From Syncephalastrum monosporum B8922 (lineage: Eukaryota > Mucoromycota > Mucoromycetes > Mucorales > Syncephalastraceae), in contig JNEN01001251.1 in the NCBI GenBank assembly GCA_000697355.1, positions 90,417 through 154,416 of the forward strand: a DNA stretch of 64,000 nucleotides, read 5' to 3'. This document shows, piece after piece, positions 1 through 64,000 of this stretch (within the stretch, counting starts at the first letter, position 1; every line of letters begins with the position of its first letter). Below the pieces are notes generated by a model, which had not been told where the DNA came from, searched no databases, and saw nothing but the letters and a program-made list of their open reading frames with translations. The position numbers and the translations under genes were made by a program.

Positions 1-1431
1 GATCAAGCTCAGGAATGGTTCTTCAGTTTGTCTGGCTGATTACATTGCCGAGAACTGTCCTTCGATTGTCGGTCCTCAAGCCTGCTACCATCATACCCCT
101 TATCTCTACAACGGCCACTTACAAACCGCTTATGCGGCTTATTATAATGGAACACCTACTATGAATGATGTTTCTTATGAAAGGTAGACCAATTTGTGAA
201 TAATCACCACAGTTATAATTGACAATGTCTAGAGAGATGTTGTCAATGCCTGATGGTGGTCAGGTGTCTCTTGATTGGACCCCGTCTTCGACTCAGAAGC
301 CTTTGGATAACACACCCACGCTTGTTGTATTGCACGGCTTGACCGGAGGAAGTCATGAATCCTATATCCGTGGCCTGCTCGAAGTCGTATGTTGCAGTTT
401 AGTTGGAAGCATCATCGTTTATTCATGCAGAGGAAATATGGTTTAGGTCACGCGCCCTCCTTTTAATTATCGCGGCGTGGTATTCAATGCACGCGGCTGT
501 GCTAATACCGAACTCACTACCCCTCAACTCTTCAATGGCGCCTACACAGATGACTTGCGCCGTGTATTGAACCATATTGTCAAGGTCCTTCCTGAAGGCA
601 CCCCTCTCATTGGTATAGGGTATTCCTTAGGTTCTAACATTCTCGTCAAGGTGAGCCTTTCCTTCAATATACACGCACAATGGACTCATGCCGCGTGGTA
701 AATAGTACCTGGGCGAAGAAGGCGATAAGGCACCCTTCAAGGCAGCCATTTCTGTCGGCAACCCATTTGACTTTGTAAAGTGAGTACACAGGATTTTCTT
801 GACAAACGCAACAAATGTGACTAATGTAGAATCCATCAGCTCTGGCTATGCCCTTGATCGCGACTACTTTACTCGCAATGTTTACTCGCGCAGTATGGCT
901 GGTAATTTGAAGCGCGCTTTCTCTAGGTAAGCTATTGCATGGTAGACACTTTCAGACGCTCACTATATGCAATCCAGACACACTGAAATGTTATGCAAGC
1001 ACCCTGATATCCACTTGGACCAAGTCATGGCTTCGCAAACGATCCGTCAATTCGATGACGCTTGCACGCGCCGCATTTTTGGCTATACCACCGTGAATAA
1101 CTACTACCGCGATGCCAGCTCTTGCCGCTTCATTGAGCACGTGCGTGTGCCGCTGCTCTGCTTTAATGCACTCGACGATCCGATCGCGGTCGAAGAGTCC
1201 ATTCCTTATGACGAAATCAAGATTAACCCATACGTTGTACTCGCCACTACAGATAAAGGCGGTCATCTTGGTTGGTTCGAGCATAGCTGGCAACCAACAC
1301 GTTGGATCGTCAAGCCACTTGCCGAATTCATCGTTGCCATGTTTGAAGCACACGATATCCGTACCAAACCTTTGCATTTGGATCCTGAGTCGATCGACAA
1401 GAGCGTCGATGAAATCCAAGCTAAGGAGTAA
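1..1431 (+). CDS. EMB8/YheT-type alpha/beta hydrolase, 5' end missing
   Basis: Serine hydrolase of the YheT/ABHD1-3 group (yeast Eht1/Eeb1/Ymr210w relatives), which act as esterases, acyltransferases or lipases. The window opens inside the gene. The first exon piece carries the family signature around NGHLQT. The nucleophile elbow is GYSLGSN (about 630-645), the acid lies in NALDDP (about 1166), and the histidine in GGHLGW (about 1259-1275), so the triad looks intact. Introns by eye: 184-232, 387-446, 651-705, one near 780-830 whose junction I could not fit cleanly, and 927-977. The reading frame ends with a TAA just before a run of CTAGACTA-type repeats. No signal peptide can be judged because the start lies outside. 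Family certain; substrate unknown. Confidence 0.88.
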
Positions 1432-1581
1432 TAGAGTACACTAGACTGCTAGCCTGCTAGACTACTAGACTACTAGACTACTAGACTACATCACATGTTT
1501 ATTTATATCGCATAATTGCATGCTCCTTACTCTCTCATTCTTCTTTTGCACTACACGCACAATATACCGCACTCCAGCTAA

Positions 1582-4500
1582 TTAGAGTTTAGCTTTTTCA
1601 GTCTTCTTCATCAGTGCTCTTTGGTTGGGTGATGGCTTGGCGTTGTCTTGCGCAATAATAGAGGCGAGTCGTAAGACACGAGAACTCACTGAATAGTCTC
1701 GTCAAATAAATGAAAGGGCAACTATACATGGTTCAAACGTACCTGCTGCATTATCACGTCTGTTCTTGCCTTCTCTGCGGAACTGGCCGATGCGATCTGC
1801 TAAATTCCACAGATGTCCTTGTGGAATTAAGATCCCGTTTGACAGCTGGGGCATGAATTCGGTACTCAAGGAAAGTTCAGACCACGACTTGGGCTGCGTA
1901 TGGTGACGCATTCGGAGGATGCCCAATTGCGCATATGACTTGAGCGCGGTTCCGAGCGACTCCTTATTCACAGCCTCTAAGTAGCTCTTCAAAGGCGAGA
2001 TGAGTTTCATCGACGGATATGTTTGATAGTGCAAGCATTACCAGGTCACCTTGATAGTAAAGCGTTTTACCCAAGGACTGCAGCCGACCGGCAAACATAG
2101 CCAAGTCTACCCAAGGCGCAGGGTCGCCTATGTTCATACTTGGGGGCACCAGGGAGAAAAGGCTGACGCATGCAAGCCAGTACGCATCCACGAACGGCCA
2201 GATGAGAAAGCACAAGAAATCTATACAGTCGTAAGAGAGGATTAGTCGTCGTACACCTAGCGTCTTGCTGAGTACTCATACCATAGTTTTCACGTCCATA
2301 ATTCCATTCCTCGTCAGATAAGCCGACCCAGCCATCCTCGCTGACGCACAAGACACGCTGATCCACCAGCCATTGTACCGTACGCCTGGTGTTACTCTCA
2401 ACACCACCCGGCGTGTAAATCATTTCCAGTTTAAGAAGGCCCGACAAGAAGCTGACTTGGTCCAGTAGTTCGGCATATTGTAGACGCTGTTTGAGTTTTC
2501 CGCCGCCTCTTTTAACCATTGTATAGAGCGCAGCGCACACAATTGCTATTATATACATGCAGATATGAGTACTCGCTTAAAGTGTTTAAATTATGTGTCA
2601 ATTACCCTCTTCCACGAAAAGATGGATCACTTGGTTTCGATAGTATGAAAGCTCAAAACGGTCAATGCCATAGTACGTTGGCTCAAGGATATCCTTTTGC
2701 TTGTGCTCGCCGATCAAGTCCTTGTGAATCGTAAGAGACCTGGTTTAATATACATACATATCAATGATATCTTCACACCCGAAATTCTGTACGACGTACC
2801 GATGAACCACCTCATCGGTGGACATGCCATGGAACTCGGCAACGCTGCCGCCTTTGACTTTGATCATACTGATCAGCCAGTTGACACGCCGCACGAGCTC
2901 GGTCTTGCCCACGCCGCGACCTCGTAAAGTCAGAATCACCGTTCCCACCAAAGCAGACGGCATGATAACTGAGGCATTATTCTATTCAATATATACAGGA
3001 ATTTGTCAGTGCTTACTTATTTCGTAGCTGAGTATCATGGTAACCATCTTACAATATCGGCGAGGGCTCTAAGTTGAGAAATTAAGTTACCAAGTATATA
3101 TCAGCAACATGGTGGTTATATTGCATCATCAAGGGAGGGGGGCTGAACTTACTTGTAGCCGAAAGACTTGATAATCACATTGCGGTCATTGCTGCTTTCA
3201 AGACGAAGAGCACTTTTCCACGAGTAATGTTATTTAGATCTAATATTCGCTGCACCGTTTTCGCAAGTTTACTTACCTTCGGTGCTCTAGTTCCTTTTGA
3301 AGCCATACGCGTAAAGAGTATGGTTTTCCAAGTCGTACTGTGTCAAAGAAGAATGATTATCACATATTGAAAGGAACGCGATTTGATGTGGATTCCTACC
3401 GTCGACTTGACCCCACTTGACTTGCAAGACATTAGCGCTCTTCAAAAGTCCCCTTCATTGGAACAATCTGCGTCAATAGACAGTAAAATGTACGACATGT
3501 AGTGCTTGGAAAATAAGCTCACCATAGACTTTCTTTTTCTTTCGGAACACCGAGCAGCTCATTTGCATAACTGAATAATCAAAATAATGTGTGTATGAGT
3601 AAGTATGGCGTTCGATTTCCTTTCTTCCCTCCCACGTGCGTTGATGTCTCGATAATCTTGTCATAGCTGGCGGATAAAGGCACAATATAGCAGTCCTGGA
3701 CGCGGTTATCCATAATAGCATTGAGGATAATCTTGATGAAGCCCAATTTCGGAGCCAAGAGCTTGCCGATACGCGATCGTGTGCCTTCAACAAAGCATTG
3801 CAAATTCACTTGCATGATTGCACAATGAGCGGAACGAAAAAATCCGATTTATGCGTTTACCCAAGCCTTGATTGATACTTACTGCCTTCTAACATGAGAG
3901 TCGTAATGTATTCCTCGAGCACAGTTTTGTATAACATGTCATCGCCCCACTGTCGGCGGATATACAGCGCACCCGATGATTTCATGATATTTCCTAGTCC
4001 CGGTAGATTCATGTTGTTTCCACCAATGACGTGAGGTAGTTGAATTCCTGTGACAAAAGATAAAAATGGTATTCAAAATGCTGTCAGCTACAATATAGCT
4101 TTTGGTAATGCAAGCATGCAACTTTGTGTTTCTGGTAGCACATACCGAGCCGAAACATAACATAATTGATCACGAGATAATCAACGTGGGACCTATGAGC
4201 TGGAAGGAATACCAAAGACTGTTTGCGAGTTTCCGCTAATCTCGCCACGCGCTTCAGCTGGATCATGTAACATAGGAAAATTTGCGAGAATGTATGTAAA
4301 TTCGGCCCATCGTATGCTCTTCTTTTGCCCAACACCGATATCCACCATGGCTTACCTCCGCCCATTCACTTTCTTTGATATAAATCCCTTGGTTGTAAAG
4401 ACGAGCCAAACCAAAGTTAACAGCGAACGCCAGCGATCTTTGCATAAGGTTGCATTTAATAAGGTTACATATGTGATACACATACACAAATAAAAGCGAA

Positions 4501-5162
4501 TCATTCTGACTTGTTCCACGTACCTGACAATCCGCGGATTATCCATAGTAACAACGCACTCGTTTGTAATTTTCTGGGCAATGACAAGCAATTCTTGACG
4601 CCTAGCTTTTTTGAGCCGATCATAGTAACGCTTTTGCTCAGCTGGTGACATCTTTTTTCTTTCCAAGATCTTTTCCATTTGCTGGACGGCCTGCTGACTC
4701 GCCATCGCATTGATCACGTTGGCAACTATACGATATTAAAGTGATCCCCACCATAATATGTGATTAGATACAAAACCCCTATTAAGCCGAGCCATCGCAT
4801 CGATGTACAAGTAGATTACGGATGTACCTTGAGTCCTGCCGAGTACAAGCTCTTTCATTCTGCCCGAGAAGCCAGGATAGAGGATTTTATTGCCGATATA
4901 TTTGTCGTATCCTCGCCAGCCCTGGAGAGTATGAGCAAGGTCAACTAGACAGCAAGCATTAACGATAAACGCACCTCGCCTTGATAATGCAGCTTGATGT
5001 TGGTAATAAATGCCAGTGGGCTGTCGCGCAGATGCTGTGGCTCGTGTGCCCTGATATACGCGCATCGCAGAGATAAACAGATTGGTACACGTTGTTTCAT
5101 TGTATTGATAAGTCAAGTCCACTGTCTCACATGATATTACGGTGTTTGTCGTGGTCGCTCAT
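1582..5162 (-). CDS. Peroxisomal GNPAT-like (PlsB-type) glycerone-phosphate O-acyltransferase
   Basis: Many-exon acyltransferase of the PlsB/GPAT/GNPAT family, which transfers a fatty acyl group to sn-1 of glycerol-3-phosphate or dihydroxyacetone phosphate. Pieces in order: N-terminal helical region (GWRGYDKYIG), acyltransferase block I FLPAHRSHVDYL with the catalytic H-x4-D (about 4180-4215), block II GNNMNLPGLG and GALYIRRQWG, block III FVEGTRSR with PKLG, then the C-terminal region TLRGRGVGKTELVRRVNW. Exon 1 (MSDHDKHRNI...) joins the next after an intron of about 80 nt with GTGAGA/CAG ends. The final exon ends in KAKL before TAA: the last three residues AKL are a canonical PTS1, as in animal GNPAT. 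This argues for a peroxisomal DHAP acyltransferase, first step of ether-lipid synthesis, rather than an ER or mitochondrial GPAT. At least a dozen short introns; internal stops in single frames are splice effects. Confidence 0.82.
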
Positions 5163-5445
5163 GGTTGCTGGTGGTGATATTTATTATCGCACTGTAGTGA
5201 TTTAAAGAATGACCCTGGAGTGGGAAAAGAGAGGAAAACGAAAAATCATGACACAAGAAAATAAATATATTGAATTCATCTTTCCCCACATTAACCGCTG
5301 TTCACGTGGCAACTCGACAAGAAAAACAGGACGATACTTTTTTTGTTGGTGCGAATTCGTGTCGCCTCTTTCTCATTTTCTTTTATTCGAAAACAAAAAG
5401 GGACCAAGCAAAGAGAGGAACGAATATGAGGATGCATCAATATAT

Positions 5446-6073
5446 TTAGGCAGAGGTCTCGGCCTTCTTCTGCTTCTGGGCCTGCGTGTCTAATGAATGG
5501 GCAAGACAACAATGAGCCATTACTCTTCTCCTCTCTGTTGTCAACCAAGAAAATCGATAACTTACTCTCACGGAAGCCGTTCAAGAAGCGACGGTGGACC
5601 TGCTTCAGGTAGCTCATGCGGCCAGTACCAGTGGTCTTTCTGCGCTTAGCCTTCTCGGACCAGTTGTCTATGTAACATGAATGCATTAGGAATGAGCATC
5701 GAATATAATGTTGAAAAAAAAAAAACACTTACACTTGCGGATCTTAGCAGCGGGGTAACCGCACGAAGCGCAGGTCTTCTTCTGCTTGTGGAGCGAGCGT
5801 CTGCCGCAGCGACGGCAAAGCGTGTGCGTCTTGGTCTGGCGCTTACCGAACGAGGTGGTACCCTTGGTCTATAGGATGATGCAAATTACAGGGTGAATGG
5901 AATGTCCGAGATGTGGGCTGACAGAAACTCCCGCTCTCCTTCATCGACACATCCATCCATCGATCCATCCATCGATCTGTTCATTCATCCATTCGTTTCT
6001 CGTATCGATGCGTGCGGTTTGCTGAGAGGGAAGGAGACGGGAGCTGCATCGATGTTGTATGTCTACGTACCAT
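5446..6073 (-). CDS. RPL37: Ribosomal protein eL37
   Basis: Component of the large cytosolic ribosomal subunit. Exon 1 is just the ATG plus the donor GTACGT (6073-6071), followed by a 202-nt intron. Exon 2 starts at 5868 with [11 protein letters not shown] and contains the zinc-binding CRRCG and [13 protein letters not shown]. Exon 3 reads [18 protein letters not shown]. The last exon gives [13 protein letters not shown] and a TAA. The total is about 90 residues, the family's normal length. The long first intron holds an ATCC-type tetranucleotide tract (about 5950-5994), a feature shared with the two other ribosomal protein genes here. Identification is secure. Confidence 0.95.
5950..5994. 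repeat. ATCC/GGAT tetranucleotide tract in eL37 intron 1
   Basis: Imperfect ATCC units (with ATCG and ATTC variants) inside the first intron of the eL37 gene. On the coding strand they read GGAT/GAATG. Similar tracts sit in the first introns of eS27 and eL14. Confidence 0.85.
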
Positions 6074-8603
6074 TTTGCAATGCCGTTAACAAGAAAGAGG
6101 GGTTGCAATCTATGGCGGCACCCCCCACTGAAGGCCTCCGCTCATCCACAGCGGACATCCAAAAAAGGAAGTCGTCTACTTCTCCATTGCCATTTCATAG
6201 CCATTACTTTTATCCTCTGCTTTTCTTTCTCCACTCTACCGTTTGTTAACACTATAGAATTATCACTAATACATCATATGATGCTGTATCTTTTTTATAA
6301 AGTCAGTATATGTACGGACGGATACGGACAAATAGAAGTAATTAGCAGTAGTTGTATACTGTATTGCGTCTTCTATATCATCATCGATTCGCCCGACAAC
6401 ATATTAGAACGATACAAACAATGCCAATCAAGAGACTCATCAATGATAACAACAAAAATATATTGTTTTTGTCTTACGGATAGGTCGTCAGTATCCTAAA
6501 TACATCAGAACTTTAGTCAAAGAACTCTTTCCATTCAGTCAACAAAAAAAAAAAAAGTAGAAAGATGCGGCACTTTTTCTGGACACAGACACGACCCATC
6601 TATACGCGGGAACCCATTCCGTGGGGCTCAGTTTATAGAGTAGGCTAATGGTATCGACATACAAATGCAGTGTCACTTGAACTCGTTATGCCCGTAAGAT
6701 ATATGTAATAAATACATTGCGTACGCTGCTGTGAACATACCTCTCTGGTCCTATTGCATCAGTTTGTATCTAATGGCTTTGACTCCTTCACTTGTAAACT
6801 CTACCACCCATAATTATCACTTTGTGCATATACATATTTGGTGACGGGCGGTGTTCAAGCACGGTCGAATGAGGCGTACAGTGCGTCCATTCACTCACAT
6901 ACATAGATCACGAATGCTTTTATTGTCGACTCCATTCTTTCTGAGAGATGACGCATAGGATAAGGTCTTCGAAGTAAGATAAACAGGGCAGCGTAGCAAA
7001 TCGAGGGTTCAGCAAGAAAAAGGCAATATATGGAACTTTATTTTCAAAAGGCGCATCATAAAATAGCGGGATAGCCTGCAAAATAGATTAGAAAGCAGTA
7101 AAACTAAAAGAGGATCAACAACAAAAAGAAAATCCCATCCTGACCATTACAAAAGGAAAAGGGAATAATAAAATGAAAAGAGCTCCCGTGCGCAGGCTCC
7201 CTTGCCTGCGAATGTTTATGGAACCGTTTATGGGCAAGCTCGCAGTCGGGCGTCATGTATAAATGTATGTGCTACAAGTACCTACCAAGCAAGAGAGACT
7301 TTATAAGATCGCACATGTATAGATGCATGTATATGTGTATGTGCATGCTGCGGGTGCTCAGCCAGAGGAAAAGAACGTGATATAAGTGATATCATGTAAT
7401 GCCTCTCTCTACAGCACATCCCGCCTAGACATGTGCGCATCTGCATACTGTATGTATATTTAGCCTCTGTTTTGGGGTGAGTCGATACTGGCGCTTGTGG
7501 ATTTCGTTCTGACGAGGGCAGTCTCGGAACACGGAATTCTACGTTCATGTGTTTAGTTGCTACATAAACGAAATTTAGATTGCCTAATGGATTGGATGGT
7601 GTATAAACAAGGACTAAATACTGTAAAAGCGGGGTCTATACGAAAACTAGGTTGGCTCTTGAATATGTATGCAAAGGAAGGTAGGGCGATAAGACAATGT
7701 AAAATTTGTCAGCGGGCGAGTGATACGTAAAAAGAGGGCGTAATAATATGAAAAGGGTACAGGAACACCTCGGCCACATGGCCCGGAAAGGGAAGTTGAG
7801 CGATCACAACCCGTGTGTCGATTCATGTGAGTTGCTCGACATTATGCAGGAGCACACCGACTTGCAGTAAAAGCGCGCTTTTATGTTGGCACTCTCGAAA
7901 CAAAAGGAGCAGAGGCACAGATAAAAGAGACAAAGGATGTGTGTGTGAAGAGGGGAGGGAGATCGGCGAGTGTGTATATTTTATCTCCAATAATGGGTAC
8001 GATAGCAAAAAAAGTTGTTTGTGGTGGTTGAAACAACGAGAGGGAGCGGTAGATTCGTATGACCGCGAGCTAGATTTCTGGTACCGAACCGAGCAAGGTA
8101 AAAGGCATAGAAGAAGGAATAGATACTGTACTTTAGACGACGGGCGCGCAGCTCTGAAACCGAGAAGCACGCGATGCATGTTCCTTGTCGGCAATGTGCT
8201 GTGTGGATCAAGTGTCACACAAATTTATGGATGAGGAGCGGCGGCAAACCCTATAACTGCCTCGAAATCATTTTATGCATCCCAGACGATTCTTCGTTTA
8301 TATGAACGTTGTCTATTCGATCCATATACCAATAACATGCTTGACAGTACTTCATATATCCCAAAGCGCTTCTTAGGAACGAAGAAAAACTTTGAATGAG
8401 AAGGAAAAAATTATAGAGAGAGCGGAAAGAGTAAAGGATGCAGAGTAACCAGTTTGGGGGGAGTGTTACACACCTCATTTTGACCGTGGTCTGGTGCCTA
8501 CTTTGAACTCTTTACGTTCGCTTTCACACTTTTTTTTTATTTTTCTCTTTTCCAAACTTCTCTTTCAACGAAAAAAAAACCGGCAAAAGGCGATCTGTGG
8601 TTC
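6074..8603. other. 2.5-kb stretch without a recognised gene
   Basis: Lies between divergent eL37 (minus) and the Kin4-like kinase (plus), so it holds both promoters. Overlapping open frames occur near 7815-8234 on both strands, but they carry no recognisable domain and overlap each other antisense. A pyrimidine-rich stretch at about 8525-8575 directly precedes the kinase ATG and probably belongs to its leader. A 13-nt A run is at about 6543. I see no tRNA or rRNA. A long kinase 5' leader or a non-coding transcript is possible. Confidence 0.5.
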
Positions 8604-11600
8604 ATGGAGATCAATGCTTCAGTAGAGAAAAAAGGCTTTGAGAGTGAACCCACCGCGTCGGTGCTGCAGGACAGTGTTTCCGTTCCGCCCAACCAGGTCA
8701 TCGTTGATCCTTCATCCCACCCACACCATTCACAAGAACGACAACATCAACAGCTGCAGGAGCAGCAAGAGCAAGAGCACCACCCGACGTCGCCGGTAAC
8801 AAGCAGTGCATTCTACCCTTCGTATGACTCGTCCTTTTATGCACCGCCCCCTTCCCCTGGTTTTGACTATTCCCGCCACAGCCAATACCAATACCAACAA
8901 CACCAATACCAGTACCAGCAAGGACAGCATCCTCATTACCAGCAACAGCGGGCCTACTCTGTCACTACGATGCCAACCGAACTTCAAAAGTCGGTGCTCC
9001 GCCATCAGCAGCATCTCCAGGAGCAACAGCGTCAGCAGCTCATGGCAGACCAGCCATGGTGGCAGTACTACTACCAGCTCTACCACTACCACCCTCCGCC
9101 AGGCCGAAAGCCGACCGTTTTTGGCCCTTATCTCCTGCTGCAGACCCTCGGCGAAGGCGAGTTTGGCAAAGTCAAACTCGGTATTCACATTGACTCAGGC
9201 CAAGAGGTATGTCATTTACAACATCTGTATTCACATATTCATGTATTTTTGTTTCTCCTTCTCACACGGAGGGTTTTTTTTTTTTTGAAACAAAAGGTTG
9301 CCATCAAACTCATCAAAAAAGACAATATCGACTCATCCTCGCGCATGAGTAAAGTCGAGAGGGAAATTTCGGTATTAAGGGTAAGATACTATGCCGCCAG
9401 AAAAAACCCCCAAAACGACATCAACTCACAGCCTTTTTTCCATTTGATTATTTTATCTATCTATCTATCTATCCATTTTTGAATTGCAGAAAGTTCGGCA
9501 TCCTTATATTGTCAAACTCTACGACGTGATTGAGACCGAGAAATACATTGGCATTATTTTACAATGTGCTTCAGGTACAGTCCCATATTCCTATCCTATC
9601 TTATTTACTGACACACTTCTCTTTTGCTCTTTATGTTTTAAAGGTGGTGAACTATTTGAATATATCCTAGCACATCGATACCTAAAAGAAAAGGACGCTA
9701 GTCGACTGTTTGCGCAGCTGATTAGCGGTGTGCATTACATGCATCAAAAGCAAATTGTACACCGCGATCTGAAACTGGTAAGCGGCACGGCTTGTCTCTA
9801 TCTCCTACATATAACTCACTCGGTTTCTTTCTTGTATTTCTACCTTTCTGGTTTCCAATCGACAGGAAAACCTGCTTCTGGATGGAAATCGCTGCGTCAT
9901 CATTACCGACTTTGGTTTTGCCAACCAATTCGACTCTGCCAAGGACGATCTCATGTCCACCTCGTGTGGGTCGCCCTGCTACGCCGCACCCGAACTCGTC
10001 GTCAGTGACGGACTCTACGTGGGCTCGGCCGTCGATATTTGGTCGTGTGGTGTGATTCTGTACGCCATGCTATGCGGTTATCTGCCTTTTGACGATGACC
10101 CGGCCAATCCCGATGGTGACAATATCAACCTTCTCTACAAGTATATCCTCAACACTCCCCTCGGCTTCCCCGACTACGTCAGCCCAGAAGCACGCGATTT
10201 GCTGCGCAAGATGCTCGTACCCGATCCGGCAAAGCGTTGCACGATGCGCACCATCATGACTCACCCTTGGCTGCAGGCTCATCGTACTCTGTTTGAAAAG
10301 TCTATCCATGAGCTCGAGGAAGAAGCGGCCCGTGCGGCTGGTCTGCCTATGCCCGAGCCTCCTCTTTCGCCGATACCCACTCCCACCACTCCCGCACATG
10401 TTCCCGACACGGACAATGCTAATCTCGACGAGAAGAGAGATGCTGTCGTGCCTACCATGGGCAAGCATGAAGAAGGAGAAGACGAAGAGGAAGACGAGGA
10501 AGAAGCCCAGATCGGAGACAACGACGATCAACGTGTACCTGACGTGGACATGGATATCGATCATCCCACTAGCAGAAAAGAAGATGAGAACGGTGGCAAA
10601 GAGAAACAGCATGACATGCTTGCAGAACATGAGATTGACAAGGTGCCCGAGTTGAACGAGTCGCAAGAAAAGGCTCAGCAAGACAAGCAGCCTCATAATG
10701 TGTCCTCGTTCGAACTTCCTCAATCCGTGCATACCCAGTCTGGTGTAACTGACAAGGACGCCATTATGGCCGAGATTCCACCCTCCACCACGACTACCGT
10801 CACCGCAAACTCACCTCCTCCCGCTCCTCCTACTCCTCTTCAAGACCGTCCGCTTCCTGCCAACCCACCTGTGACACCTCAACCATCCTCAAGCAAGCGA
10901 GCTCATCAGCGCGGTACTGAAAAACTACTCAGCTTTCTGTCAGGCTCGAAGACACCGCCACACCAGCAGGACAAGAAACATCGCCCGATGTCCATGCAAA
11001 CGCCGCCTTCGTCTACTCAGCGTCGAACAAGCACAGCCACTCCAGGTCATTCCATTTTGCATGCCAAGTTCTTGTCAAGCGTCCAGCAGCAGCAGCAACA
11101 GCAGCAGCAACAGTCACCTCAGATCAACGAGGACATGCTCAACGCCAGTTTGAGCTCCCCGTCGACTCACAATGCACAGCAGCAGGCACAAGAACAGCAA
11201 CAGGATGGTCTGGCACCGCTGGTGTCCGACGCGCGTCGGAGCGTGCATCAGCCGCGCCCAACCGTCGGCACCTCGCCCCCCGTCCGCGGCACCCGCCGCA
11301 AGGCTCTGAGTTTGCTTGTCAATCCTATGGCGACTGATTCTCAACAGGACAAGAAGGCGCCTTTCACCACGCGTCGCCAGACCACCGCACACCGGCCTGC
11401 TTCGCAGCCACGTCCTTCCAGCACGGCACCCAATCGCAAGCAACAGCCACCACACAGTGTCAAGGTGGTCGTGTCCAAGGATCCTGGCTTGGACGACGCT
11501 CCACCCAGCCCGACATCGCCAGACGGCAAACATCGTAGCGCGGGCAAGAAGCTCATGGACTGGTTCAAGAAGAAGCCTTTGAGTAAGTGGGACAAACCTT

Positions 11601-12409
11601 TCTTCCCTGTCCCCCCGCCTCCCACCCGAGAACATGAGCACTCATTAATTTGTACAACAGGTACGGCCAAACCGAACGGCGAACTCAGCTTCCGCAACAC
11701 GCCTACGCCTGTATCTCGGACGCTCGGCTCCTATGCGGTCGACTTTAAGGATGCCAAGCTGCGAACCCATCATGGTGCGGTGGACCAGGACGCACTCACG
11801 TCGCGCCCACCCCAAGAGGTCGTGCACGAGGTGCGTCAGACCTTGATTTCCATGGGCATCGACGTCAAGGACGATGGTGAGTACAAGGTCAAGTGCGTGC
11901 GGCGCAAGCGACAGACGATTGCACCCGCTGTCGACTACAAGAAACGGCGCATGATGATGTCTCAGACCACGCCCAAGATCCGGATGCTGCTGCGCCGTAC
12001 GAGCAACGCCACCAACGACGAAGTAGTGGCGGCGGCCGTGGCCGGCAGCGAAGGCGAGACAAACCCGGTGTATGGCGACCCTGTCATGGATCCGGGTGAG
12101 GAAGTCAGATTCAGCGTCGAGGTGTGCAAGATCAAGAATCTACCCGGTCTTTACATTGTCGATGTCCGGCGTATGCGCGGCAACGTCTGGTCGTACAAGT
12201 TCCTTTACCACGCTGTGCTCGATGCGCTCGACCTCGGTAGCAAAGGTGGCTACATGTCGACACGTGCACCCAATGCTTCCAATCCGAATAATACCATGCT
12301 GCAACCACACACGCCTCAGCAACAGAAAAATCACCACCGGGCAAGCACCGCAAGTAGCAGCAATGGCAGCAGCAGCGTTGTCTTGGAAGAAGAGATCATG
12401 AGCCCTTAA
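8604..12409 (+). CDS. Kin4/Ppk1-like CAMK-family protein kinase with KA1-like C-terminus
   Basis: Serine/threonine kinase of the Kin4-type group, linked in yeasts to spindle-position control and stress signalling. The N-terminus (about 170 residues) is rich in Gln, Tyr, Pro and His. Kinase domain: Gly loop [20 protein letters not shown], catalytic HRDLKLEN, DFG as TDFGFAN, activation loop [11 protein letters not shown], and the Kin4-type insert [16 protein letters not shown]. The long middle part is low complexity, with an acidic Glu/Asp stretch (about 10470-10510) and a poly-Gln tract (about 11084-11111). The C-terminal [14 protein letters not shown]...[15 protein letters not shown] resembles a KA1 membrane/phospholipid-binding domain. 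Introns: 9207-9296, 9381-9489, 9575-9643, 9778-9865 and probably 11583-11660. The last is 78 nt, in frame and free of stops, so retention would add 26 residues. Confidence 0.9.
9454..9473. repeat. (TCTA)n microsatellite in kinase intron 2
   Basis: About five TCTA units within the second intron of the kinase gene, just upstream of its acceptor. Confidence 0.8.
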
Positions 12410-12638
12410 TGATACCACCCCTCCCATCGTTTTATCCTACCCATTCACCCGTTTACCACACAACAATGATTAAAAAATATGCATTCGTTTGCAGCGCAAG
12501 CCAAATATTCTGTTTGATTTAATGTATACGAGTACAAGAAGATGTAAAAGAAAGAAGAGAGAGTGTTAAAAGACAATGGAATTACAACACACAGAAAGAG
12601 GAAAGACATTCTCCTCTTGAGCCAAGTACAACTACAAT

Positions 12639-14128
12639 TTACAACTCATCACGGTAAGCGAGGGCGTGCTTCCATGCCTCAAGCAGGTTTTGCAAGCGAG
12701 TGAGCTGATGATCGATCTGATGGGCAGACTGGACACGTGCCTGAAGCAGATAGCGACGGATGTTGGCAAAGACGCTCTCGACATTGTGTTTTGCGAGTGA
12801 CTTGCGGTCCTGGAAGCTCTTCTCGAGGTGGTTCTGGATCCAGTCGAGCTGAGCCTCGGTGTAGCCGATGCGCTTGTAGGCCTGGCGCTCTTTTTCGCGC
12901 CAGAATGTGCCAAACGACTGCTTCCAGCTCTCGGCGGTGTCGCGGACATCACTCCGAACATCGTTCACCCTTTCGGCCGCAGCGGAGGAGGCGGCGTGGA
13001 CAGCCGATTCGAGGGAGCGGGACTGGGCAGCGGAAATGGCGTGTGAGGACGAGGCTGCTTGCTGGGCGAGGCTGTGACCTTCGTCATACTGACGCCACCA
13101 CCAATGCGCAAAGCGGTCCCAGAAATCAAGGACAGTATCGCGAGCGGTGTAGACGACAGACCAGACGTAGCTCTGGGTGGCATCCGCGGCGTGGCCGGCG
13201 TAGTCCATGGCAAAGATGCGGTAGGCATTGATGTCGTCCTGAACGGCCTCAACCGCGGCCTTGGCCTGGTCCGTGCGGAGCTTCTGCTGTTTCTGGAGGT
13301 TGGTCTCGACCTGGTGCCAGAATTTTTTGTCGCCGATCTTGCGCACATCCGGGGTGGACTGCATCGCGTGTTTGACGGTATCGACCACATGCTGGATCTG
13401 TTGCTCATTGAGCTCCTTGTTGTGTTGCGCGCGCGTCTTGAGCTTGGACTCGAGCTTCTGAGCCCAGTGGTGGAAGCCGCCATCGTCATCCCGGGCCTCG
13501 TCGGTCGGGTTGCGCTGGTGGGGCTTGCCGAGGAAGCGGCGATACCAAGACTCGGTGGTGAATGCAGCCTCCAGATCGTTGGCCATCTGCTTCCACTGAG
13601 CCTCCGTCACCCATTTCTTGCGCAGCGCGTTGTGCTTCGCGCGGTCGAGAGCCTCTGACACGCGTTCGCGCGTGAGCTCGCCGCGAATTTCCAGCGAACG
13701 CAAATCATGGCCAAGCTGGTCTGTCAAGGCCTGTACATGTTCACGTGATACGTGGTGCTGCTCCTCCAGTTTGATCTTCAATCCTTCGAGCAGACGGTTC
13801 ACTTTTTCGCCAAACAGGTCCATGTTGAACGCCACCGAGTCGCGATAGTATTTTACGGTCTGGAGCAGCTGGCTCTCATCCTTGGCATGCGGATGCGGGA
13901 TGTTGTACTTTTTCAAGTAGGCCTCGGCGGTGTCCTTGGTCCAGTCCGTGACATCGTTGACCTTTTCGTTTAAGTCGGCTGTGGATGTATTTTGTTTCAC
14001 AGCGGTTTTTTTAATGGGTACTTTTTAGCTGTCGTGTTGCTGACGCGTTTCAGATAACACAAACCTTTCGCATAAACGGTGAATATTGTACCGAGTACAA
14101 GCAACCACAAAATGGGTCGTAACAGCAT
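12639..14128 (-). CDS. Ish1/Msc1-like nuclear-envelope/ER stress protein
   Basis: Two-exon gene. Exon 1 encodes a short hydrophobic signal (MLLRPILWLLVLGTIFTVYA), then an 86-nt intron (13979-14064), then about 445 residues. The mature part has Ish1-type repeats: a WTKDTAEAYLKKYNIPHP unit near the start and further units around WVTEAQWKQ and YTEAQLDWIQNHL, in the helical layout of fission-yeast Ish1 and yeast Msc1. Those proteins sit in the nuclear envelope/ER lumen and respond to stress. The sequence is rich in Lys, Glu, Gln and Ala and is mostly alpha-helical. An in-frame ATG further upstream (14218) would add a second hydrophobic segment; I prefer 14128 because it gives a compact signal peptide. 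Family call good; function unproven. Confidence 0.82.
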
Positions 14129-15801
14129 AGTTATTCGAGTGAGAAAACAGGAAGAAAAAGAAAAAAGAAAAAAAAGCGACAACAGTGAAGCGAACGCGGA
14201 ACCGGTTTTTATGCGCACGAAAAAGAAGACCGCTGCAGTGCGTCACCCACGCGCAATTGTCCCAGCCATTATTTCTTTTCCTTTTTCGTCCACGGCGACG
14301 TGACGAAACTGACACATTACTCTTACCGTGTTATTCTAAGCTGCAATACCATGGTCCAGTCTTCCGCTCGATAAATAAAAATTTATATGTATAAAGGAGT
14401 CCAAAGGCGACACAAGGATTCGTAGACTGCCATCTTTGTTTCATGTACGGTGAGATAAAGCGATTTTTCAAGGGTATTGCGCGATACCAGTAAGAACATG
14501 AATGAAATGTGTAAGCGGCGGGATCACTGGAAGCACGTGGAAGACTTCTGCTAGCTTCGGGAGAACGCATCATCCTAAACGCATGGCATACATGATGGAT
14601 GGATAGTGCAGTCTTTTCTTTTATTTTTCAAGGTCGTGGCAGGTCTGCGGAGGAGAAACACATCTGTTGGGTTTGGGATGATATATGGTAAAGTTTACCA
14701 GTGTCATACGTCTATTTACAACAGAGTCAAACATTATCGTACCGAGTATCCTCTGATCAGATCGGTCGATGGCCAACCAAAGGCCTCAACCCCGCTATCA
14801 CTGTATAATGTATGCCTTGTGATGTGGCATGCTTGACGTAATCAATAAAGCAGTATCCAAATTCGGCAATGGACAAAAGCTGTGCATTGCAGCATTCTCA
14901 GTCCCGTCTTCGTCTGCTATTGGCGGTATCTGATTGGATAATATGTTTGGGTAAAAATGATCGGGCGAAATTCGCGACTGTTTTTTTCTTTTTCTTTGTG
15001 ATTGATGGTACGTTAATTTGTATATTCAAAATGAACAAGTATTGAATGCCGTGCTTTGCATATAGAAAGGAGAGATCTTTGGCAATCCCCTTGAGAAGGA
15101 CGGAATGAGCTTTCGCTCACAGTTACATCACTTTATGTGGTGCTGACATCTCTGCTCCATTGGAGCATCTTGGCACATTTGCCTCATACTTTTTTTTTAT
15201 ACCAATAGTACAAATGAAAAAAGCTGGAAACAGTATAACACTATCCATATTCTTCTTTCTCTAAAGGAAGAGAATAGAATGGGCCTCATAATCTTCGAGG
15301 TGTGGCTGGAGCCGACCGCTACAATAGAAGCCTTTCTGAAAGTGGCGAGTATCAACGGATTATAAAGGGCACAAGAAGCTGACGGTATCTTTACATAGGG
15401 ATTTTGCAAGGAGTATCCTGATGTATCAAGTGCCGACATAGGTCCACCCTCCAGCGTAGCTATCTGCCTGTCAATGTAATAATAACCTTTTCCCCTTTCT
15501 TTAGCCGACAGACGGGTCATCGATCAGTCATATCATATCATGACATGCCATGTCATGTCATGTATCTTGATGTTGTGCTTATTTTCTTGCTCCTTCCTTC
15601 CTTGCTTCCGTTCATTTGCCCACATACCATGCGGCCCTCAATTTTACGTGCATTTGCATCACTTACGTCTATATTCATTGTATTGTCCCGTTTCAATAAA
15701 ATAGGCATTATTGCTTTACATACTTGCCCTCGCCCCTTTCTTTTTATTTCGTTTACATTTTTTCGCTTTATGCCTTACCGTCCATTATCTTCCGAACAAA
15801 A
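14129..15801. other. 1.7-kb intergenic region between divergent genes
   Basis: Shared upstream region of the Ish1/Msc1-like gene (minus) and the SPX transporter (plus). Only short unsupported frames are present. A CACGTG E-box lies near 14534, the core bound by Pho4/CBF1-type factors, but it is more than 1.2 kb from the transporter start. A perfect 9-bp inverted repeat with a 1-nt spacer is at 15539-15557. Confidence 0.5.
15539..15557. repeat. 9-bp perfect inverted repeat upstream of SPX transporter
   Basis: Arms CATGACATG and CATGTCATG are separated by one C, embedded in a run of TCATG/TCATA units. It ends about 245 bp before the transporter ATG. It could form a cruciform or bind a dimeric regulator; no function is shown. 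Confidence 0.7.
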
Positions 15802-18231
15802 ATGAAGTTTTCGCACTCGCTTCAATTCAATGCGGTGCCAGAGTGGAAAGATTACTATGTCGCGTACGTTCCCTAAATCCCTCATCAGGCTAAGCAAACG
15901 GACGGCTGATTTCTTTGCTGCAGATACGACTCATTAAAGCGATTTATCTTTGAGAAAGAGCAGGCCAACGTGGATGCCGCCAACACCCGCCAGGACACCG
16001 AGTCCTCGAACCAGTTGCAGGACCAAGACGACTTTGACGAGGTGTTCCTGACGCTATTAGACGAGCAACTGCATCGTGTCATTGATTTTTATGACAGCAA
16101 GCAGGCTGAACTCAACTTCCGCCTCGAACGCTTGGCCGACCAGTCCGCCACCTGTCCTGACGATGCCAACTCCCCCCAAAGCGTCCGGCATGCCTTTCGC
16201 AACACAATCGAGATTGAGGAGCTCGAAAAGCCCTCCCGGTCCTCGCTGACTGTGCCCGATACACTCCACGAACGCAGATCTTATGAGTCACGACTGTCCA
16301 CACAAACTTCTCGCGAATTTGTTGAGCATCTCGTCGATATGCGAGCCGAGCTGATATCCCTCTATGTGTCCTACAGCGAGCTTGAGTCGTTTGTGGAGCT
16401 GAACAGGAACGCCTTTGACAAGATTTTAAAAAAGTATGACAAGGTGTTGAATCGCGACGTGCGCCTAGCTTTCATGCAGACACATGTATTGCCGGCCTAC
16501 CCTTTCTTAACCGAGTCAGTGAATCATCTGCGCCACCAGATTGCTAGAACGGAGCGCATCTATGCCGAAATCTTTTGCGACGGCCGCAAACGCGCTGCTC
16601 AAGCCCAGATGCGCATTCACCTGCGCGAGCAGCTCACATACGGGCGCAACACGGTATGGAAGGACATGGTCAGCCAGGAGCGTCAGCAGCATGCGGCCCA
16701 CGTTGTCCAGGCCGCGCACAGTGCTCCAAAAACATGGCGCGTACCGTGGACATCCTACCACGTCGACGCGATGCATGTCCGTCAGGTGACCTGTCTCGTT
16801 CTGGCGGTCCTCTTGTTTGCCATCCTCGCTAGCTTGCGCATTTTTGATTCCACCCCGCAGAACCATTGCTTTGCACTTCTCGTACTGGCGGCGGTGCTGT
16901 GGGCGACAGAGGCTGTGCCCTTGTATGCGACGGGTTTCCTTATTCCTGTGTTGATTGTACCGCTTGATATCATGCGTCAAGAAGATGGCTCGACCATGCC
17001 TGCGCCCGACGCGGCCAAGCATGTGTTCGAAAGCATGTTCAGCTCCACTATTGTCATGCTTCTCGGCGGCTTTGCACTGGCAGGTGCGCTTTCCAAGTAC
17101 GGCATTGCCAAAGCGTTTGCGTCCCACGTGTTGTCCAGGGCAGGCACGCGTCCGCGCTGGGTACTCCTCACCACCATGTTCGTATCATTGTTTCTCAGCA
17201 TGTGGATTTCCAACGTCGCCACACCCGTCCTGTGTTTTTCGCTGGTCGGCCCCATCCTTCGCACTCTCGCGGACAACTCGCCTGTTGCGCCCTGTCTCTT
17301 GCTCGGTATTGCCCTCGCTAGCTGCATTGGAGGCATGACATCGCCCATCTCTTCACCCCAGAATATTATCACACTTCAGTACATGCAGCCTAGTCCAGGA
17401 TGGGGTATCTGGTTTGCGGTTGCGCTGCCCATCGCAATCCTGTCGACCTTTGGCGCCTGGGCCTTGTTGCTCCTTGTCTACATGCCCGACCGTGCGTGTG
17501 CCCATCTCAATACTATCAAACCGGTCAAGGACCGCGTTTCGGCTCAGCAGGCGGTGGTCATGCTCGTTACTATAGTGACAATCGCGCTGTGGTGCGCTGA
17601 AGACAGTATGAAGGACATTTTCGGAAGCACAGGCGTTATAGCTGCTATACCGCTGTTCATCTTCTTCGGTACTGGGCTCCTTACGAAAGATGACTTGCAT
17701 GCCTTTCTGTGGAGCGTTGTGGTAAGCAAATAGACGCGTTACTTCGAAGGAATGTCTATTGATCAGATGTACGCTCAGATACTCGCTCAGGGCGGTATGG
17801 CGCTCGGCGCTGCTGTCACCTCGTCAGGTCTACTTGAAACTATTGCGTTGCATATTAAGACCACCATCCAGCAGTTTCCGACAATTGCTATTTTGGCCGT
17901 GTTTTCGCTGTTAATCCTCGTGGTGTCGACGTTCGTATCGCACACCGTAGCGGCGTTGATTATTGTGCCAATAGTACAAGAGGTGGGAAAGAATCTGCCA
18001 GTCCCACATGCCAACTTGCTCGTGATGGGAGCTGGGCTTGCCTGTTCGGCTGGTATGGGCCTGCCTGTCTCAGGATATCCCAACATGTCGGCTATCATGC
18101 TTGAAAACGAGAAAGGCCGTCAGTACCTCACCACAAAAGACTTTGTTGTCACAGGCGTCCCTGTCAGTATCGTTGTGTGTGTTCTCATCTTTACCCTCGG
18201 CTATGGTATCATGTCAATGGCCGGGTATTAA
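15802..18231 (+). CDS. SPX-domain low-affinity phosphate transporter (Pho87/Pho90/Pho91 type)
   Basis: Phosphate/anion carrier of the divalent anion:Na+ symporter superfamily with an N-terminal SPX sensor that reads inositol pyrophosphates. SPX begins MKFSHSLQFNAVPEWKDYYVAY and continues SLKRFIFEKE, the phosphate-sensing lysine-rich start. It ends near NRNAFDKILKKYDKVL. About 12 hydrophobic segments follow from about 16790, with WATEAVPLYATGFLIPVLIVP, ISNVATPVLCF, GMTSPISSPQNII and, in the second half, GMGLPVSGYPNMSA typical of the family. Introns: 15864-15923 (60 nt) and a very short 45-nt one at 17722-17766, needed to bypass an in-frame TAG at 17731 and restoring a continuous frame. Likely plasma membrane (Pho87/90) or vacuole (Pho91); the sequence does not decide. 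Confidence 0.93.
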
Positions 18232-18828
18232 GACATAGCATTTACTTCCTATAGCATACTCTCATCCTTGTAAAATAACAAGATACACTGATGTCATTAT
18301 AACGTCATGTATGATTTAAAACTACCCAGTCTTGCGCAGCATGTGATGCACAGTGACTACGTGTACGTGCATAGTCCTCTAGGTCGCTCATGGAAAGCGC
18401 CAATGCAGTTTGGTGCCAGTCAACCTATATCGCGCGTAGTCATTCGCATAGCTATCCGAAAGAAGGTTAACAGAGACCACGAACGCTGCGCTTGCGCATA
18501 ACCCCACCTACTAGCTACGGTGGTTATCAGAACAGTCGGTTGACGAATTACCCACGAATCACGCTGGGTCTTACTTCGACTACAATTCCCATAGTCTCGA
18601 ATCCACTTAATCACTAGAAGGGTGCACGTACAAGTGCCTTCCGAAGAACACATGGTCGCTATAGCCTTTTCGTGTCTTCCTCTTGATTACCCATTTACGA
18701 AAGTTCATATCCATCAGTAGTATGCAGCATAAGCGAAAGAGGAATATTGAGGAGATGATCGATTTATGTACTATCGAGCAAAAAGCCAAATCATAACAAT
18801 GCAAACAAGGTAATCACCAGCATTTCGC
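18232..18828. other. Intergenic region between convergent genes
   Basis: Lies between the 3' ends of the SPX transporter and the eS27 gene. Only short open frames without recognisable domains are present. A weak tRNA B-box-like string near 18592 has no matching A-box. I see nothing else. Confidence 0.5.
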
Positions 18829-19568
18829 TTAGTTGATCTTTCTGCGGAAGGACGAGCCTAAAAATCCACAGAGACAGGTCAGTACTGAGCACTATTCATT
18901 GTATATTTCAGATACATACCCTCAGTAAGGCGAGCCTTACCACCAGTAGGCTGGCAAAGGACAGTACCGCACGACGAGCAGAGAACGACGGTCTGGGCGT
19001 GGCTGAAGACGGTGCTGATGTTCAGGCAGCCTAATAAGATGATATATGATTAGTGTCACGGAAAGCAAAAGCGAGTAAAAGTGTAGTTACCGGGGCACTT
19101 GACATCCATGAAGTAGGAGTTAGGAGACTGTACGAGTCTCTTGAGCTTGTGGGAGCGCTTCTCGTGCTCGACGGAGGGGTTAAGAAGATCAACGGCCAAC
19201 TATATATATAAGCGTTAACGTAATGTACCCCGATTTGCACAAACGTAAAGAATCGAACAGAGAGAAAGAGAAAAAGAGTGGTGGCAAGTGTTGACGTTAT
19301 GCTGGGCAACATGGCTTGCAACATGTCGAAGGCGAGGTACGAGAGGTTTAGCTGAAAAGGCTGCTGCGCATCAAGAATTGACATGTCGTAATCGTCGTCG
19401 AGATTCTTTTTTTCTTACAACAGATGGAGACATCCATCCATCCATCCATCCATCCATCCAGTAATCCATCTGTCCGTTGCACGCATGCATCCATTCTTTT
19501 TCTCTCTCTCTCTCTTGTCATCTTTACTCCTTGTGTCTCTTGTCTTGCTGGCATGTACGTACGGTCAT
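18829..19568 (-). CDS. RPS27: Ribosomal protein eS27
   Basis: Small-subunit ribosomal protein with a C4 zinc finger. The main exons encode [15 protein letters not shown], then [37 protein letters not shown], and the C-terminal [11 protein letters not shown]. The zinc ligands are the two CxxC pairs. Exon 1 is best placed at 19568-19563, encoding only M-T followed by a GTACGT donor, which gives [10 protein letters not shown] and the family's usual length (about 82 residues). Intron 1 is then long (19200-19562) and contains a (CATC)n tract. The exon-1 position is my inference; the rest is secure. Confidence 0.92.
19431..19470. repeat. (CATC)n tract in eS27 intron 1
   Basis: About seven uninterrupted CATC units plus a flanking ATCC, inside the long first intron of eS27. 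On the coding strand it reads GATG/ATGG. Confidence 0.9.
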
Positions 19569-21581
19569 TTTGTTTGGCGAAAAAGAGGAGGATCAATGGC
19601 CCGCACGCGCGCTGTATTTAAATTGTTGTCCGTCATTGGCTGTCGTTGGCCTCTTTTACGCAACCCCCAACCTTCTCTTCCTTTGCTGCGCCATCACCTC
19701 TCAACGACTGCGCCGCTGAGGTCATCGCATGCTAAAAACAACTGCTGCTCAAAGAATCACATCAAAATATTTTTTTTCTTTTTCTTCTGATATGTACGAC
19801 CACTTGAAGCTCATTGGATTTTAGTGACTCGTGCCATATAATACTGCAACGAACATGATGAGAAAGTACACATATTTGTGATACAATACATATGAATAGA
19901 TTACTTCTTTCCATTCAAATTATTAGAGCCTGTTATGGTAGGTCTCTCATAGAAACAAGCATCTGTCTCCTCGAAGAAAAGTCTACCTGGCCATGAGCAA
20001 AATATGGTAAATACAGTGATACATAACATAAGCATATCCTCAATCATATGGTATGAGCTCTAAATAGACAGCCACATTTAGCTCTTTCAGGCTTCGTGAT
20101 ATAATGGACCATGTCGTTAGCTGGATAATTAGAGCAAAGGATGCCTGACCGTCATATATTCAGTGTTATACCACCGACACAAGATCAGTCTCATGCAAAG
20201 TTGAAGGCGGATTGGCTCTGAGAAATAAATTTAGAGGACATCGAACGCATGAAGTCCAGCTTCTACCATACTGAGACTGTTTGATCTGCCGTATTTGTCG
20301 CGGCTATCTGACGTGAAATTACGAAACTATTAAAAAGATAAAGAGGCGGGCGCTCCAAGGAGTCAACAGTCGCGTAGACTGGATCTGGAGACACGCAGTC
20401 ATCATTACTCTCTTCACAGAAAGAAAGAAAAACTAGGAGGTACATGCAGGATGAACTGTGAGTGCTATTTGTCTGTCAAAGACAGCGGGAAGGCAGAGCA
20501 TTCCAAACCATATTTCACTCTAGCCGAGTATTTATTTCGACTGTTTCTGTATCTCAGCACTCTCTAATGGTGCTTATGTATGGCCAGCATCAATCATGCC
20601 TTAATCGATGCAAAATGATACAGGCCTAGCAACGTTTCGTAACTTGTGTCAGAAAGCGCTTTCGAAATTAATATACACCATAATACCCCGTCAACTTGGG
20701 CGAAAAGTTTGGCTCCTATCTAAAATGACGTGTCCGTATAAATCTAAAAGGGGATACACAGATTGTCATGTGTACACAACTTACATGGCGTATTGATATT
20801 TGGCTAAACCCACCTATTTTCGACCATTCGATTTATTTAACTGTGCCTGTTGTTAAAGCAGACCATAATGTACATCCAGATTGGATTCGAAGTATATTAC
20901 TAGAGAAAGCTCCTTGCTTCATTCGGATTGAGGTTGCTAACATTGATATGAGTCCTTAGGTTGCATGAATTGCTCGGGTTACTTTGTCCGACACTTAACC
21001 AAACCCGTGATGAAAGATTGGCCTAGGTATGGCTCCCCGCGAAGCCTATATATATTTCTGGTAGGATGCTTTTTAATCGTGCGTAATATGTATCAGACAT
21101 GTGGTCGGCTGAGGCCGGATTTTCCCCGTGAGTAAACAAATGGCCAGATTTGGTTGGGACAGTCGGGCCGACATGTAAAGACACCCGTGGTAAAAGTATA
21201 ACATTAGACTCCTGTGCTGTTTCGATGAGAGTTCATCTTTAGTGCCTTTTTACCCTTTCTCTGACACCCTCATTTGGCAATTGTTGTGCGATGACACAAT
21301 AAGAGAGTACACAGAAGATCTGTTTTCAGGACCCTCGCGCTTTTCTTTTCTCTCTCTCTGTCTCTCGGGTTTGCATCATAGTAAATAGACAGGAGAAGGA
21401 GTTGTGTGACAAAAAAAAGCTTCCACGGGATACCATATTTTTGACGACGACAATAAAGTCATTTCCTTTTCCTGCGTCTCTCTTCTCTTTTCCTCTTCCT
21501 CTTTTCCTCTCTTGTTTATCATAAACTCCTCTTCTTCTCTCGAGAAGATACAAAACACCAAGTACAGACAATATAATCACC
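19569..21581. other. 2-kb gene-poor region
   Basis: Between the 5' end of eS27 (minus) and the repeat-rich protein gene (plus). It contains only short frames (for example near 20608-20796 and 20768-20959) with no recognisable domain. The last 250 bp are CT-rich and probably act as promoter and leader of the gene at 21582. I could not recognise a transposon, tRNA or other RNA. Confidence 0.5.
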
Positions 21582-22559
21582 ATGCAAGCACCTGGCGCCG
21601 TACCAGTTCCTCAACAGCCGCCACAACAACAACCTCAGCAGGTCCCCGTGACACCGCCCGCCCCCCAGGCCGAGGCCGTCCCACAACAAGCGCAAGCGGC
21701 ACCTCAGCAGCAACCGCAACCCCAACCACAGCCGCAGCAAGGACAACAGCCGCCCATGATGGAGATGCCACAGCCTCAAGGTGGTGGATTTTTTGACACA
21801 ATCAAACGTAAAATGCGCGAGGCAGCCGGACTGCAACAACCTATGGATCCTTATTACTACAGCCGCATGATGCAGCAACAGTCTATGATGCCGGGTATGA
21901 CCCCCGGGATGGCGCCTGGGATGACACCTGGGATGACGCCCGGAATGGCTCCGGGGATGACGCCTTACGGTATGCCGGGCCAGCAAGCGCCTATGATGAT
22001 GGGCATGCAAAATCCAATGGACGACTATTACGCCCAGCAACAACAGCAGCAAATGATGCAACAACAAATGATGCAGCAGCAAATGATGGGCGGCGGCGGT
22101 ATGATGAACCCAATGATGATGCAACAACCGGGCATGATGGGCGGCGGTATGATGGGCGGTATGATGGGACAGCAGCCTTATACCCCCGGCGGTATGATGG
22201 GAGCCGGTATGATGAACCCAATGATGATGCAACAGCCGGGTATGATGGGAGGCGGAATGATGGGAGGAGGCATGATGGGTGGCGGTATGATGGGTCAGCA
22301 ACCCTATACACCCGGGATGATGGGTGGCATGATGGGCCAGCAACCGATGGACTATTTCAGCGCCCAGCCTTACGGTGATCCCTATCAACAAATGTACGGC
22401 GGCGGCATGTACGGCGGCGGCATGTATGGCGGCGGAATGGGCATGCCAGGCATGATGGGAGGCATGGGTATGTCCAACCTCTTTGATCCACGTCGCTTCT
22501 ACCCTGAACGCAACTATATCAGCTCCTGTAATGATCTCTGGCATAGTAATTTCATGTAA
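21582..22559 (+). CDS. Low-complexity Met/Gly/Gln/Pro-rich repeat protein
   Basis: Uninterrupted 325-residue frame beginning MQAPGAVPVPQQ. Residues about 1-65 are Pro/Gln-rich. A short ordered-looking piece follows (GGGFFDTIKRKMREAAG, about 67-83). Next come five or six MTPGM/MAPGM pentapeptides, Gln/Met runs (QQQQQMMQQQMM), and repeated MMGGGMMG blocks that include two copies of the segment GMMNPMMMQQPGMMGG. The tail has MYGGG triplets and ends ISSCNDLWHSNFM. I recognise no domain. Composition resembles prion-like or phase-separating proteins, an inference only. Codon repetition has produced a long His-rich antisense frame that should not be taken as a gene. The 5' flank is CT-rich. Confidence 0.75.
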   Translation: MQAPGAVPVPQQPPQQQPQQVPVTPPAPQAEAVPQQAQAAPQQQPQPQPQPQQGQQPPMMEMPQPQGGGFFDTIKRKMREAAGLQQPMDPYYYSRMMQQQSMMPGMTPGMAPGMTPGMTPGMAPGMTPYGMPGQQAPMMMGMQNPMDDYYAQQQQQQMMQQQMMQQQMMGGGGMMNPMMMQQPGMMGGGMMGGMMGQQPYTPGGMMGAGMMNPMMMQQPGMMGGGMMGGGMMGGGMMGQQPYTPGMMGGMMGQQPMDYFSAQPYGDPYQQMYGGGMYGGGMYGGGMGMPGMMGGMGMSNLFDPRRFYPERNYISSCNDLWHSNFM

Positions 22560-23290
22560 TCCTTTGTACATATATACCCAACATCCCACCTGCACCATTT
22601 TGTTCTACCTCTCTACTATGTATACTCCACTAGCTAGCTGGATTGCAAAGTTTTGTATATTGTCCGCCATCTCCTTTGTTCTCTTCTGACTATCCTGCAT
22701 AACCAGAGATCTATCAATTCACTCACAGATGTCATATGCAAACTATTACTGTATGGATATTGCAGTGCTCTATGAACGAGATTTCTTTTCCCCAAAAGAA
22801 TAACAACCACAAAAAATCGACTCAGCAAGCATACGAAAACAGCATATACTTCCACTTGAAACTCTTACTTCAAACATGATTTTCAGGCTTACTATGATAT
22901 CAAATGAAAGTGTGAATCAAATATACACCGGAATTTTGGTATGGTACGTGCTTCTATACAGCTCAAGAATCTGCACGCGTTCGTAAGATGGAACGATTCA
23001 TAGGAGTGAGGACAGGAATGAAAAAGATGAAAAAGGTAAATCAGTTTATGTGGTGCAATCCTCATGGGACTCATGTTTGACAATATTACGGGTTACATCC
23101 CGCATGGCTGAACCACAAAAATCAAAAGACTAAGTGATCACAAGACAGCGCCATCATATGTACAGAGTATATTGGAGTAACAGTAAATAAATATTGCATT
23201 CACGAGTATCGGCGTCGGCAATAGAATGAAAGGTACGTGCGAGGAAAAGGTGGCCTTTGAGGTCGACATATATTCCAGACGGCAAAAGAT
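22560..23290. other. Intergenic region, no recognised gene
   Basis: Separates the 3' end of the Met/Gly-rich protein gene from the possible small ORF at 23291. Short frames only. Probably carries two 3' flanks. Confidence 0.5.
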
Positions 23291-23535
23291 TTAGATTTCT
23301 TTCTGTTGCACAAATAAGTGGTAGGAGGCCAGGGTAATACTGCCGTACTTGAAGTAGAGAGCTGCGTATGGTACATTAAGATATATTTTCTTTCTGGTGA
23401 AAGAGGTTGGGGTAAACGTCGGAGTTGATTATTCTTACGGCCATGGTAAGCGTGAAGGCTGCGGCAGGCAAAACCAAAGCTTTTCTTTTTTTGTTGCTCC
23501 TCGTTAAGCCAATGTCATACACTTACTGACAACAT
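23291..23535 (-). CDS. Possible three-exon micro-protein with one membrane segment
   Basis: Weak candidate. An ATG at 23535 starts MLS, followed by a GTAAGT donor. A second exon near 23420-23490 encodes KALVLPAAAFTLTMA before a GTAAGA donor, and a third near 23291-23345 encodes YGSITLASYHLFVQQKEI before TAA. Together they would make a hydrophobic peptide of about 36 residues, the size of small respiratory or oligosaccharyltransferase subunits. I do not recognise the family. The second acceptor (CTTCAAG) is preceded 15 nt upstream by another CAG, which weakens the model. The gene would be head-to-head with the Est1/SMG-like gene. Confidence 0.25.
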
Positions 23536-23646
23536 CAGCGCCTTAACGAATCACCAACAGCACCCTACTCAGAAAACACTTGAAACCCAACTAGCCCAAG
23601 CCCTCCACTATTCCAGTCTTATAATGAATTGTCATTTTAAGCAGAA

Positions 23647-26600
23647 ATGCAAGCATCACTTCCTCCTCCAGACATAAAGAAGCGCTCGTCCAACCAGCGA
23701 CGCCGTAGAAGAAGACGGCCACGTAACAAGAAAACCCAAGAAGACCAAGAAGAGAATGCATACCAGCCGCGCACCCAACAGCGTCGCGACGTGAGCTTGA
23801 CAGATTTGATAAGGTATAAAATTATAGGGTGAAATACAAGAGGAGAAAGAAAAAGAAACTCAAACTTGGGCGCGTAGTGAGGCGTCTGCGCTCGAACGTC
23901 AGCTTGTTGAGCTCTCGAAGAACATTGACGCTGCTACAGAAGATGAAATTGTGTATGTACGCAGACACCTGCAAGGCATCTATCGACATATCCTCGTCCA
24001 CGATCTGCTCTTTGCTAGTCACCACCGCATCGACGACAAGATGTGGCGACTGATTTTTTACCCTACCATAGAAGAGATCCGTACCAAACTACGCAAGGTA
24101 AAGTCATCGAGCGCCGACTTGCCTGCATGCCGACTGATCGGAATGTCGATCTGGTGTGGTCCCTCTTGAACTTTATCTAGCTACATCCAGTTACTGACCA
24201 AGGCAAACGCCCTGGCCTGCTCAAGCAACTTGCTCAATACCTCGATATGAGTTTCCAGTACTACAGAGACATGAACTCCCGCATCAAAAACGAGTATAAT
24301 GTCGACGTGGCTTCCATCGGTGTCGATCTATTCCGCCAGTCTGCCTCCACCGACGAACAAGTCGCGCTCGTCTTGCAGTCGAATTATATCTGTATGGGTG
24401 ACCTATCGCGCTATCGCGCTTCACAGACAATTCCTCACGATGACAAGAAGACCGCGGACGGCTATTGGCGGATGGCCAAAGACTGCTACCATCGAGCCAT
24501 TGACGCGTCACGCACCAGCGGCAAGCCGTACTCGCAACTCGCCCTTGTCTCCGTGTCGAATGGTAGTGCTATTGATGTTGTCTGGTACTACTGCATGAGG
24601 TATATTTGGCCCCCTCCCCACACACACCGTTGTATTCAGAACACACATGCTCATCTTAAACCAGTCTGGCCATGAAGCATTCATCCACCGTGGCAAGAGA
24701 CAACCTCAAGGCTTTCTACTCTAAACTGCGGTTCTCGTCCTCTGATGAAGACGCTGGAGCACAGCCACCCAAACTCGTCGCGCGTTTCGCGGAGTCCTTT
24801 TTGCAGATTCACAAGCAGACTATGTTTAGCAACGAAAGGTAAAAAAAGTCACCGATAGTGTTGCGGCACACCATGTACTTATTCGTGGTTTGATTTAGTC
24901 TGGACACGGCACAGCTCTCTGTTCCTAGCAGTCTATGCACGAGCCTCGCCAAGATCATCTATCTCGCGGCCAAGGACCCTGCCAACGAAAAGCCCGCTGC
25001 ATCGATGCTACATATTTTCAAAAATACATTGACGAGGGTCATTGGTATCCTCGTCATTACCGTTTGGAACCTAGGCGAGCAAATGAAAAGGAAAGGAAGC
25101 AACAGTACCCAACTTCAAACTTTGCAAGGGTATCTCATGGCGTTTGGCTTCAAGTTGTTTGCCGACCTATTCAAGATGATACAAAGTACATGGCCGCCTC
25201 TCAAGGAAAATATGGATGCAGATCAAGCCATACGGATCGAGGACCTCGTGGACACCGCCATCTTACCCGGTGTCTCCATATGGTGTACATTTTTCTTTTC
25301 CAACCTGCCCTTGACGGCGCAGTTTTGCGCTGTCAATGCAAACACAGAGATTCGCAGCGGCGTTCGCGCGCGCGAGTCTGAGAAACGCCAGTTGATCCGG
25401 GTACGTTTTCGGTTGGGCGTTTTAGACAGAAAGGATGCTCATTTCCAATGGACAGGCCATGCAAGCTTTCCTTTCGACGGTTATTGCCCACCCCATGTTC
25501 CCTGATCCTGTGGATCACGTATTACCCATCACATACCCTGTTTCCGAGGACAAGGTCTTGCTCGGTGTCCAGCCCCTGGCACGCTTCCATGCCACGGTTG
25601 ATTTCTACAAGGAAAACGGATACGAAGATGAAGGCAGCCAAGCCCGCAAGCAAGTTCGCTGGGGTCGCGTGCGAGAGCTTGTCAAGCGTTTGGCAGACTC
25701 AAACGTAAGTGAAAATGCAAAAAAGTCAGCCAGATGCAACCATGATACTCATTCCTCCGTCAGGCTTTTGACTTTGTGCAATACAACAAGACCGAGCAAA
25801 AGTACAGTGTCATTGACGAAAATGCAAAGGTAAACGCAAAGATGGGCCTCTGTATCTTATTACTCATAACATGAACTTTCTTCTAGCGACAACAACAGAG
25901 CCGTTTCATGAAAGCTTTGGCAACACAGCGCTTGATGGAACAAGTGTCCTCACTGGAGAAGAACGTGAATCGCATGAACCTCTCTTCCAGTCCGCCTGTC
26001 GAAGAGAAACCGGAAGTGTACACGGTCGTTGTCGACGTCACTGCCTTCTTGGATGGTCTTGGCAAGATCAAAAAATGGGCCAACCAGACATTGTCGGCGC
26101 ACCGCCGCAGCCAGCGTTCCATACTGCAGGTGATTGTCCCGCTTGAGACAATCGATGCGCTCGATATGCACAAGAAGGGCTCTTCCCATATGAACATGCA
26201 AGCCCGCGAATCGATTCGCTATCTCGACCAAAAGCTGCGCAACGACACCAAGGATATCCCTACAAACGCCTCGTTTCTGCGCACACAAAAGATTGCTGAG
26301 AAGATTGACTGGGCCAAAGAAGGCGAGGGCTTCTGGATCGGTGAGGAAACCATCCACACTGATCTCATAGGCGATATCAGCTCAGACGAAGCCGCGGAGG
26401 AACATGACGATGACGATGACAGCATCACGGGCAGTATTGCCGGATCCGACGTGGAGTCCGTCTCGAGTGAAGACCTGTTCCGGTCCCGGCGCCGACAGTT
26501 TGACGAAGACGACGAAGCCTCAGAAAGCAGTGATGATGAAGAAGAGGAGGAGGAGGAACAAGAAGATTCTGACGAGGACACTGCCCATGCCAAAGAGGAA

Positions 26601-26852
26601 AACTCTACCCAGACCCACCACCCGGAGCATGATAATGGAACGGTGACATTCGGCGAGGTTCCTCGCGAGTATGTCGCAATGCTCAGCTGTGCTCTTTACT
26701 ATCTGCAGCAATCCCCTGAAATGATGGTGTTTGTCACCAATGACGAGCATCTTTCATGGTGGGCAGAAATGTTTGGGTACCGCGGGCAGCGGCTTATGGT
26801 GAAAACTGTAGACGAGTGGGATAAAATGGTGCGTTCAAGCCTGACAAAATGA
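23647..26852 (+). CDS. Est1/SMG5-SMG6-like protein with TPR-type helical region and C-terminal PIN domain
   Basis: Member of the Est1/EBS1/SMG5-7 group (telomerase recruitment, nonsense-mediated decay). The N-terminus is very basic (QRRRRRRRPRNKK). Helical 14-3-3/TPR-like parts follow: MWRLIFYPTIEEIRTKLRK, ISV-type repeat KPYSQLALVSVSNGSAIDVVWYYC (split here), and LAMKHSSTVARDNLKAFY. A long acidic stretch (Glu/Asp, about 26390-26620) interrupts the C-terminal PIN domain, which starts VVVDVTAFLDGLGKIKKWA and ends FVTNDEHLSWWAEMFG. Introns include 23791-23827 (only 37 nt), about 24099-24180, one after YYCMR, one after FSNER, one near 25400-25455, and two more before 25890. Against SMG6 as I remember it, the first PIN aspartate is kept but the middle one appears absent, as in SMG5, so nuclease activity is doubtful. 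Confidence 0.85.
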
Positions 26853-26868
26853 AACATTTATTGCACAT

Positions 26869-27642
26869 TTAAGCAGCAACCTGCTTCTTGGCGGCGTGAA
26901 GAGCAGAGCGGGCGATGTAGCGACGCTATAGAAAAAGAAGAGAAAAAAGAATAAACAAGCGTTGATAAGTACACAAGGACCGTATATCCAATATCTTTTT
27001 TTTTCTTCTCGTTATTTACCTGAGCCTTGAGCTTCTGGACCTTGAACTTCTCAAAGTCAGTAAGGTTGGCACGCTTCTCGCGGGTCTCGAGCTTCTGGGC
27101 CCAGGCAGACTTGCCCCACTTGGCAAGAATGTCCTCCTTCTCGAAGAGCTTCTTGACGACGGCGTGGCCAGCGTTGCGGGGGAGACCCTTGATGACCAGG
27201 TTGGTCAAAGTCATGTGGGCGTAGGGGAAGGCCTGGCGGGGGACACCAGTGGTGGGGCCTTCAATGAGGGCCTATAGAGAGAAAGAGAAACCAATTCCAG
27301 TCAGATCAACAGTCTCAAGTGATCACCTGCACCTCGTCGAGGGACGTCTGTAGAAGTGCGTAGGATGCTGAATAGAAAAGAGAAAGAGTGCTTACGCGGC
27401 GGTGGTCGACAATGTCGACAATGACAGCCAACTTGTTCTCCTCGTTAAGAAGGACGACACGGCCGACTTCGACTTGACGTTGGAAAGAACCTTGCTAGAA
27501 ACGAGAGCGACGTTAGCGTACCGTTCATCCATCCATCCAGTCATTCATCCATCCATCCGTGCATCCATCCATCCATCTGTTGGGTGCAGTGATGGTGGCT
27601 ATGTCTGTGCTTCTGTGCGTGTGTGTGTGTACATACCACCAT
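26869..27642 (-). CDS. RPL14: Ribosomal protein eL14
   Basis: Large-subunit ribosomal protein. Exon 1 (27642-27637) encodes M-V before a GTATGT donor. Exon 2 starts at 27494 with QGSFQRQVEVGRVVLLNEE. Next comes VDIVDHRRALIEGP across a splice, then MTLTNLVIKGLPRNAG, KKLFEKEDILAKWGKSAWAQK, TDFEKFKVQKLKAQ, and the terminal exon RRYIARSALHAAKKQVAA. The length (about 133 residues) and KOW-like N-terminus fit the family. The first intron (27495-27636) contains the ATCC tract. It is tail-to-tail with the Est1-like gene, with only 16 nt between the two stop codons. Confidence 0.94.
27525..27578. repeat. ATCC tetranucleotide tract in eL14 intron 1
   Basis: Three blocks of (ATCC)3-4 separated by short interruptions, within the 142-nt first intron of eL14. 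Confidence 0.9.
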
Positions 27643-29365
27643 TGTGTTGAAGATTATAGAGAGAAGGAGCCTTGCAATTTGGTGCTGCCCCTCCTTCTTT
27701 GTGCGGCCCAAACTGCACGTGGCTTTGATTGGTGCGGAGACTCAATCACTTCAAAAGTCGTTTGCTGCCTTTCGTCCAGCCAATCACATCACAATGCACA
27801 CATACCTCTGTGGCAATTTCTATCAGGACTGGAGGGTGCTTTTTTCGCTTCGCTGCACGTAAAACAGGCTTGATTACTTCGAGATGGTACGGATAAATCA
27901 AGTATCCAAGACCCGTTCATATCTTATAGAAGCCCCGAATGTAATAAGGATAAAGATAAGCCGCTGCTGCTATTGCTCTTATGTCCAGATACGGGGGCCC
28001 TGCCTCAATCTGTCAACTGAGACTACTTCGAAGGAAAATGAGTGGCCAACACATGTTTCTATATATATATTATTCTTTAAAGTGCACTGATTGGGGCTCT
28101 CTATTTAGTACGTATGTGACATGTTGCGATTATTAGGCGTTGGTTGCTTAATTACTGAAAAGGGTACTTTTTCTATGCAGCACAAGCCAATGGACCCTGA
28201 CGAAGCGTGTCACCGAGTCTTTGCTAGTGGTTATGCTCGAGCGAAAGCAGATAACAGAAGAGCGTGTGCACCTTTAGGGAGGGAAGCGATTGACAAGCCG
28301 TATCGCATAATAGATCCATCCAAAGCTATGAGTTTCGGCAGTAGGAGCATTTGCACCGTATTAGGCCCATAAGTCAATAAAAGAACGGGAAGAATACGTT
28401 TTCATGCGATATGGAGGGGTCAAACAAACTTCATTAAGGCTGGGAAGAACCGACGGTCATTCTGAACCCCATAGCACTGCATCTGTGAAAATTGGGATTT
28501 GCTGCATTTGTGTCTATCGGTAAGCGTATGCAGGTTAGTCATGACAGAGGAGACGACAAGTGGCGCATGTCAGACAAGCAGCCAAGATGCCTGTCAAAAA
28601 CATAGACAGGAATATCTGCGTCCTTGGTGTCGCATCAATGGACCCAAAATTAATCAAATGCGGAAAAGAAACACCAGAAGAGTTTTGGAAGAAATAGCAT
28701 TCGATTAGAGGCACTAAAGTAGATGACTGAGCTAGGACCTCATTGGGACAAGCCAAGACGACGTTCATTTCATATGAATGATCACATATAGCCTCCAGTG
28801 ACGCGCAAGAGGACACTCAGGTGATTCTGTCTATGCAAAAGATCGAGGGTCGTAAAGATTACGAAAAAAAAAAAAGGTTGCATCGTGTGACCGTAAAATT
28901 AAAGAAGACAGGTGAATGTGAAGCAACTAGAACGTGTGGATAAACATCTACCTCATGAAAAGGACAGGATATATTATATCTCATACGAGAAGGATACTGG
29001 AGAAAGGTCAGGGGAAACCATGGGATAGAAGACATGCATGACGTTGGACGTATGAATGATACAATGAGGATAAAGCGGGAAATGACAATAGTTGGGAGTA
29101 CGGTTGCACTGACTTGCGGGGGAATGCCGAATACCCGCCGAAAGAGTGAAAGCGCGTGAGCAGAAACGAAAAAAAAAAAAAAAAGCCGAGAGAGATACAG
29201 ATACAGACACAGACACAGAGACAGACACAAATGCGCGCCTCGTAGAAATAGAATTGAAATGCTGCTATTTTCTGTGTCCGTGTCTGTGTGTCCCCACTTT
29301 TCCCCCTTCTTCTCCTCCTCACTCTCTTTCTCTCTTTCCCGCCCTACGCTTCCGCGCCTGCTCAC
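27643..29365. other. 1.7-kb intergenic region between divergent genes
   Basis: Holds the eL14 promoter and the PhoD-like gene leader. A short frame at 28121-28372 (83 codons, containing PMDPDEACHRVFASGYARAK) reads more protein-like than its surroundings and follows a CTATGCAG acceptor-like string, but I recognise no family. At 29190-29300, CA- and GT-rich segments are roughly complementary and could fold in the PhoD leader. Confidence 0.45.
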
Positions 29366-32019
29366 ATGTATCCTTACCCTTCCCAAGGAGGCGACATGCC
29401 GCACTCGCCACAGTCAGGACAGCCTCCTTATGGCGGTCCTCCCGTTTCTGACTTTCAGAACATGAGCCTCAATCCTCAGCAGCATCATCAACAAGGACAT
29501 CATCACTTTGGATTGCCTCACCTGCATCGTCCGCACCACGGTTCGCAGGCACAGGGTCCGGCCGAGGTGGTGTGTGGCCCGCTCCTGAAGTATATCGACG
29601 TGGATTTCCGCAGCCGCATCTACCGCGGCTCGGCCCTGATCGTATCTTCTCACACGACCGCACCCTCTTTCGAGGTCGTCCTGAAATCTCCCTCGGGCCA
29701 ATCCCAGCGGATCACCGTGCGCGGTGAGCCCCTCGACGTGTATCGCCAGACCTACACCTTTTGGCGCTACGATCTGCGCCTGCCTCTGATCGAGGAGCCT
29801 CAGACGGCGACGTACACGTCCGACGCACTCGACAAGTCCTACGTCTTCCACTTGCCCGGCTTTTACCAGTCCATGCGCTTCATGTTCCACTCCTGCAATG
29901 GTTTCTCGGACATCCCTCAGGAAACAAAGGACAAGTTTGGCGAGAAGACGGCCCCGCTCTGGGCCGACGTTTTGGACCGCCACGAGGTGATGCCCTTCCA
30001 CGTCTTGCTCGGCGGTGGCGACCAGCTCTACCAGGACCGCCTGCTCAAGGAAGACTTTATGAAGCCCTGGAACGAAGAAAAAGACCCCAAGAAGCGCATT
30101 GCCATGAAACTCGGCCAAGAGATGAAGGAAGGCTTTACGACCTTCTTCTTTTGGAATTATGTCAAGAACTTTGGGTAAGACCCCCTGGTTATTATAATCT
30201 GTTCATTCAGGACGGACTGACCGAGCCCTTTTATCTATCATTCATTCTAGTTTCAAGGAAAACCCTATTGTGGCGCAGGCCTTTGCCACCATTCCCTCCG
30301 TCAACATGTGGGACGATCACGTGAGTCAACCGACATCCCCTGCCAACCCCCCTCCTCCTCTTGGGATTGAGATGGGTCGCAGTAATGACAGAAAACTCAT
30401 GCATACATGCGTTTGTTCTTAGGACATCATTGACGGCTACGGCTCTTATCCCGCCGAGATGCAACAAGCCGAGTGCTTCCAAGGTAAGCGTGTATATTCA
30501 GAGGAAAGGGGTACGCGCGGTATTGATGTCATGGGTAGTGCTGTTTGCCAACGCATGCCGTTTCTATTTCTTGTTCCAACATCACACCACGCTCGAGCAT
30601 GCTCAGCGTGACGGTATGATCCAAGGCTCGATCAAGACATGCCAGCACATTGTGACAACCCTCGGCCCTGACATTGGTCTGCTGTCCCTGGATGCACGTG
30701 GTGAACGTACCAAGTTTGACGTGTGCCAGCCAAAGTCGTATGACATTGTCTTTGAGGCCATGTATAAACTGCCCCCGTGTGTCAAGCACCTGATTGTCTG
30801 TACCGGTGTACCACTGATCTACCCGAGGCAAGTTTGCAACTAGAATTCGGAAACGCATGCGTCTGACTTTGTCATTAGATTGACGCTTTTCGAAAAGGCC
30901 ATGGATGGCGCAGCTGGTTTCAATCTGGCCACCCTGGCGGGTAAGACGGGTGCCCTTGGTGACTTGATCAGTGGATCCCTAAACAAGTGGAACGGCGACC
31001 CCGAACTTTTGGATGATATGAATGACCGTAAGAAAAAAGAAACGAAAAGAAAACCGAGCACCGCAGGGGAGCATAGGAGTTTCTGATATCTTTGGTATAG
31101 ATTGGACGGCTGGCAACCACGAAGTGGAGCGCAAACGCTTCATTGAGCGCCTGCAACAGTTTGCTCGTGAGCGCTCGATCCGCGTCTCGCTCATTGGCGG
31201 TGACGTCCACTGCTGCGGTACAGGCCGTCTGTACTCCAAGGATATGAAGCAAAAGGAAGAAGGCGACCCGCACTTGATGATCCAGATCATCTCGAGTGCC
31301 ATTGTCAACGTGTAAGTCAGATAAAAGAAGGAAGGGGGGGGGGAGGAGAGAAAGCAGCCCAAGGAAAAGAGAAAAAGGCCCTATACTTACTTGTACGGGG
31401 GGGAATTGGTAGTCCTCCGCCGCAAGCGTTGCTGGCCATCTTGAACCAAAACTCGTCGTACATTACGTTCAACCCGAACACAGAAGAGAAAATGTACAAC
31501 TTGTTCAAAAAGTCGCCCAACGGCAACACTCGACAGAACAAGAAGCTGATGGGCATGCGCAACTACACGGCGGGTTACTATGACGAGGAAACGGGCAAGT
31601 TGAACTTTTGGATCCAGGCTGAAAAGGAGGTGGGCAAGAAGGGCACGATGGGCTACTTGGTGGATGTGCCACGACTCGTGTTCAGCAACGTCGGCTTGCG
31701 GTTGTACTCGCACTCGAAGCGCGATCTGCTGCCGGCCTATGTGCAGCAGCAACACAGCCAGCAGCAGCACCAGCAGCACCAGGGCCATCATCATCATATC
31801 CCCCGGCCCCATATGCCGCACCCGTTCCACCACAGCCCAGCTCCTTCATCACCCGGGCAGTATCAAGGATACGGTCAGCAGCAGCAGCAGCAGCCGATGC
31901 CGTCCGAGTACAACCAAAGCCGACCTGTGCCTGCACCGCCGTTGCCCTCGCGACCCATGCCTGGTGCGGATCAAAGTAATGTCGTGGGAGGATTCCGCAT
32001 GCCGGAACCGCATAATTGA
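29366..32019 (+). CDS. PhoD-like metallophosphatase-domain protein
   Basis: Fungal member of the PhoD-like phosphatase family (binuclear metal phosphodiesterase/phosphatase fold), cytosolic by appearance because no signal peptide follows the ATG. The N-terminus is rich in Pro, Gln, His and Gly. The core includes MRFMFHSCNGFS, HVLLGGGDQLYQDR (metal-binding Asp), FATIPSVNMWDDHDIIDGYGSYP, LGPDIGLLSLDARGERT, and RVSLIGGDVHCCGTGRLY (metal-binding His). The C-terminal tail is Gln/His/Pro-rich with two Gln runs. Introns: 30175-30250, 30321-30422, 30484-30538, 30828-30878, 31028-31100 and 31312-31412. The fourth begins GCAAGT, so it is a GC-AG intron: no GT donor nearby keeps the frame. An in-frame stretch upstream of the ATG begins only with GTG and is taken as leader. 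Confidence 0.9.
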
Positions 32020-32258
32020 GCTTGACTTTATCAATAATGAACGATCTTTTATACATCACAAGCAAATACTAAACGAAAAAAAAATATGGTTATGGTACAT
32101 AGAACTTGGGGGGATCTTTGGGGAAAACAAGAGGGAGAGGACGTAAAGGGGTGGGTGGAAAGGAGGGAAGAAAACGACGGGAGAAGCCGAAAGAAGAAAA
32201 AGAAGAAACAACAAAAGGGTATATAGAGAAATAAAAAGCAAGGCAGACAAAGAAACAA

Positions 32259-33354
32259 TCAAGAGATCTCCATATCAGCATAAGTCAGGTTGTTTTCTGT
32301 CTCCTGGATACGGCGGCGGGTGCGGTCGTTGGAAACGCGTGCCCTGAGGCTGCCTAAAACGTACCCAATCAAGGAAATGCTGAGCGCCGCCCCCAAACCG
32401 CCGAGCAGTCCCCGCCAAATGACACTCCACTTGAGCGATTCAATCTCGGTGGCAGCGTCGCCCAGCACGACGGTCAGACGATTGTTGATCTCCCTCAGCT
32501 GGTGCTCCGTTGTTTTTTGCTCCTCACGCACTTCGCCGCGATAATCGTTCATGGCCAGTTCCACGTCTGCACGCATGTTGCCGAGATCTTCGTTCAGGCG
32601 CTGATCGATCGTCTCGACTTCGCGAAGGAGTGAGGTGAGCTCGGTCTGCAGGAGGGAGGTGTCGCTCTGGCGTAAAAGCTGCACGTCTCGCTTGAGCTCG
32701 GCCAGCGCCGCCTTGATGAGGTACGTCTCGTTCTCCAGTTGGGCGTTGGCAAGCAGCTCTGTGCTCATGGTGGAGCCACTGGAAAATGCAGTCCAATGAG
32801 TACAAAGATGAAAAGACAAAGAAGGCACAAGGCACGCGAGGGTAAGAGATTGCGTACCTGAGTCTGAGGCGATACTGCAGGGTCTCCATGATGGCCTTGG
32901 CCTGGGATCGGCTGAATCCACCCCACGCCTGCAGCTGGGTCACCTGCTCATATGTGTCAAACAAGTGGGTCTCGGCTGCCTGGGGGCGATCCTCGGCCAA
33001 GATGGTTTCGTCCGCTTGACTGCCGCGCGGATGGGGTGGAGTCGGTCGTTGAGATCGCGATGAGGGCTGTTTCTGCGGTTGCGGCTGCTGGTAGGGCTGG
33101 CGCTGCTGCAGGGGGATCCACTCGGGGCGTGGAATAGGCAGACTCGTATTGTGTGGTATGGGCAGAGGCGAGGCAGACGACGCGGGTGGGGTGGGTTCGG
33201 TGTGCAGCGCGCGGCGTCGTCCGTGGTGGGTCGCATACACTTTGCGCACAGACGCAGCCGTAGGAAGACGAGACACTGATGGAAATCATATCAAAACAAA
33301 TACTCGGAAAAGGTACTCGTGGAAAGTACCTTGGATCACCGGGAGTCGAGTCAT
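32259..33354 (-). CDS. CCDC90/MCUR1/FMP32-family mitochondrial coiled-coil protein
   Basis: Mitochondrial inner-membrane protein of the DUF1640 family (animal MCUR1/CCDC90, yeast Fmp32), linked to calcium uniporter or respiratory-complex assembly. Exon 1 starts MTRLPVIQ and is spliced (54-nt intron 33276-33329) to VSRLPTAASVRKVYATHH, giving an arginine-rich presequence. A Pro/Gln-rich linker follows. The family head is FDTYEQVTQLQAWGGFSRSQAKAIME. After a second intron comes a long coiled coil (ELLANAQLENETYLIKAAL, RDVQLLRQSD, TEHQLREINNRL). The C-terminus has one membrane segment, WRGLLGGLGAALSISLIGYVL. An annotation starting at 33276 would use GTG and miss the presequence start. Confidence 0.88.
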
Positions 33355-34089
33355 AAAACGCAGGCTAAGGATATCACAGTAAAGAGATACAAAAGGTGAA
33401 GGTGAAGGTGAAAGTGGGCAGAAAATGAGAGAGAGAAAGAGAGAAAGAAGGAGGAAGGCCGACCTCAAAAGGGAAAAGCTTATTATTAAAAGGCGAGAAC
33501 GTGAGGAAGACAAGGAGTGACGGGTATCTGCCATGGATTACTAAATTTATCCCACCTGCAGTCCTTTATCGGTTCACCGGCGGTTCTCCGCTTTTGGACA
33601 ACAAGGTCCCTCCCTCCAGAGGCATGGTGCCCTGCGCTAATTGATTTTCCGCCCTCCACCTGAGTCTGATTCGTCTTAGACAATCGTACCAATATCTCAG
33701 CCAATGTGCGCAAACCTATTACGTGGTCTCCATATACAACACGTAATTTGTGCCTGAAAACCACGCAACCAAGTGTACTACCGCACACTAAAACCCAGCC
33801 CCCAAAAGACACAGATATTGAGCCTTGAGATCGACCGGATCCTGCGTGTCCGAGCCGACAAGTCACTGGGTGGTTTAACACGTGGGCGCGCATCCTTTGT
33901 AGTTCGGGGTACGTGTGTCTGTGTCATTTGCTGTATGTGCGTATAATGAAGTTCCCACAGCACCGATATCACCTCACGCCTGCTGAAATGACATAATAGA
34001 TGATAGGACAAAGTGCTATTTGCAAAGAAAAAAAAAGGTCTTATTCACACGTAGGATAGGATATAGATGATAACTATCATCGCTCGGCT
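33355..34089. other. Intergenic region
   Basis: Between the CCDC90-family gene's 5' side and the EMC10 3' end. A 135-codon minus-strand frame (33486-33893) starts with a plausible ATG but shows no recognisable domain, and nothing in its flanks suggests splicing partners. The first 100 bp are purine-rich on the plus strand. Confidence 0.45.
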
Positions 34090-35070
34090 TTATCGGCGGG
34101 GGTTCTCTGGTGGCGGGCTTGTGCTGCTGAGCAGGAGCATCACACCTGCCAAGATGATGTACCTTTTGGAAATATAATGTAAGATATATATATAAAGAAG
34201 ACAAATCGATGGAGCCTACCAGTATTTGCGCACAAAGGACTGCTCCTCCTCTTCGCCTACGTCCGGATGTTCAGCCTGAGCACCTTGTTGCTGAGGTTGC
34301 TTTTTGGGCTGTTGCTGTTGCTGTTGCTTGTTCTTGCCGCCCACCGTGCCAAGTTGAGGCCTATCTAAAGCATCAGATCCACCCTCTTAAATTGTCTCGA
34401 GATGTATCCTTACAGAGGAGCAGTGGCAGGCCGATGAACATGCACATCGGTGGTCATGGTCGAAGTGGGTAATTCAGTCTAAAACGCACGCCAATTGAGT
34501 ATCCAGTGTTACGTTTGCAATTCAAAGAGGATGTGCTTACAGACGCATCGGTGGTACAGGCACCGTCGGTAGCAGCATAATACTCCACATGGTACACGTC
34601 ACCATGCGCATCGACATGGACGTGGAACGTGTCTTGCCAGTTGCTAGATACCAATTGACACTATTATTTAAGAAGAAAGGAAGGTTAGCGTATTTTGTAA
34701 AAATGTAGCCCACTCGACTCGTATGGTGATAAACTTGCGAATTTGACGGATTGAAGGATGGTCTTGTCGTTGTGAACAATCTTGACCTGGTAAAGGGGAT
34801 CTTGCTGGGGCACAATCTCGGCTGCAGAAGAGACAGGGTTCAACACGAATTGAGGTGCATCGGGCAGACCGACAATCTCACCACGCTTGATGAAATCACT
34901 GCCGCGTTTATGATAGACCGGCAGGACCGTCTACGTTATCGTGATATGGCCGTGTTATCCAAGTATTATAATAAAGCGCAAGCGGAATGTACCTGAGCCG
35001 TAGCCAGAAGCAAGTGGCAGAGCAGCAAAAGGAGGAGGCATGGCCGGGATGCCTTGTTCAACTGGCTCAT
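34090..35070 (-). CDS. EMC10: ER membrane protein complex subunit 10
   Basis: Lumenal subunit of the EMC insertase, which inserts tail-anchored and multipass proteins into the ER. Exon 1 encodes a signal peptide (MSQLNKASRPCLLLLLCHLL). The beta-rich lumenal part has KRGEIVGLPDAPQF, DPLYQVKIVHNDKTIL, SSNWQDTFHVHVDAHGDV and YHVEYYA. A Gln/Lys-rich linker leads to SFVRKYW, and a last short exon supplies the membrane segment YIILAGVMLLLSS with tail PPPENPRR. The splice after KYW (TACTG|GTAGGC to AAAAG|GTACATC) matters: without it the protein would stop right after KYW and lose its membrane anchor. About six exons; one internal junction near 34650-34720 is unresolved by eye. Confidence 0.87.
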
Positions 35071-35238
35071 TGCAGCAAGCTCGTTTTATTTTGATACGCG
35101 TGCAAGCGGGGTGTGATCCATTTTATACACACGCACACACCACATAAATCTTTTGGACTTGATTTATCGAAGCAAACGTTCATGTTCTTTGCTTTGAAGA
35201 GGTATCTACTGCACACTGCTTTATTCTTTCTTTGCCGT

Positions 35239-37548
35239 TCAGAAAAACATTTTGGTTACGGATCCGTAAAAGCGACCCATATAATTATTGAATCCTCCTC
35301 CTGCTTCTTGGCTTCGCGCTTCCTCCTCCTGGGGCGTCTCATTGTTGCTTTCGTCCATGGCATCCGATGATATGGATCTTGACCTTGCATTCAATGTAGG
35401 AGATGACGCCATCGTATCCAAAGCATCCCTAGACAGTCCTATGCGTGAATATCCATAGCCTCCATTCTAATGCGTATGCGTCTGCTGTATACGAATACAT
35501 ACGGCTCTGAATCTGCAGTGTGATTCGCAGTAGTCTGCTCGTTTGGCATCCCATGTGGTACTTGTGCACTCTCTTGTGGCTGTGAACAAGGTGTCTTTTG
35601 ATTCTGATCGGTCGAGCATTGTAAGCTGTACATGTTCGGGTTGCTCTTCGGGTCGTGCTGTTCTTTCTGCTCCTCTTCTCGCGGGTGGTGTTCTGCATCC
35701 ATGCGAATGACCTCAGCAGGATCAGCCACCATGCCACCCTGTGCCATGCAGGTATCCATGTCATCTTGCGTTGGCTGGGGTTGTCCAATGTGATGTGTGC
35801 TGACGGGGTTTGCTAAATCGGTGAGCACGCCCTCTCCCTTCTCGTCGTCTTGCTCCGTCTTGACCAGGACGCCGGCGTCTTGTTCAATGTCAGTCGTCGA
35901 TTCAGGCAGGGTATGTTGTGGGTGACCCTCCGGGCTGGTAGGGCTGCTATGATCATCAATGACAATGACCTCGGCAGGGTCGCTTTGTACAGAGCTTTGG
36001 TTGGGCAAGACGAGGTGTCGACTGAGGTCAAAGTCATTGTGAGGACGCTGAGTTAGCCGGTTGAGCTTTTGAGTAAAAGTGTCCATGCGTTTCTGGCGAC
36101 CGTCTTTCGCGTTGACGACACCGGCGGGGGGGCCCATCGTCAAGGGCGCGGGCGCCTTATCGACGGGGGTCTTCTTCTTGTGCGTAAGGTGTGTGGTGCT
36201 TTGCGGGCGTCGCAGTTTCCGTCTCCGGTTGACCTTTGAGGGGTCCTCCTGGTCAGGCGTGGGATTGGACGTGGTCGTTGAACTGCTGACACTGCTCTGT
36301 CTGGACGTCGACCGTCTGCGGCCGCTCTTCCGTAGCTGCTGTTCGAGTGCAATCACATGGAAGATATCGTCGTCGCTCTCATCCTCGTCCTGCTCCTGCT
36401 CCTGGTCTTGCCGTCCGCGCAGTTTCCTCCGCCGTGGCTGATGCTGTTGAGAGCGCAAGTGCGTTGACTCTGGCTGGTCTTGGTCTTGGTCTTGGTCCTC
36501 GACATCGGATTTGCACTGCCGTCGCTTTTGGAAAAGAGTGCGTTTTTTGCGTGGGCGTTGCTCGCTCAACTCGTCTTCGTACAATGGGCGTATGGGTGAA
36601 CAGGACGGGAGACTGTCGATCTCCATGGCGTCAGGATCGCGTGACAATGACGACGTCGATTGCTTGGCTGCATCGACCAACCGTTCAGAAAAGCGGCGTG
36701 CACGCGGCGTGCTAAACAAGGTGGTGGTATCGACTGTCATTGGGTCTACACAGAAAGGGCAAGACGCGTAGAGGGGCAGCCGGCGAATAAAGAGTGAATA
36801 ACAAATAGAAAGCAACAACAAATCAAGAATGATGCGCACCTCCAGAAGACAATTGGTCGTTGTAAGAAGAAACGTCAGCAGAAGTGGAGGTGCAGGTGCT
36901 GCTGCTCAGGGAGGAGGCTTCGGTGACTTGCGGCGGTCTGGCCATGAGACGGTTGCTGGACTCGCGGACCTAATTCAGGAAAAGAAAGAAAAGCAATGCG
37001 CCAAATCGAGTCCAACCAACGCCCCCCAATCTACGCAATTTTCTCTCACCTCTAAATGAAATAAAAAAAAAAACGATAAAAATATTCCACCATTGTCATC
37101 TTTATATCTTCTCTCTTTTGACCTTAGACAGCCACCTTGATCTCCAAATCTGTTCAATATCGCTGTCTTTGGGTGTCCCGTTTAACAGAAGCACGATAAC
37201 AAGTGGCTCCTTACATAACATGTACAGGAAAGTAGCAGTTTATCCTATTATCAGAAAGAAACTGCCGTAAAACGATGGTCATTCAAATTCCAGTGTAAAC
37301 CTATTTCCATGGCGACGCATGCATTCGTAGCAGAAAATATGCCTGGTAGATACACATCTGGTTAATTAACAATAGTAATATTAAATCCGATAAAAGCGAG
37401 AGACTGTATCCCTGTTGCTCTCATATGAAAGAGTAATAAGATATAAAAAAGAAATAAAAAAAATCAACCTTACCCGCGAGGTGCTGCCGTGCCCTAGGAC
37501 GCTTTCGCCGTGAGCGGACCCCTTAAACAGAAGATCCACGCGAGACAT
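35239..37548 (-). CDS. Unknown charged, largely disordered protein with SUMO-interaction-like motif
   Basis: Multi-exon gene starting MSRVDLLFKGSAHGES (37548), continuing after a long intron with VRESSNRLMARPPQVTEASS, then DPMTVDTTTLFSTPRARRFSE. The large exon carries alternating basic (PRKKRTLFQKRR, RRRKLRG) and acidic (DQDQDQDQ, EQEQDEDESDDD) tracts, nuclear-localisation-like clusters and several Ser/Thr-Pro sites. EVIVIDDHSS fits a SUMO-interaction motif (hydrophobic core followed by acids), and DPAEVI occurs twice. The last exon ends NNYMGRFYGSVTKMFF. No domain recognised; probably nuclear by composition. An intron with acceptor TCTAG near 35420 joins the last exon. Additional small exons in the long first intron cannot be excluded. 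Confidence 0.7.
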
Positions 37549-37787
37549 TGATACTTTGCTGCACAGATAGGATCAGTGAGCACATACATAGTACGTTCCA
37601 GATTATTTTTGGCAGGGTATATCAATCGTCGGGAGCAAGTCTATCGAAGAGAGTCTTGATCATCATGTCTTTGGGGTTTACCACCATATCATGTACAGGT
37701 ATGGTAATTTTTTGGATTTCCGCACCGGCAAGGCAGAATGAAGTTCGGAATGACGCGTCCCTGTGTATCTTTCTCCCAACTCATACG

Positions 37788-38830
37788 ATGGCCGACTCTG
37801 TAAAGCAACTAATCTCCCTGCGCGATCAGCTCAGAAAAGAACGCTCCTCCTCTTCTCCGAATCTTCAGAACTGCAACCAGCTCCTTGTTCAATCAAAAGT
37901 AATCATGAGCTGCTGTCATCTCTGATTACATACACTCAAACGTTTTCACTTTGTTGTCGTTCCATGCATAGATTGCGTTTACACAACTGGGTGCTTTCAC
38001 GCCCGTACCCGGTCAGACCCCAAACGAGGTCATGCTAGCAGCACGTAGGTGATCTCGCTGGCTGTGCAACCGTGGCTCACCTGGCATTGTAGGTGACATT
38101 CTCGAGGATGGCGCTTACTACAGTGTTCGCATCAAGGACATTGACTCATTCGAGCGGTACATTGCCCAACTGCACACCTACTACCACGATCTCGTCACGG
38201 TCCTTCCTCCTTCCTCGGAAATGTACGCTCTGCTCGGCCTGAACCTCCTGCGCTTGTTATCACAGAACCGCCTTTCCGATTTCCACACAGCCCTCGAGGC
38301 CATCGAGCCCGACCAGTTACAGAACAACGCTTTCATCAAGCAGGCCGTCGATCTGGAGCAGTTCCTGATGGAAGGAAGCTACAACAAGGTCTGGAACTCG
38401 CGAAAGTCGGTCCAGGGTGAAGAATTCCTCTTCTTTTACGACGTCTTGATGAACACGATCCGAGAGGAAATTGCAAACTGCAGCGAAAAAGCATATGACT
38501 CTCTGCCTCTCCAGGATGCGAGCACCCTTCTCTTTCTCAAAAACACCCAAGAGCTCATGACCTTTGCAGAGCAGGTAATTCCGATATATATACATATATA
38601 TCATATCATATCATATCATATCATATCATATCATATCATATATATACAGGGTGTGCGGCTTCCTACTCACTTTTGTTTCTTTCTTCGTTATATAGCGTGG
38701 CTGGAAAGTGTCGCCCGGTGAGCAAATGATTCACTTCGGTTCGGACGACAATGACGCGGTCGAGATACCTCAGGAGCAAATCATTACACAGACACTCTTA
38801 TACGCAAAGGAGCTGGAGCGCATTGTCTAA
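37788..38830 (+). CDS. RPN12: 26S proteasome lid subunit Rpn12
   Basis: PCI-domain subunit of the 19S regulatory particle lid (human PSMD8). It starts [18 protein letters not shown]. Exon 2 is [15 protein letters not shown]. Then come [32 protein letters not shown], the PCI core [33 protein letters not shown], and the C-terminal exon [16 protein letters not shown] ending in [10 protein letters not shown]. Introns: 37899-37971, 38045-38092 (48 nt) and 38575-38695; the last contains a (TCATA)8 tract. The length (about 260 residues) matches the family. Confidence 0.93.
38601..38640. repeat. (TCATA)8 pentanucleotide repeat in RPN12 intron 3
   Basis: Eight perfect TCATA units flanked by TATATA stretches, all inside the last intron of the Rpn12 gene. 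Confidence 0.95.
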
Positions 38831-39049
38831 ACTAACGTGATGAATTCTACACATACATAAAAGAAGAACACACAAAAAAAATGGATATGATAGCATGAGC
38901 TTCAAAAGTTTGTTTGCAAGCGACTACTGAACCCGCGGCAATTTGTTGTTTTGTGCCACCCGCTTTGTCTTGTTTTTTCTCTCTCTCTTCTATTTTTCCT
39001 GTCATCCTTTTATACATTATATAATAGAATATCTACATAATATTATACC

Positions 39050-39707
39050 ATGTCCAGCCAAGTCATTGTTTTTGCGTTTGCGACCATCTGCGATGCCGTC
39101 CTGATATTCCTGGCTGGTTTCTTTGTAGGCCCATGAAAGTACGCGGAAACGGCATACGTTAATGAGCTCACTTTTTGTTTCATGTCATGCGTAGTCGGTC
39201 ATGTTTTCGGATCTCGAGTGCGATTACATTAACCCGATCGATCTCTGCAGCAAGCTCAATAAGGTGAGTTATCGTGACGCCTGGAGACGCAACTAAACAA
39301 AGATGTGCAGTTTATCATGCCCGAAATGATTGGCCACGCGTTTCTGTTCTGCTTGTTCCTGGTCAACGGCAACTGGCTCTCGATGCTGATCAACTTGCCT
39401 TTGGTCGCCTATCACGCCATGCAGTAAGGAAGGAATGTATATACCACATATACACATACTCATATTACTGTGTGTTATCTATAGGGTGCGTCAGAGCAAG
39501 CACCAGCTGGACCCTACCGAGATCTTTCGCACGCTGTCTGTGCACAAGAAAGAGGCCTTTGTGAAAATCGGATTTTACTGCACTGTGAGTCTTTCATATT
39601 TATTATCAAACGGAGATTATGCAGAAAAAAAAGACTAATCATACGCATGACAGTGCTTCTTTTTCTACCTGTACTGTATGATTGTTGCTCTGATAGCGAT
39701 GGACTAG
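39050..39707 (+). CDS. ERV14: Erv14/cornichon-type ER cargo receptor
   Basis: Small membrane protein that loads transmembrane cargo into COPII vesicles. It starts MSSQVIVFAFATICDAVLIF (first membrane segment). Next is the cornichon signature FSDLECDYINPIDLCSKLN, then FLFCLFLVNGNWLSMLINL, LDPTEIFRTLSVHKKEAFVK, and the last membrane segment CFFFYLYCMIVALIAMD. Introns: 39125-39194, 39264-39310 (47 nt), 39424-39484, and one near 39585-39652. About 135 residues, normal for the family. Confidence 0.95.
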
Positions 39708-39998
39708 AATCAATGTATAAAAATGGCACCAAAGAGTCTCTTGCGGAAAATAATAGAACATGATGTAACTGGTCTGAGATCGTTACACAGAAAACGAGAG
39801 TTTGAGAGCAGGTGCTCCGTTTGTTGCTCACAAGGGGCGTACACACATACACATACACACAACATACAACAAAGTGACACCCGACCTCTTTTTTTCTCTT
39901 CATTTGTCTCACCTTTTTTTTTCCTCTTTCACTCCTCCGTTCCCCTTTTTCTTGAATTTACATACTTCTTTTCCCCACCATTTGCTCTTTCCTATTGT

Positions 39999-42098
39999 AT
40001 GACGGACATGCAACAGGCTGCTCCCGTATCCATTCTTGAGCCATCCAGCGCATCCGCTGCTCCTATTGATCTTGGCTATCTCCAGCCACCGTCGTTTGAA
40101 CAGGCGGGTACTTCCCCTCTATCGTCCTCGCTCTCCTCCTTCAACGGGAGCACCATTGCCCAGCACATCACATACCACATGGACCATATGGCCCAACAAC
40201 AACAGCAGCAGTCCCAAATAGAGCAGCACGCTGGTTCACCTCCCCCCGCGTCGTGTTACGCGAATGGCAGCGAATTGATCGACTGTTCGAATAACCAAGT
40301 CACCGAGCGCGTCGTGGAACTGTCTCCCAACACTCGGTATGGACGGCTGAATACCCTTTTGGGAAAGGGTGCTTTCAAGATTGTCCACAAGGCCATCGAC
40401 CGCGAGGAAGGCTACGAGGTAGCATGGAATGTACTCCAGGTAAAGAGATACTCCCTTCCATGATCGCTCTTTTTTGCAAAAATACCAAACAAGTCGGTTT
40501 GTTGTTATTACGTATGATAGATCGGGCAAGAAAATAGTAAAGACATTAGCCACGAGATCGAGATACTCAAGTCCGTTCGACACCCCAACATCATTGCGTT
40601 TCACGATGCATGGATGGGTCAAAACAAAACAGAATTTGTGTTTGTGACCGAACTGATGACTTCCGGGACCTTGCGCGAGTACATACGTAAGCTCAGTACA
40701 CCCAACCTAAAGATCGTCAAGCGGTGGTCGCGCCAGATTCTGAAGGGCCTGGCCTACCTTCACGACCGGAATCCGCCCATCATCCATCGTGACATAAAGT
40801 GCGATAATATCTTCATCAACGGAGCCCACAACGAGATCAAGATTGGTGATATGGGGACAGCGGAAACCATGTGGCTCGGCAACAAAAAATACACGCTTAT
40901 TGGTACACCCGAATTCATGGCCCCGGAAATGTATGAAGAGAGAGGCTACAGCGAAAAAGTCGATATTTACGCCTTTGGCATGTGTCTCTTGGAGATGGTG
41001 ACCGGTGAATACCCCTACAACGAATGCTCCAACCCGGCTCAGGTAAATATGACGTCTCACGCTATTTTTTCGATAAACTAAACATGGTGTGATTGTAGGT
41101 CTTCAAAAAAGTGTCCCAGGTATTTTTTTTTGAAAAAAAGGTTAAATTATTTAGAATTGTTTCCGGTTTGACACCCACACGCGATGACTTGCATAAACAA
41201 GCACATTCGCCCAGAGTCACTACAGCAGGTCACCAATCAGCAAGTGTTGGACGTCATCAACAACTGTTTGTCCGAGGACGAAAATGAACGGTAAACCTGT
41301 CCGGATCGGGTGTGATTATGAACAGGTCTTGCTAATAAGTTATCCAACCACAGGCTGTCGGCCCAAGAGCTGATGGAGTCCGCTTTTTTAGCAGTGGAGC
41401 CGGATGTCCAGCTACTCGCCACCGATGCGTCGCACAAACTGTTGACCCTGCAGGTCGTGTTCAAGGGCTCGGACAAAGTATCTGTCAAGTTTGAATTTAA
41501 CGTGGTATGCACACCTCCTGTTGGAAAGAGACGACATGAAAGAAGACATTTGGAAAGCTGACGGTCATGGGGGTTATGCTGCGTAACCTTTAGGAAAAAG
41601 ACACCGCGGAAGAAGTCGTAGCAGAAATGGTAAGGCATTCTCATTCGCCACATTATATTTTGGGGCACGTGCAAAGAAAGAGTAGAGAAAGACTTTGTTG
41701 GACTGACAACGCGATGCAATCATGGGGTTTTTAGATTGAAGAACAAGTGCTCCCCGATCGATACCAGCATTGGATTACGAACGAGTTGAACCGGATATTA
41801 CGTGACCTGAGCAAGGAAGAAGCAGAGGAACAGGGCAACGGCGAGGGGGGTGCGCATGGGAGCGCCGTGTGGCGGAGAGACGACCCACGGGCGGAGCTCG
41901 ACAAGATACGGAAGGAGCTGGCTCACATGAGTGAGCGAGCGCGGGAAGCGGAACGCCGGCGAGACATGCTGGAAGCCCAGGCAGTCTTATCCGAGCATCG
42001 AGCCCGCGAAGTGGAGCAAGAGCTCGACAAGTGCCGTGAACCCGAGGAGTCGCATGCGGCCTTGCTCGACCATGTTCTGGCAGGTATGTGTAGCGCGT

Positions 42099-42145
<47 letters not shown>

Positions 42146-42495
42146 TATGTGTAGAGAGGGATGAGAAAAAGGCCCTGTATTGTCAACGTACTGAGAATGC
42201 GAGCGTGTTTTATTTGTTCTATATTTTAGCATACTCGGATGACACATCCATTGACGATTTCGTCCGTGCTGCTGCCGCGGCGACAAATCGAGGCGAAGAC
42301 AAGGCCTGCGAGTGGGCGGCGAAACTCAAGGACCAGGATATCATGACGGTGGGCGATCTTCGAGGGTTGCTCGACGAGGACTGGTCGGGCATTGGCCTGA
42401 CGGTGTTTGCATTACGCGCATTGAAAAACATGCTCCGTCAGAAACAAGATGGCACGGCGACGGCACCTGGTCCAACCTCCAACGACGATTTATAG
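39999..42495 (+). CDS. WNK-type protein kinase with OSR1/PF2-like and SAM-like C-terminal domains
   Basis: Kinase of the WNK (with-no-lysine) family, which senses chloride/osmotic state in animals and plants. The usual VAIK lysine is replaced (VAWN), and a lysine sits in the glycine loop (GKGAFKIVHK), the WNK hallmark. Others: HRDIKCDNIFI, DMG in place of DFG, and GTPEFMAPEMYEE. After the kinase come LQVVFKGSDKVSVKFEFNV...EEVVAEMIEEQVL (OSR1-C/PF2-like), a coiled coil, and a C-terminal WAAKLKDQDIMTVGDLRGLL segment resembling a SAM domain. Introns: 40440-40520, 41043-41098, 41120-41201, 41291-41353, 41505-41593, 41630-41734 and 42084-42229. The exon 41099-41119 is only 21 nt (VFKKVSQ). The ATG at 39999 is preferred over an in-frame upstream one because the upstream part looks like a CT-rich leader. 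Confidence 0.9.
42107..42144. repeat. (GT)n dinucleotide tract in WNK intron
   Basis: Roughly 38 nt of nearly pure GT within the last intron of the WNK-type kinase gene. Confidence 0.95.
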
Positions 42496-42723
42496 TAAAG
42501 AAAGAAGGAAGAAAAGTAATACTATGCCTATGGGCTCTCATACCCCCACCTATTCCATGTATTTCATCTGTTTCAGCTACTTATTCTTCAGCTTGATGCG
42601 TGAGAAGTATAAGGGTACTGATATAATTTAGGGAAAAAGAATAAAGCACGCCGCATGCCTTTGATAGGGTCACATCTTTTTACGGTGGAAGCGCCACAGA
42701 CACAAACCACAGTATGAGACACA

Positions 42724-42733
42724 CATTATAAAA
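42724..42733 (+). promoter_or_regulatory. TATA-box-like element upstream of LITAF-domain gene
   Basis: The string TTATAAAAAG lies about 75-85 bp before the ATG at 42808 and is followed by a CT-rich leader, a layout common for fungal core promoters. Its function is inferred from position only. Confidence 0.4.
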
Positions 42734-42807
42734 AGGGAAAAAGCCAAGTGCTTGGCTTTTTTTCGCATGACATCCTTTCTTTTTCTTTCCCCTTTGTCAC
42801 ACACGAG

Positions 42808-43305
42808 ATGACACACTACCAGGACAACAACACACCCTACGCTCCTCCACCACCGTACAATGCCCTACCACCCGGTCCTCCTCCCGAGCAGCAGCCCTAC
42901 TATCCACCACCCTCATCGCCACCGCCCCCACCGCAGCAAGCACAGCAAGCACAGCAAGCACAGCTCTTGTATCCTCAAGTACCACCCGTCTTCAGTTACG
43001 GCACCGTGAGTGCGCCCTCACCGTCGGTGTTGCCCGGCGTGCAGCATCTCAAGGGAGATTCACAAGTCGTAATGTGCCCTGAATGCCATCAAGCAGTCGA
43101 GACAATCACTTATCACCACAATGGAAGCGCGGTTGTGCTCAGCGCCTTGGCCCTCTTTGTGTTTGGATGCCACTCGGGCGGGTGCTTGATCCCTTTTTGC
43201 TGCCCGCTCTGCAAAGACGTGCAGCATGTCTGCCCCAACTGTGATACCACCATTGCCACCTATTCCAGGCTTGAGCAAACGGCGTTACCAGGTGATCGAT
43301 CCTGA
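42808..43305 (+). CDS. LITAF-domain zinc-ribbon membrane-associated protein
   Basis: Single-exon gene of 165 codons. The N-terminal half is Pro/Gln/Tyr-rich with PPPPYNALPPGPP, a PPxY motif of the kind recognised by WW-domain (Nedd4/Rsp5) ligases. The C-terminal half is a LITAF domain: CPECHQAV, a hydrophobic membrane-dipping segment (SAVVLSALALFVFGC...LIPFCC), and CPLCKDVQHVCPNC. The two CxxC pairs form the zinc knuckle. LITAF/SIMPLE proteins sit on the cytosolic face of late endosomes and lysosomes, so a role in endosomal sorting with an Rsp5-like ligase is a reasonable inference. Confidence 0.92.
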   Translation: MTHYQDNNTPYAPPPPYNALPPGPPPEQQPYYPPPSSPPPPPQQAQQAQQAQLLYPQVPPVFSYGTVSAPSPSVLPGVQHLKGDSQVVMCPECHQAVETITYHHNGSAVVLSALALFVFGCHSGGCLIPFCCPLCKDVQHVCPNCDTTIATYSRLEQTALPGDRS

Positions 43306-43846
43306 TACAGTCTTTCTCGTGCTTTCCTTTTTCCTTTTCTTTTCGTCTCTTTTTCTGTAATCCTCGTTGTCGAGTGCTGAAGCTGTAATAAATATAAAGA
43401 GTGTGGTGAGAAATACTACTATCATCACTGCTGCTGCTGCTGCTACTACTACTTACTATAGTACTATTTGCTCTATTGCCTGATTGATTTCTGTTGCACT
43501 GCGCGCGATCACCCATTGTATGCTTCCGGATAGTTTACTATCTTTCTTGTTTTCTTTCTTTCTTGTACAGAGCCGATGTCAGCCATAGAGATGGATTGGA
43601 AGATGTGCATCCTGGCTCTAATATGGAGTCTAGTGTTCTAGTGCCTTGTTTCAGATGCTGTATTTCGCACACTCATTTAAATAAATAAGTATGAGACATC
43701 CAGTCTGTCCGTCGTGTGTACGTGTGTATGTTGTGTATGTCGGACTTGCAGGACTAAACATTCTGTCCATCCGTCGTATCTCCCTCTTTCCCATTTTCGA
43801 CGCTTCTTCACTCGCCTTCCCCCAACAAAACTACCCAACGAGACTC
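43306..43846. other. Intergenic region between LITAF and Snf4 genes
   Basis: About 540 bp between two plus-strand genes. It includes a CTG/CTA repeat stretch at about 43428-43452 and a TTTCTTTC run near 43545. No gene seen. The last 60 bp are CT-rich, as expected for the Snf4 leader. Confidence 0.5.
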
Positions 43847-45060
43847 ATGGCATCGCCGATGCACGATTCCCTCTCGGCATGCGAGACCCAGACGCTTATG
43901 CGGTCGTTTCTAAAAGAGCACACCGCTTACGATGTACTGCCTGTGAGTTATCGTCTCATTGTCTTTGACACCCATCTCCTCGTTAAGAAAGCATTAGCCG
44001 GTCTGGTGCAGAATGGTAAGTGAACGGCGCCGTCTCTTTGAATGGGGTTTCTGTTCGAGTTTATACAAAGCAATGGACAACTAGGCATCGTGTCTGCACC
44101 GCTGTGGTCGAGCGAGACGCACAAATTCGCGGGAATGCTGACGGTATCCGACTTCATCAACCTGATCCAGTATTATTATACCCATGCCTCGGTCGAAGAT
44201 GCGCTCAAGGATATCGAAAAGTTCGAGATTGCCCATCTGCGCGACGTTGAGGTCACTGTCGGTGCAGCTGCGCCTCAGCTTGTGTCCATCCACCCCATGG
44301 CCACCCTTTACGACGCTTGTCATCTGCTCGCACAAAGCCGTGCTCATCGTATTCCGCTCCTGGACCACGACGCCGGTGGCACCGAGATGATTGTCTCTGT
44401 TATCACACAATACCGTATTCTCAAATTCATCGCTGTCAATGTAAGCCATTTGGTTTTTGTTGTCCTCTTCTCGCATAGGGGCCCGCTCATCCTGCTTCTT
44501 GTTTAGTATAAAGATACTCGATCATTGCGACAACCGCTTTCGGAACTTAAGATCGGCACCTACGAGAACATAGCGACTGCTTCCATGGACACGCCTGTCA
44601 TTCAGCTCATCAACATGTTTGTCGACCGTAAAATTAGCGCTGTCCCCATCATCAATGAAGACAACGTCGTACTTAACGTGTACGAAACTATTGATGTCAT
44701 GGTAGGGAGTGGAAAATCCGATCTCCCATGTCACTCATGCCCGCTCTATATACTCTAGAGTATTGCTCGTACAGGACGCTATAATGAACTCGATATTCCC
44801 ATTGGTGAAGCCCTCGAGGCGAGACCCAAGGTAAGCACTACTCCCCTCCCCTCTCCTCACCCGCCCTCCTGACTCATGGTTTCATCTAGGATTATCCCGG
44901 TGTACACACATGCACGTTGAACGACTCACTCTATTCCATTTTCCAAACCATCCGGAAGCAGCGCGTATACCGACTGATTGTTGTAGATCAACAAAACAAG
45001 CTTGTCGGCATCGTCAGTTTATCCGACATCTTGGGCTATCTCGTTGGTATTCAACGATGA
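43847..45060 (+). CDS. SNF4: AMPK/SNF1 complex gamma subunit with four CBS motifs
   Basis: Nucleotide-sensing regulatory subunit of SNF1/AMPK. It starts MASPMHDSLSACETQ, then FLKEHTAYDVLPVSYRL. CBS1 reads VSAPLWSSETHKFAGMLTVSDFINLIQYYY, split here by description into the sensor SAPLW and TVSDFINLI. CBS2 has YDACHLLAQSRAHRIPL with VITQYRILKF, CBS3 has IQLINMFVDRKISAVPII, and CBS4 has SIFQTIRKQRVYRLIVV with VGIVSLSDILGYLVG. Introns: 44016-44084, 44441-44506, 44702-44758 and 44831-44889. Length and motif order match yeast Snf4. Confidence 0.95.
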
Positions 45061-45809
45061 TAAGCTCCACTTTATGTACAATATATCAGCATGAAAGATA
45101 GGAAAGCGTACCTATTTGTACAAAATGAATCTGAAAGATACATATATTACATACCATACGATCATTCCAAGCGAAAGAAAGACATGTTCATTTGCTGAGG
45201 GAGAGTCCTTGCTACCTGTCCAACTTGAGCTCGCCGCTTCTCGGGTCTCATATTAGAGTATGAGCACTAAAATGCAGATTGCGCGACAGCGAAAGATAGC
45301 GTCCGACAAAACGAGCTCGTCGACCATGCCTTTTTCATCTATAAACTGCTACTCCCAAGACCTACCGCTTCTGTGTCCTGTCCAAAATATACATCAGTAA
45401 GGTACCTCTGCATGGAGCTTCGCACAAAAGAAATTTGCATAATAACCCTGTCCGCATACAGTACTTTAAGGGAAAGCAGGTAAACGGATATATTATTGTC
45501 GCAAATTGGGTTACCATTCTTGTCTGCAGTTTCGGCGTGACCTGACTCGTGTCACCGTCCTGAATTCATGCATACTTGTCTGGACGTGGCTTCACGTACC
45601 ACAGTTATGGATAATGAAAAAAGGAACAGGGGATAAACGGCAAGCCCCCTCCTCCTTTTTACTTGCTTATTCATAGCATACAATTGAAAGAAACAACGTA
45701 GCCGTATATACATGTATTTAAACGAGTAGGAAAAAAAAGGGTCGGGTGCTAAAATAGAGGAATAAAAGTAAAGGAGTGGACAGAGCAAGAGTGCGTGGCT
45801 AAACATCGG
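45061..45809. other. Intergenic region between convergent genes
   Basis: About 750 bp between the 3' ends of Snf4 (plus) and the Zn2Cys6 gene (minus). Short unsupported frames only. Probably 3' UTR sequence of both. Confidence 0.5.
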
Positions 45810-48204
45810 TCATTGCTGAGCTCCACCAAAATAGCTTTCAAGCGCCAGGCTAACTGCACGAAAATATGCACCGTGAGTAGTCACGGAAGAAGAGGAGGAT
45901 GATGGCTGCGGAGAGGACTGATGGTGGAGGGGATGATGGGAGTGATGGTGGTTGTGCTGGGCGGAAGGTTGAGAGTGTTGCTGAAGCTGAGGGTTGGGCG
46001 GTGTAAACGGGGATTTGTCGTCTTCAAAACTGCTGGGACTAGTGCGCTCGCTGACAGCATCTTCGAGGGGCATGCTGCAGCAGCTGCTGGCCCCACTGCT
46101 ACTGCTGCTCGTAGTACTGGAAGTACTGCCGGTCAGACTTGTGTTGTCAAAGCCGAATGCAGCGAGGTCGACGTTGGAGCCACCTTGATTTGACTGCAGC
46201 TGTTCTTTGAGGACCTTTAGCGCACTGCGCAGGTTTTTCTTGGCCCGTTCGCGGATCTGTGGGTTGGCTGCGTCGCGGAGCATTTTCATGGCATCGCTCG
46301 TTATCAGGATCCAATGCAGCTCGATCACGCACGGCAAACGCCAGTGCAAGAAGCGGAATATCTTGGCCACCGCATCACTGCATATGGAGACGATCACGAG
46401 GGCACGCTCGCCGTCCAGCCGGCTGAAGGAAGCGCCGACAAGATCGGTCTGTGATGGTGTTTGCATGACACGCGTCTCGAGAGCAAGCCAATAAGAGTAA
46501 TAAAGTTTGTTGAGATAGAGTACGTGCGGGTCGGTGCATTGCTGCACGCGGTCGAGCTGCACGTAGTCCATCGGGCTGTCGGAGAGCCGATATTTGGGTG
46601 GCAAGCTCTGCCAGAAGCCAAACATCTGATTTTCAAGGTATTCAATGTCGGAACATAGGACAGTGTCGAGGGAACCCGCAAGCAGGCGGTAACCGATCTC
46701 GTCCACTTTGGTGGACAGGTGGCAATCATTGAGTCGGATGATGTGATAAAAAACCTGGACGGCGGACGACAGCTCGGGATCGTCTTTCTCACAGTCAAGA
46801 ACGACAGGATAGCCGATGTCCTCGTGCAACAAGACAGGCGAGACGCTTGCGCGGCCATCATAAATGATATGCATGTTGACCTCGAGGTAGCGGACCATAT
46901 AGAATAAGCGACGCCATGATTCCGCCTGGGGCGGTGCTGAGCCCGGGTTGACGTTGTGCAACTGTTCCAGATACTGCTCCCTGAGCTGGGTTGCGATGCG
47001 CCAGGCCATGCTGATGTACGTGCGGCCTTCGCTGTTGCGCAAGAGAATCAGAGAGGTCTGGGTAAGAAACATCAAGGTCGCGACGGTCTCCACTGTGGGC
47101 TCGGACTCGAACAGCTCATCCTGGAGCAGTGACCGTGCGCGGCGGCGGCAGGACTCGGCTAACTCGCGGCGAGGCAGGGTGGAGAGGGTGGAGAGGTTAG
47201 CGTGTTGACAAGACGAGTAGGCGACAAAGGCGCACATGGCGCATGCAAGCATGCAGTCGGGATTGGCTCGGAGGTATGGGGGGAAATAGGGTCGGACTAG
47301 GGTCGGGTACAGATTGCCATTGCAGGTGAAATAGGCGTCAATCAGATGCTGGCGCAGATGAGACTCGCACGGATCAAGAAGTAGGGGTGTCGGTGCGTCT
47401 TTCTGAGGTTGCTGGCTTGCTTGGCTGGCAAAGAAGTTGCGTATGATCTCCTCGATGCGCAAAATCTTGTTGGTCACGGTCAAACTGTTGCCCCGCCGAT
47501 CGACATGGTACAGGGGCGGTCGTGTAGGATGTGAGTCTCTAAAGTAGCCAAGTGCGTCACACAAAAACGTCTGCATGTCCTCCATGTTTTGAATCGAAGT
47601 CGAGAGCTGCAGCCCGCCCGCCCGCCCTCGGCTGACTGTCAGTTGCCATTGTTGTGCATGTTCTGGACTGACAGTTTCTTTGTTGCTACTGCTCTCAGTA
47701 TTGTTGTCAGGACGCCGCCGTTTCCGCTGCTGCATCACTACGGTTTCTCTCCCGTCGTTGTCGTCGTCGTTGTCGTCAGCGTCTTCATCATTTAATTCCT
47801 CTTTTATGTACATGGGTGGCTCTTGAGGTCCATAATATAATGGTTGTTGTTGTTGCAGTTGCTGTTGTTGTCCGACATGCAAAGCCATGAGCTGTTCTTC
47901 CATGGCCTCGACCTGCTCCTCCATCAGGCGAACCTGAGCAAGGAGTCTATTCCGCTTGGCAGCAGGCACCGACTTTTTTGTTGTGTTGGGTTTCGCAATA
48001 AACTTGAAAATGCAAGGTGTTGCCATCTTGATGCAGCGTTCGCACTGCATCCCTTGTAACACGATGCATTTTCTTCGATGAGCTCGACAATTCTCGCCTG
48101 TAAGTGTAAAAAGACAACTAAATGAGCGCTCAAGGGGCAAGAAGCTATGGCGAGACCGTACAAGGTTTATTTCGCTTATTTTTTGTGGAATCGTCGACTT
48201 CCAT
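45810..48204 (-). CDS. Zn2Cys6 fungal-specific transcription factor
   Basis: Two-exon gene. Exon 1 (48204-48162) encodes MEVDDSTKNKRNKP and the first base of a cysteine codon. The 64-nt intron 48098-48161 is followed by CENCRAHRRKC, completing the binuclear cluster C-x2-C-x6-C-x7-C-x2-C-x6-C with CERCIKMATPC. A leucine-zipper-like helix (LLAQVRLMEEQVEAMEEQL) and Gln runs come next, then an acidic stretch (about 47725-47800) and the fungal-specific TF middle homology region, recognisable as YFRDSHPTRPPLYHVD, AESWRRLFYMVRYLEV and FWQSLPPKYRLSD. The tail is Ser/Thr/His/Gln-rich. About 795 residues. Target genes unknown. The frame alone would start upstream in the intron and miss exon 1. Confidence 0.92.
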
Positions 48205-48500
48205 GAAAAGCGCGATGGGTCGAGTGTCAAGTGAGAAAGCTGTAAAAAGGTAAAAGTAGAATAAAATAAAAAAGAGGAAAATGGGTCCCGTTAGCTTCTC
48301 AAGGCACGTCAGCAGTGTGTCGACCGAGCACACGGGCCTATTGAATCTCCATGGCTCTCGCTAAAACTAATTACCCGACGATCTAACAATTAAAAAACGC
48401 AAAAAGTATTGGGCGGTAAATGCTAATACATTAATGAAATCAATAAACTCAAAAAAAAAAGACAAGAAACTTTGGTGTCAAGATTACAGCGTGCTCACGT

Positions 48501-49554
48501 TTAGTAGTATCGGTTTTGATGGTTGCTGTACGGACTCGTCTGATAGGCGTTGCTACCGTTGTTGTGTCTGTACACGTCGTAGCTATCGTAGCGGTCACTC
48601 CGCGAATAGTTGTCTTCTGCGTAGAAAACTTTGGATTCATGCGACCCCCCATAATGGTTGTACGATCCACCACCACCACCAGCATTGCCGACGTTGTGGT
48701 TAGTTGTGCTGGCTGTGTCCATTGACATATCGTCGAGTCGGATACCCGACTTTCTGCGTCGAGCCCGCTCGTCTTCGTCTTCATCGCCGTACATGGCCCG
48801 GGTGCACAAGATCGTGATACCGTTCGACAGTGCCAAGACCTCGACCGCGAGCGCAGCAAACAGAATAGCGTAAACGCGAACAAATGCGGTATGAACGTAG
48901 CTCGTCAGCGATTCGTAACAAGGGGGATTGGAGGAGATGGCGCCAGACGATGGGTTGCAAGTATCGCTGACAGCAGGCTGGTCGTTTGCATTATTGTACC
49001 CACAGCAGGAGAACTTTATAAAGCCGGTGAGCCGTTCATTGCTCTCGTTCATCATGACCCGTATGTGCATAAAACGAAATGAAGAAAGTTACTTACTTCG
49101 TCCTGCAAATGTGCGCGAAAGCTGTCAGAGCCTTTGGACCAAATGGGAGCGAGATAGCCACTAGGATCAGCTGCTTTTTTGTAGATGCCTATGCCAATAA
49201 CGATCTGATACACCAAGGCCACAAGAACAATAAAGAGGTATATGATGACGAGTGTTTTACGGCGTACAAAGGCCCCGATAATGCCAAGGAGGGCTGCAAC
49301 GATAATGATGGCGCCAAGAACAGGGACGACTAGCGTACAATTGTCGTGAGCCCATTTTGATATTATTACACATGTGCCGCTTTTGCGATGGGTTGAAATG
49401 GTCCTGACGTACGTTTATATGTGTTCTCCGGGAATAGTGTTGAGCCTTTAAAGCCACCCTTATTACCGATGACGCCAAAGACCACGAAAGCAGCACCCAA
49501 ACATGCAAAGAGCAAGTTAGTAGTAATCATGTACCACTTGCTCAGTCTGAGCAT
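48501..49554 (-). CDS. Tetraspanin-family membrane protein
   Basis: Starts MLRLSKWYMITTNLLFACLG (TM1), then GGFKGSTLFPENTY. Later exons give VPVLGAIIIVAALLGIIGAF (TM2), VIIYLFIVLVALVYQIVIG (TM3), and the large extracellular loop with FSCCGYNNA, the CCG hallmark, plus further cysteines (DTCNP, PPCYES). TM4 is YAILFAALAVEVLALSNGI. The cytosolic tail is long and rich in Asn, Gly, Tyr and Ser. Splice junctions near 49330-49415 and 49050-49085 are not fully fixed by eye. It resembles fungal tetraspanins involved in polarised growth and penetration; the specific subfamily is undecided. Confidence 0.85.
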
Positions 49555-51056
49555 ATAAAATACATAAAGGAAATAGGACAACAAAAATATGCATCAGCCC
49601 GAATCACTCGCTTATGCGTGTCTGAACTACACGTCGTTTTTACTCGAGAAATACAACACACCTTGAGCAACATGTCCCTGACATGACAAAGAATCGCGAT
49701 TAAGGAAGGTCGAAAGTGATTGTGTGACGAACGGAATGGGGTACAGCTTGATATACGATCGCTGAACGGACAAAGAAAAGAAAAGAAAAGGAAGGAAGGG
49801 AAGGGAAGGGAGGAATAGAGGTATTAGGCGGCAAAGAAAGTGAAAAGGGGAGAAAAGAGAAAAAGAAAAAGAGAGAGTATGAAGTCCCGTTGCGTTCAAC
49901 CAAGCGACAAGGGAAAAAAATGAATAGAAGAGTCAGTTGCACTTATTTTTGGTTGATGAACAGAGTTATCGCTTTAGTACAGGCCGGGCAGCGCTTTTTT
50001 TCTCATTTTATTTTACCGGGCACCTAGATTTTTTTATTACTCCCTTTGCTCGGTCATTCTGTCTGCCTGTCTCGCTCGCATTCTCTTTATTTTCAGCAGT
50101 TTGTGGCACCATCCGCCATGCAATAAAGGCTTGTGTCGCAACAAATCAGATCGCACCTATTCAGCGCTGGTCAATATTTCGTGCTTTGCAGTGCGCGCAC
50201 GCGCTCCGCTCCAACTATGCCTCTCCCCATCCCAGTCCATCCGGCTGTTTTAACCTCAGCAATGCATGCACTCGCTCTTCTTTCATTCGTTTGTTGTTCT
50301 TCGAAGCTGTGTTCTTCCGAAGGGGACTTGTTCCTTTGGTTTGGCGCTACTTTCTATCTCGTTTATATGCACGTGTCACCATTTACACCCTTTCTTTTCT
50401 TGATAAACTCTGAACCTCAGATGTCAGAAATTAACACTTGCCTTTTCTGGTTGGCCTCGCTTTCCATAGATTGTTACATGCTATTCAAATCATCGACGAT
50501 CCGAAAAGAAAAAAAACAAGTAAGTCTCATACTTCGTTAGGTTCATCGAGAACTCCGTTCTGCTGACGCTCGGTCCTTCCGGGAAAGACTGCATTGTCTT
50601 TGGTCCAGCCCTGATTGGTTTGCTCGGCGGGCCTTGTATAATATTTATTTGCCACTGCTTATATCAGATGCATGAACTTCGAGCTTCCTTATTTATCGAA
50701 TGATAGCATGCCAAAACACAAGAACAGGAAATTCAGCCTCACCGCTGTACTGCAGTATCGCCTGTTGTGGAGAAAAGCTGTCAAATGCCTAAAATCGGAC
50801 ATGAAGCCTCGTTTTTCTACTTCAATAAAATAGCCATGCTTCTCATACCTTTTCTTACCTATACTCACGCGTGAACAACACTAAAGGTTTCGCTTGCGTA
50901 CTGAAGAGTAATCCAGAAATTTAAAAGCGCGTCATGATTACCTTGTCTTTGCAAGCCCTTCATGGGCTTGTGTGCATCTCGAGCGTCATATCCTGCGGAA
51001 GCAAGAAGCATTTATTTTGAACTGGGTGGTATCACCCGCCCACGAAAATAATTAGA
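49555..51056. other. 1.5-kb intergenic region
   Basis: Between the tetraspanin start and the NUDT12 3' end. Contains purine-rich tracts (49760-49920) and a few frames of 60-160 codons on both strands (for example 49937-50413 plus) that are Phe/Ser-rich and domain-free. A short segment after 50540 (FGPALIGLLGG, following a TTCGTTAG acceptor-like string) reads somewhat protein-like, but no gene can be built around it. Confidence 0.45.
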
Positions 51057-52679
51057 CTACATCTTTGCATTCTTCAAGTTTCTTGAAGTCCATGCCTTCT
51101 CGGTGGCCCATGTTTTGATCAGCTGGTAAGCAATGGCGCTTGAGGGTGGCAACGTGAAGGGGGCCGTTGACTCGCCATTCAAAGCGGCAAGGACTTCACT
51201 CCGCGTGAACCACGTTGCCTTCTCCAGTTCCTTGTCTTCCAATTTGATGTCTGTGCTCACTGCTTCTGCGATAAAACCCAGCATGAGCGAGTTGGGAAAG
51301 GGCTATGGTCCACAAACATAATGACGGATGAGTCCTTCTCATGCTTCTCTGCTGTATGCACTCTACGTACCCAGGGCTGGCTGCTATGATACGCCACGCG
51401 GTCCACCACGATACCCGCCTCCTCAAACGCTTCACGCCGAACTGTTTCTTCGATGGATTCACCTGCCTCAGCAAAGCCAGCGATACACGAGTGCATGCGG
51501 CCGGGCCACCGCTTCTGTCTACCTAGAAGGATTTTGTCTTCTGTGGGATGGACAATACAAACGATGATGACGGGATCTGGTAGACACAGACTTAGTATTG
51601 GCTGATTTTTCCACAACGATAACGAATATACCTGTACGAGGATAAGCAAAATTATGGACACCCTTTTGGCTGAGGCAAGGCTCCTCTGCACCTCCGTCAT
51701 CGGGAAGAGGGGGGCAAGTACGCTTATGGCCACCTTCGTTTGAGATTGTTTTGCGACCGCACGCAGGGCAGAATCTATTACGAATGTTCCAATCCACTAC
51801 ACGACGGAAAATGCGTTAATAGACGCGCTCTATATGCTGTATAACAAGAATTTACCCATCGCACGTCCTTGTGCCAAAATGCCAGCTACGGGTTTATCCA
51901 TAGTAAATGCGCGCGGAAGCGCCGAGGTGAACTCCAAACCCTCTGATTCCAGCTCTAGCATCCCAGCTATTAGTCATTTGCAATAAGGAGGGATGGTCTG
52001 TGTTACCTTTGATCAATTTCTCCAACTGTTCTTGATGAACGCCTTTGTTGGGCGTGACATCCACTGCCCAGTAAGGGATCTTTGTAGCGTCGTCGATACC
52101 AAGAAAAACAGCAATAAGTTCGTCGCCTTCAGGGACAGGCTTTTTCTTGGACTCTTCGACGAGAGCAGCGTCGACGATGGCAGAGACACGGGAGTACGGA
52201 AGGAAATGGAGACCGTCGTTGTCAAAGAGAGGGTCAAGTTTGTTGAAAGCCAGATAGCGAGCACTGTCTTGACGGGCGAGCTGCTGAAGACGCGAGATAT
52301 CGGAGCGATACCAGCCGTAGCGATTGAGAGGGCCACCCGCGAAGAAGTTGGTTCTGTTAGGAGGGAAGGGGTCAGCGGCAGGACTTGCTTCTGCGCCTGC
52401 CTTGGGTTCTTCGGCTGCCTTCCCGAGGAGCTGAGAGAGCTCGTCAAAGCCCCAGAACTCTGCCACCTGGGCCGCGGTCTTGCCTTCTGCGTTGACTGCG
52501 TCGAGCTCACACGAGTTCTGGTCGAGGACGTACTTTGCTACCGCGATCTGCCCATAGCGAGCCGCAAAATGGAGCACCGTCCAGCCGCGCTCATTCTTCT
52601 CGCCGAGATTGGCCCCCCTTTGCTTGAGAAAATCAACATCGCCAGCTGCTGCTGCTTCGAAAATGGAATTCGCGCTCAT
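51057..52679 (-). CDS. NUDT12/Npy1-type NAD(P)H pyrophosphatase with ankyrin repeats and PTS1-like end
   Basis: Hydrolyses NADH/NADPH (and NAD-capped RNA in studied homologues) to mononucleotides. Order: N-terminal ankyrin repeats (RGWTVLHFAARYGQIAVAKY, AEGKTAAQVAEFWGFDEL), NUDIX N-terminal domain, zinc ribbon FCPACGRKTISNEGGHKRTC, Nudix box GFAEAGESIEETVRREAFEE continuing AGI, and the NADH-pyrophosphatase signature SQPWPFPNS created across a splice. C-terminus NAKM: the last three residues AKM fit the PTS1 pattern [SAC][KRH][LM], consistent with the peroxisomal location of Npy1/NUDT12. The ankyrin arrangement is like animal NUDT12 rather than the shorter yeast Npy1. Introns begin after EKLIK, after GRAM, after YPRT and after SQPW. 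Confidence 0.93.
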
Positions 52680-53022
52680 GACTCAGCTGAAAGACACAAA
52701 AGACAAACGCAAGCTCAGATCCTGCATTTACTGCGCGCGCTATCTGAATTTGACGGGTGAATCAAAATGCCGAGATGATTCGCCATCCTTCGCATCAGCG
52801 AGCCAGTTCATGCCATTTTTTGAGCTCCAGGAACACCGAGTTCATAAATTATTTATATAGCTTTTGCTGTTCGTTTCAGAAAGCAAAGCATAGTACTATG
52901 TGTATAGGATGACTGATGTATTTAAATGACGGGCAACAATGATGATACAAATGCAAGAAGAGGAATATAATATGGGATTAAATGAAAATGGAGGAGGACA
53001 AAATTCAGTAGGGTATGGTGCG
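52680..53022. other. Short intergenic region
   Basis: About 340 bp between the NUDT12 start and the WDR83 stop, both on the minus strand. No gene seen; it should hold the NUDT12 promoter and WDR83 3' UTR. Confidence 0.5.
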
Positions 53023-54294
53023 TTAACTCCACACACGAAGGACACCGTCATTACCCGCTGTAACCATGGCCGTGTCGGAGGGATGATAATCAACGCAGGT
53101 GACGACGCCTTTATGCGATTCGAGTTTGGCTACGTTCTTTCCGTCGAGCACATCCCATATATACACATTGCCGTCTTCAGACCCACTGACAACGTGAGCG
53201 TCCGTATTCGAGATAACCGAATCAAGTTTGAACTCGGTATGCTTGTGTCCTTTGAATCTGTTGCATATCTTGTGAGTAAATAGCCTAATGACACGCAAGG
53301 GGTGAAGTCTTACTCGTTGAGTAATGTCCCGTTGCTTTTATCCATCAATCGGGCGGTCGAATCGGTCGTGCTCACGAGTACGCAGTTTCCGTCGTTTGAG
53401 AGCCTGGCTGACGTAACGGAAGCTAAAAAATGAGGATGAGATGGCTGGCCCCGTCGATCTTGACTTCACACATACCACCAATATAATCTTCATACAGCTG
53501 CCCCATCCGCAGGTCATAGATGCGCACTTTACCATCTGTTGAGCTGCAAATGCCTATGAGTAAGGTGTGTCCCTCGCTTCATCTTGTCCTGATGGCTTAC
53601 CCTGCTATGACTTCTACGCCGACTACTTGTACCGACATAACACTGTCTCCTGCATCATCCATGGTCTGGATAGGACGCGTTTGTAATGACCTTCATAATG
53701 TATCCATGTTACCAGCTGTGGTGCAAGCAGTCATTTTGCTTACCGGACATCCCATACTTTGAGGGAAGCATCGAATGAACCTAGCCAGTCCAGTGTGAGA
53801 TATTGACAGTACGGCGAACGAGAACAGCATACCACTGATTATAACAGTCGACTCCTCATTAAATGCGACACAGTTCACACGCTAAAACAAATAAATAACG
53901 GAATCGAGTATGTTGTCGTGACGAGTACCTCGACGTGACCTGTGAACCGTTGAATGATGTCGCCGGAGCTGACGTCGAAAAGAAGGGTAGAACGATCGAC
54001 ACCGCAGCTTGCAATCTTGGAGTTATCAGGAGCACTAAACAATCGTATGAGCGTAAGCGTTCAGCTAGTGGCTAAATCATGCTGAGCTATAACGTACACA
54101 GCAACACCGAGAACGTCGCGTGAATGGCCTTGGTAGGTGAAGACGTGGAACGCGTTTACAGGATTCCAAAGCTGAACTTGGCGATCGCGTCCACCTGTGA
54201 CGCAGTATTGACCGGTGTGATTGTAGGCAAGAGCACTGATGGGCCCCTTATGCGCCTCGAGGGAATGGTCTAGGTGAGTCGGGTAGGGTGCCAT
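53023..54294 (-). CDS. WDR83: WD40-repeat protein WDR83/MORG1
   Basis: Seven-bladed WD40 propeller of the MORG1 family (MAPK scaffold; also associated with spliceosomes). Starts MAPYPTHLDHSLEAHKGPIS. Blades seen: GPISALAYNHTGQYCVTGGRDRQ continuing LWNP, VLGVAV with IASCGVDRSTLLFD, RVNCVAFNEESTVIISG, SFDASLKVWDVR, STDGKVRIYDLR, VSTTDSTARLMD, and finally YKGHKHTEFKLDSV, VSGSEDGNVYIWDV and TCVDYHPSDTAMVTAGNDG ending RVWS. At least seven short introns. About 310 residues, normal for the family. Confidence 0.9.
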
Positions 54295-54453
54295 TGTGAG
54301 AACTATCTATACTGTATGTAGTGTATAGCTGTAGAATATATAAAATATAAAAAGCAGGAAAAAGCAAAGCGGACCTTTTCTTTGGAAAACCCAACTTACA
54401 ACACACAGCCCCACTCTCCAATAACAACAACAAACACACAGAAAGAATAGAAT

Positions 54454-55279
54454 ATGGGTGCCCAAGCGTCGAAGCAGGCTGCCCGCCGATTGCCCCGAGA
54501 GGCTCGCCAGCATGCGCCTTCGGAGCCACCCCGTGAATCGCCTTCTACTCTGAACAACTCTGCCAACGTGTCGGGTACGTCTGTCTGATTGTCACGAAGT
54601 ATGGACGCTCATTGAAAGCGAGCAGAATCACGATCCGAGTTTATTGAGCAAGACGGGCGCGATCCGCAGCTGCACAAGAACCTCATGGCCCTAGGCCAAG
54701 TCAAGATCGAGCCCACTGTGACCCGTATGCGAACGGTATATGCTAATACGATGGCTCTGTCTGTGGAGACCCGCGTTACTCACACCCACACCCACTTAGT
54801 CTGACCCCATGCTGCATATTCTGCGTGAACGGCAGCGCATCGAAGAAGCCGAGCCGTTGAGCAAGCTGGGCGATATTCCAAACAGAGCCTCCATCGACGT
54901 TGTCTTTTCTGCTCTCGAGCGCCGCAAATGGCTGGCACCGGGTGAATTCGACCGGGCCGAGACCTTGAAGCAAATGCACGCGGATTACAACATTGACCCG
55001 TCCACTCTGCAAACGCTCTACAAATACTACAACACCATGGCTGTTTTACCCACCATCACAGACGAGCCTGATGAACGCCATCGTGGTATCTGGGTCGACA
55101 ACAAGGATGACTGGAAGCGTGAGCTCCAGGCCGCGCTCAAAGCGAAAGAAGAACACAGAAAAGCAGCTAATGTACCACCTGCCCAGCAGAAACCAAAGGA
55201 AACCGATGCTGGTAGTCATAGCAGCAGCCAGGAAGAAACAGAGCGCGAGAAGCGATTAAAAGATCTCTTTGATGATTAA
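54454..55279 (+). CDS. NDUFAF4-like complex I assembly factor (UPF0240-type), N-myristoylation motif
   Basis: Starts MGAQASKQAARRLPREAR: Gly2 with Ser6 fits an N-myristoylation site. Exons are joined over introns 54575-54625 and 54736-54799. The middle reads KNLMALGQVKIEP and MLHILRERQRIEE. The C-terminal half, SIDVVFSALERRKWLAPGEF then AETLKQMHADYNIDPSTLQ and LYKYYNTMAVLP, follows the same order as the conserved part of animal NDUFAF4 (helix with a W-T/P-x2-K/E element, then LLKYF). The tail is Lys/Glu-rich and ends KDLFDD. The family call rests on remembered motif order, so it is moderate. If right, it acts in mitochondrial respiratory complex I assembly. Confidence 0.65.
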
Positions 55280-55306
55280 TATCTATATTTTTTGTTGTCT
55301 ATTCCA

Positions 55307-56095
55307 TCATTTGCTCATCTTTTCGGCGAGCTTTTCGAGAGCTTCGCCTGCACGCGAGATGCCGAGCATGCTGGCACGCTCCAGGCGCGTCTTTGCGCCA
55401 TCGAGGTTGCCCGTGGCTTCGTAGACCATGCCAAGATTGTACTGGATCTCGCCGTCGAGAGGGTTAAAGTTGGAGGCTTGCTCCAGGTGGCGGATAGCAG
55501 TAGGCACATCCTTGAGCATCAAACACGAGGAGGCCATGTTGGTATGCGCGTCGGCCTGGTTGGGCTGAAGATCCAGTGATTTTTGGAACGCGTTCAGGGC
55601 ATCCTTGTGCTTGCCCATTTGGAAGTAACATACACCGATATTGAAATAACCTACAGCTACATACATGGTCGTTCGTCTGTTAATATCCATTTCATCGTCC
55701 ACTGACGAAATACCGTCTTACCCGTCGGGGCCGCTTGGACGCTCTTGTGATAACTGGTCATGGCCTGCTCACACCCGGTCTTATTTGAGCATGAATCCCC
55801 ATATCAACAAAACTTATTTACCATGTCAATGTTGCCCTGCTGCAAGTACTCGGTGCCCTGCTTGATTTGCTCCTGTGCTTCGCCAAAGCGATCGGACCGG
55901 ACTGCACTGCGCTGGAAACCTAATTGCGGATGGCAAGCTTGAATATTATCCCGTTTTCCTTCCACAATGGATACCTCTGGCAAGAGCAGGACGAGAGACG
56001 CGAGCCATGGCAATGGCAGGCCGAGCGTGGACGGCGGCTGCGGGTGTCAATCGAGAGGCGCAATGGCGCCATTGTGTCAAAGCAATTCTGAACAT
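55307..56095 (-). CDS. Mitochondrial TPR-repeat protein
   Basis: Exon 1 encodes a clear matrix-targeting presequence (MFRIALTQWRHCASRLTPAA, Arg/Ala-rich and free of acids) up to PALAR. Intron, then FQRSAVRSDRFGEAQEQIKQ and the first TPR-like helix GTEYLQQGNIDM. Next QAMTSYHKSVQAAPT, then GYFNIGVCYFQMGKHKDALN, FQKSLDLQPNQADAHTNMA, HLEQASNFNPLDGEIQYNLG and ATGNLDGAKTRLERASMLG. About three TPR units, ending EKLAEKMSK. Roughly 200 residues. It sits tail-to-tail with the NDUFAF4-like gene (27 nt between stops). Family partner unknown. Confidence 0.8.
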
Positions 56096-56330
56096 GGTCA
56101 AGGGTAACGTATCAAGCCACTACCAAACTCAGACAACCCAAATTGAATGAAATTTATTTGCATTGTGCGTGTGTCCGCGTGTGTAATATTCTGTACAAAC
56201 AGGATTCTCTACCCTCTGATGACGTAAATGGGTGCATATAGACAAAAATGAAGACAATATAGAATGAAAAACTGAAATGGTATCGTTGAGGGTAAACTGC
56301 TTCTCGCTCATGAGCACGGAAGTCGGGGAA

Positions 56331-57353
56331 CTATGCGCCGGATGCTAGGGGCACCGTCCATGGATCAGGCCTATAACCAAGCAGCTTGTAGAGTCCCTGG
56401 TAGGTCGTACAACTACTTCTCAAGTGTCGCATCATACTATCTGGGCGGTACGCAGCCAGCAACGTGTTGCAATATCGGCATTTTCTTTTCTTTCTACAAT
56501 TTTGGACGTGACGATGGAACTCGTACCGAGCTGAATTGCTGTAGCCGCATTGTTTGCACCGCTCTTCAGTGTTGTTAGACCTTCTGGTAAGTCTCTCTAA
56601 CTCGGAGACGGGTATGGAAGCTGCACTCCGGGTGCGGCAACGCCGTGCGACGGGGCGGTCACCTTTAAGCACAGAATGGGTACCGTGTTCTTCGTGCTTG
56701 GGCCGAAGAAGTTCACGATATTCCTTGGCACGATAGACGAGGAGTCGCTGTTCTTCAGCCGGGACGTGGCTGTCCCTGAGCCTGGCGTTCATTGATGTTG
56801 AGAAATCGAAGCACTTTTCGAATATCTTTACGTTGAGCAAGAAGGATTGGACCGCAGCGTGATATTCCAAGTACTCATCGGTCGCTGTTTTCTCATCGGT
56901 GATAGATTCTAGCGCCCTTGCCTTGGCGAAAAGCGCAGACTGCTGAGGGATGAGACGGTTACGTGCATTAAAAAGATCCAGCAGAAGACCTGACTGTTCG
57001 TCCTTTATCTGAGCTCCAGTGGGTAATGGGGGGGGGGGGGGGGGGGGGGCGAGTGCTGCGGTATCTGTGGCCCCTATGAAGCCCCGTGGATTGGATGTTC
57101 GTATGTCGCCAATGAGACTGAAAGCCCGCTCGACAGGAGCTACCGACTGCAGCCGAAGGTTATTAGAAGAAGTGGCATCTTGGGTAACCAAACTGGTCGG
57201 ATACGCGGGCACTGCGGCCACCTGATCGACAGCTGCAGTGGGCATGGCAACAAATGACGGATTGCTGGAAGGGACAAATTGCTGAAATAAAAGTCCGCTT
57301 TGCTTGGCACTCCCCACAGACGGTTGGAGTGGTGCAGTGCCTGAAGGATTCAT
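56331..57353 (-). CDS. Protein with two C-terminal C2HC zinc-finger-like motifs and a poly-Pro run
   Basis: Single-exon frame of 340 codons, start MNPSGTAPLQPSVG. The N-terminal third is low complexity. A poly-Pro stretch (PPPPPPPLP) is encoded by a run of 22 identical bases (57028-57049). A helical middle follows (QSALFAKARALESI, VQSFLLNVKIFEKC). The C-terminus has two cysteine/histidine motifs: CKQCGYSNSARYEFHRHVQNC and CRYCNTLLAAYRPDSMMRHLRSSC, described here as C-x2-C-x11-13-H-x4-C. These look like C2H2/BED-type DNA- or protein-binding fingers. I do not recognise the family; a transposon-derived origin is possible but unsupported. Confidence 0.7.
   Translation of the reverse strand: MNPSGTAPLQPSVGSAKQSGLLFQQFVPSSNPSFVAMPTAAVDQVAAVPAYPTSLVTQDATSSNNLRLQSVAPVERAFSLIGDIRTSNPRGFIGATDTAALAPPPPPPPLPTGAQIKDEQSGLLLDLFNARNRLIPQQSALFAKARALESITDEKTATDEYLEYHAAVQSFLLNVKIFEKCFDFSTSMNARLRDSHVPAEEQRLLVYRAKEYRELLRPKHEEHGTHSVLKGDRPVARRCRTRSAASIPVSELERLTRRSNNTEERCKQCGYSNSARYEFHRHVQNCRKKRKCRYCNTLLAAYRPDSMMRHLRSSCTTYQGLYKLLGYRPDPWTVPLASGA
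57028..57049. repeat. 22-nt G homopolymer inside a coding region
   Basis: An uninterrupted run of 22 G on the plus strand, coding for prolines on the minus strand. The frame is open on both sides at this exact length. Confidence 0.95.
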
Positions 57354-58019
57354 AAGTCTAATGTTGACGATTCAAAGTATACGATGAGATCAGCTAGATG
57401 AGGAAGCTAAAGGAAGTGGTGGAAAGTGAGTGAAACAAAAGAAACGAGCAGTTTAAATATCGCATCGGGTCGGGACCCTTTATACTTTTTTCATGCAGCG
57501 GTTATTTCTGCTCTTTGTCACCGGGCGTTGAAAGAATGAAATGAAAAACGGGGACAGGCAAAAAGTCACAAGCCGAGAGCCAACGACATTGTTCTCATGG
57601 ATGCCAATTTCTCGCTCCATGTAAGACACAGTCTGTATCATTCTTGTGAATGTATCCATTCAGCTGCCGCACTTGGTTGACTTCTTGTGGCTGCTACTAA
57701 TAACATGGCTATCTGTACAAGGAGCCACGCTTTGATGGAGAGAGTTTTCTTTGAGCTCTAGCAAGCTTTGACTAACGATTGGACCACCTTCACCAGCTCA
57801 GCACATCATCGTCCAAACATAGAATGATCGCCTTCCCGTGACAACCCCAGGCAGCTCTGAAAACTCTGGAGACGTAGACTAAGGGCCCCAAAAATGCCAA
57901 AAAACCCAAAAAAGTAAGTCGCTTTATTTGCCGCCGCCGCTCGCCCTATCATTATGCTATCTACGGTACTCAGCTATAGTATTTCAGCTACAGTATCTTG
58001 GACCATAGATCCACTTCTT
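57354..58019. other. Intergenic region
   Basis: About 670 bp upstream of the zinc-finger gene and downstream of the unknown gene at 58020. No open frame worth reporting. A TTTATACTTTTTTC string near 57480 lies about 130 bp upstream of the zinc-finger ATG. Confidence 0.5.
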
Positions 58020-58620
58020 TCAAGTCATGCGCACCCTCTCGCTGCCATCTTCCTGATGTGTGCTGAACATCATAGCCATATCACGGACGGATGTGTTGCT
58101 GGGCATTGACTGTCCGCGATGATGCGATGCTCTCGCTCTTTCGTTTTCTTCGCTCGCCTTGAGTTCGGCTCTTGCAACCGCGTCCCTGACTTGCTGCTCC
58201 ACAAATTCTTCTTCTTCGGGGAACTCCTTGCCATACCAATTGGCTGTAGCGTACATGTTCTGCAAGAGTAAAGTGGCATATCCATGGCTTTCCGGCTCGG
58301 CTTGGAGAATCTCGAGCATGCCAGACCAAATGTCATGCTCCACGCAATAATTATATCGCTCCAGGGCTCTAGCACGTTGCTGTTCAGCAAGTGCCTCCAG
58401 ATCGTTTCCTAATTGTGCGGCAAGAAAGTGGTCGGGAAAGAATTGATTGTAGGTCGTTGTGTAGTATACCTTGATCTACAGGTGATGCCTGATCAATGTC
58501 TTTGTTCGCACTGTCATTGACGTGAAATTTGGACATCATGCGTTTCTGTTTCGGCGGTGTGGAAGGATGCCTGCGATGGTGTGGCTTTCCTTTTTTCTCT
58601 GATCCTTTCTTTGGAGACAT
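58020..58620 (-). CDS. Small unknown protein with basic N-terminus and helical C-terminus
   Basis: Two exons joined over intron 58409-58469. Start MSPKKGSEKKGKPHHRRHPS, then PKQKRMMSKFHVNDSANKDI. After the splice comes NDLEALAEQQRARALERYNY, then EHDIWSGMLEILQAEPESHG, MYATANWYGKEFPEEEEFVE, and a Ser/Met-rich tail ending GSERVRMT. About 175 residues. No domain recognised. A GTGAGT...CCAG segment just upstream (58644-58694) may be a 5'-UTR intron, or the start could be the in-frame ATG at 58674 (MTQVSRQQ). The basic head suggests nuclear or RNA/chromatin association, an inference. Confidence 0.65.
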
Positions 58621-59209
58621 GTTGTTAAACCTTGAAGATGATGTCAGCGCCTGTTGTCTGGAAACCTGGGTCATCGGTTCTGTTGTAACTCACCGGAAAG
58701 TCTGTCCAGCTTGGAATATTCAAGAATAATGCGTAAAATTGAAGAGAGGCAAAATGAGGAGAATTCTGTCTGGAGCGTATGCAGTCCTCTTGAGATGACA
58801 TAGTTTTAGAAAAGGAAATCGAGTGAATGGTGTGCGGCGGTGATGGCGCCGCCTGTGTACTCTATACAAGTGAACCTTTTTCTTTGTAGAATGATCATGA
58901 GATTCCACCATTTTTTTACTGACCCGTCCCGTAATACATCGGATCAGGGAAAGTGGATCTGTATTGTTCTCAAATTTTATCATCGGAAGGGAGCAGAAGC
59001 CCCTTACTGTTAAAAATCAGCGCAGAAGCTCGTCAAATGGCGGCGAATGACGAATCTTTGGTGTTTTCTTCAGGCGGGATCGACGACACACAATGGAAGG
59101 CGTACTTTTGCTTTGGCCTTTTTTTTTCTTTTTCTTGCGCCACCAAACGCTGGACTACATTTTGCGCAAAGGCAGAAAAAATGCCACTTCAGTATATATA
59201 TCTTTTAAG
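58621..59209. other. Intergenic region
   Basis: Holds the leader of the gene ending at 58020. An open stretch around 59037 (MAANDESLVFSSGGIDD) could be an upstream exon of the fragment at 59210, but no donor/acceptor pair I tried keeps the frame. Confidence 0.4.
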
Positions 59210-59388
59210 GTTGTTCGGCGGCGGTTGGAACAGAAGCCGTGCCACTTGTCCCAGTAAAGTTTGGTCCGGACTTTTCATTTCGAACAGTTCCACTGCAGCA
59301 TGTGCTTGCTGTTGAAGAGCTGCGTGTGAGAAAAGAAACATTGTATCACATGAGGAGCGCCGCCGCTTTTCGACCAGAAACAGAATGA
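59210..59388 (+). CDS. Possible terminal exon of an unrecognised small gene
   Basis: After a TTTTAAG acceptor-like string the frame reads SAAVGTEAVPLVPVKFG, then FRTVPLQHVLAVEELR and KETLYHMRSAAAFRPETE before TGA at 59386. The residue pattern looks protein-like, unlike the surrounding random frames. It would converge with the phosphoserine aminotransferase gene (55 nt between stops). Its first exon(s) could not be placed with a phase-correct splice, so this is only a candidate. Confidence 0.3.
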
Positions 59389-59443
59389 GGGTAAAAAATA
59401 GATGCGCATGACTTTTATGTTTGTACTGATTACTTGGGCACGT

Positions 59444-60707
59444 TTAGGCATGCTCCTTCTCGAATTCCGCCATATATTTGATAAGCATGTCGATATGCTC
59501 TTCAGGCATAGCGTTGTATATGGATGCTCGGATACCTCCTATATCGATGACTCAGTATATTATCATGTTAATGATTGTCAGTTCTTACCGACGGAACGGT
59601 GACCCTTGAGCTGCACCATATTTCGCTCCTCGGCACCCTTCAGGAATTGCTTCTCCTGGTCTTCAGAGGCAGCGCGGAAGACGACGTTCATCTTGCTACG
59701 GGCGTCCACGTGGACAGGGCATGTGAAGATGGCACTCTTGTCGATGGCTTCGTAAAGTTTATCTGCTTTGCGTTGGTTGACCTTTTCGATTGCAAGTAGG
59801 CCGCCTTGCTCGAGGAGCCACTCGAGAGTGAGACCGACCATGTAGATTGCAAAGGTGGGCGGGGTATTGTAAAGCGAGTCATTATCAGCCATAGTCCGGT
59901 AGTCGAGCATGAGGGGGCGGAGAGGACCAGTCTCGAGGGCATCGACGATGAGATCCTTACGAATGATGAGGATAGTCACGCCAGCAGGGCCCAAATTCTT
60001 CTGCGCGCCTCCATAAATGACGCCGAATTTGGACACGTCGATGGGTTTGCTCAAAAAGTTGCTGGACATGTCCGCGACGACTGGTACACTAGGGTCCACC
60101 GCAGGAATGTCCTTGAACTCGACGCCGTGCACGGTCTCGTTGTCGCAGTAGTAAGCATACGCGGTTTCTTCAGCAGGCGAAAGCTGCCACTCTGCAGGCG
60201 GAGGAATGCTGCCATACGCGCCCGTGCTCTTCTTGGTGTCAACAACGCGGTTCACGCGTACGTTGAAAGCATCGCCCAAACGAGCAGCTTCCTGAGCAGC
60301 CTTGCTCGACCACGATCCAGTCACAAAATAATCGACCGTCAAGGCTGCGTCTTTCTTGCCCGCCTTGGCGAGAGCGGCTTGCTTGGCCGCAACCAGATTG
60401 TAAAAGATAGCAGAGAACTGAGTGGTTGCACCGCCTTGCATAAACAGGATCTCGTAATTCTCGGGGATGTCCAGAAGTTGGCGCAGATTCGACTTGGTGC
60501 GGGCGAGGATCTCGCCAAAGGGTTTGGAGCGATGCGAGAGCTCCATGACGGACATGCCCGTGTCGCCATAGTTCATAAGCTCGGTTTGTGCTTTTCTCAA
60601 CACGCTCTCTGGACTGTGTGTTCTAGTTAGTAGTGTACACTCTGTACTCTATCTTAGTATTACATTTTGGCAGGTCCTGCACCAAAGTTATAGGTCGTCT
60701 TGCTCAT
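59444..60707 (-). CDS. SER1: Phosphoserine aminotransferase
   Basis: PLP enzyme converting 3-phosphohydroxypyruvate and glutamate to phosphoserine in serine synthesis. Exon 1 MSKTTYNFGAGPAK is joined over a 50-nt intron (60614-60663) to IPESVLRKAQTELMNYGDTG. Further signatures: SVMELSHRSKPF, LFMQGGATTQFSAI, GSWSSKAAQEA, VVADMSSNFLSKPID, and the PLP-lysine motif GVIYGGAQKNLGPAGVT. A second 50-nt intron (59539-59588) leads to GIRASIYNAMPEEHIDMLIK. It ends EFEKEHA. Full length, about 385 residues. Confidence 0.96.
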
Positions 60708-61449
60708 GGTTCTCTGTGTGCTCTTGCTGACAGCTGAATGACAAGAGCAAATCTGAAAAAGAGCCTTAAAAAAGAGCGACCGAATCACGTTACACAGACC
60801 GTCACATCAAAGTCATCATCTGTCAGAGATGCCCTATCAATCTCCTGGACACCGAGACCAGATTGACAGCCGCGTTGTGTGAATTCCTCTTGAAAAGTGC
60901 CCTATTTAAAAACGTACGTATATATAGGTGTCCTGTTTGAGCTAGTGGGTTACAGAAAGAAGGTTGCATAATTTCATCCACACTTTACATCCTAAATGCG
61001 GCAAGCGTAACCAAAAGGAGACATCTTCTTACAAACATGTTATGGGTATGTCAAAAACCATTGACCCGATGCAAGCACCAACCATCAGAATCTTAATATG
61101 GCCCCATCAAATTGGATTGCACGCGTGCAGGCAATGTCTCGTGCACGGTGACCGCAAATCATGATGCGAGAACAGAATGTGCTTGTGCTCTATTACATAC
61201 CAGTGATTTTTAGTATGTGCCAAATTGATTGGCTGTGAGAGGACGGGTGAAGTTATGCGGAAAGACGAGCCCGGTTTTGCCCTGACGTTATGAACGATAT
61301 GACTAACGCCATCCATAAGCTAAAACCGTTATCAAAGTCATTACCATACATACCGTCATTATTAGCCAGTACATCCCGTGGAAACTGTCCTGTATATATA
61401 TAGAAACTATATACGGGCATATTGCCCGAGCCGCCCTGTCTAGGGGGCC
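60708..61449. other. Intergenic region 3' of the Fanzor-like gene
   Basis: Contains the SER1 promoter side and the 3' flank of the Fanzor-like gene. No protein gene is seen. The 60 bp next to the Fanzor-like stop contain two adjacent hairpins, listed separately. In TnpB/Fanzor elements the guide (omega) RNA is encoded at and beyond the 3' end of the nuclease gene, so this is where it would lie. Confidence 0.5.
61393..61428 (-). ncRNA. Tandem hairpins directly 3' of Fanzor-like gene, candidate omega-RNA element
   Basis: On the plus strand, CGGGCA (61414-61419) pairs perfectly with TGCCCG (61423-61428) around a 3-nt loop. Immediately beside it, TATATAG and CTATATA pair around AAA (about 61396-61412). 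Both lie within 60 nt of the gene's stop codon on the downstream side. A structured RNA role is inferred from position and from what is known of TnpB/Fanzor; it could equally be a 3' UTR or terminator-like fold. Confidence 0.3.
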
Positions 61450-64000
61450 TCATACTAGTCTACTTCTTTTTAACTCCCCGTCTGCTTGTTCACTGGGTGC
61501 CTTTCTCTTCCCTTTTTTCTTCCTGCTGGAACCAGAGGTGCTTTCTTGATCCTTTCTGGACAAAGGCGGTATGAAGCACATGGGCTTCTCGCCCGCGACC
61601 AAAAGGGCTTCCATCATGAGCGCCATATTCTGCGCAGCCATGCCGTCACGATGGAAGTACTTGTGGCATACGCGACATGTTTTTACGCGAAGGACGTCGT
61701 ACGGCTCAGCTTCAGGTGATGGGTTTGAGGGCATGCGCTTCAAGTACTCGGTAAAAACCTCTTTACCCAACTGGAGGCAGTGAGGGCAGATTTGGCTTGT
61801 GCAATACTCGTTGAGGCGGACCAAAGGGAAGTCATGACTCTTTGCTTTTCGTTTGAGCGCTTCCAGAAATTTCTCATCCATAGGCGCCCTCGCTCCTTTG
61901 CGCGCCGGTCCAGCGCTCTGGCCATCCACGCCGACGCCGACCAAAACTTTCGTTTCCTCATTGTTGCTTGCCTGCTTCACCGACTCGAGCAGCAAATCGC
62001 AAATGCTGTCAAGACGTGACCGTATGGAACGCTGTATCTCCCATTTTTTCCGGAGAACAGAGGGCCTCGAGTAAAAGTTCCTCAGAATGTCTTTGTTACT
62101 GTTCGACTGGTGAGACCTCAGTTTTGCCATGTATGCATGTGGATTGCCTGCACCAGTAACCTGTCTTGATATATGGGCCTCGATGTCGTTGATTTTTTCG
62201 CGGTCTTTTTTATCTTCCAGCCACCGAGCATTTGGGTTTGTCAGGCCGTAGGCCTCCTGTCGACGCACGCAAAGCTGTAGGCCACGCCTTGGACCTCCGC
62301 TTGGTAAGATGGGCATGGCGAACGACGCCACCGGACAGACTTCACCGCAATCGAGTGCCAAGACGGCTTTCAATTCACTCTTGGTATCCTCGTTGTCTCT
62401 CAGATACTGATCAATGCTGATAGGCTGGCGTTTGATTGTGCCTCTTGCGGCAGGTTGCATCCAGTTTGTGTACCCTTGTATCACTTTGATTCCGTTCGTG
62501 CGAAAAGACGATTGCGGTGTGTATTGCGCTTCTCGAGTCCCTGGCACTACCTTCTTCAATTTATAGGCGTATGGGCGGTTCTTCAGCTTGATATCTCCTT
62601 TATGATGTACTGCTCTGACGCCAATATCTAAGATAAAACTGACAGCGCTCTGATCAAACGACAGTGTATCAATATGACGTTTCCTTTTTTTTTCTACACC
62701 TTGGAGCTTGCTTTACCTTTCCCTCTTCCCCGTCTGTAGCATTCCGATAAGCTTTGTAGTCTTCTTTAACAAGATCGATACGGTTGAGCATGGGACTCAG
62801 CTGGCTCTCGCTGAAAAGGATACACGCAGGAGAGAGGCCGGTAGCCGGTACAGGATTGATAAAATCCCTTGAAAAATCAGGCAGGATTTTCTCCATGTCC
62901 AGTGTTGCTTCCAGCAGACGATGGGCTTGTCTCGGTTTCGTTGCTTGCAGAGACTTTGGAGAATCTGATGACGGACGCTGGTAGCCCAGGCCATCGTAGA
63001 GATCAAAGCCTTCCGTTGTGACGGCCTCTTTTGGGCCGCGCGCAATGATAACTGAGCCAAAAAGACGCTCCATCCGGCCTCGGTACGCTTGTACTACTTC
63101 CTGAATTCCTTGATGCTCTTTGACGCCATCTGGTACTGTTCGTAGGGCTTCTTGATCGGGCATAATGCCGCCGTTCGCATGGAGCGGCACACGGAACACA
63201 GAAGCAAAGATGTATGCCCCAATTGAGTCGTGCTCTGGCCATCCTGCAGGTACTGTGGCCATTCTTTTCAGCTGGTTGCAAAGCTCCACGAAATCATTTG
63301 GACGATTTCGGCGTCGACGAGACCGAATAAAGCGGGAAATCGACTTTGCCGTATCGGATGGTAGATGCTTGTAGTGGGAGAGCAGAGCTTGACGCACGTC
63401 AGCGTCTGTGTTGATCATATTGAATAGCCATTGCCGGAACTGATCGTCCACAGGCCAGCCCTTTGGAACTAATGCCTGTTGCTTCAAAAGACTGTCGACC
63501 AAGGCAATAGATCTTGGGATGAAATTGTGGATGATGTTTGCCCGGAAGAGTGAATCGAGCTCTCTTGCCAGAGACTCAATCATCGGGCGTTTTCCCCCAG
63601 AACTGTTTAGCACCGGTGCTTGAGACCAGTCGCCTGCGTAACCCTGCCACCATATGTATCGTGCTTTTAATAAAACGTTACGCAGGGGCGGATTCATTGA
63701 CATCATGGCGACCAATGACTTGATGCTTTTGTCTTCCGGATACGCGATGAAGCTGTTTGGGTTGTGTATCCATCCTGCAGCGTCCAGGCGGGGAGAGACT
63801 TGCTGGTATGCCTCAGTTGCAAAGTCATTGAGGCGCTCATTGGCTGCGTTGACGTAAGCGGTGGTCATGTTTAAGATCCAGGTCCAGGTCTTTTGCGCGC
63901 ATGATTCACTGGAGTCAGAAGTCGAAGCAGCTTCATAACCTTGCCAGCGCAGGGTGGAAACAGGATCCCGTACCACACCGCCGCGAGTCGACTGAAAAAA
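61450..64000 (-). CDS. Fanzor-like (eukaryotic TnpB/IS605 OrfB relative) RNA-guided nuclease-like protein, 5' end off window
   Basis: Two overlapping-frame blocks read as one gene. The 5' block (about 63990-62669) is helical, with AYVNAANERLNDFATEAY and LRNVLLKARYIWWQGYAG; it is preceded by TTTTTTCAG at 63992-64000, so an upstream exon lies outside. The 3' block carries the nuclease core: SAVSFILDIGVRAVHH, RuvC-I VLALDCGEV (Asp at 62350-62352), RuvC-II RLNEYCTSQICPHC (Glu at 61807-61809), zinc ribbon CPHC...CRVC, and RuvC-III HKYFHRDGMAAQN (Asp at 61645-61647). The E-Y-x-TS-x2-C-x2-C and RD-x2-AA-x-N strings are TnpB/Fanzor signatures. The tail is basic (RKKKGKRKAP). All three acidic residues are present, so it may be active. 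The blocks join either through a 67-nt GT-AG intron or by a slip in a 9-A run (see findings). Fanzor1 versus Fanzor2 not decided. Confidence 0.72.

Follow-up and report, generated by a model that had tools for sequence, protein, structure and literature searches.

Fanzors are eukaryotic relatives of CRISPR Cas12. Fanzor and TnpB proteins share a sequence motif, given in the relevant passage of PMC3627910 (Bao and Jurka 2013) as D-X(125,275)-[TS]-[TS]-X-X-[C4]-X(5,50)-RD. The section of that paper devoted to MCi-2 of Mucor circinelloides describes unclassified Fanzor1 elements with near-identical 6-kb 3′ regions, differing 5′ regions and no recognizable terminal inverted repeats, and reports target duplications of 11-12 bases (ATAATTNNNN(N)). 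In its passages on the catalytic residues, PMC10711439 places an 'alternative E' of Fanzors six residues before the zinc finger and describes DPG as near exclusive in RuvC-I. A passage of PMC11071296 refers to 'Fendons' of large DNA viruses in an ambiguous phrase that cites a Fanzor paper; the term may simply be a label for Fanzor homologues.

In this work we analyze a Fanzor-like gene at the end of a 64,000-nucleotide stretch of the fungus Syncephalastrum monosporum B8922 (contig JNEN01001251.1, positions 90,417 to 154,416), hereafter the window, together with its copies in the same genome. The analysis points to a multi-exon gene of ~1,400 residues, carried by a multi-copy mobile element, whose predicted product would join a FEN1/XPG-like 5′ nuclease domain, a Thr/Ala-rich linker and a Fanzor1-type RNA-guided nuclease, and we consider this fusion the probable reading of the locus. 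Five results computed here underlie it: the Fanzor half, its intron, an element whose multiple copies share their 3′ end, a joint reading frame consistent with splicing, and the recurrence of the arrangement in divergent loci.

Results

The Fanzor half in the window

The right end of the window is the end of contig C173, and the minus strand there encodes a Fanzor-type protein in two overlapping minus-strand frames, ORF a (62669-64000, 443 aa, running off the contig end) and ORF b (61450-62712, 420 aa between stops). The gene is cut by the contig end, leaving the C-terminal part in the window copy (Table 1). ORF b matches Pfam PF07282 (Cas12f1-like_TNB) at E = 1.6e-9 (38.2 bits, cut-off 26.3) and, weakly, NCBIfam guided_TnpB (E = 3e-7, 30.1 bits, cut-off 100). 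Searched alone with phmmer it reaches PpFz1 at E = 0.56, which is not significant. A three-row family profile (A2), in which one row combines two loci, retrieves PpFz1 (E = 2.2e-5) and SpuFz1 (E = 9.4e-4) as its best solved matches, followed by spectrin at E = 0.55. Folded alone, ORF b gave a predicted structure at pLDDT 34, which was not used.

An initial annotation, made from the sequence alone, had proposed a Fanzor-like nuclease with an intact RuvC triad and had named profile searches as a check. The proposal is borne out by the PF07282 match above cut-off, by the complete triad and by the Fanzor1 profile matches. The extent given there, 61450-64000, does contain a Fanzor gene, but as two exons split by an intron, and its first three positions are the stop codon.

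The window protein contains the motif of PMC3627910, as that passage gives it, in order and spacing, in line with the earlier reading of D, E, a Cys4 ribbon and D as a TnpB-like succession. Six residues separate the glutamate from the first zinc cysteine (E-YCTSQI-C); this is the 'alternative E' signature described in PMC10711439, and the glutamate had been rightly assigned to the rearranged Fanzor position. In RuvC-I, DPG is replaced by DCG in the window, C164 and C179, by DFG in C186 and by DLG in C116. On its sequence features we nonetheless file the protein as a divergent Fanzor, because PMC10711439, in the passage concerned, words DPG as near exclusive. The part of exon 7 within the window has no significant match of its own in Pfam, NCBIfam or PDB; by analogy it would correspond to the region N-terminal to RuvC (REC/WED). 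The neighboring gene at 59578-60648 on the minus strand encodes a class-V aminotransferase (PF00266, E = 5e-40).

Table 1. Features of the Fanzor-like gene and of the adjoining element end, in window positions
Feature	Position	Strand	Remarks
Exon 7, 3′ part (contig-cut)	62717..64000	-	open frame; 98% identical to the C164 copy
Intron 7, GTAAAG...TTTGATCAG, 67 bases	62650..62716	-	GT-AG, in phase 0 at both borders; accounts for the apparent frame break
Exon 8: RuvC nuclease and zinc ribbon (TNB)	61450..62649	-	399 codons and stop; PF07282; PpFz1/SpuFz1 profile matches
RuvC-I catalytic Asp (LALDCGEV)	62350..62352	-	invariant in A2
Relocated RuvC-II catalytic Glu (NEYCTSQICPHC)	61807..61809	-	invariant in A2; 'alternative E' position as described in a passage of PMC10711439
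Zinc-ribbon cysteine pairs	starts 61788 and 61677	-
RuvC-III catalytic Asp (FHRDGM)	61645..61647	-	invariant in A2
Stop codon	61450-61452	-
Element 3′ end with predicted stem-loops, candidate guide-RNA scaffold	61399..61455	-
TA adjoining the element's right end	61397..61398	.	in 9/9 aligned copies
Flank that would supply the guide segment if TnpB/Fanzor-like	61378..61398	-	position only, by analogy

Copies in the genome

In the 27.5-Mb genome PF07282 was found at 26 places, 25 of them above cut-off. Six form one young family, made up of the window copy (C173), C179, C164, C176, C24 and C156, with pairwise identities of 98.1-99.3% (97.8% for the long C164/C179 match). These six near-identical copies answer the suggestion, made with the initial annotation, that further copies be sought. 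Each is followed at its right end by different DNA. Contig ends cut off four of the six; the other two, C164 and C179, are whole and share stretches of 7,068 and 7,417 bases. Besides these six, C17 and C147 retain both ends of the element but have internal deletions, and in C162 several changes break the frame and two aligned codons are stops. A much older copy lies at C166:70685-74920 (minus), with both halves in order and exon 7 open over 641 codons; this copy and that on C77 are known here from coordinates and identities alone. Among other Fanzor-like families of the genome (L001-L008, L025), a multi-copy one bears EYxTSQVCSRC-type motifs, and the L025 family has a classical DPG in RuvC-I. 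On C116 (L021, about 2617-3900), repetitive short-unit coding-like sequence precedes a divergent Fanzor copy.

Intron and gene model

In all four copies compared (C164, C179, C173 and C176) the junction of the two frames lies at one and the same site, and a poly-A tract of copy-dependent length falls within intron 7, where a change in homopolymer length is as expected of non-coding DNA. A frameshift or sequencing error between the two ORFs is ruled out by this common site and by the in-phase GT-AG intron, which accounts for the frame break and leaves a programmed frameshift unneeded. The exact sites of intron 7 are a best guess, because a second GT-AG choice, read by eye, also keeps the frame.

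Spliced throughout, the C164 copy comprises 8 exons separated by 7 GT-AG introns of consistent phase, and reads 1,414 codons without a stop. Of these codons 1,395 lie before the usual end; the frame reads past the element because the copy's own stop codon is changed. C179 shows the same exon layout with a one-base deletion, and hence a frameshift, in exon 7. Introns measure 46-78 bases in these two models. The gene model is drawn from sequence only, with splice sites picked by eye so as to satisfy GT-AG and keep the frame.

The N-terminal domain

Upstream of the Fanzor exons, the ORFs of C164 and C179 start with MGVKNL and contain VLDSE, READAQVVYLA, SRDGDLFAYG (TRDGD in C179) and SGNDY. The N-terminal 389 residues match Pfam XPG_I over the whole I-region at E = 0.0016, with 19.2 bits and thus below the cut-off of 24.9. 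Against a profile of four host FEN/XPG-type sequences the first 386 residues score 18.0 bits, the best of 2,000 shuffles reaching 8.8, and a profile comparison of the first 322 residues with the host conserved block returned 46% probability over 48 columns. Searches of PDB and NCBIfam gave no match for the domain. In the C164 model, residues D37, D108, E198, D200, D220, D222 and D287 occupy what we take to be the seven catalytic positions of FEN1. Six of the seven align automatically with the host FEN/XPG-type sequences; the automatic alignment did not pair D37 with the host FEN1 Asp, and its presumed equivalence comes from the motif and the FEN1 positions. Residues 1-386 resemble a divergent FEN1/XPG-like 5′ nuclease, and we treat them as a candidate of that kind.

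Recurrence of the two halves

Exon 7 has no Met before residue 136 in C164 and C179 and therefore needs upstream splicing; in the numbering of a 1,000-residue query, its early part is conserved at 76% in C77 (residues 40-110), 53% in C162 (4-91) and 46% in C166 (10-583). The exon is matched from its start (query residue 4-10) at five loci, on C164, C179, C162, C77 and C166, which amount to four lineages because C164 and C179 are near-identical. At each of the five the N-terminal half, in whole or in part, precedes exon 7 on the same strand; the C77 match to it covers only residues 319-380, beyond the catalytic motifs. The oldest locus, C166, has the same arrangement, with 46% identity in the Fanzor half and 37-57% in the N-terminal domain.

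On C16 both parts lie on one strand, exon 7 is undetected and stops are present. The N-terminal domain occurs with no Fanzor match on the same contig in C180, C79, C131, C167 and C196 (in C196 at the contig end). Conversely, other loci, C107, C116, C94, C186 and C3 among them, have Fanzor exons of this family and no domain match; they do not test the fusion, because none is matched before query residue 139. A search of the 4 kb upstream of the C116 copy gave no hit. These counts of domain and Fanzor loci, taken over the best-scoring candidates, are each at least the figure given.

Element ends and 5′ part

A 31-base pattern at the 3′ end (GGGC...GCCC, then ...GTTTCTAT, then TA) recurs at 10 genomic places with at most 3 mismatches, the reversed-pattern control giving 0. 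The dinucleotide at the right end is AA in C186 and CA in C162, both older copies. Both sides can be read in four copies (C147, C17, C164 and C179), and TA is all that is seen at their ends. Left ends differ: C147 and C17 start with TA followed by GGTGGGG, and in C164 and C179 the left part is 2.0-2.4 kb longer and, provided that the first shared TA is the target, starts with TA followed by TATTCAG. Among the 25 longest of 125 inverted-repeat pairs in the C179 element, no pair links one end to the other, and none of 15 peptides of the C164/C179 element gives a transposase or Rep/helicase match in Pfam.

Two known transposon classes were considered and set aside. Helitrons end in CTRR at the 3′ side; the 5′ ...TCAG and the 3′ hairpin of the element are reminiscent of them, but its end reads CTATA. 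Tc1/mariner elements would fit the TA flanks but not the lack of terminal inverted repeats among the inverted-repeat pairs inspected.

The 5′ part of both complete elements holds a SecY-type piece on the strand opposite to the Fanzor gene (C179:180729-180986, plus; C164:247887-248063, minus), with E = 1.5e-10 for the C179 stretch. Fuller SecY-type genes are found in C60 and C156, contigs that match the element region at 88% and 67% DNA identity. The 5′ part of C179 also bears a Rieske-type domain (C179:182279-182569; 22.6 bits, cut-off 20.3), 93% identical to C154:614893-615183, which the element has probably acquired as a fragment of another gene; about 353 bases of this 5′ part are missing from C164. 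A stretch of 89 bases in the 5′ part (L029 reverse strand 1568-1656) has at least 17 further copies at 87-91% identity; five of the 17 further copies listed have a nearby inverted partner, and the stretch is probably a small nested repeat element.

Candidate guide RNA

By analogy with TnpB and Fanzor systems, we infer that the element's 3′ end may yield a guide RNA whose guide segment derives from the flank. In single-sequence folds of five copies, the first stem is present in some version in all five, the GGGC/GCCC hairpin in three (window, C17 and C186) and a terminal hairpin in two (C184 and C186). The fold energy of the window 3′ end is unremarkable (z = -1.34, with 19 of 200 shuffles as good), and Rfam gave 0 matches within window positions 60600-64000.

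Selection and possible exchange between the halves

Between C164 and C162 the N-terminal domain shows dS 0.24 and dN 0.060 (dN/dS 0.25), and the introns differ at 64 of 373 positions. Against C164, dN/dS over all codons compared is 0.57 for C179, 0.93 for C173 and 0.55 for C176 (0.32-1.04 by part), values that are no proof of present constraint or function because the changes are too few. Counted per 100 positions, C162 and C164 are for the most part 81-96% identical as far as about element position 3,800, apart from dips to 75-77%; identity then falls to 74% and, after element position 3,935, to 55-64%. This step coincides with the linker of CAACAG repeats that joins the two halves, which suggests that the nuclease-like half has been swapped between Fanzor backbones.

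Discussion

The element might contain two neighboring genes, with the FEN1/XPG-like nuclease encoded by the first and the Fanzor by the second, instead of one gene for a single protein. Such an arrangement would sit well with Fanzor1 proteins, which a passage of PMC10711439 describes as reaching about 800 residues, and the joint frame is itself read from splice motifs and frames only. Several observations speak against it: only 86-100 bases separate the domain match from the exon 7 match in C164, C179, C162 and C77 (323 in C166, where exon 6 is undetected), the C164 model has no stop after the first domain, phase matches across intron 6 in C164, C179 and C162, and the conserved early residues of exon 7 precede its first Met. 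We regard two genes as distinctly unlikely. The domain could instead be a host exon captured by an ordinary Fanzor element and devoid of function, much as SecY-type and Rieske-type gene pieces lie in the element's 5′ part, and its similarity to host XPG proteins is indeed weak. Against this stand the low dN/dS of the domain between C164 and C162 in the face of diverged introns, the same arrangement in C166 with the domain at 37-57% identity, and the acidic residues kept in C164, which together make capture without function more improbable still.

The state of the window copy is a separate matter, since a dead remnant without activity would be compatible with a fused two-domain gene as the best explanation of the family. 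The copy is cut by the contig end and its sister copies C179 and C162 are broken; yet 823 codons compared with C164 show no stop and no frame-breaking indel, and the RuvC triad is intact. That the window copy is dead is a serious possibility, albeit one to which we give less than even weight.

Fanzors described to date are, to our knowledge, proteins with a single nuclease, and their part in moving their own elements is unclear. For the mobility of the fused two-domain gene and the function of the fusion we infer the following. The hairpin-bearing 3′ end of the element, together with the adjoining DNA, would give rise to a guide RNA that steers the RuvC domain to a matching site, as in Fanzor and TnpB. 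5′ ends or flaps at the R-loop or break would be trimmed by the flap-nuclease-like domain fused to it; alternatively, the trimming would take place during repair synthesis that copies the element. In a bolder reading the element would be self-contained, a single protein with a Fanzor cutter and a 5′ flap nuclease moving or spreading it by guided cutting and strand-displacement repair; we offer this as a tentative proposal that, for now, we hold to be unlikely. Copying from a fixed 3′ end and stopping at variable 5′ points would explain the single conserved 3′ end, the differing 5′ ends, the captured gene pieces and the lack of a recognized transposase. If the fusion of a Fanzor to a flap-type nuclease is real, eukaryotic elements combined guided cutting and end processing in one protein. 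The fusion offers a direct route to test what Fanzors do for their elements, and may be of relevance to genome editing, where end processing influences repair outcome.

The literature searched gave no clear earlier description of a Fanzor paired with a DNA-repair-type nuclease. The terms 'XPG' and 'flap' are absent from the main texts of PMC3627910, PMC10711439 and PMC10432273, and 'XPG' from PMC11423790. A search whose reach ended short of most subscription papers and of all supplements returned no literature joining Fanzor and XPG; in the passages retrieved, PMC12719977 uses Fanzor and FEN1 unrelatedly, and a match for TnpB, XPG and transposon concerns Cas12a. No relatives were found among the matches listed for protein collections, in viral contigs or in prokaryotic genomes, which is weak evidence of rarity because the collections may hold few fungal genomes.

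Compared by description, the 'Fendons' passage of PMC11071296 is silent on a FEN1/XPG domain fused to a Fanzor. The MCi-2 elements, as described in the section of PMC3627910 on them, resemble the present element in a fixed 3′ part, a variable 5′ part and the lack of terminal inverted repeats, and differ in their 11-12-base duplication ATAATTNNNN, in place of which only TA is seen here. Prokaryotic TnpB shares the RuvC domain and zinc ribbon and differs in size, in the position of the glutamate, relocated here, and in the introns of the present gene, and its NCBIfam models score far below cut-off. With the 5′ nucleases FEN1, XPG, EXO1 and GEN1 the N-terminal domain has in common, as we take them to be, the MGVKNL start, the GNDY motif and the seven acidic positions, whereas its similarity lies below the Pfam cut-off and it is, in the preferred model, fused to an RNA-guided nuclease. 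The order of D, relocated E, Cys4 and D and the carriage by a mobile element are shared with the Fanzor1 proteins SpuFz1, PpFz1 and GtFz1, from which the present protein departs in RuvC-I, with DCG (DFG in C186 and DLG in C116 at related loci) for DPG, and in its predicted length of about 1,400 residues as against about 600-800, with an extra N-terminal FEN1/XPG-like domain.
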